Part shown: positions 1 through 64,000 of the stretch, piece by piece
Numbering within the stretch: position 1 is the first letter of the stretch
Layout of the letters: each line of letters starts with the position of its first letter
From: Marchantia polymorpha subsp. ruderalis
Taxonomy: Eukaryota > Streptophyta > Marchantiopsida > Marchantiales > Marchantiaceae
Direction: 5' to 3'
NCBI GenBank assembly: GCA_037833965.1
Contig: AP031357.1
Location: 3,244,001-3,308,000, forward strand
Length of the DNA: 64,000 nt
Position numbers and translations under genes: made by a program
Notes under the pieces: model-generated
What the model was told of the DNA's origin: nothing
The model's input: the letters and a program-made list of their open reading frames with translations, nothing else
Database searches by the model: none

Positions 1-1340
1 ACGAGTCTCACAAGTTTGTCTATCACTTGAAGAGTTGGGACGCAGATTGGCATACAGAGTCCAAAACATCCTCTCTTCTGCTGCACAAATTAAAAAATCC
101 GTCAGAGCTCACGGAAAATTTAGATGCCAAGGCAGACCTATGAGATGCACACAACGCGTCTCTTCTCTCCTCTCACAGCTTCCTCGAGAGAGCCATTCTT
201 CGACTGCACGTCCGATCTTTAACCCTTAATCTCGACATGCCTTTCCATTTTATGTATCCACGGCCTCCTGGCACTTAATCGCCTGCAATTCGATCTTCCG
301 TGCCATTTCCGCTGATCATGAGACTCAGCGCTCATATCGTGAAGAGTGCTTGAGAATGCTATTGAAAAGGTCCAGGTTTCATTACAACTGAGCGTCGTTT
401 GCTTACAGGTCAAAGGCATCAGCAGCCCAAGTCGAGGCCGGCCATGCTCGGCAAAAGAACTGGAAATGAAAAAAAATTGCGTTCCGATTATTTCCGATCG
501 CGATGGGATCGGACTGCGTTGCGGATGGAGACCAGATCCCCCAGGCTCGGGTGGATCCCAAGGACTATGGATTCTTTCTTCATTGACAGCGATGGCCACT
601 GGCGTCGCACATGTGCAGTATTACTTGTTACACGTTCATGTGAAACAGATAGAGATCTAGCGGAAGTAGCGAAGAGTCGGAGACTAATATTTTTTTACAG
701 CTTCAGGGCCAAGCTTCAGTTCAAGCCTCGAGTTTCATGTTCCAACCTCTCAACTCTCTGCCCCGGCATCAACGAAATATTCTGCTCGGGTGAGTGCTCT
801 GCTCTGTTCCATCCCCCACCGAAACTGAGCCAAAACAGCACGGACTCCATGCCTAGTTCTATTTCAAGGTGCTTCAGATTGTTGGTCTGTGTTCATCAAG
901 CGGAATCGAATTGTTAAGACTTGAATGTATCTTTCGACGAGTACCTGTTTCTATTTGTGAGCATTGGAAACGGATTAGGCGCATTATCTGCGAACGGATC
1001 GTGCTCTGGTGATGGGGATTTTCCGTCGACATTAATCGAAGATGGATCGGAGGTAACCCGGAGTTCTATCCCCCCCCCCCCCGGAAGTCCTCTCCCTTAC
1101 GTTTCGCGTGCACAGCGAGAAGGATGCGAAGAGCCCATCAACCCGTGCAAGGCCTGAACGAAACGGGTGGCAGGGCCTAGCCGCTCCACCTACTCTGTAG
1201 GTCTATCTCTCCCTCGCCTCCGTATAATTCGTTCCAGGCTCTCTTCTGTCCCTTTGTCTCGTTGCTAGTTGACTTTACCGCTACGACTTTGACCCACATT
1301 GCCCCGTTGCATCTTCAACGCACTAAAGGCCAGAGATACT
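1..1340. other. Gene-free GC-moderate stretch, possible untranslated exon
   Basis: No protein family is recognisable in any frame. The longest open frame (about 399-917, +) has no motif and a composition I would not trust as coding. A block near 702-789 is bounded by a good acceptor-like site (a T run then ACAG) and a donor-like GTGAGT, so it could be a non-coding or leader exon of a transcript. There is a run of 13 C at 1070-1082. The character changes sharply near 1340, where AT-rich DNA begins. Confidence 0.35.
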
Positions 1341-3400
1341 TGAATTTGTGATAAGATTCATTTGCACTTTACAGACTTCATATTTCTTTGCTAGAGTGAG
1401 AATTCTATTCCTGAAAGTTGTCACTCCAGACGTTTAGGAATGAAAGATCGTTATAGTGAAGATCATATCATTTCGAGGTTTAAATAAATATATTTCATTC
1501 ATGTTAAGGTAAAATTATTATTTTGTCTTTTTATCAAAATGATTCAAATTATTAACAATATATTACTAATATTCCTATTTCTAAATTGATTGTTTAATCT
1601 CTTAGTGAAATAAAATTTCAACTAAATTTTAGTAGATTAAAAATTAATTCTGTCTTAACAGAATTTATAAGCTTGACAACTAATCTCAAATAAAACATTA
1701 TATGAATTTGAGTGATAAGATCAGTGAAATAATGAAGATGTCACCAATCATATGACGATTGTTAAATCAGATATCAACGAGCATGAAATAGCCAACAGTT
1801 AGGTCAGATTTGTAGTTATCATCACTTGCACTTCCATTTGAATTACGTCATGTTAGAGAAAAATTAGTCCTAAAAATAAGATGTGAATAATGATAAGTAT
1901 TATATAGTTTATAAACATTTATGAAATATGAATTATAAACAAAAATTATTATTTTTACATGATATATAGATATTCAAAGTTTTTTCATGTTTTGATGTTT
2001 TCCATCCTATTTCAAAGATTTATATATGAAAAATTGATTGGTATTGATGAACGTATCATGATGCCAAATATTTTATTCATTAATTTGGAATGAAGAACAG
2101 TTTTATTTGAAGTTTTGTTACAAAGATACGAAGCAAAAGTTAAATCATGATAAGTACAAAATTCGTTGGTTAAATGCTGTGAATGAAATGAGTCGAGATT
2201 TGATTCAAAATGAGCATCATAAAATGATTTGACTCTTGAAATGAGTCAGGATTATTTTTGATAAACTCTGAAATTAATTGAAAATTATAATGTAGGTATA
2301 TAACATAACAAAATAAAGATTAGAAATAACAGAATTATAGCAACCAATTTATGCATATATGCTACTTTGATTTATCATATGTTTGTGACTTCATTAAAGA
2401 TTAACTAAAGCTACAAACAAATTAACAATTGAAATTATGATTTTGGGGCCAAGTTTTGGGTTAAGTGATCTTATTAGGGATTCAAGAAGCTATAAGGTGT
2501 TTAGAATTGAACTATATCGATTATCCATATTTATCAATGTATTTCTGCATCAAAATATAACTAAGTTTTTTCTTAAAATGAAAATATATATTTACATGGA
2601 TTTTGGATTTTGAATATTATTTTTGCTTTCAGAGAGGAAAAGATTGATTAGAAATAAAATATATTTTTTAGTCATTGAAGGTACTTTAATATTTTATAAT
2701 TTATGCTTGAAATTACTTTGAGCTTAAAACATAAATTTTAATGCTTTCCGTATGTATATTTTTATTTCCTTATTAGGATAATAATTTAACATTGTAAGAA
2801 ATCTAAACTAAAGCATGACAATTATACCTATTGACATAAATGAAAATGAAATAAGTTTAGGATTGATAAACTATCTTAAGATAACTTAAGAAAATAATCT
2901 TGCAGAGAAAATTTTGTTAGTTTAAAACTTCACAATGAACTAAAAATATATTTCATGAGATTAAAAAAAAATTTGTACATCAATATGATTCCTCAAAAAA
3001 TGTCAAGTTGATTCAATTTCTATATTGAACGGTCATACTGAATCTTAAAAATTTGACACATTAATACTTTTACCAGGAAATTTGAATGAGATTTTTTCAC
3101 TTTGAAATAAACTTATATAAATTGAATACTCTCCAAATTCTTATGAAGGTTCGATATTTCTGTCAAATTTCAAAAACTTATATATTTTACGTATTTGTAT
3201 CAATTATTTAGCATATTTCTATCACATGACACAAATATGACGACATTATTTTGTTTCAAAGTAAAACACCAGTTTGTCAGCATGAACTGTTACGATGCAA
3301 GCCATTCATAATAGACATTTCGGAAAGATTTTTGTGTCTGAGGAAATTAAGTTTTGTCTTAGCGCATGAAATAGGAGAATAAGCTACTTACCTCGATTGT
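1340..3400 (+). mobile_element. AT-rich decayed repeat DNA with a trace of a Copia reverse transcriptase
   Basis: This stretch is very rich in A and T and has no open frame of note. Around 2165-2290 the + strand reads like the start of the Copia reverse-transcriptase domain: W-x-x-A-V-N-E-M, then a D-L-I-x-N-E block, in the order usual for RVT_2. I therefore infer an old Ty1/Copia element on the + strand, heavily decayed. No ends or LTRs could be placed, so the limits given are simply those of the AT-rich block. It is much older-looking than the Gypsy-type element at 52.7-57.4 kb. Confidence 0.4.
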
Positions 3401-4828
3401 GTCCCTACCAGCATTTATTGATGCACATAAATAAGCTTCGAAAGTTTACAAACTGTACTGGTACTACGCAGTAGTAGAGTTCGTGGCAAGCTCACCAGAA
3501 TGTGTAATGTATGATGAAGGTATGTACAAGCTTGCAATATCTCTTGACCACATCCGCCAATGTTCAACAGTGTGGAAGTGCTCATCGACGCAAATAATTT
3601 ATTCGTCCATATGATCACCGATTCTCATGGTTTTGCTTACCTCGCCTTACACGTCACGATGACTGAAGCTTTGCCCTCACTACTAGATACGAATATATAT
3701 ATATACTCTCGTCACGACAAAGTCAATCCAAGATCTTGAAGCTATGTGGTACTTCTATTCGCAGCCACACTTCACAAGGCAGGGTGTCCGAAGACATCGA
3801 CAAACCACGTAATCAAATCTCGAAACATTTGTGTACGTCACTGTGTACGTCGGATGTGGAAACACAGGCAGCGGCAGGAGAGCGTGTTCATGCAGTACAA
3901 CAATCGTAGAGTATTAAAATACATTAGACTTGCAATAATTTAACATACAATGCGCTTCCCTTCCTCTTAAACCGGCAATGGCCATGGGCACAACTCCAAA
4001 CATGAACGTACCACGCTTCTGATTTTACGAGAGGTGAGGGGAAACTCCGGTCGCCTAACCCGTGCACACGATAAATCTAGAGCTGAGAGCTGCAAAAGCA
4101 GCCCTCCAACTCTAAGTCGGAGCAAGTATGGTGTGAATAACCGACCTCAATTTCGTGTCGAGAAGACGAGTCCGTATAATCGGGGGCCCTCTGAACTTTG
4201 GCCTGACGATCCTTTTTGGATCTCCAAAAAGCTCCTAAAGTAACCATTACCACACGCTACGCGAGTTGTGGGTCAATTTGTGGGTCAGCGACTGACGGGG
4301 GAGAGAGAGAGAGAGAGAGAGGGAGGAGTGCAACAGGGGAAGGCTGCAACCGAATGGTAAGTACAGGAGAGAATTTGCGGATTCGCAGCTGCGACAACGT
4401 TGTACTGCGGAATGGTACTAGAGAATGAGCGAGCGATCGACTTTTCACCGATTGTACTACACATTTGTCCTGCAAGTCTACTGGATGATCAAGTGACGAG
4501 GAGGAACACGACCTTGAGAGCTCGCGGTAGAGCTCGACAATACTTGTCTGAATTGTTTGGGAAATCGGTTCTCGCCTGGTGTGCTAGAGAAAGATCCACC
4601 TCTGGCACAACAGCCGAAAGGCCGAAATTCTCGAGAGGTAGAGCTAGACAAGATGTTGCAGGGAAGAATACTACCGCCGAGACTGGCGTCTCCAGGTTCC
4701 CTTAAATGGTCTCGTGCCTGCTGCATCATGGCAAAGCATCGATGTAAAGCAGGATTCAGGCTCGAGAACCAGGAACGATCCCAGCTCTCTAACGGCTTGA
4801 GATTTCGAGAGGATTGGATTCTGCACCG
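3400..4828. other. Upstream region of the ZIP transporter gene
   Basis: No recognisable coding sequence. The stretch holds an (AT)n run near 3692-3704 and a (GA)n tract near 4301-4323. It probably contains the promoter and 5' leader of the ZIP gene that starts at 4829, but I cannot place the transcription start. The open frames here, up to about 100 codons, overlap each other on both strands and carry no motif. Confidence 0.4.
4301..4323. repeat. GA dinucleotide microsatellite
   Basis: A near-perfect GA run lies about 500 bp upstream of the ZIP start codon. GA tracts near plant promoters and leaders are known binding sites for BPC/GAGA-type factors; a role here is only a possibility. Confidence 0.8.
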
Positions 4829-6929
4829 ATGGCGAATTTAATTAGTGGCAAGGTTTCCTTGAGCATGCTTGTGGGAAGCCTGTTGCTCTTCTCGTTTCTG
4901 ATCGATTCCGCGGTTGCTCACGGAGGAGCAGCCGATGAGGGCGTCGATGAGGCGTCGGTAAATCTCAGGGCCAAGAGTTTGATTCTCGTCAAGATTTACT
5001 GCTTGATCATAATCTTCTTTGCCACCTTCCTTCCTGGTATTTCACCCTACTTCTTCCGATGGAACTATGGATTTCTCGTTCTGGGAATCCAATTCGCTGG
5101 AGGCGTCTTCTTGGCCACTGCGATGCTTCATTTTCTCGGCGACTCCAACGACACCTTCGGGTCGCTCACGCCCAAGACTTATCCGTTCGCATTCATGCTG
5201 GCTTGTTCTGGTTACCTCATCACAGCGGTGGCAGATGTCATAATTCAGTCAATCTATCTTCGTCAGTCACAGAACAGACGCACTTCAGATGCTGAAACCG
5301 GTACGCTTTATAACGATGAAATTTAATATCTCCGTGACTTTCTGCATATGTCGAATTAGAAATTCAGAATCTCAAGTCCCGGTTTAAGCTCAGAACTGCT
5401 CCATGATGACTAGAATCCCAGATCATAGTTCAGAGTAGGGAAAGTTGTGCAGACAAAAAACTTGGTGAATTTCGGATTAAGACATTTATTGTGCTGCATG
5501 TGAACTCTGATAACTTCTAACTGAGTTCCTATCTATTTCTATTATCTGCAGGCAAGGAATCAGCGATAACAGGAGCTGTTGGCCCGGTATTTCACTCCAC
5601 TCCTCTCCTTGATGCATGTTCGGATTAGAGGGCATAGTTTATAATATATTAGAGAAGTTGGGCTTTGAGAAACAAATCACACCATTTTTTTGGGCTTCAG
5701 CATAATAGCATCGATTTGTAGTCCGTCTGGACATGGAGTTGATTCCCGAAAAACTGCCGGATTTTCATTCAATTTATTTTCAAGCCACCGCGTCTCAAGG
5801 TCACCTCTCGTTTAATTCAGACGAATTTCCTTCTGGAATCCATATTGTGCGTTGACACATGTTCATATCACTAAGTATAGATATTGGGATTGTTCGGAAC
5901 AAGGAAGTACGGATTCCAAACCCAGAATCGACTCTACACACGCCAATTGACTAAGCTGATCCTTCCATTCAGCTGCACCATTCTCTTATCATCTACTTAC
6001 CCAGATTTATTCAGATGGATTCTGCTATCTAATTGTTACTCCATGCATCTCGGTTTGCCTAATTTCTTCTCATATTGCCCAGCTGGACCAGCCATAGCTG
6101 CAGATATTATTTACTAATCCTACAATCTGCACGCATTTTTGTTGCGCAGAATGATCATGAGGCAGGGCACATGGTCCAAGCCACCTTGATACACACCGCT
6201 TCCATGGGAGACGCCGTGTTGCTGATCCTCGCTCTTTGTTTTCACTCAGTTTTTGAGGGCATCGCCATTGGTGTGGCAGGTATGAGAAGTGAAGCATCAG
6301 AGTTGTGCCAATATGTATTGTAGGGTCGTTGATTGTATATTATTATACTCTATCACCGGAGTTCAAAACGAGAAGCTTGTATGATGCTTATATGCTGTTG
6401 TGTTCTGGTTGGTACCTTGGCCTAAACTTTTATTATTATACAAGCAAATTCATGAGATGAGAGTTGGTCGATGGGAGGTTACGTCGTTGACGTTGACACA
6501 AGGTTGAAACCAAAATTTTGCTTTCTTGCAGCAAATAAAGCTGATGCTTGGAGATCCCTCTGGACCATCTCGCTGCACAAAGTATTTGCAGCTATTGCCA
6601 TGGGCATTGCCCTCTTGCGGATCCTCCCAAACAGGCCGTTTCTTTCATGTGCTGCTTATGCACTTGCTTTCGCCATCTCCAGTCCAGTCGGTATAGCCAT
6701 TGGAATCATTATCGACTCTACAACTCAAGGGAGCACGGCAGACTGGATATACGCCATCTCTATGGGATTTGCAGCAGGTGTCTTCATATACGTGGCGATC
6801 AATCATCTCTTGGCCAAAGGTTTCATTCCTCCAAATAACGAGAAAGTTGCAGTGGACACGCCTGTCCTCAAACTTCTTGCCTTTGCGTTGGGACTTGGCG
6901 TTTTGTTCGTGGTCATGATCTGGGATTAA
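4829..6929 (+). CDS. ZIP-family zinc/iron transporter, four exons
   Basis: Four exons are read as 4829-5300, 5552-5586, 6150-6279 and 6532-6929, all with GT-AG introns and consistent phase, giving 344 residues, close to plant ZIP proteins (about 350). An in-frame TTG lies five codons upstream of 4829, but 4829 is the first ATG. The product starts with a signal-like hydrophobic stretch ending near AVAHGG, followed by eight predicted membrane segments. Two family signatures are clear. Segment IV has [12 protein letters not shown] and segment V has [15 protein letters not shown], whose histidines bind metal in the family. The loop between segments III and IV is fairly short and holds only a few histidines (NDHEAGH). 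The second exon is only 35 nt and sits in that loop. By family knowledge it imports divalent metal (Zn, Fe or Mn) across the plasma or organelle membrane. The substrate and exact clade (the ZIP2/ZIP11 group seems likely) are inferences. Confidence 0.9.
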
Positions 6930-7760
6930 TCTACCCAGGTATACACTGATTTAAAATGTCGATTGAGTTGAATTACTATCTGTGATTTACGCACATACAT
7001 AATGTGCATGAGACACATTCCCTCTGCCGTGGGTCATACTGAGTACTATCGTCCTCATAATTCCAGCTTAAATAGATTGGTGAAGATCGATTTCTAGTCA
7101 CATCCAATGACTGGATTCTGTATACAGTCAAGCTCGTCGAGAATTCAAGATTGGATATCAAACGTTGACAGAAGGGCTGCACTGAATTTTTTGAGAAGTA
7201 ACTGGTGCAGTAGAGCCAGGTCTTCGATGTTACGAGTGTAGTTGTCAGGAAATTTGAGTCTTAGCGTGATTCGCTCCTAGTCAAGATCAAAGAAAAATCC
7301 ATAGGATTTGATCCATGCAACGGAGTTCTGACTAACAATTTGGATGTTCTGCCATGGACAGGGAGAGCGAACCGTGTCCATCCGTCGTCATCACAGCGTC
7401 CTGCTCTACATATATAATGCTGTCCAATATGCCATCTGTTGTAGCGTACCAGAATGCGCGAGGGGAATTCTGGTGGTAGACCAGGCAACAATTGAAAAAC
7501 AATAAGAAAACAACATGGAGTCTTACGCGACAACCACTGACGCTGCTGGACCCTGCTGCGACCCAATTGTACATGACATCACGAGATTCAGGTTCACGCC
7601 GAGGCCAGGGTGTAACTAGAGAAACCGCAAGTTTTTTGCAGCTCTGGATCATCTCTACGGCCCACCATGCCAAAAGTTGGTCTGCACGGTAAGACCATAC
7701 GAACAAGTATCAGGACATTAGGAACAGAACTAGATTTAGTTTGGTACTCAGTTTGATAAC
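6930..7760. other. 3' flank of the ZIP gene, nothing recognised
   Basis: This stretch presumably holds the 3' untranslated region and polyadenylation region of the transporter. Overlapping open frames on both strands around 7261-7706 show no motif and are not called. Confidence 0.4.
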
Positions 7761-9957
7761 ATATTCAGCTTCCCCGATACTCAAATTTTTTAGCTCAGTG
7801 ACGGATCCTTCAGGTTTTATACTTACAATTTACTATACCCGCTGTAGATTACAATGCGTGTTGTACATTCAGCAAGGTCAACTGAATCTGTTATCAACAA
7901 ACAAACTCTAGTTCTTGCCAATAAAAATTTAGCATTGGATTCCAATCAAGGACGTATATCCCGGGGTCCAAATGTTTTACTTTCAAATGGAAACTTTAGG
8001 TGATATCAAATTTTGTCCACTTTATAAACTTAAATATTATACTGCGTAGTTTAGTTTCCAGGGTTATTTATAGAGAAAAATTATATGTAATCATATATTT
8101 GACTATCTTTATCTGAATACTAGTCAATATATATGTTTCTCAATGTGATGATTTGATAGCTATCTTTATGTTACCCACTTGTTTCATCCGTTTTTCGGGG
8201 ATTCACTTCATTTTTTATTTTTATGTGTGCATTCTTCATGTATAAGAAGAGCGACTTTGTTTGTATGTAGGTAGACTTCCAAAATTCGAGTGAATATATC
8301 GGGATTGAGTTTTTCTATGTTTCTTTATAAAGAAGAAAGTTTTTAAGGCTGCCAAATTTCTGTTAAATTAAAGTCTAGAAGCTTTGTTAACATTGAATCA
8401 ACAAAGTCCTTATATAATCATTACATAATCATTCTCTTCTCATAACCAAAAGCTTCATGGTTATAGCTGATGCTCAGTTTTTGAAATTTCTGAAATTTCA
8501 GCTTGAGTAAGTAAAAACGTATCCGATTTGTACTTGTATATATTTTTTGAGGGCTACACAAAGATGAGGTAGTTGGTAAAGTAACTTACGATCAAACCCA
8601 ACCTCTTGTACTTTATAAAGTTCAATAATAATATTTTTGTATTTGCATCTTCATATGTGAAAAATACACTCTAAATAGTATATGTCATCTTCTTCACACA
8701 TAAATTCAATAGATAATTTTTTTATTACTTGTATACTATCAATCATTGCTATATGTGTTGTTTCATTATGATAGACACATAATCATATATAACAAAATTA
8801 TAAATCATTTATTTAAATGCTAGTAAAAGATGAAGATGTCATCTTTTTTATACTTTTCATTCAATATGACATTGAATATGATTCAAGATCAATCATATTC
8901 ACTTAGTGAAAAAAATATTCACATTTATAAATATACTAAAGTGAAATCCAAAGTTGATGATACTCTTTCAACCAATATGATCAAAACCTTGATTCAAGAA
9001 ATAAAATCTTCTCAAAAATGAACTATATTTCTATGCAATTCATCAAAAAATGTTAATGATATACGAATTTTTTTGCTTTTCAACATAATTTTTTTATTAT
9101 AATTATGTTTCATAACTTTTTAAAATCAGATTGTTTAATTTTTATGATTATCACCAATCTTTTAAAAATTAATGAATTGAAATTTGATGAATTCAAACGT
9201 AAGTTTATGAAAATAAAACTCATATCTAATATTAGAAAGTGATTTAATTTTTGTGTAACATAGATTCAAAAAAGAAATTTTTGGAAAAATTGAGCTATTA
9301 ATTTAAAGTTTTTGAGGTAAAAATAGTTTACAAGATTGTGTTTAGAATATACAAGTTAACTTACTTATTTATATATGCTTGACAACATGTGTGGTAAGTT
9401 CAATTATTCTAAATTTATAAGTGATATATGAGATATAAGTAAGAAGTATTTATTGCTTCCAGGAAATAATGGATTTATTTCTGATATTGATAAGGTTGAT
9501 TTAGATTTTTTTGAATATTGTACTATGATTATCATCATAAGAAAGTTTTTGATGTTACAATTTATACTTTTAAGAATTACTTTGATATGTATATGATAAC
9601 ATTTTCAAAAAAAAAATTAAAACTTCAATTTATGTGAAATTCACTTTATATGATTTATTGATCATCATTTTAAATTTGTGTGTAATTATTTTTTTCAAAA
9701 AAATTTGAGGTTCTTAATATTTTTTGTGAGTTAGAAAGCTCAAATTGAAAATCATATTGAACACAAGATGAAATATTATCCCATATTGTGTAGAATATGA
9801 TTCTATTTATATAATATCAATAAAAGTGTCTATGTACTAATAATGACTGATTATATTTTATAGAGTTAATAAATTTATGTAAAAACAACTATTTGTCATC
9901 TCGTCACGGTTTAAAATCTAAAAAAAAAATCATTTTTCAAAAGTCTCAATCAAACAG
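7760..9957 (+). mobile_element. Decayed Ty1/Copia element, integrase region recognisable
   Basis: The block is AT-rich and old. On the + strand, about 9370-9780 reads as a Copia integrase in the right order. First comes the zinc-binding part, with a LLPGN and ISDIDKVDLDF block typical of plant Copia. It is followed by a F-I-D-x-H stretch and a KAQIEN block that in Copia sits after the second catalytic region. The part from 7760 to about 9300 gives no reliable match, though an open frame at 8830-9021 might belong to the same element. It is heavily broken throughout. The adjacent LTR at 9958 may belong to this or to a second element. Confidence 0.7.
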
Positions 9958-10338
9958 TGTTGGAAATGATGCATAGTATGCTAAGTTGTAACATTCTTTA
10001 ATTAATTAAAACTAAAGTAGAGTTTAATCTAAATGTTGACATAAATATTTTAGCATGCAATTATCATAATTGTCACTTTAACGATCCGCGCGTTTGGTAG
10101 GTAGAGAATAGGTGTGTTAGTTAAAAACGTCACGTCAACGATCTGTGTGCTTGTTATGGATTTCTGCCATGTCATCTATCCACTAGAAGTGATATGGATG
10201 GTGGTGATAAGATCTTATTTTCTTATACTGGTTAGTTAGAGTTATATATGGGAGAGTAGATCCATTGTTGATATATCTTATCTTCAGAGCATATGTTTTT
10301 ATCTTTGAGTGAACTTCTCTTTAAACCCTACTGTTATA
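9958..10338 (+). repeat. Probable Copia LTR followed by a tRNA-Met-like primer-binding site
   Basis: The block opens with TGTTGGAAAT, a usual start for plant Copia LTRs. It is followed at about 10340-10351 by a sequence resembling the initiator-tRNA-Met primer-binding site used by Copia elements. A terminal region rich in pyrimidine-A steps precedes it. This arrangement marks it as a 5' LTR on the + strand, so the DNA to its right would be the element interior. I found no second copy of this LTR in the window. Ends are approximate. Confidence 0.5.
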
Positions 10339-11500
10339 ATGATATCAGAGACTTCTTACTCTTTCCTTGAGTATGAATTACCCCTCATGAAATAACAAAT
10401 GAATGATGATACAGAGCAGTTTTGAGTGTGTATAGAGTATGACAAAGTTCATTGATCTGCATGTAGCGAGAGGTGGAAAAGGAAAAATTGTGATTTTGCA
10501 GATATAGACAGACTTGACAAGAATCCAGTACTTATCTGATCAATTCCTAATGTATTCAATATTCAATTTCAGTGCATGGAGAAACATCATTTTTGGATGT
10601 ACTTTGTGACTTGTTGGAGTGAAGAGTTTATGACTAGAGTGATGGAATCGAGAGTGCCAATGATTATCCAATAGTTAGTTATGGAGAGACTTGGAATTAT
10701 ACCATATACATTATGTACTGAATGTTTCATGAATTTGAATCTCGAACCATCCGTAACGTTTCAGTTCAACATATATGTAGAGAATAGAACAATATACAGA
10801 CAAAAAAGATTGTGGAGAGATTTTTTTGTGAAAAATTATACGGAAAAGTACTATAGATTTGTAATAAAATCATCTATATCTTTTGTTTCTACTTTTTTGA
10901 GACTTCAGATAGTGATCATATTCATTTTGTATTAGAGTGAGTTGTGAAAGCATTGGGACATCAATCGATATGGGTGAGATTCTCAACGCAATCATGACTG
11001 AGATGAATAAGTTGAGAAAAACGATAGTATATGAATATATCAAACAGCAAACCATGGAAAATAAAATCTTCGCATTGAAAGAAGAGAAAGTAACTAGAGT
11101 AAGAGTTGGAGAAATAGAAGTTGAACCTTAAGTTCAAGCTTACCAAATTCGTCCAAAACCAATTCTTATTGATGCAAAAGAGTTAAATAGTAAATGTCTT
11201 CAAATGATTTAAAATCAAGCAAATCTTGTTTCTAATAAAAAAATACAATAAGGTAGAAATTTACAAAAGAAATAAAACCATGGGAATGCTAGAGTGATGG
11301 ATAATGAACATGAATATTCATTTTTCACATTTTCATATTTCTAGTTATGTTACATAAATGTTCATGAGATGTTATGTTACGCATAAATTTTTCACATGAT
11401 ATTTATCATAGGAGAGAGCTTTCAAAACGGGATGTTACCATTTCATGGAATAGAATGCAAAAAATACTTCGGCAAAATTTTCAAGCGGTGTATTTTTAAT
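10339..11500 (+). mobile_element. Decayed interior of a Copia-like element (probable gag region)
   Basis: This lies directly downstream of the LTR and primer-binding site. Two short open frames (10681-10935 and 10937-11131, +) fall here; the second is lysine- and glutamate-rich and might be gag-derived, but I cannot recognise a domain. The element cannot be followed past about 11.4-11.5 kb, where the composition changes back to GC-moderate. It is heavily broken. Confidence 0.35.
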
Positions 11501-14500
11501 CCAATGCGGCTAACGCTCTTCAAAGTATGACGAGTCATAGATAGTAGAATTGAATTCACACGAGGATCATTAGCACCACTTTTGATGATGTGTTTTTTTG
11601 CAGTCTAGTGCAGTTTGCGTTGTCGCTGTCAATAATATTTCATTCTTTAAATTTGGTGGTATGTTCTTGCTGAAACTTGAGATCATAATCAGATCTAAAG
11701 TTTAATTAAGTCCAATACCTCCATGTTGGAGTAATCTAGCTAATTATGTGATGGTTGACCTGATGTGACTCTACTAAAAGTGTGTTTTTGACCTTGCTCA
11801 AGAAATAACCGGTACTGGTCATAGTTGATTTACTACAAGCTTGTCTAGATGATGGCAAACCATTTCGATCTTAGAATGCTTGGATGTGTTTTGAGCATGC
11901 TAGTCAAATGATGAGATGCCACAAACTGATCTATGTAGTGAAAACATCAAACTTGATACCTTGAGTGTACTTTAGCATGCAAGACAGTTAGCGACAAGTT
12001 GATGATATAAACAAACTGGATTCGATGGAGCAAAAGTAGGGTGCAATTGCATAAAATTTTCCAACACAGTTAATTGCTGGAATTTTACAAGTATTTCTAC
12101 CTCGTACAAAAATCTGTTGCATCGAAGTATTCTCATTCAATTCTCAGCAATATCGTGCTGTGCTGCCGTTTTCTAATACTGTGTTCATAACTATTGAACA
12201 AGTAGAACCTCATGACCTGCATTTAGTGGCAACCAGGTAATGATCAAGGTAATCTGGTAGCAGTTGATTGACTGCGTGCATTTTATTCCAGCTACAGAAA
12301 GTCTGCAAGAAGTTGAGAATAGAAGAGGTCTTTTGGCTGTATATGGAAAGTGGGTGATATTTCGATCATATGGAAATTGGGATGGCCAGCCTTGTAAACC
12401 AGTTGCTAGTCGACCTATGAACGGCTGAGTACAATTGGAACGAACACAGAATTCCATCCAGGAACTCCAGGACAAGTCGAACGTGGGCCTCAAGTCTCAT
12501 GCCATGGGATTCTACAGAGAGGTCGGACTTTCGTACTATGTTCGCAACTCATCATTGAAGTGACAAACAAGTCAGTTACTGTGGCTGCAGCTATCGAAAC
12601 TCGGAGGCCTGCCCTACCGAACAAGCTCGGAACACAACGAGATGCAACAAGATTCCAGTCTACCGTGAGTCGCTTGTTCTAGAATATTATACTCCATGCA
12701 CAAGTGCAATCAGGTCAAAATCTCAAGTCAATAGATCTGGGGAGCTTCACAGGGTCAAACGTATGTTCAGTCCCTCAAATACAGATTCTATCAATCATAG
12801 CGGTGCAAGATGAGATATTGTCGATGGTTCGAAGAAGATAGTCATTAAAATGGTACAGAAGAATCTAGTCTACTGACGTTGAAAAAAGATCAATGATACT
12901 ATTAATGTGCAGAAGAGATGCTTCGTACGAAAACCTGCAGTTTAGGCATCAGACGATGATTGTTTCAAAAATCTCTTATAATTTGACGATCATCAGAGTC
13001 GGTTTGAGACAGCCTGGATTGAGTTGATGTATCCGATCCAGATTCCTAAAATTTGTAAAATGCTCGACTGCTGCTTCGTGATGAGCACCAAAACATGCAC
13101 AGTAAGCAGGGTATACATTTCTTTTATTGGAATGATATTGAGGTGTACCTGTCCAAGTACCGAAGCTCTGCAGGATATGCAAAAATCGGACCATGTACTT
13201 CCACTGATCCAATTATGAAAATCAAAAGTAGACCGTCTGATAGTCTGCCTGTCATGCAAATAGGCTAGCATTCATACTGGGCCTCCAAGAAAAGTACCTA
13301 ACAGGCAACCAGGGGAAGTACCAACTTGGTCTAGCTGTGATCACAACAGAAAAATCTGTGAGTCCAGTCTTTCTCCCCGTCCCTCTATCCCACAGCAGAA
13401 TCCTGACTCGTTCAAGTAGAGGTTTGAAAGCAAGCAAAGGTCACACAAAGTTTAGGTATGAGAGGTGCTGGTAGGATGAAGAATCGTCTCACCAGAAAGG
13501 CAATACTCATTGATGCGGAATAAACGCGGTCCATGATGAGATCTCTGAAGATCCAGATGGAGAGAACAAAGTCAAGTACGTATAGGATGATTTCACGTAA
13601 TATGATTCGTGACACCGTGCAATTGCTTTCAGTCCGTGTCAGATAGAAGAATATATCTGTTTGCATGTCGCTTGTGATATGTTGGATACTGGAACTCGTG
13701 TTTTGGTTTTCTTTCTACGGCCCTCGTAGTTAGCATAGACATTTTAGCAAAGAAGCTGAAAAGAAACGCAAAAGCAGTCGTAAACTGAGCGTCCGTAAGA
13801 CCTGTTGCTCCAGAGGTCCTGGTCAGTATATGGTGTTTTAACTCGTACTCTGAATGAGGCTCATAAGGCAGTCTAAGGGAGCCTTCTCAGGTTTCTGCTA
13901 AGACTTCAAGCGATGGAGAAGAGTGAATGTCAGTTTTGCTCTGACATGAGGCACTGAGGTGGTGGTCGGTCCTGGGAGAGACTTTGGTTGGCAAACAGGC
14001 ACAGATCAGTTTCATAGCCGTGTACAGTCGGCAGAGGCTTAGTAGGTTGCGGACTACACCGCAGTCCAACAATTGCAAAGGACGGACATGACAACAATTC
14101 ACCATTGTAAGTAACAGGGTACCGCGCCAGAACACTCGTGTGACAGTTGTGACATAGGGATGGTGAGCACGTTCAGTACGCAGTGGAGTAGCTGTACTCT
14201 TTTCTGACACGTGGCCCAAGATGGAATCCAGTATCTCACCTTCTACCGTCTTGATAATCTTCAGACAGTGCTCACCTACAGCCCTTTGCCATTTGACTCT
14301 CCACCAATGACCATGACACCGATACATGCACTTAAGTCTCTAATAAGGACGTAGAAATTTCATGAACGAACATTTCGACAGATTACTATAATCAAGCATC
14401 GATTTTCAAATCCTTTCCTATCATGAATCTAAATCTGTTCCTCTGAACAAACATTCGTACTCGTGACCTCTATGACAAATCAGAAAAAACTGCGTATGTC

Positions 14501-17500
14501 TCAAGCCGCAAAACAGACAGTTGTATAAACGTAATTCTTCTATTCTTTTGCCTCCATGACATTAGCATTGTCAGAACGTTCACTGTTCTCTATGAGAAAC
14601 CAGGTCCCGCAGCTGGAAGGTTTAGGGCCTGCTCTTCCTTGTCTGACTTCATGCCACCACCATGTCAGAATCAGAATGAAGCTTCTCTGAACATAAACTT
14701 GTATGAACGGCTGTCCTAAGATATCAAAGCAAGTTACAGAAGACGAACTGCTGAAGTCAATTTAGGCTTACGCCCATAGTCCAAGTATAAACATTCTGCT
14801 GTTTGATGGAAGCTCTGTACTGAAGTTTCATGACATTCCAGGAACCTAGTACATGAAACACATGTACTAAATTTGTGGAGTGTCATGAGACTGCAGTACA
14901 CATGTTTCATGATTAATGTATGACAGCGCTATATCTTATGGCGGTATAATCAGATCAAATGACACGGTGTCAAATTTACTCTCATTTACTCCATCGTCGT
15001 GTATACGAGAATTCATCTGGAAAGAAATTTGGCCTAACCATACAAGATTCGAGTCAAAGTGTGACACAGTGGCTACAATGTACCCGCTACATATCAACAG
15101 TATGCGCTCTGAGAAATTCGGAAACGTCATCATATACTTCCCTTCATCTTTTATTCCCAGCGGTGCGATCATCAACACAGGTCCCTTAGTTGTCAGCCAC
15201 CATTTACTTTAGCCCACTTAGCAGGCCTTCCAGGGCATGTCCTCTAGCTTAGAGCTAAAATGAGTTTCCACTACCAATTGAGAAAATAATTGCAGGAATA
15301 ATTCAACGTTCGTTGAACAGAAGTATTACATACCGCTTATCGGTAGAATAATTAAGTGCAATTACTGAAAAATGTCCTTAAGAGCACCCACAAAAGTTTG
15401 AGATTTTAGCCTCCGGCTCCAAGTCATTTGAAGTTTAGTAAACCTGGAATAGCACCTACATTTACGTCAATCCTATGCAAGGAAATAGTTATGGGTTTAA
15501 GTTCATACTGCTTGTATTTGGAACCTGAATGGCATCTTAGAGTAGGAGGATTACCACTGGCAATCCTTCGTTACTGCAGGGTAAGTTACCAGTACTCTCA
15601 ACTGGAGACACGGCGATCTCCTCGGTAGTCGAGCAATGGAACTGAAAAGAATTTGTATTATATCACACGCAAAGAGCTGCATGCTACCACGAGTCTGTAC
15701 ACCATATCAGTAGCAACCAAGCTGGCCATTGGTAGGCTCGTTATCTTGGTATGCAAGTGATCTCATCTGTCATGTTTCAATGTATACCTTGTAATCATTG
15801 CTCAAACATATATCGTTTTATCGCCTTTCATGTAGGAAAACCGTTCTGTTTTATCCATCCTGGTTTTATATACCTTTGATGACTTCGTGGGGTTTTTTGA
15901 TCGTGATACTCAGGTGAATATGTCTATAGTTGTTCCTAACCTTTAACAAAGTCTCTTTGCTACAAGTTCTTCCTTGCCTCCCTCGAGCAGACAACTAGAG
16001 TCTCTGCAAGATATTGGTTTTCTAAGCTGATTTTCACTTCCTTTCATACACACACAACTGTTAGTTTGATCACTTTTGAAGTTCTCCAGAGACCAGTTAC
16101 CTTTTCCCTTTCAGAAATCATTTGCAATTGATATATTTCATGTCATCTGAAGTTTATATCACCTCAAGATGTTGCAGTTCTTATCATTTTTGCGTGAGAT
16201 CTGGCCCGATTCCCATCATCCCCTCAAACAACATCTGCGTCGATGTTATGCGTAGTGATCGATGCAAAACGATCAGAATATTACAGGATTTCAATACAGT
16301 CTTGATCAAGTGACTGGTCAAAACAAAAGGAGAACTTCTAAGAGAGTAAAAATAAAAAATATAATCAGATAATCTAATACCTCTTACTACACAACACATG
16401 TTAATCACCGACATCTATCAACAAAGATCAGTAAAACACCGTACTATGAGTTCTTTTGAGGATGCGTGGTGATTAGGTGACGTCTTCAGAGTGGAAATTA
16501 TTTGGAAGATTTGAATCACGTAAGACGCCATTCTTTACAGGTACAGGAGTGGATTGAGTAATGTGCACGGACGTGTACTTCATTCACTTTGTGAGAGGAT
16601 CAGCTGACTCGGACCCTCACCTTTTCTACGCGTTCTTTGCCATGTAACAGTGCTTTCCAAAAATGCCTGCGGAAAGCGTTGCAGAGTGAAATTTGGAGAC
16701 AGATTTTAAAATAAGAATCATTCATAGCTAGTCCCTCAGACAGCGTATGATTCTGGGCGAATCTTCCTTTGGATTACGTAAGAAAGTAAAGTAAGGTTTG
16801 CACTCGACAGTGAAGGTGGCCCACTTCAGATGCAAACTGTCTTTCTGACATCGAAGCGATGCTGTAGAGATGTGATGACCACCAAAGATCTATACTGGTA
16901 ATTTTCCTCAATTCAGTGCCGTTGTTTCAGAGTTCTCCAGAAGAGTTTTGGCCGAAATAGACACAGTATACTGCATGCAAAACGAGTACCGCCTTCAAGC
17001 ACGCTGGGTTGAAGGCTTCTGCTGGTACGAGGTCGATGGCGACATCACAGAAGATTTTCATGATTACATGTTCCCTAAAGTTTGTGTATTTGTTGTGTCA
17101 TGTTTTTCCAGTTGTACTTTCACTCGTTCCATTCACCATTCATTCATCCATTCATATCTAAGTCGTGAAATAAGCTGATCTTTTCTAAGTACCTTTCAAC
17201 TGGTAATTGATGATTCCATGAAGACACCAGGCTGCTCTGGTTGCCATGATTTCTACATATGGACACTGAGCAGCAAACTTTTAGCAAAGCTGTTCAGGAA
17301 TATCTCTAGCGACGACTTGCGGAAAGACATTAGGTGGCAAGAATCATCATCTCTTCCAGATCTACTGAATGAAGTCGTACGATGTACAGAGTTTTCATTC
17401 ACCTACTTTTGATCATTCTTGTACGGGAAAAAACATTCTGTCGAACCATCGACTGCATTTAATTCGATATTGGAAACATTACCTGCACAAAGTCAGTTCA

Positions 17501-19600
17501 AAGATAATACGAGTATGTTCTGAATATGCTGACATATGCGGCTGCAAACAAGATTATGCCAAGCTTTGTTTGAAGAATTCTAAAGTTTGTAGACAGAAGT
17601 CGTGAATTACACGCACAAATTATTTGCTGAATTGATTTTTTTTGCTAGATTTACTGCAATGGCCATTTATTCAACTTAACTTGAGTCGAATAATTTCTTT
17701 AGACATTGCGCATTTCTAATTTCATTCTGGGTGTAATATTTCCAGTAAGTAGTAGTTATAATCTGAAGATTACTTGATGAACCACCACCTTCTGTATTGC
17801 TACCCTTCACTTTGCAATTCTCAATCGGCTTAGAAAGAGCAAAGACTAATATTCCAGCAATGTTATTTCTGAACATATCGCTTCCAAACGACTCCAGGTC
17901 GCTCATTCGCAGTGTTATTTGCCTTACTTGTCAGTTCTTCAGGCGAGGAATATATTTAAACAAACTTCCATCATTGACTATGATACATGACCTATATATA
18001 GAAAGCCGACTTGTCAGCTTTCCAGCGCACCTTAAGTCTCTTGGGGGTAATATAAATTAAAAAATGTTGCTGCCTGCCTAATGTGTGGGACTGGAAGTAT
18101 GCTCTGAGTTATCTAAAGATGTTGAAGTGCATTACAATGCGTGGTTTTGGAGTGCGAATTCGATGTACACATTGATAATACAATGTTTTCGATACAGTTG
18201 TATGCTTTGTGATGATCTCTTCCCCAATCGGAAGAATCTGTGCAGGTAGAATGCTCACCGTCATTTGTTATGAGAGTAAATTTCTCATCTATCCAACTAA
18301 TGCCTGTGCAGATTTAACCGACAAGAATGTAGAAATTTTTGACTTGTTTCAAAGCCTAATCATATGCTAGAATTCCATGTGCAGATAGTTCATAGACCCC
18401 ATAAACCTCACCCTGAACTTCGATGGTGCATGACACGACAAAGGAACCCAACAAAAATACTGAATCCTGATACTACTCCTTGGACGCAGAGAATCACGTA
18501 TATCTGTGGTTGGCAAGGAAAGCTGAGGACTATGGATGAGACAACATTTCACAGCACAGACAATACAGAACTGAAGATGGACTTGGCGTAATGAGCAGAA
18601 TAAAGACAAGGATGCATGGTGATCAGTGTGAAGTCTTCTCGGTAACCTCATACCATGGGCATTTGGTTGCCAGCCATGAAGGTGTGCATAGTTTCCTCAA
18701 ACGTAGAGTGGATTACTCCTATGTGAAAAGTCATGCCGCATGTTCACTCAACACCCCGACCTGCTGTCACTAAAATCGCTTTGAAAACTACAAATGTGAT
18801 AGTTTCTGAGTGGACAGCGTCCGATGTGTCGCCTGTTCTGACGACAAGCACTATGAAAGCACTATGAAGGCATCTCATACTCGTTTCATGCAAGGTTAGG
18901 AACCCTAGAGAAGTACCAAGGACTTCTTCACAGAGAGAACAAAATGAGCATAACAGAGACTTTGCGTGAGCTGATCACACATTCGCCAATTGATTACGCT
19001 AGCTGTAATTACAGAGTGTACACTATACATGGTTGATTACTTGGAATCCGATGACAACGCATACTTTGGATCCAGTCGATTTACACCTACATTCCTAGAT
19101 CTTTCCTGTACATGGCCTATGAACTATATGTGCAGAACTTTCAAGCAGAAAAACGAGCTGAAGCTGATCATGAGCTCTGGAGGACTAGATGTTCTGCGCG
19201 TTGACTGCTATTACGTTCAGGGAGTGTGAAGACAGGGCCACTAGGTGACTTGAACTGCTTGATAACAATAGTCGGATTGCCTCAAGAGGCACAATGAGCA
19301 ACCGTAAAGATGAAACTGATCAACTGCAAATAGATGCTTGAGTTCTTGAACTGGCAGCAAAATTTCCTCTGTGCGTTGTCGCCCAAGACGAAGAATCCGA
19401 TACACTTGATCGGAGCTCCGATTTACAGCAGGGGCATACGACCAATGCGCCTGTCGCGAGCGGAAGTCGGGTGAGAGTGTGCTGTAAATGTTGCCACAGA
19501 CCGCTCGGTATGATACACTCGTTCTCCATACAGTAACACGTTGGCCATTGACATGACACTCAGTAACATGTTGTGATTGAAAATGTCGAACTGTCACAGA
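11500..19600. other. 8-kb GC-moderate stretch without a recognisable gene
   Basis: Open frames reach about 146 codons (13887-14327, -) but none shows a family motif. A few + strand stretches look like possible exons because of composition and flanking splice-like sites, for example around 16948-17090 (reading WVEGFCWYEVDGDITEDFHD), 17218-17390 and 18385-18591 (reading TPWTQRITYICGWQGKL). I could not join them into a convincing gene or identify a family. They could be a decayed multi-exon gene or a poorly conserved expressed one. A hairpin lies at 14817-14899. Confidence 0.35.
14817..14899. repeat. Imperfect hairpin, about 28-bp arms
   Basis: Arms at about 14817-14844 and 14872-14899 pair with a few mismatches. 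The intervening loop contains its own smaller palindrome (AGTACATG facing CATGTACT). The whole can fold into one long stem with a bulge. It may be a short foldback element or a small-RNA precursor; nothing in the sequence decides between them. Confidence 0.6.
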
Positions 19601-19605
19601 ATCCT

Positions 19606-19812
19606 TCATCCCCAGATGTCCTGATTGAAGAAGAACTCCTTCTCGTACGTCTTCTTTTGAAGCAGTTCGTTATCTACGACACTCGGTTGCCAAGAGACTC
19701 GCTTCTTCGGGCGTGGAGCGAGAGTGACACTCACCACTTCGTCCGGTGCTTTGGTTTGCATGTAGGCATTCCTGGGATCCTGCAACTGCACCATGCTCTT
19801 GGATCTCTCCAT
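19606..19812 (-). CDS. Short protein resembling phosphatase-1 inhibitor-3 (PPP1R11/YPI1 family), copy 1
   Basis: The ATG at 19812 gives 68 residues ending in a TGA at 19606-19608. The frame stays open further upstream, but the only upstream entry is a GTG, and that part merely translates a GA tract as Arg-Glu repeats. I therefore place the start at 19812, which also matches the start of the paralogue. The core reads KKRVSWQPSVVDNELLQKK. RVSW fits the RVxF/W motif by which inhibitors dock on protein phosphatase 1, and VDNE-x-L-x-KK is the signature of the inhibitor-3 family. The Cys-rich tail usual in that family is absent; instead the protein ends YEKEFFFNQDIWG. About three quarters of the residues match the copy at 24.2 kb. 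The predicted role, binding and modulating PP1 in cytosol or nucleus, is inference from the motif. Confidence 0.6.
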   Translation of the reverse strand: MERSKSMVQLQDPRNAYMQTKAPDEVVSVTLAPRPKKRVSWQPSVVDNELLQKKTYEKEFFFNQDIWG

Positions 19813-20125
19813 GGTTCTCCTTCCGCTGATCTTCCTGTGATGCTGTCTCCTCTCTCTCTCTCTTCCTTCTCTACCTCCCTCTGAAGAACAATCGCTTCCT
19901 CGCTCTCTGAGCCTCTCTCTCTCTCTCTCTCTCTCTCTTCCTGATAGTTCTACAACTGATTTGATGGCAGCCGAGGCGAGAGTTTTCGAGCTAATAAGGG
20001 GCAGCAGGGAGGACCCAAACTTGGGACCCAAGGGAAGAAGGCCTTGCACTAGTCACACGTCGCGTATGTCGCAGCAGTCGTCGAGGATGGCGCTGGGGTG
20101 ATGAACGGCTCACGACGTGAATGTG
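19813..20125 (-). other. Probable 5' leader with CT/GA-rich tract
   Basis: On the - strand this region between the predicted transcription start and the ATG carries a long GA-rich tract (seen as CT runs at about 19848-19940 on the + strand). GA/CT-rich leaders are common in plant genes and are bound by BPC/GAGA-type factors in known cases. The limits depend on the TATA box placed at 20148-20156. Confidence 0.45.
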
Positions 20126-20147
20126 AGATTTCTGAGCGACGTGGCGG

Positions 20148-20156
20148 CCCTTTTAT
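20148..20156 (-). promoter_or_regulatory. TATA box of small paralogue copy 1
   Basis: Read on the - strand this is ATAAAAGGG, a good plant TATA box. It would place transcription start near 20115-20125, giving a leader of about 300 nt. The paralogue at 24.2 kb has a comparable box, which strengthens both calls. Confidence 0.55.
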
Positions 20157-20159
20157 GAG

Positions 20160-23100
20160 CGCTGGTCGGGAGTGCGCCCCCGAGCCCGGCTCCCGAGCGA
20201 GCCTGCCTCGATGCTCGGGTCTTGAGAGGCGATGCTTATAATTAGCGCTAGCTGGCCGGCAGTACTATTTGCTCGTGGGAGGTAGCCTCGAAGGCCATGC
20301 TTTTCACGCTACTTATTGAAGCTCCAGAGCAGGACTACAGTTTCAGAGCTTTCAAAACTCGAGGGGCCCACATTCGCCCTGCAACGCCCCCGGTCCCCGT
20401 CCAGCCTCCATTAATGATCGGTAGATCTGTTCCTAGGCATCATCACCCAACTCCGCCAATGTGGTCCGTTCGGACATATATTTACGCGTGCATGCTCCTC
20501 TCCCGATTCCAGCCGCGGCTGCTGCTCAGTTCGCTACCTCACATTTCCACTGTACCCCACGCCAAACCAGTCAAAGCTGAATCAGTTCCGGCTCCTCTAG
20601 AAATCGCTGCGAGTCCGTGACTTTGCTGATGACAAACTTGGCCTGTCTTCGTCTTCAAGGTACGCTGTACACATCTTCTTCATCTTCTCCGCCAAGTGTG
20701 CGTACTTCACGAAGCAGTTGGCAGGCAGCATCAGCTCTCCCATCATCAAAATGCTTGAGCAGCGCTAATCATCATTGACCTGCTGCTGTGGCGGGTCCGT
20801 ACTCGTTGGTGTGGATGGGACGGGGTCCCAAATGTTGGGAGGTCATGCGGGAGGTCTGAGCCATCCTCTCCGCTTCTGTGGGTTCGCCTCTGCAAATCTC
20901 CAAACTCTAGAATGCTGGTCTAAAAGAGCACATCAATGCTCGCTCGGGTCGTTTAGAGTGCCCGAACAGGAGAAACACATCGATGCGAGGACTTGGAGTC
21001 AGACGTCTGGCCACCGAGTCCTGGTAGCGGCTGGGAAGATATTGCTGCACATCCTGCATTACTAATCCTGCATTTAGTGCAGGATGTGAAGCAAAATATC
21101 AAAAACTACTTTTACTAAAATTTGCGGGGCCAGCTCTCTCAATACATGCTGTCATCCGATTTGGGCAAAGAATTCCCTGGATGAAGCTGAAAAGTGTAAG
21201 AAGTGAGTGGCTTTCAGCCCTTTCGGTGCAACAAATCGCTCAAAAGACTTAGAGAAAGTGAAACCACCACCCATGCATGAAAAAAAGCTACATCTAAATA
21301 CATTTTCCAGCCACTCTTCAGGCACATTTGTGAGGACGATCAGATTACCAACCAAGGTACTCTTACAATTTCCAGTCAATGACTGAAAATTAATCTCTCA
21401 TGTGAAGATTCAAGGTGCCTTGAGGGAATGCAGACATTCCCTTACAGGGCGAAAGAAACGATCAGAAGCACGAGGGCACAAGTCGAGTCTGTGTTGGCTG
21501 ATTCACAGGTGTAATGACTGGGTTAATCCCGAACGTAGCAACGTATTCTTATGATTCCTGTTGTCGTTCGAATCATGAGCGCATCAGTTGGAACTTCGCT
21601 CCGTGAGCCCGTAGAGCTTACTGATCTCAAAACTCTGTCTGTCGGCAGCCACATTGTTTAGTATAACATTGAGAAGCTGCTGACTCGATGCCCGGTCAAC
21701 AAAGTATCCATTCCGGATAGAATAGTGGAAGATCCGGAGACACTTGGAATCAGATCTTGACTTCAAGAGTTGAGTATTTTACTTGTGAGGGTAAACTTTT
21801 TGATCGAGCATCTGTGGAGGTTGTTACTGAGAGCTCTTCAATTTGGGCCTGCCCCACTCTGGCAAGTTTCTGATAACCTTTGAGATCGATCGTGAAGCTT
21901 GTACCTCACGATGGATGACGAGTTTTTGGTCGGCGAGCTGTCGATTTCACAGCAAGTATCAGGCTTTGTTTAATTGGACTTCCAGAAGGTTCTAGCTCAC
22001 CTCTGACAGCTGCTTTGTTATAAATTGCCGTTTATCGCCGTTTCGCTTGCTCATCTGTCGATCTCAATGGCCAACAAGAGGACCACTATGCTCCCCTGTT
22101 TATAACCCAGAGCCCATAATTGGAGTCATAAAAGGGAATTTTCGATATAGCTCTTTGAGACTAGCTCTTTAAGAAGTGTTCAAGTAACCTCGTGAGTGAC
22201 CAAAAAGTCCTCGAGGACAATAATGGAGCCGGTATTGCAGTGTAAGACGGCGACAACTTTGAGATTCACGTAATTACAGTGCAGTTGTTTGGTGCTGAAG
22301 AGATGCCTTGAGAAGTCGTCTTCGAACTGGAACTGGGTGCATTGTGTCCAGTTTCCGTTTCCATTCTAGTACTGGTTCGAGAGACATTTCCCGAACGCGT
22401 CTCCGCAATTTGAAATGGACATTGCACTTTTCCTGACACCTACTGCAGGCTGGTGCCCGTGAGCCATGTACATTATTAAGGCATGAGGCAAATTTTGAAG
22501 CAAGCAAATTATCATCTCTGTATCGCTTGCATTGCCTGGATGACTGATTCAACAAGCTGTCAAGTGTAATTTAAAGCCTGTGTAATGTCTTTTCCTGGCC
22601 ACCCATGCGATGTAAGTTGAATGAATTATGCAGAAACATATAGATTTAGAAGTAGCTCGTTTATGGGATGGTTTATATATCTCACGGAAATTGTGCATGA
22701 AATCAAGGGCAAGACGTACAACTGCTCGTGTGTTTTGACTGAAAGGCTTATGAATCATTCAAATGATAATTTGATTCTATAGCTCATAGTAATCCAATCC
22801 GATTTTGAGCCAAGAGATGAGCGCATTGTAACGAAAGGTCACGCAAATTGCAGGAGTTGAGGTATGACATAATGTTCCTGGCTCAATCTCATGTCCGTCT
22901 AAGCCATTGCCGCATCATATCGACCATATGATGTGACTGTACAGATTATCGTATCGTTTTCACGGTTCCTTCCCTGCGGACCGAGTTTTCTGTCCCAGCC
23001 AATGACTTTCTTCTACCAACTCTGGAATTGACCCTGAGGCGTTTTCCTTCCCCCAACTCTGCAGCACTTCCAGCCAGAAGGATGTCAGTCGGCCCATGTG

Positions 23101-24231
23101 ACATCTTATCAAAGAGCTATCAGGTGCATACGAAGAATGCTGCTGAAGATTTCGACATATTTGAGTCATGGACGTTGAAGTGCAGCTGTATTTACACCGA
23201 GTCCGACCTGCTTCCTGAACTTCCTGACAGCGGAACCTCTGATTTGCTGTCAACTTCAGAGCAGATTTGATTCAGTAAACCCAGAACTTTACACAACCCC
23301 ATCATCACCCGAGATGATGGGAAGTAAATTTTGCAAATCCCAAGTATTGTAGGAAAGTTAAGCTTAAGTAGACTTCACGGGTGAAGACAAGGGATAGAGC
23401 TGGATGAAGAGACAAACACAGGACAAAGTACGTTCTTGCTGATGTCAACACGCAAGAAATGTGCTGTGTAGGTATGGCTCTCACATATTACAATTCTACA
23501 GAATCTGAACCCCGCAATACCTAAATTCACAATTCGGGTAGATCCTCATGACCAATTCCTCTCGAGTCGGTCTGTAAAACTTTGAAGTGCACCGTGCACA
23601 TGTGTCGGAGGGGCTAAAAACCTCCAACTTCATTGCCGACAGACAAACAGGTGGACTTCGTAAGAGATCAGAGAATCCAAGGGTTGTATTGAGCAGCATC
23701 ACAAATATGATTTCAGGAAATCATCTAATTCTCTCATATATTACACGTCCAAAGACGAAGTGCTCGAGGATCACATTTATACACAATTGACAAGGCACCT
23801 ACTTTGAACTAAAATACTGACATGAGGATCCGGTTCCCAAATGGAACGTTGTTATCCACTAGACCCATTTCTAGCAATTCTGCTTTTGACGAAGTGGTTG
23901 AATAATTGCAACCTTTCTGGCTGATGGCCCAACGCTATTTCCTATTCCCGTTCCTACTTCATCTACTTAGATATCGTAGAATTCCGACTCACCGAAATCG
24001 AAATAAAGCTCCGTTTCTGACAAAAATTGGTGATCGCAGCTAACGACCTGGAGTCTGGAAGACAGACAGCTCGAATGACCAGCAAGGCATGCATCCTGAT
24101 CTCCGCCACAGGCCACGGCAAGGTCAGGTCGAGTGGATGTCATTTGATGCCCAGCAGACATTTGAAGCGCTTAGTCGCGACTGCTGGAGGTGCTGCAAGA
24201 ATGTTGCTACGGGGAAATTTCGTCTGCGAAT
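20160..24231. other. 4-kb stretch between the paralogues, nothing recognised
   Basis: No gene or repeat family is recognised. The first 150 bp is GC-rich and is probably the distal promoter of copy 1. A short inverted repeat (CACATCCTGCA with its complement) lies at about 21050-21090. Open frames up to about 107 codons overlap on both strands and have no motif. Confidence 0.35.
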
Positions 24232-24456
24232 TTATCCCCAAATGTCCTGGTTGAAGAAGAACTCTTTCTCGTAGCATTTCTTTCCGAGGAACTCGTTGTC
24301 CACAACAGTCGGCTGCCACGTGACTCTACTCTTGGGGCGTGGAGCCAATGTCACGCAGACTATTTTATCCGGCTGTTGTTGGTGTGTCTGACTGTACACA
24401 CTTCTCACGTCCTGCAATTGCACCACGCTCTTGCTTCTCTCCAATGTCCTCGCCAT
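24232..24456 (-). CDS. Short protein resembling phosphatase-1 inhibitor-3 (PPP1R11/YPI1 family), copy 2
   Basis: A single-exon frame of 74 residues starts at an ATG (24454-24456). It shares ERSKS-x-VQLQD, VTLAPRPK, RV-x-WQP-x-VVDNE-x-L-x-KK and the end YEKEFFFNQDIWG with copy 1. RVTW is a candidate PP1-docking motif. The lack of upstream similarity beyond the start supports the ATG chosen here and the matching ATG in copy 1. The two genes lie in the same orientation about 4.4 kb apart, as expected from a tandem duplication. Differences are mostly in the middle third (QTHQQQPDK here against QTKAPDE in copy 1). The conserved reading frame with mostly conservative changes argues that both copies are under selection. 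The exact family remains to be confirmed. Confidence 0.65.
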   Translation of the reverse strand: MARTLERSKSVVQLQDVRSVYSQTHQQQPDKIVCVTLAPRPKSRVTWQPTVVDNEFLGKKCYEKEFFFNQDIWG

Positions 24457-24658
24457 TCGTCCTCCAGGAAGTTTAAGAGATACTGGTGTAATGGTAGAAT
24501 TAAAGTCCCTGAGCTAGACTCCAGTCACAGTCTCAAAGTGTATTGAAGCTGATTCTCAGATCACCTGATTAAGACGATCTGTTGTTACGGGATTTCCAAT
24601 TAGCTGATGCACAGAGAATCGCTGTTGAGATGAGATGAGATGAGCGAGGGGAACACCG

Positions 24659-24665
24659 TTTTATA
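24659..24665 (-). promoter_or_regulatory. TATA box of small paralogue copy 2
   Basis: On the - strand this reads TATAAAA, a perfect plant TATA core about 200 bp upstream of the ATG. Transcription would start near 24630, giving a leader of roughly 175 nt that includes a TGAGA-type short repeat (GATGA units on the + strand near 24628-24645). Confidence 0.6.
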
Positions 24666-26477
24666 CACATCTAAGAACACTCGGACAACGATCTGAGTGG
24701 TGACGCCCGGTGGACACTGTCCAGTGTTTTGCTCGTGGAGGCAATCGGCCCATGCTTTCTGCGTTGGTCGGGCGGAAATCTGACTGCAGCACGCGCTCTT
24801 CACAGACCTCAGCGTCGTCGGTACAGTCGCTAAATTTTCGAATATGAAAGGACGGGGGCGGCCCCACGCTGTCTGTCGGTGGCTCCCACTCCCGAGGGAA
24901 TGGTTAAACGCATTACCAGTATCAAGTAAACCCCCACACATTCAATACGCAAGCTATTCTGTGCTCTGGTTTCTCCGCAGAGGTCCATGCATGAGGTGAG
25001 GAGGAGAGGGGAGCTCCATGGGTCGATGTGCGACCACATAACAGGAAAAGTTTCTCTAACCGTGTGATCATGTCTCAGAGTGTACGGGTTCCCGATTACA
25101 CAGGAGCACCCCTACTGCATTTGTATGTCTCGAGCATAGACCCTACACTTGGAAGATCGGCTGGGAGTCCTGTTTCGCAAGGAGACAAAGTGTGAAACTA
25201 GAGGCTGCGGTTACCCTGAACCAATCTATTGGTAGGCTCGATAAGTCAATCTTTTGCAGGAGTTTGCTGACACTCTCAAACATTACCACGAGACGCTTTT
25301 CTTGTTTGCATATCCGAGTCAACCATGGAAGTGCTGATGCTCGGTAGGCCCTTCGGCTATGGGTAGCGAAGACGAAGCTAGCCTATGCTTGAAAACGTTT
25401 TCTTTGCAGCACAGTTCGAAGTTCTGATCCACATCATCTTTGGCAAAAGGCTCACTAGCCAAAAAGCTCATCACTCATCACTCTGCAACGCAGACGCTCC
25501 ATCCTGCATGGATGGCTGAACTCACGCGTTCGGTGATTGAAAACCACTCAAATATATGAGAAGACTATGTTTACATGTTTTACAGACTACGTTGCTGTAG
25601 AACTCCTTTACCTCTGGATGTCAGACCCCGAGGCGAGATACAACTGCAAGGCGAGATATAACTTTTTGGCTCAGGTTAGCCCATGGGACTTTCCACGTCA
25701 TGCAATAAAGAATCGCATGCTAGACCCTGCAGTCTATATAGCTCTATACAGTTAAGATTCTGACGGCGTTGTTGTAATCGAGAATGAAAAATCCAACGCG
25801 TTTTCCCAATTTTTCCATGCTCCTCGTAGCAAATTATAAACATGATCATTTGGAATGCATCACACCGAAAATCTACCGACCGTGTGGAGGATGAATGAGA
25901 TTCGAAACGATCAATCATTCGTCACCGAAGGAACAAATTCCTTCTCCGTAGTACCTCGAAGATGAACGGAAGCTCAGGAGCGCGTTTCTTGCTTCGTCGA
26001 CTTGACGAAACTGTTCCCAAATTGTGGGGATCGCTGCCGACTTGTCACTTTCCAGTGGAGGTATCAGGTTATTATGATTAAGAACACTAAGGTATCAAAC
26101 GTCTGAAACATGTGCAGAACAAATTTTACTACTTTAGCTGAAAGTAAAAACGGGGAGGAGAAAAACAGTATTATTACTCTTGTACCTATAGCCCGGAAAT
26201 CTTTTGACTACGTCAGGCAACGAAAAGCTGGAAATAAAGAATGTGAGTGCAGAAGTAGTCTGGAGCCAAATCAAATCTCTTTACATTCCTTCAGGGCCAG
26301 ACATCAATGCCATGAAGATTGTCCGTTAAAGAAAACAGAGCCATTAAGTTGGCACACAAAAGCGTCAGAGGCCAAACAGAGAAAGCTGTTGGAGTACTCT
26401 GACTTGAGAGTATAAATATTGACATGGATTGAGGTCAGTCTGCGAATAGACGAATTAAATAATCTTCTGATAATAGA

Positions 26478-26924
26478 GTGAGCAGAATTAACTGGCAGGA
26501 AGCAAATTACCATGTATCTGAACATGGAATGTATGCAGGTATGGCTGTTCAGAGTTTGAACAAACACAGAATGTGCACTGCTCTAGGTACGGATCCTTCA
26601 TCACCAAACTATGCCAAAGGTGGAGAAGTTGGTCCATATCCTGCTGTTGCACCAAGCGAATACAAAATGGAAATGTTTTTCCCTTTCATGAGGAACCGTT
26701 CATCTATACTTCACAGAATGCACAACTTGATGCCTTACGCTACTTCATTCACAATCCTTCCTGCTCCAACCGACCAGGTATATACGACCAGTACATCTAC
26801 AGAGTTCGCTCTGACACGTGACCCATGTGGGGCCTGTGTGAGTAGCGTAACATGTGTAAAGTCAACAATGGCAAATCTCGCCATCCACTTCCCATATTCT
26901 CGAAATTTAGATTCCGCGGAATGA
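26478..26924 (+). CDS. Unrecognised open frame, doubtful
   Basis: This is one of the longest non-repeat open frames in the gene-poor middle of the window. The protein has no hydrophobic segment, no repeated motif and no family feature that I recognise. It ends at the left edge of the 66-bp tandem duplication (26917). I list it only so that it can be tested; chance is a reasonable explanation. Confidence 0.15.
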   Translation: MSRINWQEANYHVSEHGMYAGMAVQSLNKHRMCTALGTDPSSPNYAKGGEVGPYPAVAPSEYKMEMFFPFMRNRSSILHRMHNLMPYATSFTILPAPTDQVYTTSTSTEFALTRDPCGACVSSVTCVKSTMANLAIHFPYSRNLDSAE

Positions 26925-27050
26925 ACGTCTAGAACCACTTTCTTTCATGGAACAACTGATCTTACCCTTTTGGTTTCATCCACGGAATGAACGTCTAGAA
27001 CCACTTTCTTTCATGGAACAACTGATCTTACCCTTTTGGTTTCATCCACG
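26917..27050. repeat. Perfect 66-bp tandem duplication
   Basis: The block beginning CGGAATGAACGTCTAGAACC at 26917 is repeated without change from 26983, followed by a further two matching bases. No spacer separates the copies. Identity this exact implies a recent event, or an assembly artefact. Confidence 0.95.
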
Positions 27051-29801
27051 TACGACATGATTGGGGTCTTCCCATCCTTTTTGCTACATTACTCGCTTCC
27101 GCTTGGCTCCTTTCACACAACAACTGATCAGAGGATGTTGTATGATGTGAAGACATTGCTTGGCTCAATACACTGACAAATCCAGCAACCTGTGGTAATC
27201 ACATGTCAACCTCTTGACAAGAACGTGCTCAGTCCGTTACGCTTGACTTCTCTTCTTTTTCTCCATTGCTGCGATGGGGATCAGGCCATGTTTGTTCCCC
27301 TCCGAAGGTGAGATACTGCCTTGGAAGCTTGTTCATAAAACTGTAGGAAGCAACTTTTTGCGCAGTTTTTTTTCTCCATATAGTTTCACTTTTTGGGAGA
27401 CATATCATGTGTAGTAGGGACTCGAGACGCTAGCTAGCCATCTTTCGAGAAAAGCTGACACTTGCGATGTCGGCAGACACTGTCCCAAACATCGCCATAG
27501 CCGTGTTTTGAAATGCTTTAGTTTAGCTGCCTAGTCGATAAGAGGATCCTTATCGGAAAAGCACCGACCAAAGGCCAGGAGGAGAAGACACACACAAACT
27601 CGAGAATCTGAATCTACACACGTGCCACAGTAATCTGTCAAGACATAAACCAAAATACTTACGGTTCATAGCGTCATAACTCTCTTTGTTTGTGATAATT
27701 AGATGCAGTACTTGGCGAATGCTTCCTCGTTCACAGCTGTGACGGGCGATATGCACCGACCTGCTGGATGTCCGTCCTTACAGGATCCTTTGCTCATGCT
27801 GCATAAGTAAAGCCCTTGTCAAAAGCACCGGTTGCCCCGTAGCCAGCACTGCACCTCGTGCGCTAGATATTCTGAGACTTAGAAAAGTGTTCCCTTCTCA
27901 ACCAGACCGAGTGTGCGTGTGCATTTCTCATCATTCCAATTGACCACTCTATTACCGATGAGCAAATATCTCTAGGATAGTACTTGATCCAGCAGCTAGG
28001 ACATGGCCACCGTTCATCCAGTGTACAGTACAACGTAATGCCAAAACCAATTCATGTCGGTTGCACCAAGAGTTTCTCAAGTTCTGAAACTTTCTTCTCC
28101 TCTCCTAACAGTCTGTATGAATGGTGCTCAAAGAAGTTTATCTACAACCCGGTCGCAGAGTCATGTAATCTCACAAACTGAGAGTCATTGCAGCAATTGG
28201 GTGGAGCAAAACTGACTTTTTTATGCAAGCCTATCAAAAAACTGGAAAATTTTTCTCTGTTTATTACGTAACTGAGCAGAAGAGCTTTACATCACACGAG
28301 TTATCATTTCGATGCAGAGAGATAGGATCCTCCCGGAGCTGTCGCTCTTATTCAGAAAAAAACCCGCCCCGCACAAATTGTATCAATGGTGAAGTAAGCT
28401 GGAATCATAAGGACAACGTTTTAGAAGGCGCAAGGTGTGTACGTTAAGTAGGTGGGCAGAACATCAAGATCTGTCAAAGTTTTGATCATCATAAGATCAG
28501 CCTGTTCGACAAACAATACTCCTTTCGTGACAACGATTAACTGTTTACGTTGTCCCCATCCTGGACCCTTCCTGAAACAGACGACATCGACTGTTTATGC
28601 AGGGCGTTCTGCAATCGACCTCCATTTATCCTGGTCTCCTCGAATGATGCGTAGACTGCACCAGGAGGACCAAAAACACCCACGTTTTAGAAAAAAGTGA
28701 TGGTAAATACTTTGTAATGGGTTCCAATGAAAGACGATATATGTAAGTATCGAGTTCGAGTTTTGATTTTCTTGTCTTTTCTCACCAATTATGTAGTGGT
28801 ATCCGTATTTTCTTGATTCAGGTGCGGGAATGCAGAGCAAATACAATCGTTACAGGGCATGTACACCCTTCATATTTCCAGGATTCAAGGTATAAAGTCT
28901 GAATTATGTGTACTTGGATTACGGTTTTCACGGGCTATGCTTTGAGAACGTGACCAAGTGGATAGTAGCTAGTGCACTTTCTTCAAAGTTTTATCTTCAA
29001 AGTGTGGTTCAAAGATTTAGAGCTCTATCATGATGTATCTCGATTGTGGAGAACAAGAGTTCTCATCTTTGGCTTGTGACGGGTTTAATCGAAACTTATC
29101 AAAGGGAGCTCGATAGACATAGTATTGTACTTCGGGTTGAACAAACAAAAAACGATCGTGGCCAGAAACATCATCGTTTTCAAGTGGTGATAATAGGTCC
29201 AATCATAGATTATTATATAATCTTTCACCGATATCCTCTACAGACACATCGATGGGTATCCTCTTTGGAGTGTCGGGATAAGATTGTTTGAGATGATTAA
29301 ACAAGAGTCCAGAAATCTTTCACTGACAGTACAAACTGCAAAACGACTGCAACTGAAAAGTAACACTTGTTCACAATCATAACGAAACTTCGGTTTGGCT
29401 TGTTTAAACGAGACGTGGATCAAGTGGATATGCTTCATTAAATCTTCAAAGGGCACTAGAGTGTTGCAGCATGACATGCTTGAACCGCTTTGGTGAAGCT
29501 CCGCTCACATGTACACGCAAGTCATTCGAGCCGGAATTCTTCCTCAAGGAGTATGTGGACTCTGGTAACGAGGAAGTTCCAGATATTAACAGTTTTGATA
29601 ATTATCTAATCTATATCATTGTAACGCATTTCACGAGAAAATCAATAATCCACTTACACACACACACGAAAAATCAAGAATCCACATTCACACACCAACA
29701 CGTACACATGTGTCTATGTACACGGAAGCACCTTAAAGTGTCATCTAGAGTTTTTGCCAGATCTCTTTTATAGTGACAACTTAAAACTAAATCTCAGTTA
29801 G

Positions 29802-29987
29802 TGTTAGAAGAAGACTTGAGTTTATTACTAACAACGTCTTCCTTATGGTGTGAAGACAATAATCTATATAGTAACTCTGCAAATGTTTATGACTAAAGCT
29901 AATATTAGACCTCTTGAAACTAGAACTAGCTAGAACTAAACTCTGGCCAAAACATTAGATAGAGTGAAAATATATATAGAGATAACA
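29802..29987 (-). repeat. Possible 3' LTR of the Copia fossil
   Basis: On the - strand the block begins TGTTATC, contains a TATATATA stretch and an ATAAA signal, and ends CTAACA, so the ends are inverted TGTTA/TAACA. It lies just past the recognisable RNase H end, where a 3' LTR belongs. No second copy is seen at the other end, so the limits are tentative. Confidence 0.35.
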
Positions 29988-31275
29988 AAATTGCTAGTAA
30001 ATATTATCTGTGCTTCTCTTACAAATTAAAATTTTTTGTCCCAAAACTCTCCAAAAGAAACACACTGGTCAACGCAATAGTTGTATTAAACTCAAAGTCG
30101 ATATTGACTAGTTTAATCTTCTTATCATAAACTACATTTTTGAAAAATTGGTTTCTGATGTTGATATATTTCATTCTATTGTACATCATTTGATTTATCT
30201 ATGATTTGATTTGCAGCAAGATGTAACACACTATGACTATTGCAGTGAAGATAGAAAACCTCTTGTTATAATTTCATATGAGTAATAATACTTTTCAAAT
30301 AAATAGTTTCTTTTGTTTTGCCACATATTCACTTTCCATTGTGGAAAAAGCTACACAATTCTGCAATATAGATCACCAATTAATGCATTCATTGTTAAAG
30401 ATATATTATTGTCTAGATATTGAAAATATTGAGCATGAACGTAGTTTAGCAAGAATTTGGCCTTGTCTTATAGGCCTTCAAGCAAAATATCACAATACTT
30501 CACACTCTTGAATTATCTAAAGTTTCATTGAAGAGTTTTCTAATGCGTACGTTTTGGACTTGACATGCTCAGTTTTTTTCAGAAATTTGACATGTATTTT
30601 AAAAACACTCTCACATCCTAGACACAACAACGTTGAAGATATGTGCTTCACCCTAAAGAATATGTCCACAAAAACTCCTTGGCTTTCCTGAAAAAAAAAG
30701 CTTAAAAGTGTTTTAAAACTAAGAGCTTATGTGAACTCTCTTGTGTAGTAATAATACTTTAGGTTGTTGGTGTTTAAAATTCAACTAAATCCTGAATCCA
30801 AACTCTAATATAGCTAATTTTAATTAGCAAAAAACCTAAGTTTACTCTTACAATCTTGCTCATAGCAAAAGTAATATCATGTATTGTGCATATCATCAAA
30901 TACATAAGACTATTCACAACTTTATCATAGGGATTGATAACATGTTTTCCTTCTTAATGACATCGGTTGACCATTGCGTTGTAGAAAGTCTGAAGTGTGA
31001 TGCCAAAAAAATATGTGTTTCTTTGAAAATTGTCAATTTAAAACTATCAAGCATACAGTAAATGCACTTGCTTTGATTCAAACATAGTCTTTTTTTCTCC
31101 AAATAAAAAAGTATGAATATTCATACTTAATATACTCTTAGATTTATCCAAATTTTTTAATTTTAAATAATATTTTAGTTGTCTCATGAATCTATCCATG
31201 TTGAATTGATTTTATGCCAAAATAAACATGTTATCAATGTAAAATAATAGAATAATGAACTTTTATGGAATGTGA

Positions 31276-31316
31276 ATGATCATTTTTTATCTTCAAAGAA
31301 GATGAAAAATGATCAT
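31276..31316. repeat. 19-bp inverted repeat with 3-nt loop
   Basis: Arms at 31276-31294 and 31298-31316 match with one mismatch. The hairpin lies inside the reverse-transcriptase part of the Copia fossil and is not explained by that family. Confidence 0.75.
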
Positions 31317-33529
31317 ACATACTCTTAATAAATTCTTGTGCTTTCATGAATTCATCAAATTTTACATTTCACTACCTTAGAATTTTTTTTAATAAATTTA
31401 ATGATTCTAGCAATATATAGACTAAACTCTCTCATCAACTTTCTTCTATGATCTTTGACTATAAAACAATGTTAACAAAAATATTTTTAGTTTCAAATAG
31501 CTAATATCCAAGTTATTATAATTACATATTATCTATTTCTTGCATGTAATGTCAAACACGAGACATCTAAACTAAAAATTTAGTAAATTTGATTTCATCA
31601 CAAATTGCAATACACTCTAGCTTATAGATTGTTGTGCTTATATCATTTTAGCATAATTTCATCACATATTTTTATCTCAAAATTATATTTCTAGATTTAC
31701 GGTTAGAGATTTTTGAATCTAACAGTACAATAAATTTAAATTTTTTATAATGTGTATAAAATTTGACTTGAATCAATGTACATTAATTTCAAATATTTGG
31801 ATCAAAAATAATTCAATACCTTTTACTCTACAGATATGATAATTTTTCATGAGATATAATAATTTGATATCAATAATATAAAAAATAAAATTCAAATGCT
31901 ATAAATTTAATAAGATCAAGCTCAATCTAAAATTCATAAGTCATCATTGAATTCATATACTTTGATGGATCGAATAGACCGGAACTCCAACATCATAGTC
32001 TTTCATTGAAAAAATTGTCAATCTTAATATCAAACTTTTGAATTGTAAGATTTCCTGTTATATGTGTGAAGAAGTACTAAAATAATGAATTAAAATTATA
32101 AAGTATCATCTTTAAATTAGTTTTGGCTAACGATTATATTTGAAAAAATACTTATGATATTTCTAAAAGTTTTGAATATAAAATAGTATTTTTTTCCTAT
32201 CAAACTCTATATTTAAAAGAAATAATACTTTGATTACATGTTAGTATTCATTGGTTTAACCGAATACTAAAAATTTCATTCGTTATATTAGGTCTAAAGT
32301 TGAGTTACTGGCAAGTGAAATTCATAAAAAAATTAAGGTTCTAAATGATGTGCTGTAACTTTTATTTAGGGACAAGAAAGCTTCTAGAAGGTTTGGATAA
32401 GTCAATGATATATTACTTGGTAATAAAAACTTGTCAAATTTGCCATTTTTTATCTTAGTAAAAATAAATTATTTAATAATTATCATGTATTACAATGATA
32501 CTTTTTAAAGTTTTATAAATCAAGAGGTAAACTATATACTCTCCAATAAGGTTGGAAGTTTATTGTTATGAACTTGTTTCATTAATAAGTTTTTGTCGAA
32601 ATAACTAATAATTTCATTGTAATCATCAAGTGTCGATGGTAATGTGAAATTGTGTAATGAGTGGAGAGCTTGTGTGAAAGTGTGTTTGAAACACAAGCAT
32701 GCCAAAAAAGTTTTTCCTCCTATGATCATGATAACCTATAAATTTTTTATCTAAACTAAACCTAAAAGAAGAAATCTTTGTCTTCTAGATACATAATTAT
32801 TTATAAAAAATTCCATCTGAAGTAAAACTAAAAGAGAATTAGCAAGAGATTACAGAACCATATTGGTTAAAGAAATATCATCAGTTTTGATCTTTGCACA
32901 ATAATATTTCTTGACATGATGACCCTTGTGATATTTTCAATAGTCTAAATTTTCAAATATTTTCTTGAATATACTTGATTTGAATCCACCTCTAGATCCA
33001 AAATGAATGTCATCCTCGTTGATTTATTAACATGATCAAAAATCAAATCACATCAAATGAAATAAGAGATAAATTGGATAAAAAATTGCATCATCATGAG
33101 TCAATGCAACTTTTATTGTAAAAGATTATCTGTATATCAAAATGAAACAAATCATATGATAATAATTGATAAGATGCACATAATGAGCTTTAGTGATGTA
33201 ATAACTTCTTTTCATTCCTAATCTTCTCTCTAAAATGCTCAATGTCCAAGGATATCATTGTGATCTTGAATCTAAATTCTTTCATGTTGAAGCTTATTAG
33301 TTTCATAATAACATACAACATATTTGACAATTCTTTACGATGAAATCATCATTGAAGAGATTTAAACAACAGATATATTCATTGTATTCATCATATACTT
33401 CACATTCAAAGATTGCAACTATATTATATACTAGGAGCTTGCTTTAAACTTTCTAATTTTCATCATTATAGATGATCGGTTTTGTTCAAATTTGTAACCT
33501 TGAACTTGCCTTTGATTTGTCACAGCCTA

Positions 33530-34040
33530 ATATGTTCAGAGCTCTCTTAACCGCAATCTTCTTCTTGGATTCCGTTGTTTGCATTGGTATAAAATCAAAG
33601 AGTATTAGGGCCAATAACTAGGAGGGAGGGAGGAAACCACGGGCGCTTGAGCTCAACAAGACGCATGTAAAGTAACCACTCGTGAGGAGATGCAATCCAT
33701 TGAGTGATGCTGGATTGTTTGATGGTGAAACTATTTCGCTGGAACCGAACAACCGCAAAAACCTTCTGAAACCACTACAACCTGTGGATAAGGGGGTCCC
33801 GTGACGATAACGTTGTTCTCGTCTTTCAAACATATGATAGCGTCGTTTGCATTGACGGCAATTTGCGCGATCACCTGTTCAACCAAGCACTCCGTGCTTG
33901 GTTGAACTGTGAGTTACAGAAGTTGCTTCTCAAATGTTGGCCTACCCTTGGCCATTGTCCTTGGCAACCTCCCAACGAGGTTGCATGCACCACATTGCCT
34001 TGCATCTAGCCTCAACAATCGGCCATCGATTAACTTAATT
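33530..34040. other. Short GC-moderate spacer, no gene
   Basis: A GC-moderate island separates two AT-rich blocks. It holds a perfect 14-bp inverted repeat at 33877-33907. Nothing coding is recognised; the - strand frame at 33618-33833 has no motif. Confidence 0.4.
33877..33907. repeat. Perfect 14-bp inverted repeat with 3-nt loop
   Basis: GTTCAACCAAGCAC is followed by TCC and its exact complement. The tight hairpin lies between AT-rich repeat blocks and may mark the end of a foldback element. Confidence 0.8.
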
Positions 34041-34078
34041 AGCTTTTACTGAAGAAAAGCTTTTCTTCAGTAAAAGCT
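34041..34078. repeat. Perfect 38-bp palindrome within a longer imperfect one
   Basis: The two halves (AGCTTTTACTGAAGAAAAG and its complement) meet without a spacer. Pairing continues outwards with a few mismatches through TTAAT on each side, so the imperfect palindrome spans about 60 bp. Perfect palindromes without spacers are unstable, so this one is either recent or a cruciform-type feature. Confidence 0.9.
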
Positions 34079-34079
34079 C

Positions 34080-35340
34080 ATTAAATTATCGTATTTGATT
34101 ATGTTATATCCTATTTTTTTGGATTTCATGACTACTAAATCAATCTGCCAAATCATGGATGTAGTTATTTGCGTTGTGTGTATGGAATTGTTTTCCCATG
34201 ACTGATATAAATTATGCCACAAATTTGCTAGACAATCAACCTCGCAATTATTGACTTGTCAACTCTTTTGAAAATCAAACTTGTGAACTATTGCAAGAAG
34301 TTTAGTAAATTTTGCTTCATGTTAAGTAGTTAAATTCGGTATAGAGTTCTAACGTATTCAACAACCAACATTATGATTTATATGACAACCTCACTTGTTG
34401 TAAATTCAAAAATTTACAACAAGCATTGTAAATTTTTTAACATGTGATACCATAACCTTATTAATATAGGTTATAAATAATTTTTGGTTATAAATCTATT
34501 ACAAATATTATTATGAAAATCAGTTTATAATTTTGGATTTACAATAATATCATATTCTGAATCACATCTTCAATTTTTTATAATTTCAACTTTTTGTTCT
34601 TTTAATGTTCCGATAATTACTTGTCATGAGGAGAAAATTTCTAATTTGCTAGATTTAAATACCAGAATTGATTTTATGCTTACATTTTAATATCATAGAC
34701 ATAATTCACTTAATCTACTATAAATTAAGTATTATAATCATACTAAGCTTGAATGTTAGATGCAATCATGCGGATGATCAAATGTTTCTTGTTTATTACA
34801 TTATTATGTTCTGATATTTTTTCTTTCTGATTCTTTGATGATCCGAAGAATTGCATCTCATAAGGAGAGCATTTCTAATCCGCTAGGTTTGAAGGATCAT
34901 ACCTGAATTATGCTTGTATTCAAATCTCATAGGCATGTAGATGGCATTCATATGATACTATTTAACTCCAATAGCTTGTAAACTTTGTTGAGTAAATGAT
35001 ACTCTTGTAACTCTTCAGACTTTGAACAATTATACAAGGTGATTTATGATTATTTCATCAACAAATTGGACTCTAATCCAGCAGAAGCAAGAGAGTATGA
35101 TTTATTTGAACACTAATTGAGGTTTTATTTTTTTACCATTGCCTTACAGCTGACAATATCCATACATTCATCATGACAATCCAGCGTTGGTTGCAACTTT
35201 TGCTACACAATTCCATCAGATTTATATATGCAAAGTCAATACAATGTGACATCTTAATATCCTTTCAATGAGATCTCAATATCTTGATCAACCCCTTTGA
35301 AAATTATAGATCTCAATAAGTTTTATAGAATGGAAATCTG
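34080..35340. other. AT-rich stretch, no family recognised
   Basis: The composition matches that of the Copia fossils in the window, so decayed repeat DNA is likely, but I found no gag or pol trace on either strand. Confidence 0.35.
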
Positions 35341-35402
35341 TACAATACAACAATGATGGTCAGGTTGATAGAGCTAAGGGTAGATGTGTCACTCACAGAT
35401 GA

Positions 35403-35443
35403 CAGTTCTGACGGCACTGACCGTGCCAGTGCCGTCAGAACTG
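35403..35443. repeat. Perfect 17-bp inverted repeat with 7-nt loop
   Basis: CAGTTCTGACGGCACTG and its exact complement flank the loop ACCGTGC. It lies at the edge where AT-rich DNA returns to GC-moderate DNA. Confidence 0.9.
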
Positions 35444-38400
35444 CCATGACTGATGTGTCCAAGTCTCCAGTGCCACATACAGTCAGAAATCATCGAAGCA
35501 TAAATTTCACGACCAGAAGCACATGTAGCAGAGCGATGTAGCCGTCGTTTGCGGAAGATCCGAACACTCAGATTGAGTCCCTGTGGTTTTTTGTCTCGAA
35601 CAAAAGCTGCATCCAGGATCAAACGACGCATACGCCAGTTCTAGAACAAAATTGCACCACTTAACATGTCAACTTTCCGCTTACAGAGTCGGCACACCAA
35701 TATGCCAATCATTTGAAAAGTGTGTAACCACAGGCACGGTCGGGAGGTTATGTGCTTGGGTTACGACATGAACCGAGTCCACCAGTACATGGTCAGAAAG
35801 CTCACCACGTCTGTCATAAACATGGTCAAGACGTCTAACGATGCCCCGGCACCATGGTTTATGGGGTCCTCTGATACTATGTCGGACTTGTGTATGTACA
35901 TGAGAGGACAAGGGAGCACACGCAGGAGCGCACACACACACTACAAAGAATGATTGCGAATGGTAGTGAGGTCCCTAGATACCTGAATACTGTACTGTCC
36001 TACCGGTTGGTAAACTGACAGTAGGTGTTATGTTAACACCTGACACCTACACTGTCTAAGTAGTTCCTGACAGTTTCAAGAGTGTTCAGGATTTATAATT
36101 CTGGAGAAAACAAACGATTACAATTCCTGAATTTGGCGGATGGCATCTGGTGACTCGACTCGATTTAGACATACCCAAGATCGACACGTGAATGTCTTTA
36201 AGCTTGAGATAGTCGTCCAGTGCAAGCACGAGGTTGCAGAAATCTCCTCAAAAGTACTTTAAGATTCACCTTTTTCCTTCTATTGATACCTTTTCTAGTA
36301 GTCGAAAAGAGAAATAACTGGCTCAGGTACAAAAACAGGAATGCAATATGTTATTCTGGCAAAAAGCCATAGCGAACTATAGTCTTGTGGAGTTCCAGAA
36401 GCAGAAGGCAATCGTCTCTGTGCTTGAGACTTGTCTTCGAACTCTGAAATCTCTGCGTAAAGTGCATTTCCAGTACATCTTGTCAACGCGCTAACAGGAT
36501 GGCTCAGTAATACAGATCTCTGTCGTGCTTTCTCCAAACTTAAACACTGTAGTCTAGAACTCTATAACCACTTATGAACCGGCATTATTTCAGAGCTTGT
36601 TGCAGGAATCTGAGAGCAGCACTTAAACAAGGTTGATTTGCGATGGAATGCTTAACTGTCTGACCGATGAAATTTACAGAATTCATTCACAACAGAGCAT
36701 CATTCACCAACACTCAGACTCGGGGTATTTACTTTTTCAAGAGGCCACCGTTATGGTCGAGAAAGATGTTTGTATGGAATACATGACCTACTTCTAACGT
36801 GTACTAATTTCCAACGAGCATCAACTGGTAACACGAGGCATCATCATCATATCAGCGTTACTTCTTACTACCACCAGTGATAAGTTTGTTGCTAAATTTA
36901 AACTACAGAGTCATCAACAGCAGACTGCCTCTCCATCTGAAATGTGGATGAAGCTAACGCGTGAATGTTACTCTCGAACAAATGTAGCTGCGATAGGATG
37001 AAGTTTTAGATATCAACAGAAAAATTTCTCTACCATTTGCAAGAATGTACGAGGGGCTAGTAATAATTGATAATATTTGGACTACTAGCCTTCGTGTGGG
37101 TTTAAAATGATGCAGTCTGACACCAAAGTTCAGCATGAACTCTCATTTGCGGGTCTCTGAGAACAGCTCAGTATAACCTTCACCAATAATAACCAAATTT
37201 AATCATCCAATTGTTGGAACCGGTTGCATCAACCATATCTAGGTCTTCGTCAAATGTCATGAAAAATCTGTGCCCGTCTTTACGCAACGTGTAACTCTCG
37301 TCTGATAATGTGGAGACGTGAACTCTTCGGACTCCTGGTGTGGCTCTTTGAGGATTTTTCATTAGTATTGTATATCTGAATTCTTTCCATTAAGCTTGTA
37401 CTACAGTGTGTCTTAAAATGAGTGACTCATTTAGAGAATTTGTGCAGAAGGCTGTGCTGTACGAGAGCTTTGTGATTGAAACTCTTGCACAGTAAAGCTG
37501 GAAAGTTCAGTTCAATGCCTTCACATCTTAGACCTGATAATTTTTTTCCTGTAAATGTATATCATATCTTCTGTACTTTAACTTCTGAAAAGATACTGGC
37601 ACACAAAGTATCTAATTGTCAGTAGTTAAGCCTAAAAGGAGTGTAGGTTTAACCACAAGAACACATATTTGATTCATTTGAGTACAAAGTCTACTCTAGA
37701 ACTCTGACAAAAGTGGAATTAGATTGAAAGCAAAATCATGTGTTTCAAACTTCAACTTCAAGCACTGTCCACTATATCCATGGAAAGAATCAACATAGTT
37801 ACTTGAGAACAGGCGTATACCGCATAACTCCAGAACAATTCTCTTAGGCAGGGATGAGATTTATGGAGCTTTTGTGGTGAACCTACGAAGATAAATCGAT
37901 TTGCTAGCGGCTTTTCAGATGAAGAATGCACAATCTCTCTTGTAACCAAACAAGGAATCAAATGGAAAACCCTCAGATACTAGTTATAAGTCGCCTCAGA
38001 TAGGTGAGAAACTAAATTCTCGAGCGATCGACGACCATAGTAAAAGTAACATCGCGTGTGATCTAAGTTTGCAACCTAATTTTTTGAGCCACCAACAGAC
38101 AAGGCGAGAAATCCGCAACCTGATCAACCGGACCTTGACAAATTTTTTGAGTGGCTTCTTTCGAGTGAGTTTTGGTGAAGTACCCTGTTCACGATGATAT
38201 CACGAAGTCAATGACCAGCTTATGTAGATCTGCGCAACTGTTGTGGATGCCTGAGAACGCGTTGGTGTCCCTTGTCCACTCGATCGATCGCGATGGCATG
38301 AAACGCAGGCAATTGTGCTTTCCACGCAAGGACACTGAATTAATGTTATCCGACTTCCACCCATGCTGCGAGCTGAACACAACTCCCGACGACCTTACCA

Positions 38401-39543
38401 AGAAATTCCGAAGCTTTAGACGGTATCCGAGAAGCTGAGTCTTGACGTATATGCAGACTTTTGCATTTTCAAAAGCACACTACTCTTGACTTGACCACAT
38501 ACCCGATCATTTGTCCTGCTTGTATACTCCTGGGAACACTGTGGATCTTCATGCTTTCTACTTGTTCAACCCTCAGGCGTTGCTTCTTTGTTCAGTCAAA
38601 GCTCGAGGTCTACATCTTGGGGTTAGATGGAGTTCGATCTGTGATAACCTGATTCAAACTCTACATTCGCCCCGGCGTTAGCTCTACTCCATTGTGACGA
38701 TGGACAGCACGATAGTACTTATTCAAATGCATGACAGAGCAAGTACGAAGCGAAGTACGTGGTATTATTCTCATTATTCTAGTTCACAGATAAGAACCGA
38801 CGAATAAATAGGCGGGTTGGTAGTCAATGGCTTTCCTCGCCACGAACTGTGCATCAAAAGTTAACAGAAAGTCGCGTCGTTTGGACCTTCAAAACCAAGA
38901 CACCCACTTGTTCTGCTTATCGGAGCCATAACTAGTATTGGAGATATTGGAGCTGTATGTGGTTTGACATGGAGCGGAAACTCAGGAATAAGACCCGGAT
39001 ATAGAAGGAAGATTTCCGACTCGTGGGCATGTTCTTCGTCTTGTACTAGTATGAATTGGTGGTCGTTCCACATACTGCGACTATGTACAACGTTGAATGG
39101 AGGCAGAAACATCATTCGGATCATAAGGGAAACGTGGTCATCGCTTCAGAGTTTGTGTTCCTATAAGGTTTTTCTTCTACCTGACATTCCTGTCTGCAAC
39201 TACTAAATCTTCCTTTAAAACCTTCTTCATCAGAGACTGCAGCTCCTGGTATTCCAACTACAATTTTGCCCTTTGCGAGATGCCGTCGTCTCCGAATATC
39301 TTATGTTGGCATTGAACAAGCTTCGTACTCTGTTTTTATACACATAGCTCTGATCTATATGTCAACGTGTTTCAGCGTCCGATTGTGCAATGTATACTGT
39401 CACTCACTAATACATAGGATTGAACATTGCAGAAAATATGCTCAAGAGTTCGGGAGATGAATTGGAGTTGAAACAGTGTGTTGGAGGTTGAGAATTCGAT
39501 TGTGACTTGTCTTTCTGTGACTTCATGGGTGCAGGTATACGAG
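35444..39543. other. 4-kb GC-moderate stretch, nothing recognised
   Basis: Only short overlapping open frames are present (up to about 88 codons) and none has a motif. Two small imperfect inverted repeats lie near 36016-36055 and 37048-37097. The last few hundred bases probably hold the promoter and leader of the LRR gene starting near 39544; an acceptor-like CAG at 39534-39536 raises the chance of an intron in that leader. Confidence 0.35.
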
Positions 39544-40944
39544 ATGGGCATGGGACAAGTTGAGAAACGGAGAAAGAATTTGCCTGTCGTTGAAACGAGT
39601 CAGTCTGCACTTCAAGATGCACATCGTAGTTTTGAAGCCTCTGGAAAGATGCTGTCGGATGCTGATGCTACTCCAGACAGAAGGAGGAAGAAGAATCAAC
39701 AAACAAATGGACTGTACAAGTGGCTGACAGAGGCTGCTAGAAGAGGATTCTTCTTCTTCAACAAGTCAGACAGTCGGGGTTTGATCCTCCAGCCAGAAAC
39801 AGTACCCGTCGCCATCGGCGATATCGGCCCTGTCAGAGCTAAAAGGCTGAAATTCTTGGGTTTGTCTAGATGCCAGCTTCGGGTGAATAATCCGAACCGC
39901 ATATGTCAGTAATTCGAAAACCTATACGTTTCTCATGGTTTTCAAGAGATATAACTCAATTGACTGACTTTAGTGCCAACAATCACTTGTGCGCAGCTGC
40001 TTCCGGAATTTGTATCAGGCCTGGTGAGACTTGAGTCGCTGCAATTACAGCACAATCATCTGAAGACACTGCCAGACTGGATAGGGAATTTGACGCAGCT
40101 CAAGTACTTGGACGTATCCGGAAACCTTTTAAAACATTTGCCTGATGGCCTGGGCAAATGCAGGTAATCCACTTATAGAATATGAAGGCAGAGTACGCTA
40201 CACTGACATGATGCTTGACTTCGGATCCTTTAGGTGTCCAACTTGTGCTGGCATCGGGAAGATGAAAAACGAATCTGCAAGCGAAGAGCTGTGAACTAAC
40301 TATACTATTTGATGGGTCCCTACATAGCCTGAATGTGTTCAATGACCCAGAGGAGTTTACTGAGTACGAACTGGTGAGCAGACACTAAAATCACGGGATT
40401 TGTGCCAATCTGCAGGTCGTTGTTGGAGTTCGATGCGAATTTGAATCAGCTGGAGAGCCTCCCCTGCACTCTCGGCCGCTTAGAGAAACTAGAAAAATTA
40501 CACGTGCACATCAACAATCTGAAGAGCCTTCCGCCCTCCTGCTCCAACCTGAAGTCACTGAGGTATGTCGACCTGCGCTTCAACAAACTCCAGGAGCTGC
40601 CAAAGTGTATCGGCGACCTGCAGCCGCTGGACTTCCAAGGCTGTGACATGGACGGCCTGCCAGAGTTCATAGATCTGAGCTTCAGTGAAAAAAGCTCCGA
40701 CTTGCAGACCGAATCACCGGCATTTTCCGCCGAGATTACCATTTACAACTATCTGTCAAATTCCGAACAGGGGAAGGACTTGTCTAAATGCTTCGAAGGT
40801 CAGCTCACGAACATGTCCATGATCCTGTTGCTGGATGGAAACCCCGTCAGCGTTCCTCCTATAAAGACAATGTATATCACTGGTTGTGCCACATTGGAAA
40901 GGTACACACAACAGGATCTCGTCGATTCTGATCCTAGAAAGTGA
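39544..40944 (+). CDS. Intracellular leucine-rich-repeat protein (PIRL/SHOC2-like), three exons
   Basis: Exons are read as 39544-39882, 39997-40163 and 40416-40944, with GT-AG introns and consistent phase (0, then 2), giving 344 residues. The frame is open to 39478 without an ATG, and a CAG acceptor-like site precedes the chosen start, so an upstream coding exon is possible. The N-terminal third is charged and includes DRRRKKN. From about residue 110 there are some six leucine-rich repeats of the 22-23-residue SHOC2/PIRL type, for example LESLQLQHNHLKTLPDWIG and LKYLDVSGNLLKHLPDGLG. There is no signal peptide, membrane segment, kinase or NB-ARC domain. After LPKCIGDL the repeat pattern fades into an unusual C-terminal region of about 100 residues. 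Plant intracellular Ras-group-related LRR proteins are the closest family I know. This one is short for that family. Confidence 0.75.
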
Positions 40945-41951
40945 CCGCATCTGATTCAGGTTCTCGCTAAATGCACTCCGATATGCCAAACATGTCACTG
41001 ACAAATTTGTCCCCTCAGCCACTGCTGGCCAGGTTTCTCGAGCTAACAGCTCATGTACATACATCAAAGTTTTTAGTAGTATGAAGAAGACGAAGTGTAG
41101 TGTACGCTGTGGCAGCTTTCTACGACTGATACAACCCAACCATATGAGGTGATCATGAAAAACCGCAATCCAAATTTTAACGATGAGATATCCGATCATC
41201 TCGTAGTGAAACTAGTGTATGGATGAAACTGCAGAAAATGAACAGTTGGAAAGACTGTTTACAAATGTCAAAGAATTATGTGGATAATGTGAACACTATC
41301 TCTTGATTACAAAAAGAATTTTGTAACAAAACCATCAAAATTTTATAGTCAAATTTTTTTTTCAAGAGCTTTAATGGATAAATTAATAACATTCAACCTA
41401 GAAGTCCATTAGCAATTATGAGAAAAGGAGACATTGCATAACTGTTATGATAGATCAATCAATATGCAATTTACCTCTATATGCTAAATTATGATTCACA
41501 ACTCTAGGCTAGAATTAGCATGTATTACATATCCAAATTTAATTTGATCTCTCTTATTTTTTCAATTCAACACCAAGTAAATGTACTCAACCATAATAAT
41601 CTAATCTATATGGAATTTTGATTCAAAATATTTCAATATCACGGAAACTTACAAATAAGTTACACAGAAATTTCAGATTATTCAATTATATCAAGTTCTA
41701 ATTAAGACAGTAAAATCGTTTTTAAAAACATCAATCATACAAGAAAAGTGATACTATTTATTTTAATTTATTTTCATATTAGTACATTATAAAACCAAAA
41801 TAAGTTTTATTGTGACAAAATAAATTAATTGTGTGATATCAACAATACTATACTCAAAATCAAGTTATTTCAAGAATATCATTTCAATGTCCGAAATACA
41901 AGCATAAAGTAAAGTAAGAAATTTGCAATCAAATACCAATACGAAAATAAA
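40945..41951. other. Flank between the LRR gene and the DNA transposon
   Basis: The first 280 bp are GC-moderate and are probably the 3' untranslated region. From about 41230 the DNA is AT-rich and shows no gene or repeat family that I recognise. Confidence 0.4.
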
Positions 41952-41953
41952 TA

Positions 41954-44069
41954 GAGTAGAACCTCCAATAGCGAATACCCTTGGTACCTCACAGCAGGTG
42001 ATTAGTATCAGAGGTTATTACCTAGCAGAGGTAATGTTTGAAAAGCTGTGCGCGGCCATGGTAACGCTTTGAGAGTTAAATGGGCCTCAAAATTCGCGAT
42101 GCTAGTACGTCTACTCGACAGTGCGCGGACCCACTCATAGAATCGACCACATCTCCGCCACGGCATATTCTCCATCGGAACATTTACTTTGCCGCAGCAA
42201 CTGCTCCGTCGTGCATCTTCTCCGCAGCTCCGACTTCACAAAGTCCTCTGAGCATCATGTCTCTGAAGAAAACTTCTTACACTCTGATGACAGACAAGCA
42301 GAGGATCGCTCTTGTCAAACAGAAACAAAATGAGCTGCGTATGACGCACACAAACCTCATTTCTTGGGCAGAGAAGCACCTTGACATGAAAGTCAACCAG
42401 TCGATCAGCTCAAAGACACTGGTAAGGTCGGAAGACATCCTTGCCAAGAGAGACAACCCTACGGATGTGAAGCGACATAAAGTTGTAAAGTATCGGCTGA
42501 TGTAAGAGGCCCTTTACGAGTGGTTCATTGCTTATCAGGGTCAAGTGAACATGAGCAGTGAGCTGCTAAAAGCTCACGGAGCCAAATTCCTGTATGAACT
42601 GTATTCAGAAGCGGATGGGTTCAAATTTTTGAACGGATGGCTCGAGAAGTTCAAGGCTCGCTACGGAATCAAATCCTTTCATCGATTCAAAAAAAGTGGT
42701 TCTGTTGACATGAGTGTTGTCGACCAGGCTCTTCCTCGACTTCGTGAACTACTTGACCCACTTCCATGGACAGACATCTACAACATGGATGAAACTAGAC
42801 TTTTCTTCTGCATGCTTGTAATCCCAATCGGAAAATAGGAGTTATTATTTGCCTTTCTCTTCTAAACATGCTAATATTTGTCCTCGCTTTTGCAAGCGGA
42901 CTCTCGTTGGCAACAAAGCAATTGGAGGGCCGTAAGGCATAGAAGGAACCGATAACACTTCCAGTCTGCTGCAACAGTGACGGCAGTGACAAGTTGCCAC
43001 TCTAGATCATCAAAAAGTTTCAAAATCCGCGGTGCTTCAAGAACTTGAAAAGGGAGAACCTTGGTTGCAAGTACCGTTGGAACTTGAAGGCATGGATAAC
43101 CCAGGTCATTTTACTTGAGTGGATCAAGTGATTCGATCTCCGGATGGCGGAGATCAAACCACTTGACAACTGTTGTGCTCATATTCTTGTTTCTCGTCTC
43201 CCTGAGCTACGTAACACAACCGTCACGTAACTTCCGCCAAACACAACGTAAAAAATCCAGCCTTGCGATGCAGGTATAATTCGGAACTTAAAAGCTTATT
43301 ATCGTCGTCGGTTCAACGAGAAAATACTTTTGCGTTCATCCAGAAAAATTGACATTTTTTTAGGCATCCAAATGCCTGTTACAGCAAGGAATTTGGATGT
43401 CAAGCCGGAAACAATTTCCAATTGCTTTCAACACTGTCAAATCCGTACAGAGGACATCGGGCTACGCCCCGTAACGGAAGACATGGTAGAGCCATCAGCT
43501 GAAGTCATCAGTGAACTAGAGAGCGAGATTCGTAGGTTCTGCTATGAGAATCCTATGAACATTCAAAACCTACTGAACTACCCTGATGAAGAAATTGTGA
43601 CGTACAAGCCGACCAAAGAGGAGATTGTCGCAAACTTGAAGAAGCTGGTTGTCGAGATTCCTGGCCCTGAAGAAGAGCACGACAGTGAAGATCTACCAAA
43701 AATTTGCCCTAGTGATGCCATTTCCATGCTCGAGAAGCTTCAACACTTTTGGCTTCAGCAGGAGAAGGTCCATACGGAAAATCTTTTGTCAATAAGAAGC
43801 ATGATGGACGTTGCTCCTCGCAGGATTCGAACTGAGAAGTTGCAGAAAACCACATTAGATAGGTTTTTTGCCAAGAAATAGGCCACAGGTGATAGGTGTT
43901 TGCTGTCATATTTACTAAGAAAACAATCGAAACTGTCCCAATTTTATTCACTAGTAGAGAAAGGAGGCTATTCCCTAAGCTGCATATACTCAAGGTCTGG
44001 ACCGAAAGATTTTCACTTGGTACTGGAGGTTATTTGCTACTAGAGTATTTGGTAGTGGAGGTTCTTCTG
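41954..44069 (+). mobile_element. Pogo/Tigger-type (Tc1-mariner superfamily) DNA transposon, inactive
   Basis: Inverted ends pair over about 25-30 bp. The left end starts GAGTAGAACCTCC and the complement of the right end starts CAGAAGAACCTCC. A TA lies immediately outside each end (41952-41953 and 44070-44071), the expected target duplication. The total length is 2116 bp. The interior encodes a CENP-B-like transposase in one direction with DNA-binding and DDE parts. The transposase is broken, but the ends are well preserved, which suggests moderate age. Confidence 0.9.
42257..43881 (+). pseudogene. Pogo/Tigger transposase (CENP-B N-terminal, Tc5 HTH, DDE_1), broken
   Basis: Likely start MSLKKTSYTLMTDKQR at 42257. 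Order of parts: CENP-B-type helix-turn-helix (about 42275-42480), second Tc5-type helix-turn-helix (about 42590-42710, with FLNGWLEKFKARYGI), and DDE_1 catalytic domain. The first catalytic aspartate is in NMDET near 42785. The second lies in LLDNCCAH near 43160-43180, and the third in IQPCDAG near 43255-43275. The C-terminal part, 43330-43881, is an open frame. An in-frame TAA interrupts the segment at 42503-42505, the frame continues unchanged after it, and the catalytic domain between about 42839 and 43330 has further frame changes and stops. Such a protein would bind the inverted repeats and cut at TA sites; here it cannot be made whole. Confidence 0.85.
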
Positions 44070-44071
44070 TA

Positions 44072-45350
44072 ATCCATTTAAGTAAGGTCAAATTAACGAC
44101 GTAAATTTTCACATTAAAAATCTTAATCTAAGTTATATCATATTTTTAATCATTTCTATCCTATAGTTGTGTGTCATACAAAGTATATTTAAATATAATC
44201 AAATTCATTTAAATTACTTGAGTATAAATCAACTCCTCATATCAAAGTAGTAAAAGCTTACTCTCTTAATAAATTATTACCAAATCAAATTTCATGATCA
44301 AAACTTACTTATATAACAATGAATTGAATTCTACTCTTAGTAGAAATGATATTTTGATATGTTATAACTATTTATATTATAATGTTATCACAGTATTCAA
44401 TAATCAAATAAGCTTCAAAAATTCAGTTTTTAAATTAACATTTTTTAATGCATGTAATTTAGACATACATGTTTCTTTTTTTTTTCCAAAATTTTTGTCT
44501 TGCATATATTTAAAAGACTAATTTGTAAAATTGGATTTTTCAATAACATATTTCAGATTTAACGAGATTATTATCAATTATTATATTGATATGAGTACAT
44601 GAAATATTTATATATATAAATTTTAATTTTATTTGAGATTGATAAATATTTTATATATCATGATTCAATGATTTTTATAATGTATCTCTATAGAAGTTTG
44701 AAAACTTCAAAGACGGTTTGTCCTTCGACTTGTTTCAAAAAACCAGTCGAGTGTAACTTGAGTAAAAATATCGGTTGTTACACACATGCGTTACTTTTAC
44801 AAACAAACTTGACAAACCTTATAATAGAGTCATGAACAATTTGATCAAAATATCAAAAGAAATTGTCCTTGAGTATTTCATTAAAGATTTGTCACGAAGA
44901 TGGATGTACTTGACAATGCTGCAGAAAGCGTTAATATTGTTATGAATCGAAGAGACAACATCTATGGAGATGATTTTTAATAGTTAAACACTCTTGACAC
45001 CTATATCATCGTGGTTTGATTGAAGTGCACATACTTGAAATGTATTTTAGTAACATTCATAAAGTCACTTTGGTTAAAATTTTAGTGATCATGTTATGAG
45101 CCGAAGTAACAACATGAAATTTTTCTCTACTGTATTAGTGGCATTCATCATAGTCCCGGATACTGCATCAATGATTTGTAACTCGTACTACTAGCTTTTC
45201 TAGTGTGACAAGTTTCCACTTTTTAAAATTCGTTTCATATGCATATCTATCATCTAGATTTGGATTTGATGTTAATCTAGATGCAACGAGTGTCCATATG
45301 TGGAATACAAAATACAACTATATATAAAAGGATAACATGCTAAATACACC
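44072..45350. other. AT-rich stretch, no family recognised
   Basis: It resembles the decayed repeat blocks in composition. No gag, pol or transposase trace was found. The only open frame (44294-44521, +) is AT-driven and rich in Asn, Tyr and Phe. Confidence 0.35.
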
Positions 45351-46352
45351 TTGTTCGGGTTGACGGGCTAGTCCCATCGATTCTATATTCTAGTGGTTAT
45401 TATCTAAGATACCCTGAAATATACAGCGTTTGCCATAACAGGGATATGTCAAATGAAGCGAGGTTGGAGGTTTGCTGTCAGGGACTAATTATACTTGTTG
45501 TCAGAGACTTTCAAGTTAACCTCGGCCGATCTAAACCATATACCAATCGATGCAGTCTCCACATCTGTTGGCTATAGCTCCGTTGGAGTTGCTCCGTGGA
45601 GTACCGCCTGCACAGATGAGAAATCGAGAAACGGGTGGTGAATCGGAAGTCAAAGTCAACGAGCTAGATACGGAGAAATATTAAGGAAATATCTGTGTTG
45701 GCAAGGAGAAGCGGGCGGTCAGCTTTCGGACCTTCGACAATGGGGATAGCGTGTCCATCCAACAAGGATCACCAAAGCGCTTGCGCATTTGCCACTGCTC
45801 GCGTGGATAGGACGCGGCGATCGGCCTGAGGCTGCGAGTGCGAATGGAGGTCTGGGGAGTGTAGTGGACTTTTGGACCGGGTCCAAAAGACCAGGTCCAG
45901 AAACTCTACAACTGGAAAGATCGTGTGCTGAGGATAGCTTGGCGTGCTCTTAGAGTTTAATAATCGCTGAAGGAAAGCAGCTGAGCTTGCTGAGGATTCG
46001 GAGAACCTTTCCATCTTCGCGCACATGCCCGACATCTGGACTTGGCCCACCAACACCATGTCCGGGACTCTGTACGAAGTTTGGAGAGGCCGCCACTTTG
46101 GGAACGACTGAGTCTCCGATGGCATGCTTTGTTCAGCAATCTGTTTGGATAAAATTGTGTTGTGTGGAGAATCGACGTCGATGAGCCTTCCTTCGGCTCA
46201 TGCTGGTGGAGGTGTCGCCAGTAGCCTGTTGTTAACGACGACCTCAACATTCCGCAGACGTAGTCCTGTTTCTATGCTGCAACCCTGTGGCCGGCTAAAC
46301 CTTCCACCATTTTTTGTCGTTTTTCAAAGCAGGATCGACCCGATTTTTACTT
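45350..46352. other. GC-moderate stretch before the tandem array
   Basis: A - strand open frame at 45769-46125 (118 codons) has ordinary composition but no recognised family, and another frame overlaps it. I do not call either a gene. Confidence 0.3.
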
Positions 46353-46353
46353 T

Positions 46354-47180
46354 AGCCTACTGCTGACGAAGTCGGGAAGCTCGACTTGTCAAATCGAGTT
46401 CACCACCACTTTCCTCGCAAACCCTGTTAAGGGGTGCTCTTGTTGAAAGGGCTCTTGCTTGAGCCTACTGCTGACGAAGTCCGTCTGCTAGTCGGGAAGC
46501 TCGACTTGTCAAGTCGAGTTCACCACCACTTTCCTCGCAAACTCTGTTAAGGGGTGCTCTTGTTGAAAGGGCTCTTCCTTGAGCCTACTGCTGACGAAGT
46601 CCGTCTGCTAGTCGAGAAGCTCGACTTGTCAAATCGAGTTCACCACCACTTTCCTCGCAAACTCTGTTAAGGGGTGCTCTTGTTGAAAGGGCTCTTGCTT
46701 GAGCCTACTGCTGACGAAGTCCGTCTGCTAGTCGAGAAGCTCGACTTGTCAAATCGAGTTCACCACCACTTTCCTCGCAAACTCTGTTAAGGGGTGCTCT
46801 TGTTGAAAGGGCTCTTCCTTGAGCCTACTGCTGACGAAGTCCGTCTGCTAGTCGAGAAGCTCGACTTGTCAAATCGAGTTCACCACCACTTTCCTCGCAA
46901 ACTCTGTTAAGGGGTGCTCTTGTTGAAAGGGCTCTTCCTTGAGCCTACTGCTGACGAAGTCCGTCTGCTAGTCGAGAAGCTCGACTTGTCAAATCGAGTT
47001 CACCACCACTTTCCTCGCAAACTCTGGTAAGGGGTGCTCTTGTTGAAAGGGCTCTTCCTTGAGCCTACTGCTGACGAAGTCCGTCTGCTAGTCGAGAAGC
47101 TCGACTTGTCAAATCGAGTTCACCACCACTTTCCTCGCAAACTCTGGTAAGGGGTGCTCTTGTTGAAAGGGCTCTCCCTT
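46354..47180. repeat. Tandem array of a 120-bp unit, seven copies
   Basis: Units begin (at AGCCTACTGCTGACGAAG) at 46354, 46463, 46583, 46703, 46823, 46943 and 47063. The first is about 109 bp because it lacks the CCGTCTGCTAGT segment; the others are 120 bp. The array has no spacers and no open frame in any reading frame. Copies differ at only a few positions (for example GCTT/CCTT before GAGCC, GTTAAGG/GGTAAGG). Each unit holds a short inverted repeat, CTCGACTTG facing CAAATCGAG, which is perfect only in the second unit (CAAGTCGAG). High similarity points to recent expansion or active homogenisation. Confidence 0.95.
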
Positions 47181-48079
47181 CGCTTCGCAGCCACGACACT
47201 TGTCTAAGAGCTGCTGCTGCTACCAAATTTACTCTTCCACGTGCAATTATAATTCTATTCTATTTGTAACTAGCACTCGAAGCCTCATGTCCCCCGACTG
47301 CCTGTTTGGCAAAGGATAAACCCAAACCTCGCTGTCGGAAATAAAAAGAAGAGCTTTCTCGATCGTGGTGTGCTCTGTACTGTAATCTCTTCGGAGAGCG
47401 TTGTGTGGAGTATCCGCGGAGATCGAGCTCATCTCTATTTCTTCTTCGTCCAGCACGCCACGTCCTCCTTTGACTTGCCGTAGCTGGCAAAGTGCGCACT
47501 TTTGTATACACGACGAGCGCAAACCTTGAAAGCTCTATTTATCTATTAAGCTGGTCTTGGTCGGTCAAGCAGGAGTGAGTAGCTCTGTCAGCTCCCTCTT
47601 GACACCGATCCGTCTGCAGATCGGAGTCCGTAGGTCTTCTGTCACGTGTCCTTTGTTGTCCCCTTCTGGTTCTCTAGTCGCTCTGTCGTCTGTTCATTGG
47701 ACTCAGTGTTTCTTTCCGTCTCTTGAATCGTTCGAGCATATCCCTTATAGTTGACGTACACTTTCTCCTCGTAGACAGAGAAAGAGTGTGAGTGAGTGAG
47801 AGAGTGTGTGAGTGTATATGTGTGCGGCTGCTTAAGATCCGAGATCAGAAATCCCGGCTGAATAAAATACGTTAGAGGCTTTCGACGGCTGGGTCTCTCT
47901 ATGATCGATTCCCGATTGCTCTTCGTAGCCGACCGAGCCACTGTGGCCGCCGACAACTGAACGAGGAACTTGGCGGCTGTACTCTTGTACAAACATGTAC
48001 AAGAGCTGATTGGAGTCTCAATCATCTGAACGGCCGGCCACTCAGTGTACATTTGGATTAGTAAAGGATCTCCATAGTC
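47181..48079. other. Upstream region of the secreted LRR gene
   Basis: It lies between the tandem array and the LRR start codon at 48080. A GT/GA-rich simple-repeat stretch lies at about 47780-47825. A - strand frame at 47247-47522 (91 codons) has no recognised family. I could not place a TATA box with confidence. Confidence 0.35.
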
Positions 48080-51000
48080 ATGGATTCCCGATGTCGATCC
48101 TTGCAGCTCGCAGGAGTCCTGTGCATTCTAGCGTTCGTGTTCTCTTCTGCATCTGCACAAACCTGCATCAGGCGTGACAGAGATGCATTGTTGGCGTTCA
48201 AGGCCCGTTTTGACGATCCCTTGAACCAGCTCGGGTCGTGGAACCAATCGAGAAATTGCTGCAAAGATTTCGTCGGCGTTACATGTAATTCCAAGGGGGA
48301 GGTTACCAATCTGACATTCGCAGGCAGGGTCGACGAGGAGTGTGATGAAGACTGCCCCTTCATCCGCAACAAGAATGAGGGCACGGATCCCATTGGTCCC
48401 ACCCTGTCGAAGCTGTTGGCGCTTCAGACTCTGAATCTGAGTTTCATTCAAATTGTAGGCCCTTTCCCATCCGGATTGAGTGCATTGAAGAGCTTATCGT
48501 ATTTATCCTTGACCCGCTTGGAACTCCAGGGATCCCTTCCTGCGGACCTTTACAAGATTTCCAGCTTGAAGTATCTGGCATTCGGAGGTCCCTTCGGAGG
48601 CTTTACGAGTGATTTTTGCAAGCTGACGAAGTTGGAGATCTTCGACATTTCCGAGACAGTTTTCAGCGCGGGAGGCAACGGGGCTGGTCTTGGAGGAACA
48701 ATTCCTTCCTGCATCGGAGATTTGCAGCAGCTGCGACAGTTTCTCATAGAGTTTAACAACTTTACCGGGCCCATTCCCGACTCGATCCGAAGACTGCAGA
48801 AGTTGCAGCAGTTGAAGCTCTCGGGCAATGCTTTGTCGGGGCCGATTCCCGCGGTCCTTGGAGAATTGAAGGCCCTGGAAATTTTGTATATCCAAGGAAA
48901 CGATTTCAGCGGTTCCATTCCTTCCACCTTGGGTAACTTGCCCAACTTGAAGGATCTGAGGATTGGAGGAACGGCAGCTCTGCAAGATAATAGTTTCGTC
49001 GACTTGAAGTTTACCAACATCGATGGTGCTATTCCATCTTCTCTCGGGGGTCTCCCAAAGCTACAGGTACAGAAATTTTACCTTTTCCCTGCGTACCAAT
49101 TTGAGCAATCATTTGTATCAATGTGCGCGAATTTTCCCAACTCTTTACTTCGACATTTCGTACTTTGAACCTAGAGATAAGGAGTTACCTTCTTCTGAGC
49201 TTGCTGAATTTCTCCAGTTAGTGTGACAAACGCTCACAACTTTCTGTACCTGGTGTGCAGACTCTCTACATCAAGGGGTCAAGAATTACGGGAGCCATAC
49301 CTAGCTCCCTCGGCAACGCGAAAATGCTCACAGATCTAGAGCTGGAATTCAATTCTCTTGATGGGGTATTGCCCGCGTCACTTGCTGGCCTCAACCTGAC
49401 GGTATTTCAATTCAATGACAATCAAATCAGCGGTGTCATTCCTGCAGCCTACGGGCAATTCCGCTTTCTGACGAGGTTTATCGGAACTCGAAACAAATTA
49501 ACTGGTCAGTTTTCGTATCCGAGTATTCTGGTTGCTTATGAAATTGAACAATGAAGAAATTGAACGCACACGCACTCCAATGTGCACAGACGGTTGATTC
49601 TGCCGTCCTTTGTTCAGTGAGCTGATTATTTGCCCAGGCAATTTAGAACTGGATAACTCTGCTGAAGCGAGTTTGACGAGAGCTCCAGCGCTGAAAGACT
49701 GGGTCGCATGTGTTCTGATACGTATAATGATGTGATTCTCTTTTCAGGGCCACTCCCCAAGGAACTATCAAACTGGAGATTTCAACCCGCAGGAGCGCTG
49801 GACCTGTCGGATAACATGATAACGGGACCGATTCCTGATGATCTCGGACTAGCTCTACCTTTAGCAGATTTCAACATATCTTACAACCAGCTCTCGGGTT
49901 CGCTGAAGCCATCGTCGTGGTATAAAACTTCGAGAATCTATCTGAACAACAACCAGCTCACCGGCCTCGGATCCGGCAACATTCCGGACGATGGCGAGAG
50001 CGGGCAGAATACGCAGACTTTTGACGTCCACTCCAACCGCATCTCAGGTAAACAATCTGCTCGGACCGCACGAGTGCCACTGACTTGTTTGCACCTTAGT
50101 GGCTGAGGGTTGAAATGCGGGCTCTGACAGAATGGGCCGATTGATCGTGCGCAGGTCCGGTTCCCAACTGGGTCTTCCAATTTGTAAGCGCAAGCGCGAT
50201 CGACCTTTCTGACAACATGTTCACAGCGCTGCCGGTCATGCCATCGGCCGGGATATCGGTGTACTACCTCAATGTCTCGAACAACCAGATCACCGGGAGC
50301 ATTCCGGACACCTTCTCCAGATCGAACGATTTGGACATGAGCAGGAACAAGCTCACAGGCTCCATCCCCGCCAGCTTCGGTTCGAACAACGCGAACATAA
50401 TCGATCTGAGCTACAACATGCTGACGGGCGAAATTCCTGCGGGCATCTACGACGGCACATTCTTCAACACGCTCGTGTTGAGCAACAACATGCTGACGGG
50501 CCCCATCCCTGAGCGCTCGGACAATAATGTGTTCCTGCGCAACATCGACGTCTCCAATAACCTGCTCATAGGCTCCGTTCCCGCCTCGCTGTTCAATTCT
50601 ACATTCTCTGGCGTTATCAAGGTCGGCAACAACCGCCTCACGGGGCCCGTCCCCAACTTTGCTGACAACTGCGATTTCCTCACTACAGTGGTTCTGGAGA
50701 ACAATCTGCTCTCGGGCCCGGTGTTGCCTTCCGGTGCCTCATTCGAGACGTGCAACAGGTTGGAAGTTTTCGACGTCAGTGGCAACAACCTGTCCGGAGG
50801 TGTACCCACCGAGTTGGCGAATCTCTTGGTCAGAGTTTCTTTCATTCTCTAGAAATTTGTTTTATTCATTTTCCTCTGTCCTGGAACTTGATTTTTGCTG
50901 AGTATTGATCGCTTCGTCTTCTCGCCATATCCTGCACGTTAACTGCAATTATGTGGATGATCGATGACGTCTGGCTGTGTGGTGAACATTGTGCCCACGA

Positions 51001-51631
51001 GCCTTGAAATTATGATGCTGGGACTTCGTGAGGAGGAGATTCGGGTGATTGATTCTTCGTTTTGTTTTGAGCTCAGGGTTTGAGGGTCTTGGATCTCAGC
51101 ATGAACTCTTTGACGGGACCAGTGAACGAGGCTTTGAGCAGTTTGGCGAGTGTCCTTGTTCTCGACCTCTCCGGCAACAGGTTGACGGGGAGCGTTCCCT
51201 GGACGATGCTGGTGTCCGGGTTTGCTGCTTTGAAGGAGGCAGGAGCATCGGCGTTGAAGTTCATGTCCGGATCCCCTGCTTACTCTGTGACGATCAGTTA
51301 TGAAGAGCTCAGTCCTGGCACCTTCCTGAGAACTGACTTCGTCACTTCTGCCTACTCCACCGCTCTCAACTTCTCCAACAACGCTCTGGCCGGCATCGTT
51401 GACTCGTCCGTCGGACAGCTGAAGGGCCTTCATGCCTTTGACATCAGTGGAAACCAGTTCTCGGGTGCTGTTCCTGAAACGCTCGCAGACATCACCGACC
51501 TCGATTTCCTGGATGTTTCCTACAACAACTTCAGAGGCCCCATCAGCCCCAAGCTGGCAACATTCCCCGCATCGTCGTTCGAGGGCAACCCCAACCTTTG
51601 CGGTGCCCCTCTGTCTAATCCCTGCACATAG
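48080..51631 (+). CDS. Secreted leucine-rich-repeat protein, receptor-like without kinase, five exons
   Basis: Exons read as 48080-49066, 49261-49504, 49748-50047, 50155-50828 and 51077-51631 join in consistent phase (0, 1, 1, 0) through GT-AG introns to give about 919 residues. The start ATG precedes a clear signal peptide (LAGVLCILAFVFSSASA, cut near residue 26). Next comes the plant LRRNT_2 cap (DRDALLAFKARFDD, then GSWNQSRNCC and GVTCN). Then follow some 25-30 extracellular-type repeats of the form L-x-x-L-x-L-x-x-N-x-L-x-G-x-I-P. The C-terminal cap ends SFEGNPNLCGAPLSNPC, and the stop follows at once. There is no membrane segment or kinase. By family, such proteins act in the cell wall, in recognition or as partners of receptor kinases, like the ectodomain of receptor-like proteins or polygalacturonase-inhibitor-type LRR proteins. 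The missing membrane anchor is the main oddity; further downstream exons were looked for and not found. Confidence 0.88.
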
Positions 51632-52734
51632 TAGATGCCAATACTCTCGATGATAGGCCCGGAAGAAGGTGGTTGTTCGTTTGGAAGATCGCGGATCACG
51701 TCTACTGTAGGTGGCATCGCCCATTGTGCGCGCCAGTCTAGAAAGGCAGAGAATGATCACTGGTGCTCTTTTAAGTGTTCATTTGAGCATCGTTGACATG
51801 CTCGTTCGTAGAGAAGCTCGTTGGTGCTCAACTTCATGTATATATCACATGTAAAGTGTTTTTTTTTCATCTTTTTCTAAAGAATTGGAAGCTTTATATG
51901 TACAGATCGAAGTTGAACTGCGCAAACTTTTTTTAACCTTAGGTTGATCCTTTCATTGGTTAGAGAATCCGTGGAACGTGTTGATGAGTCAATTAGTGTT
52001 TATTAAGAAAATGCTTTGAACAAAGTGATATAGTTAAGCAGGTAATGTGACCATGAAATGAAAGCTCACGTTAATATAAACAGAATATTTCCAGAATTTC
52101 ATGCAAACAATCTTTTTCTTCTTGACCTCACTTAAAAATGGTTCTTAGTTCTTAGATTCCAATGGCTAAAGTTGTAGCATGAACATTTATATATAGATTT
52201 CTCCCATATAGGCTTCAACAGTGGCATTCATGCTATAGGTTGATAATTGATGATTAGACAATTTTGTAGGTTGAATTTTCTATTTGAGTTTACAGCATTG
52301 AGTTTCTTTACATGGCAACTTCAGGAAAGAGATTTTGTTATACGTGGATAAGTTCTCATACATCGTATGAGAAAAATTGAGGTCGGTAATGTCGTTATTT
52401 ATTTATGTATTTATCACTCTAGTATGCAAACAGGAGTTTTCAAAAATTGGCTGGATGGAACCACTGTCGTGCTACTCAGTATCGCCATACATCATACATC
52501 TCTGACATGCTCTACTCACAACTCACACATACATACACAAGGAACGAGAGTGTCCACACACAAAGGTATCACAACTCGCCCCCCTAGCTGGCGGTCAGGT
52601 CCCTCTGACTCCCAGGTAGCCCTATCTACAACTACATGCTATGCACCTTCGTGGGTGCGCGAACTAGTAGGCCGGGTGCTATGTCGCCCCATCGTTAGTC
52701 GCCTATCTGCAATTCATAACATGTGAAGATCAAG
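51632..52734. other. Flank between the LRR gene and the Gypsy-type element
   Basis: The first part is presumably the 3' untranslated region of the LRR gene. Then follows AT-rich DNA with no recognised gene. On the - strand a TGTTATGAATTG block near 52715-52726 looks like a possible LTR start, but no matching copy is seen on the other side of the element, so I do not call an LTR. Confidence 0.4.
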
Positions 52735-52739
52735 TCATC

Positions 52740-53970
52740 TACCCTCTGAAGTACATCGAGGACAAACCCACCATCCAGTAGGAACAACATCGATAGGTGG
52801 AGTCAAGCACGACATGTGCCATCCCCTAGAACACCTATCACACACCAACATATGGGCCGCGTGATCAGTTGACCCACATAACATGCACCTCAAGCCGGCA
52901 CGTACAATTGCCAAGCTTGGGTCCATAGTACCATCCACGTTTGGGAAGTGGCATGGCGCACAGTTGCGCACATGATCCTTCCAAACGACACCGTCACGAC
53001 CCTCCAACATGAGAACTCCAGAAGGTAACACCTCTCGCACTCGCAAGATAGTGCGTCCTGCCGTCACATCCAACGTAGTCGGTGCAGTCTGCTGTAGATA
53101 GACGTAGTCTCCCACGCGGAACCTACGAATCGATGGTCGATAACCTCCCCCTCGAATAGTTGCATACCGCAACGTATCCCGGTGCTGAGCAATCGCAAGG
53201 TTCTCAAACGCTGCAGGCATAACTCTCCGAAAGAGCACTGCACGTTGAGAACACACTCTCACCCACATATCTTGATCATCAAGGTTCACCACCTCGCTAG
53301 ACTCACGACGAATCGCTGCAGGCAAGTCTGGATCTCGGCCGTACAATAGAAAATATGGTGAAAACGAAGCCAAGGATGCTTGACGACTGAATCGATATCC
53401 CATGGCCAACCATGGTAACTGAATATCCCAGTCCCCAAGATGCCTCTTCTGTAGGCCATACTTGCGCAACGCTCTCTTCACCGTCTGTACCATCCGCTCA
53501 GCCAACCCATCCGCCTCTAGATGATCTCGGGAAGTAGTCCGGTGATCAATCAGCGTCTTGTCACACAAGACCTGAAACTCACCCTGAAACTCTGTCCCCT
53601 GATCGGTCAACACCTCAGCTGGTGCACCAAAGTGACTAAGCACCCTGTCAAGGAAAGCATATGCTACTCCCTCACTCGCCTTGTCAGGTAATGCCACCAA
53701 CTCAATCCACTTGGAGAAATGCTCCGCCATCACCAACACATACCGATGATGTCGTGTAGTCAAAGGTAGTGGTCCAGCAAAGTCCAAACTCCAACGGTAA
53801 CCCAATCCCATGATAGGTGAGGGATGTAACTCTGGTGTCGGGGCATTGAACGATGCCCTCACTCGATCACAAACCATGCAACGTGATACCAACTGCTACA
53901 CCTGCGTATGCATACCACGCCACCAATACTGTCCTAGGAGTAAGCTGTACGTACGCTTCACTCCAAAATG
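52740..53970 (-). mobile_element. Part of the Gypsy-type element: integrase with C-terminal PHD finger
   Basis: The integrase has a HHCC-type zinc-binding start (HAHEELGHF, then CMVC) and a catalytic core. The first aspartate is in SLDFAGPLPLTT, the second in VLTDQGTEF, and the glutamate follows in the HLEADGLAERMVQTVKRALR region. Beyond the core is a region reading FRVGDYVYLQQTAP typical of Gypsy integrase C-termini. After that comes a C4HC3 PHD finger: CMLC, then MLVCDRCSRGWHMSC, then GWWVCPRC. PHD fingers in host proteins read histone H3 tails; in a Gypsy element one would expect a chromodomain at this place, so a chromatin-targeting role is a reasonable inference. Confidence 0.88.
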
Positions 53971-53999
53971 TCCCAACTCCTCATGAGCATGCCTCACAA

Positions 54000-54530
54000 A
54001 CGTGCACGATGAGCACGTGAACCAACCCTCGCAGCATCCAACAACACTGCTGATCCAATCCATGCCTTGACCTCATGGACACTCGCCATCAACTGGGCCC
54101 GAGTGTCACCCAACAATGGTACGTTCTCTAGAATGTATGCGGGAGAACGTGTCTGCTGCTCCTGGAGATGACGTAACACTCGTAGCATCTCCCAAAACAT
54201 CCGAGATCTCGGGTCATGTAACCCTGCTCCATGTCCAGCGCGTGTGTGCCCCTGACATGGCCATCCCGCAATCACCAAATCGATATGTCCAACTCGATCG
54301 AGGTCTGGCGCCCCCAGCAATGAAATGTCTGTAGGCAACGCCTTCTGGTATCCTCGAACAGCTGATCGCGGCAACAACAAAGGAAAACGCTGCATCAACT
54401 GTGTAACATGTCGTGAAGAAACCCGACGTGCAGTCTCGTCCTTCTCCACGTACAAGTATCTACGTACAAGAATACCTGACTGCAACACTGCAGCCAAACC
54501 CGTGCTGATCCCTCCAAAAAGATCCAGCAA
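54000..54530 (-). mobile_element. Part of the Gypsy-type element: DNMT3/DRM-like cytosine-5 methyltransferase domain
   Basis: Signature motifs appear in the right order. Motif I is LDLFGGISTGL, the SAM-binding loop, comparable to FDGIATGL in DNMT3. Motif IV is GWPCQGHTRAGHG with the catalytic cysteine after P. Motif VI is ENVPLL, supplying the glutamate, and motif VIII is AHRAR, comparable to the SAAHRARYFW block of DNMT3. The order I-IV-VI-VIII with little between IV and VI resembles DNMT3 more than DNMT1. The enzymatic role known for the family is transfer of a methyl group from S-adenosylmethionine to C5 of cytosine in DNA. Whether this copy was ever active is unknown. Confidence 0.85.
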
Positions 54531-57389
54531 ACAAACACCCTCTGGGGAATACTCCTATACAATAGGTGTAGTAACTAATGGTGATAGGGTACCAAGACCA
54601 CATACTAGCCGACCATCTGAGACTCGCTCTGCCTCTGCTGGTAAAGAGGCCTCACTCCAAGCCTTCTTCATCAACCTATCAGCCTCCTGCTGTAATGCGT
54701 GGCAAGAATCCCAAAGTGGAACATCCAAAGATGATGACACTGCCGCTGCGAGACTCACCATCTCCTCCACCTCCTCATAGACTGGAGCATCCTCGGCTGA
54801 CCTGTTCCCCTCCAACAAGTCATCAGGCCATGTGAGCACTCCATTGAAACCCGCAATAGAGGCTAAAACTGCAGGAGAAGATCCAAGAGGTCGATCTCGA
54901 GAAATGAACCTCACAGGCAGCTCACTCATACGTCCATCACCGGACTCCCAACCAGGACGATAAGCTGCCGTCTCCGTCCAATAATCCATCCGAAATCCCA
55001 TCGGATATAACACCGCTCCACCAACAAGCACATCATATGACTCTGCTGATGTAACCACCGCTCGAACTCCAAACTACGAGCTATCCTGAGCATGACCATG
55101 CCTCAACTGCACTGATATGCGCTCTCTGGTCATCCTGTAAGATCTGTCGCTGGTGCCACCGAGTGATGTCTGAATCTGGAACGGACAAGGCTCCAACTCG
55201 GACCTCCGAACTCCCAAACTAATGCAGGCAATCTTGCCCAACATCAAAGGCTGTGCACCAGAATCCAGCAACACTCTGGCTGGGACATACACCTGCGCTG
55301 TAGCACTCACCAAGCAAAATACCCCGCTCCGGTTGTCCACCATACACACACCAGGGACAACCCTCTCCCGATCAATGGCTGGTCGGGCTGGCAAGGACTC
55401 CATCCGTGCCGCTGCCGCCTGCCATGTCGACTCATCGCTCGATGAAGTCGTAGAGGATAGCTCCTCACCAATAGTCTCGCCTATGTCGGCACTCGTAGCA
55501 GGGATACTCCCACGTTCACACAACGTGGCTGCTGCACGAAAAACCCGAGCCAAGTCAATCCCAGAGTCCATCAGCTCCATAGCTGAAAATAATGGAGATC
55601 TCATCATTGAGCTAGCCATCCGCGTCACTGCACTAGATGGTGTGTCCGTGTCCACTACCCGTGACGTAGATGTCTCAGTCCTCCCACTAAGACCACTAGG
55701 TGGTACAGGTCTCATGGATGAAGTACTGCCCACCTCTGACAGCAAAAACGACTGGGGAAGTCTGGCCTGACGCCCACCCTCACCCCTCTGAGGATCCAAC
55801 TCCCCTGTCGCACCGCGTGGCTCTAGAGCTCGAGCTGCACCTCTAGTCACTGCAACCGATGCCTCCACCTGTGCTGCACTCGCTAGATAAGGGAAATCCT
55901 CTTCCTTGTAAGAGGTGGAAGTGCTCGCCCCAGAACTCACCATAGCAGCAAGCCTCTGCTCCAACTGCTCAATACGAGCAGCCATCGCGCTCTCCGTAGC
56001 CGAAGTAGCACTCGCTACAGGACGTCCAACTACACCGGCACCTCGACCACCTCTACCAGCACGGCCACCTCGACCTCGAGAAGCATCACCACCACGACCT
56101 CTACCACCAGATGTCAACTCTGGATGAAGGTCAAAACACCGATCTCGAGTATGCCCTGCTCGATCACAGTGGTCACACACCACCTGTGCTGACTGGGGTC
56201 TAGCCTGTGAACTCTGACCTCCGGCCTCCTGGGGACAATCTCTCCGCCGATGATCCCCTCCACATGTCCAACATGCTGGTCCCTGCTGCTGGCCAGCAAA
56301 CGACGGCACTAGTGCACGTGCCCCTGTATCTCTAGCGGCTGTCTGGTGTCGTGTCTGCACTCCGCGACCCCCACCACTACCACCACCAAAGGGTCTAGAC
56401 TGTGCCGTGCTCTGCGGGACACGAGAGGTAGTGGCTGCGTCTCTAGCGAATGAAGAAGTCACCACTCTCTCCTCCACTATGTTAAGCTCAATCTTCTCAG
56501 AAAGAGCAAACACATAGGCCAATGTCGGTGACGCATCGCTCAAGAGAGTAACATCCCGAACTCTCCGCCGTAGCTCTCTGTCAAGTATCCTGTACTAATA
56601 CTGGACCGCATGTGCCTCAGTTACACCGTGAGTAACTGAGATCAACCGCCGCATACGCGTGTATGCCTCCCGAAGACTCTCACCAGTCTTCCGCTCAAAC
56701 TCCTGGAGACTCCTCAACTTCTCCGTCCTCACCCCCTGATAGTTCTTCCTCAACCTCTTGAAGAACTCAGGAATGGGGCTGAACGAAGGTACGCCAGTAG
56801 TCTCTCCACTCGTGCTGGCAACGCCAACAGCACCGCTGGTGGTACCTGCTCCACTAGTACCATCGGTGATGCTACCACTCGCCCCTCCACTGGTAGCAAC
56901 ACCACCCTGGGTGATCGACGTATAGTTTGGAGACCAATGACGCCTCCATGCGTCAATCTCCACAGCATACTCTCTCCCAAACTCATGGTAGTCATCCATG
57001 GGAGGCCCCTCCAGATGCTGAAACAACCCTTTCCATGCAAAGAAGGGTGTAAACAACGTGGGGTTACGCAAGAACTGCATATTGCACCACGTGTCAAACT
57101 CCTGGATGAAATCATCCAACTCAATGGTGCCCACTGCACCAGAGTACCGCCGTGGGCCCTTCATGGCCCCGTACATACCGTCCATGTCCTCAGTCCACGA
57201 GTGTGGGACCCTAGACGATATCACCCCCAAAGATCCGCTATCTGCCACACTCCGCGACTCTATAACCACTGATGCGCTAGGATGAGGTAGCCGATACCTC
57301 AACCCACTCCGCGTAAATCCTCCACGGTCCTCAACGGAACCCCCAAACTCCTCCGTGATGACTGACTCACCAATCGGCACCACTGCCAC

Positions 57390-58140
57390 AACTCCACCTG
57401 CCCTCGTCCCTGCACTAACCTGCTCTAGCCCTACTGACTATGGGTATGGGCAACCTAACCTGTCATCACCACAAGAAGACTCTCCTGGTCCACTGGTCAT
57501 CACTCCAGTCTCACCATGAGAGAAACAAAGATAGGCGCCGGTGATCAAATCCAGCCGCACTATCGACAGCACACTGGAGTAAAACTACTCCGGAAATCAA
57601 CGTCAACCCAGACATGGGCGCGCATCAAGAAGCCAGACTGGAGAGGATCCAAACACAAGCAAACAGCTAGCAACGACTCTCCAGCCGAAATGAAACACAG
57701 CACAGAACAACACAACACACGGGAAGTCGCCTCGCATAACGATCCCGAGTCGAGCTCCATCGCCTCCTCTCATCTTCCACCTCCCTCGCCTGCAACGCTA
57801 TCTCGCTCATCCCGTCGCAAAAAAATAATGACCTCCACGCCGAGCTATCCCGTACTTCACCTCATACCTCCACTTCACACTACAAATAGAGGCGTCGAAT
57901 ATAACAAATATGAAAAGCCTATCTACCCTAACTATTTGCCATAGAAAAAAAACAAAATAGAGATAAAGCAATATTTTTACAACCGACAAACCATAGTAAG
58001 TGAGACGAGTACAAATTCTCAATCTCTTCAGAATATTTTCTTTTTTTTTTTCTTTTTTTTTCTTTTTTTTTTTCTGGACGTCTGCCACGGGACATGGCAA
58101 TTTATTAGGACATAGAATTGCAGTTTCGTTTCTATTCTCA
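57390..58140. other. Flank of the Gypsy-type element with a T-rich run
   Basis: No gene is recognised. It may contain the leader of the element, but no LTR could be paired with the other side. A T-rich run lies at about 58038-58073 (T runs broken by single C); it could be an oligo-A tail on the - strand or a simple repeat. Confidence 0.35.
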
Positions 58141-60362
58141 GACCGCGACAAGTGAGACGGCAGGAAATAGGTGTCACGAAGCCATTGACGCTGTATACAT
58201 CAGTCCTGGGGACTGTACGTCCTGGAATCTACAGGAGGCTTTGGGATCCGTGAAGCACTAGGAAACAAAGTCCACCCACTTTCGTGTACCTCGCTCACGC
58301 GCATGACAAAATATATCTGGCTTCGATCCGATCTATCGGGGTCGCTCTTCTCAAATTTAAGGACCCCACCTTCTTGGCCCCTTGCTCGGAAGTTTGGCCC
58401 ATCTCTTGATCAGGTGTTGCCAAGCTCGCCCCAGTATTCATTCAACTGTAGACGCCAAACCGGAATCTGCCTCCAAATTCCCTTGTCCGATTACGAATAG
58501 CTTGCAGGGTTTTTTTTTTTTTTTAGCTGCTCAGCACGCGTGCTGCAGGCGTATCACTTAGCCGAGTCAGGGGAGGAGGTCGACGAAGCGGATGAAGGCA
58601 TGAAGGTCAGAAGGTACTGCGAAGGATGGAGCTCACATCGATTGTATCTGTACACGTAGATAGATACGGCGGAGTTTTGGCTCCTTGCACAATGATATCT
58701 CATCTGTCTGCGGAGGAGCCGCAAGCAGCCTGAAGAAGTCAAGAACAGATCCGAAGCTCAAGCTTTCTTTCCGCTTTCTGAGTTGTGCCTTCGTGAGGCA
58801 GGACTTGATCTTTGTCCGATTCACTTGTCCTCGTGTCACTTATGGTCTCCTATTGTTGGCTTGGTTGCTCATATGCAATCTGCTTACAAGCTTTCGCAAG
58901 AGGAATGATTGAATGAAAGTCATAGTAAACTGGTACATACATATCTCACAGAAATCTTCGCAGCGACTCGCGTCATTCCGACCTCTGGGACTGGCAGACG
59001 ATCTGTGTCGGACTGTCAGCTCCAATAGAGATGAAGGTTTGAATCCCACTGTTTAGTCTACTTCGTTCGAGGTCGAGATCGGAAAACTAAATCCGAAGCA
59101 CGTAGACGAATATCCCCGTGGACCACCGGATCAAGTGCGTCATAAATCGTTTCAACCATTCCAGATGGCTCCTGCTGCCGTTTTTCTGACCTCCCACCGA
59201 TGATCGCTTATCCTGCCACATCACTTCGCGTTCCCCCCAGCATCAACCTCGATCGGGGTGAATTTTGACAAACTAAAGCAGTCGCAGAGATTCAAGAGTC
59301 ATCGTCCTCGTGCTCCTCCTCGAGCTCAAGCTCGTGCTCGTCTTCGTCTTCGTCCTCCTTCTCATTACCCAAGAAATCGGTTCAAACTTTACCCTTCTCC
59401 ACAAAAAAATCCTCAGAAGCTACAAATCAAGGGCCGAGACAAAACTAGCCGCTACACTTCGTTATCTCTACAGAATGCGCTCGAACCAGACGGAAGAGAT
59501 TGACACTCCCACCTCTGTCACTCTCACTCACACCTCTCTCCTTTCATTCGCTCCATCAGTATATTGGGATCTCTACCGAATGCACTGGAACACCATTTTG
59601 AGAGAGAAACGATGGCAAACACTTTGCACAAAAAAAAACCACGAAGAGAAAACTGAGAAAAACACGAACATAAACCTGAACACAAGAACGAAAGCACGAA
59701 CAGAAAACCAAGAAGAACCCAAGCAAAAATCTGAACACACTACATTGACTTATACTGTCAGTTCTTCAAGTAAAAGTAATGTCGAAACACCAATACACAA
59801 AGAGTCGAGCCAAACTCACTACTCGTAGGTAGACTAAAAGTCGAAGCTAAGGGGAAAAACCCCGACGCGTAAGGCTCAACTCGAAGAACTGACAGTTCTT
59901 CGAGTTCGCCACGAATATAACCCACGGAAGGTGTCGACTCCATCCAACGTTCCTCGCCCGTCTGCCGCGGCCCAACGTTAGCCGACTCCCAACGTTCCCC
60001 GACTCCAACTCGAACTCAACGTGTCTCCACTCAAATCGACCCAACGTCTCGAGCCATGACACCACCTACTAACTCGATAACCAAAATGCATAAAGTGTGA
60101 ACAAAGTGTATTTTTACCACATTTCTCATTACATCTACTAAAATCTGTCCTTGTAATCAAACTACAACTCTGAGTAAAAACGTTAGACCCCTGATTATCA
60201 GTTTTGTTTCACTTGATAACTACAAAAAGTGATACTCTGCGTTAAGAACCAGATCCGACTAAACCCTTAGTGATACCGACATACGTGCATTCTAGACATC
60301 TACGATTATGGCCGGTACTTTCAATTTTACTAACTTTTTGAATTCTTGAGGTAAAAATTCTT
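58141..60362. other. GC-moderate stretch without a recognisable gene
   Basis: A CTCGTG/TCTTCG-type simple repeat at about 59305-59360 drives two long frames (59258-59503 and 59310-59828, +) that I do not accept as genes. A T run lies at 58510-58524. Two copies of an ACTG-x-CAGTTCTTC-x-AG motif occur near 59755-59771 and 59888-59904. The second lies in a perfect inverted repeat (59878-59906). Confidence 0.35.
59878..59906. repeat. Near-perfect 29-bp palindrome
   Basis: Arms AACTCGAAGAACTG and the exact complement meet around a single A. A related copy of one arm lies about 133 bp to the left. It may be a foldback trace of a short duplication. Confidence 0.8.
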
Positions 60363-60415
60363 GATGGCCACGTGAATTAGCCAGACAGAGCGTCTGGTTA
60401 ATTCACGTGGCCATC
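60363..60415. repeat. 24-bp inverted repeat containing two G-boxes
   Basis: Arms at 60363-60386 and 60392-60415 pair with one G-T type mismatch around a 5-nt loop (AGAGC). Each arm contains CACGTG, the G-box bound by bHLH and bZIP factors. Pairing extends outwards through an ATTCTT block with a small bulge. The loop is too short for a typical plant microRNA precursor. Confidence 0.9.
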
Positions 60416-61269
60416 TGATGCAAGAATCACGAGCGAGCTAATTTACGAGTGTCCTTTAGCTGAGATGTAGTTTAAAGGTGATATATGCGCTAATACATTT
60501 CAATCTATGATTATCTTAGGCTCCTAGTGTAATGGAGTCGTTTACGGCTCGGAGAATTGATAGCAATATCCAGTTCATAGCATTGTGAGTAGACTTCTTT
60601 ACCTTTATTGTGTATAATTCAAAATTTCAATATATTGAAAGAAGTGTTGATTTAGGCCACTGTGCCTCGTGAAGTGTTGAACCGTCTTTGCGTTTGGCTA
60701 TCTTGAAGGCGAAGCCTCTACTAAAGGGTGCTGACTGCTCTTCAAATGAAAGTGCTGATCATGAGCCAAGGCAGTTTAAGCGATTTGCTTGCGCAGTGAG
60801 AAAATAATACATGTATCAATTTTTCAAGCTTTTCTGGTGATGAGTCCTCAGTCTCGAGGAATTTCAGGCACTCTGATAGATGCAGTAGCCTATACAGATG
60901 GACATGGGTGATTTGCCAACTACCTCTATTTGCCTCTTAAATCAGAACACCGAAGTCAGGGATTCTCAGACTATTTTGTATTGATTCTTCCATCACGGGT
61001 CTCCTTCAATAGGGAGCACAGTATTTGGCTAATAAGGAAAATTTTTGTCCCCGTAGTCACAAGTTACTGCCCGTTACTTTCCTCTTTCTCCACTGATTGG
61101 ATAAAGGCATACAATCTACTTGATTGAGCTTTAGTGTCATGCCCTTCACTTTTCCTCTTGCAAGGGTGAGAGCTCCACCATGCTTCTCTTCTTTCAACAC
61201 ATCCATGACGCCTCTCTTTAAATTAAATAGAAAAAGTAGTAAATAGGGTTTTGCTGCTTCCAGTAGTGC
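60416..61269. other. Gene-free stretch between two hairpins
   Basis: No frame of note except a short one at 60930-61127 (+), which has no motif. The composition is moderate to AT-rich. Confidence 0.35.
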
Positions 61270-61416
61270 TTTTCTGCTGCTGCGAGGAAAACAATGACAC
61301 GAGCGATAATCACTTTCTTACTTCGAGGGGTGATTATCTTTCTTTCTCACTTCTAGAAATCTCCTTCGAGAAGTGATTATCGCTAACGTCATTGTATCCT
61401 GGCAGGAGGAGAAAAA
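61270..61416. repeat. Imperfect hairpin element with arms of about 46 bp
   Basis: The left arm (from about 61270) and right arm (to about 61416) pair with few mismatches. The inner part pairs CAATGAC at 61292 and GCGATAATCACTT with their complements at 61371-61394. The outer part pairs TTTTCT, CTGC and AGGA blocks. The loop is about 55 nt and itself holds a GTGATTATC copy of the arm sequence. The layout fits a short MITE or a small-RNA hairpin precursor. Confidence 0.8.
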
Positions 61417-61892
61417 AATGTTCCAGAAAATGTGAAGGTGAATAGACGAGAGAATGAACCCGAAGATGTATCTTCAAAGCGACAGTGCTTCCTCGATAAA
61501 ATCAGAAACTAGGTTCCATGGTTATGCGGAAAATAATCATCAAGCATGCACCTGGATGTAAAGACTGCAAGAGCTGTGGTCGGATCGAAGCCCTGACGGA
61601 ATGAATGGAAAAGGCCAGAAGTAGTTGGATTGGCCGAAGCAAGAAGGGTGTTGAAGCAAGAAGTTCATGCGGCGTCCTGGTGTTCGCGCGCCCAGCGGCA
61701 GGGCGACATCCATTGCGCGCGGCAGCGCTGAAACAAATTCAGGAGAAAAGATTCAAGACCGAATCCGCTGCAGTCAGTGAGTGATGGTAAAATGGTAAAT
61801 AGATCAAGCCCGTGGGACTCAAAGGGTCAAAAGGCTAAAAAACACAATACAAACAATCCAACTCCAAACTAGGAGAGAACCAAAAGAACCCC
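61417..61892. other. Stretch between hairpin and LINE
   Basis: No gene. The block at about 61781-61802 holds repeated TTTACCA-type units when read on the - strand and may be the 3' tail of the LINE copy. The part just right of it could be its 3' untranslated region. Confidence 0.4.
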
Positions 61893-62920
61893 CTAGCTAG
61901 TGCCCAAAGCACTAGAACAGTAACTAATAATATCTCTAATGTAACAACCTAAATCATAAGGCTCGAGTTGAAGCAGAGAAAAGAAATTCTCGACATCAAC
62001 TTTATGCGCTACTCGAATCTCTATATATCTAGTACAAGTAATAAACACATGCTCTTCATCCTCAACATTTCTCCCATCACATAGCCTACAAATCCGTTCA
62101 CTCCTATCAATATTCAACCAACGTCCTTCCTCAATTCCAAGCCTATGAGATCCTGTTCTATGCCTGACAATAATATGACGTAAAGATGTAGCAATCTCTA
62201 CAACAAGGTACCCTTGCTCACAATAAATAAGCATAGGATTCACATGAAGTTGATAAAACTGCATTTTAGTGCCTCCTCTCCTCCAAATGATGTTGAGAAA
62301 CTCCTCCTTAATACGCTCGCGAAGGGCCATAGGTTGCAGATCCCAATCCGATTCCGTCACATTCCACCTCAAAGACCAAGTCATCACATCTGCAAACCAT
62401 CCCTTGGAACGTGTGGCACGCAAAGCATGAAGAGGAAGTCGAGAAGCATCAAGAGATCTCACCCTTCTAATATAAGTGATGGTCAAGTAGAGAGCTTCAG
62501 CCTCAAGAGGTAGACAACCGGTTTCCGCAAGAAGAATAGCATAAGGAGTTTGGTTCCTTACACCTAACTCTTCTTGTAAGAAGATCTTTTGCACCCTCTC
62601 CACGCGCTCCCAACTTGTCTTCTTACTGCCAGGACCCCACACTTGTGTCCCATATAGAACCACCGGCAACACTAAACTCCTAAATAAAAATTTCCTAAGA
62701 CTCCAAGATACTAGATGAGCTCTTCTACATCGATTTAACAATGAATATAGAGCTTTGTAACCAGCTTCTATTCTCTTTTGTACACAAAGTGCCCAACTAT
62801 AATTCTGAGAAAAATCAATGCCTAAATATTTGTAACTCTTCACTTGTTCCAATTCTAGTCCCTTGTAAAAGAAAGAGAACTCGGATCTAGTGCCCACAAG
62901 AGTGAGAGAGACGGAACATC
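61893..62920 (-). mobile_element. LINE (non-LTR retrotransposon), 3' part only
   Basis: An open frame of about 340 codons without its own ATG continues to about 62920. It encodes the reverse-transcriptase thumb region (YKYLGIDFS near its N-terminus). Next comes the conserved VLYGTQVWGP block. Near the C-terminus is a zf-RVT zinc finger (CRLC, then H-x4-C in HVFITC). This is the usual C-terminal end of plant L1-type ORF2. The endonuclease and catalytic RT core (YADD) are missing, so the copy is 5'-truncated, as is common for LINEs. The remaining frame has no stop inside it, so it is young. The right boundary coincides with a sudden change to GC-rich DNA. Confidence 0.88.
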
Positions 62921-63460
62921 GTCACGAGGGTGGGCCGCCGCCATTCGGCGCGAAGAATTTGGAGCGCCACCGGCCGACTGACAGACTCATGACTGCGATG
63001 TGGTGGCACCGTGACACCGGTCCGGACTCTGCACGCAGCAGACAGAGGTGATCGGGACCGGGAGGAGGGCAGCCCTCGCGCGACGCCCCAAGTCAGTCAA
63101 CTTGGCGCAGGCTCAGGCAGGCGATTCGAGGGCGATCTCGCCCTGGATTGCATGCATAACGCACACTCTCCCGCCTGTCCCTTCCAAGCGGGCCACGGGC
63201 CGCAGCCTATCCCGCCGTCGGCGCGGCCAATTGGGGTCGCGCATGACTCGCGAAGAGACGCGCCGCGACGGACGCGAGGGAGGAGCGGGGAGCAGAGAAG
63301 AGCTGAGCTCTTGCGTTTCGGGACGGCCTGGGGTGGCGTCAGTCCACAGGGTCGCGCGGGGCAGGGCTACGCTTTGTCCGGTGTCGGGCTTGTCAGGCGA
63401 CCGGGTCGGGAGTGGAGCGGCTCGAGGTGCGAAAGTTTTCCTTTGCGGAAGTGAGAGACA
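62920..63460. other. GC-rich, CpG-dense island
   Basis: This roughly 540-bp block is far richer in G, C and CG dinucleotides than the rest of the window. Frames are open on both strands over most of it, as expected of GC-rich DNA, and their products (rich in Arg, Gly, Pro, Ala) show no motif. It could be a promoter or first exon of a gene to the right, a foreign insert, or contaminating sequence. Confidence 0.6.
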
Positions 63461-64000
63461 CACAAAAAATGTGAAGACCTCCTTGAACTACATGAGTTGA
63501 TAATGAAGAATGATGAGTATTATTCATCAGTCCACTACCATCATGCAATGTTCATGTATGTAATCCAAATGCACATTTCAAACGACTCATCAAGGGGATT
63601 GTTTGCGGGAAAACGATGAGGAGAATATCAGTGTATATGAATTTCATTCCATGTAAATTAGAATGTGACATTTTCAACCGCAGGACCACTTTGCATGATA
63701 CAAATGTGGACATCAATGACAAATCATCTAAGGAAAGTTACGAATCCAATCCAGCCAAATTGATTATTGGATTTGAGTCTATGGAGAGATGGATCAACTA
63801 TTGGTTGGATTATCTTACAAACACAATGTACAAGACTTTAGGTTCTGACTTAAAATATTAATGCTCGAAAGTCAAAGATAATCTTTTCTTTGAATGTTAT
63901 TTGCAGGAGGATTTTGTGTCTTTCAAAACTGCGGTGCTAAAGAAAAGTCCACCAAAATTCTTATGTTTAAAAAGATTTGAGCAAGGCATATTCTTCTAAA
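63461..64000. other. Right end of the window, short unrecognised frame
   Basis: A + strand frame at 63616-63861 starts at an ATG (81 codons). It reads like ordinary protein (FESMERWINYWLDYLTNTMYK) but shows no family feature. A following stretch, 63900-64000, stays open in one frame after a splice-acceptor-like TTTGCAG at about 63899-63905 and could be an exon cut by the window end. A partial gene cannot be excluded. Confidence 0.3.

Follow-up and report, generated by a model that had tools for sequence, protein, structure and literature searches.

The closest known system to the element described here is KnitGypsy-Dnmt3 of Klebsormidium nitens, which is described as having Gypsy-type domains, a DNMT3-type methyltransferase (MTase) within its coding region and under purifying selection, and a DIRS-like repeat structure (de Mendoza et al. 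2018, PMC5890265). The main text of that paper contains neither the word PHD nor the name Marchantia, and its sections 9-11 do not mention host mRNA cargo. The same work describes SymbioDIRS-Dnmt3 and SymbioLINE-Dnmt of dinoflagellates as MTase-bearing retroelements and reports that SymbioDIRS-Dnmt3 domains methylated CG in yeast (PMC5890265); some DNMT3s are also stated to lie in Copia and DIRS elements (PMC12344493). Chromatin readers are familiar from chromoviruses, Gypsy elements with a chromodomain behind the integrase, whose Tcn1 lineage is predicted to be self-priming; neither PHD nor methyltransferase occurs as a word in the main text of the chromovirus paper (PMC6317226). Host gene segments inside LTR elements are described for maize Bs1 and others, with template switching proposed as their source, and 425 intact maize elements with gene fragments are reported, none holding fragments from more than one gene under the conditions applied there (PMC13317346, PMC2774510). 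A report of an MTase paired with a PHD finger was not found among open-licence PubMed Central papers.

The window, a stretch of 64,000 nucleotides from the liverwort Marchantia polymorpha subsp. ruderalis, probably contains a damaged member of an extensive Gypsy-type family with recent activity; the family encodes a DNMT3-type MTase and an integrase-fused PHD finger, and would use stop-codon readthrough, self-priming and mRNA capture. The sequence-only reading had listed gag, CCHC knuckles, protease, DNMT3-type MTase, integrase and PHD finger in order on one strand, and ORF reading together with Pfam recovers the same parts in that order on the minus strand. The extent it proposed, 52735-57389, was too small; the element occupies 52465-60061, with repeats A and B and 4-bp duplications, and its parts are as follows.

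52461-52464, no strand: 4-bp target duplication, right side (CCAC on plus, GTGG on minus)
52465-52576, minus: repeat B, the sole B of this copy and its outer end (98.2% identity to B of copy L013)
52735-53895, minus: ORF2 remainder with integrase zinc finger end, integrase core, C-terminal part and PHD (Pfam rve at residues 33-122, PHD at 337-381)
52753-52887, minus: PHD finger (Pfam PF00628, E 1.7e-9)
53995-54005, no strand: deletion joint with 11-nt microhomology, from comparison with L013; about 2.5 kb gone (C-terminal MTase half, RT, RNase H)
53994-54554, minus: DNMT3-type MTase, N-terminal part to motif VIII (Pfam PF00145, DNA_methylase, E 2.9e-10)
54930-55350, minus: retropepsin-like protease, limits approximate, from sequence reading (DSGA and ILVGG-like motifs), without a Pfam call
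56136-56273, minus: two CCHC knuckles, from sequence reading, without a Pfam call
56595-57437, minus: gag part of ORF1 (Pfam Retrotrans_gag weak, E 0.0096, below the cut-off)
57438-57881, minus: right part of the leader, common to other copies (93.0% identity to L013 over 444 columns)
58036-58073, minus: A-rich tract, right cargo edge
58074-59540, minus: cargo within the leader, donor locus C6:19621036-19625344
59759-59770, minus: possible self-priming site, the 12 nt after A1 (11/12 complementary to a stretch inside A)
59771-60061, minus: repeat A1, left element end (97.6% identity to A of L013)
60062-60065, no strand: 4-bp target duplication, left side (CCAC on plus)

That these parts form one element stands, as other copies share their order, but the window copy is a relic, with half of the MTase and the entire RT-RNase H region deleted. 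The sequence-only reading overlooked this loss of RT, as well as the split repeats, the stop codon with readthrough context and the cargo derived from host genes. Its ORF1 contains three in-frame stops, and the deletion of about 2.5 kb, which breaks the MTase within motif VIII and takes all of RT and RNase H, is flanked on both sides by sequence of 98.0-98.5% identity to L013. The integrase core is still recognised by Pfam rve (E 8.9e-13).

Searching the same genome (241 Mb, nine contigs) for further copies, as the sequence-only reading had advised, showed the order of MTase, integrase and PHD repeated across it. The MTase matched at 88-100% identity in all 150 scored places, drawn from 489 candidates, and 26 of these 150 lie in a reading frame open for 1,348 aa or more. 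In unbroken copies ORF1 (gag-PR-MTase) ends at one UAG, followed in frame by ORF2 (RT-RNaseH-INT-PHD). Type I stop-codon readthrough occurs at UAG-CAR-YYA, and the ORF1-terminal UAG lies in this context in eight of nine copies, the motif being broken in L015. The MTase would be made in bulk with Gag, and RT-INT-PHD would be a minor readthrough product. The repeats are split and direct, with A at the left, then the body, then B-GC-A-B at the right. The site after A1 is complementary to the predicted RNA 5' end in 8/8 copies, that RNA start being only a prediction, made from a TATA box in 7/8; under self-priming the RNA 5' end, expected at CAGTTCTTCGAG, would pair with this site and prime reverse transcription. 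The MTase is under purifying selection by dN/dS calculated on stop-free segments, which in ORF2 were also gap-free and of at least 95% coverage, a filter that leans the estimates toward intact copies. For the PHD finger dN/dS is uninformative (raw 0.578, 52 codons, six copies).

The union of MTase and PHD in one element, the central proposal of the earlier reading, is borne out by the family copies, by the purifying selection on the MTase and by related elements, since 81 of the 85 public MTase hits having an integrase and a sufficient tail also have a PHD finger. Neither of the two outcomes that the earlier reading had named as refuting, a lack of further copies with the MTase next to integrase or a grouping of the MTase with a neighbouring host gene, was observed. 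The pairing is a rule of the clade in these public proteins and no peculiarity of the liverwort element, recurring in elements of the green algae Haematococcus lacustris and Chlamydomonas eustigma and of many other contigs. Among the hits, none was recognised as coming from K. nitens, and viral contigs scanned with P0040 gave no match. Across relatives the MTase occupies one of two positions, before RT (class A) or between RNase H and integrase (class B). Two separate captures, instead of one capture and a later move, are possible but doubtful: the classes separate both in the MTase tree (79 rows, SH-aLRT 98) and in the integrase tree (90), whereas in a second MTase tree A and B form a joint group apart from DNMT3A and host DRM (98/92), a value that involves only three outgroup rows, with DNMT3A covering 38% of columns. 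This second tree, of 58 rows, gives A a support of 60/80 and B one of 87/80. It differs from the 79-row tree by the removal of 15 long-branched or incomplete rows (4 A, 10 B, 1 unclassed), the thinning of 18 A near-copies, and the inclusion of 9 further B rows and 3 outgroups. In the 79-row tree the Volvox row P0090 was classed as B; it has no recognisable motif IV and may not be an MTase.

The MTase itself has a DNMT3 fold and unpermuted motif order; a DRM-type enzyme was rejected on the weaker PDB profile matches and the unpermuted motifs. Along the lines of the self-marking and choice of insertion site that the earlier reading had suggested, it may methylate the element's cDNA or new insertion, and the PHD finger may tether integrase to nucleosomes with H3 unmethylated at K4. 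Action in trans on host chromatin, host silencing or RNA, possibly even restraining transposition, seems rather unlikely. Consistent with it are the encoding of the MTase in the abundant Gag-side ORF, the discussion of RNA methylation and slowed transposition by de Mendoza et al. (PMC5890265), and the altered motif IV (WECQ instead of WPCQ) of many class B relatives, in which a changed substrate is thereby possible; the DNMT3 fold and the motif IV GWPCQG in 31 of 38 class A rows speak against it.

Leader sequence matches other genome loci in all eight leaders tested (window, L009, L010, L011, L013, L014, L015 and L018, with L012, L016 and L017 left out); among 12 paired copies, one lacks the space for cargo. 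Seventeen introns are absent at canonical GT-AG or GC-AG sites in four copies (window, L010, L015 and L018), among them the donor's 278-bp GC-AG intron at 58699/58700 of the window, and one cargo covers 11 exons of a meiotic-type gene. Because introns are so precisely absent, the elements evidently catch spliced host mRNAs, presumably by RT switching to host mRNAs and back, which would load the leader. An entry by DNA-level recombination or nested insertion draws on the cargos of L009, L011, L013 and L014, which lack a removed intron; intron loss demonstrates RNA origin only for the other four and refutes the DNA-level route there, and this route is quite improbable overall. In 2/8 (window, L010) the cargo directly abuts an A-rich edge. 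The cargo of L009 and the older cargo of L015 are antisense, which does not fit simple minus-strand switching, and the latter has a 375-bp gap without canonical splice sites. L013 and L015 hold two donors each; leader blocks of L013 and L014 match C6:2691045 and C7:26215511. In the window, block 59302-59540 (leader 231-469) meets the next block in an 11-nt repeat that lacks canonical splice sites, the two lying 2.55 kb apart in the donor. This block may belong to the donor gene and not to a shared leader piece, as it is the only repeat-family match in C6:19619900-19623699, where no A or B repeat occurs; yet L009 shares it at 87%.

Unbroken copies show the Ty3/Gypsy order of gag-PR followed by RT-RNaseH-INT by Pfam (the window copy being without RT-RNaseH), and their 4-bp target duplication falls within the 4-5 bp of Ty3/Gypsy; two identical terminal LTRs were not found, the repeats being split. 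By its domains the element is classed as Gypsy-type, with unusual ends. DIRS/PAT elements combine split direct repeats with a tyrosine recombinase. The shared repeat form makes such an element worth weighing, although a DIRS/PAT-type element moved by a tyrosine recombinase is very improbable: H2C2 and rve integrase domains are present, no tyrosine recombinase appears in ORF1 or ORF2 among Pfam hits with E up to 0.1, and the 4-bp target duplications in 8/8 copies assessed (the window and all seven fetched copies with both ends located) fit a DDE integrase. This integrase and the 4-bp duplications set the liverwort element apart from DIRS/PAT elements. A chance patchwork, with a host MTase or PHD gene beside or inserted into one broken Gypsy element, might be read from the broken, RT-less window copy alone but is scarcely credible, as the recurrence of the same part order in copies genome-wide and in relatives in other organisms rules out chance insertion, the MTase is under purifying selection and L039 and L040, the two host genes that were read, show permuted DRM motif order. 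L041 gave no open frame with the motifs sought.

With somewhat less assurance than an even chance would give, we propose a green-lineage clade with split repeats and a DDE integrase in which writer and reader are fixed and whose liverwort members habitually catch spliced mRNAs in a cargo bay between priming site and gag; if true, these two domains would mark the elements and determine where they go, and the same elements would disseminate host genes in cDNA form. Intact copies of the family are numerous, its host belongs to a plant group that serves as a model, and MTase and histone-reader finger travel together in it, which opens to experiment the question whether retroelements mark their own DNA and direct their own placement. 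Its cargo shows that gene duplication by way of RNA is frequent, its DDE integrase with DIRS-like split repeats poses the question of how such ends are copied, and the element as a whole is a test case for the acquisition of chromatin tools and host genes by mobile DNA.

Set against known systems, the element shares with chromoviruses a reader behind the integrase, theirs being a chromodomain and its own a PHD finger, with no chromodomain among the Pfam hits. It differs from maize-type gene-capturing elements in carrying cargo in one place before gag in 8/8 leaders tested, some of them in copies whose long ORFs are intact, and in the two donors of L013 and L015, whereas no maize element in the cited account had fragments from more than one gene under the conditions used (PMC13317346, PMC2774510). 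SymbioDIRS-Dnmt3 and SymbioLINE-Dnmt belong to other retroelement classes and are described as being of independent origin (PMC5890265). KnitGypsy-Dnmt3, judged by that paper's text and legend, shares the DNMT3-type MTase, the Gypsy-type element and the DIRS-like repeats, but its MTase is placed by the authors in the Pol ORF (PMC5890265), whereas that of the liverwort element lies in ORF1, before the readthrough UAG.

In the window copy of the Gypsy-type element, the sequence-only reading had placed gag, zinc knuckles, a protease, a DNMT3-type methyltransferase (MTase), an integrase and a PHD finger on one strand at 52735-57389. The six-frame list and Pfam confirm these parts, on the minus strand from 57437 to 52735, and find no reverse transcriptase (RT) or RNase H in this copy.

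Parts and end repeats of the window copy
within 57437-52735, minus strand: gag (Pfam E 0.0096, weak and under the Pfam cut-off)
within 57437-52735, minus strand: two CCHC knuckles (six-frame list)
within 57437-52735, minus strand: DSGA protease (six-frame list)
within 57437-52735, minus strand: C5 methyltransferase (Pfam 2.9e-10)
within 57437-52735, minus strand: integrase core (Pfam 8.9e-13)
within 57437-52735, minus strand: PHD finger (Pfam 1.7e-9)
59771-60061: repeat A, left end
52465-52576: repeat B, right end

The window copy matches L013, another copy from the same genome, at 98.0-98.5% identity on either flank of a deletion of ~2.5 kb, which has an 11-nt microhomology at its joint (53995-54005) and took the C-terminal part of the MTase, RT and RNase H; ORF1 also carries three in-frame stops. 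As a whole (52465-60061) it reads A-body-B, the identical 4 bp just outside both repeats forming a perfect duplication, and it is without a second A and B, whose absence would be explained by B x B recombination or by insertion of a shorter form. Elsewhere in the window lie a tandem array of a 120-bp unit (46370-47180; 6.8 copies, 98% matches), plus-strand open frames beside the element that by eye resemble a leucine-rich-repeat protein gene (49666-51631) and, just outside it, an inverted repeat of 24 nt (60363-60415; 96% complementary, 5-nt loop).

The proposed search for further MTase-bearing copies, run over 241,466,482 bases in nine contigs, gave matches of 88-100% identity at all 150 places scored among 489 candidates; 26 of these sit in an ORF of 1,348 aa or more with no stop within the match (counted from the result table). 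The nearest named proteins are from Marchantia polymorpha (up to 98% identity). Among ten copies fetched with flanks, unbroken ORF1 measures 1,361-1,365 aa, and ORF2 opens in the same frame after one stop; L015 retains ORF2 whole in one stretch (1,045 aa), ordered by Pfam as RT, RNase H, integrase zinc finger, integrase core and PHD. The stop is UAG in all nine copies read and is followed by CARYYA in eight, a context of the tobamovirus readthrough type; the MTase thus sits on the upstream side of a predicted leaky stop, together with Gag and protease. The genome also holds two host methyltransferase genes (L039, L040) in permuted DRM motif order.

The pairing of MTase and PHD recurs in related elements. 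A protein search with the MTase region, PHD excluded, returned 115 proteins, 95 with integrase; 85 of the 95 extend at least 170 residues beyond it, and 81 of those 85 show the PHD zinc pattern. An integrase-query search gave PHD in 120 of 128, a count biased because the query itself contained the PHD. Named hosts among the MTase-query matches are Marchantia, Sphagnum fallax (whose protein stops short of where a PHD could come), Haematococcus lacustris and Chlamydomonas eustigma; the integrase query brings in Riccia and Volvox. The MTase lies either before RT (class A) or between RNase H and integrase (class B). The two stand apart in the MTase tree (SH-aLRT 98; 38 A and 40 B rows), and the integrase tree separates 46 B rows from 47 others with support 90 (35 rows unclassed); in the rooted MTase tree the separation is weak (A 60/80, B 87/80). 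Either a single acquisition of the MTase that later changed place or two separate acquisitions may underlie these layouts. Class B relatives such as P0081, P0089, P0091 and P0107 have GWECQD at motif IV, often ENT or ENA at motif VI, and retain the catalytic cysteine; GWECQG occurs also in class A rows P0038, P0039 and P0041. Judged from these motifs, relatives with altered motif IV may act on a different substrate. P0040 and P0045 carry an extra C-terminal region past the PHD, by eye like a second methyltransferase-like fold, in which Pfam at E 0.01 names nothing.

The best PDB relatives of the PHD by sequence include CHD4, PHF12, DPF2, DPF3, PHF21A, KDM5B and ATXR5, most of them readers of H3 unmethylated at K4. 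Of 120 relatives showing the zinc pattern, 79 have GW and 26 have GY directly ahead of the histidine, and inspection revealed no H3K4me3-type aromatic cage. From sequence, we infer a possible preference for H3 unmethylated at K4 rather than for H3K4me3. Under the sequence-only reading, the MTase may mark the element's own DNA and the PHD may steer where it inserts.

The ends of the family are split direct repeats. Repeat A (251-297 nt) forms the left end, and the right end runs B (112-119 nt), GC, second A, second B; the same 4 bp lie beyond outer A and outer B in all seven fetched copies with both ends located (L012, L016 and L017 fall outside this count). Genome-wide, with 40 of 616 candidates scored, A and B are both covered at 29 places and A alone at 12; a second B lies just upstream in 26 of the 29 (25 at 2-4 bp, one at 37 bp), and one further A+B place stands in tandem behind a first. 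At C5:31860225-31861144 (G000), B is followed by two tandem A+B units 2 bp apart, an array of right-hand repeats. The layout is that of DIRS/PAT elements, whereas the enzyme of the Marchantia element is a DDE integrase; the legend to figure 4 of PMC5890265 describes KnitGypsy-Dnmt3, the MTase-bearing element of Klebsormidium nitens, likewise. The 12 nt directly behind the left A could pair, at 11 or 12 of 12 positions, with a segment inside A in 8/8 copies, and in 7/8 a TATA box stands 28 nt upstream of that segment; this complementarity suggests possible self-priming, as described in PMC6317226 for elements of the Tf1/Sushi and Tcn1 kinds.

Between this possible priming site and gag, the leader varies among copies. 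From the left A to the shared right leader, 11 of 12 pairable copies measure 1.9-5.2 kb and one (C7:2732591) 389 bp. A genome search with eight leaders, whole or in greater part, covered the window copy and seven of the ten fetched, and all eight match other loci outside the family. The cargo of L010 comprises 11 exons of C2:12864177-12868309 (96-100% identity) in the element's sense, with all ten donor introns missing and GT-AG possible at each joint; its product (Pfam LZ3wCH, 2e-18) resembles the meiotic protein MND1. L015 lacks three introns of a C4 gene (GT-AG, sense) and, in an older C3 piece, two more as CT-AC, hence antisense; in L018 a single intron (GT-AG) from a C4 gene is absent. 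The donor of the window cargo (58074-59540) is a C6 gene, of which the cargo is missing one GC-AG intron of 278 bp; the cargo has an A-rich tract at its end, and its first block meets the next at an 11-nt repeat that shows no splice sites. These four leaders thus lack 17 introns in total. The leaders of L009, L011, L013 and L014 match loci with no intron removed; that of L009 is antisense, with a weak nucleoside-transporter match under the Pfam cut-off, and that of L013 has two donors. An A-rich tract lies directly at the right cargo edge in two of the eight (window, L010). Sister copies share the same cargo, which was therefore inherited. RT template switching onto host mRNAs would be a source of the cargo; antisense pieces would require a further step.

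MTases inside retroelements (PMC5890265), chromodomains in chromoviruses (PMC6317226) and the capture of genes by Bs1 and maize elements (PMC13317346 and PMC2774510) are already known. No report of the PHD-MTase pairing or of such cargo was found in searches of open-licence papers.
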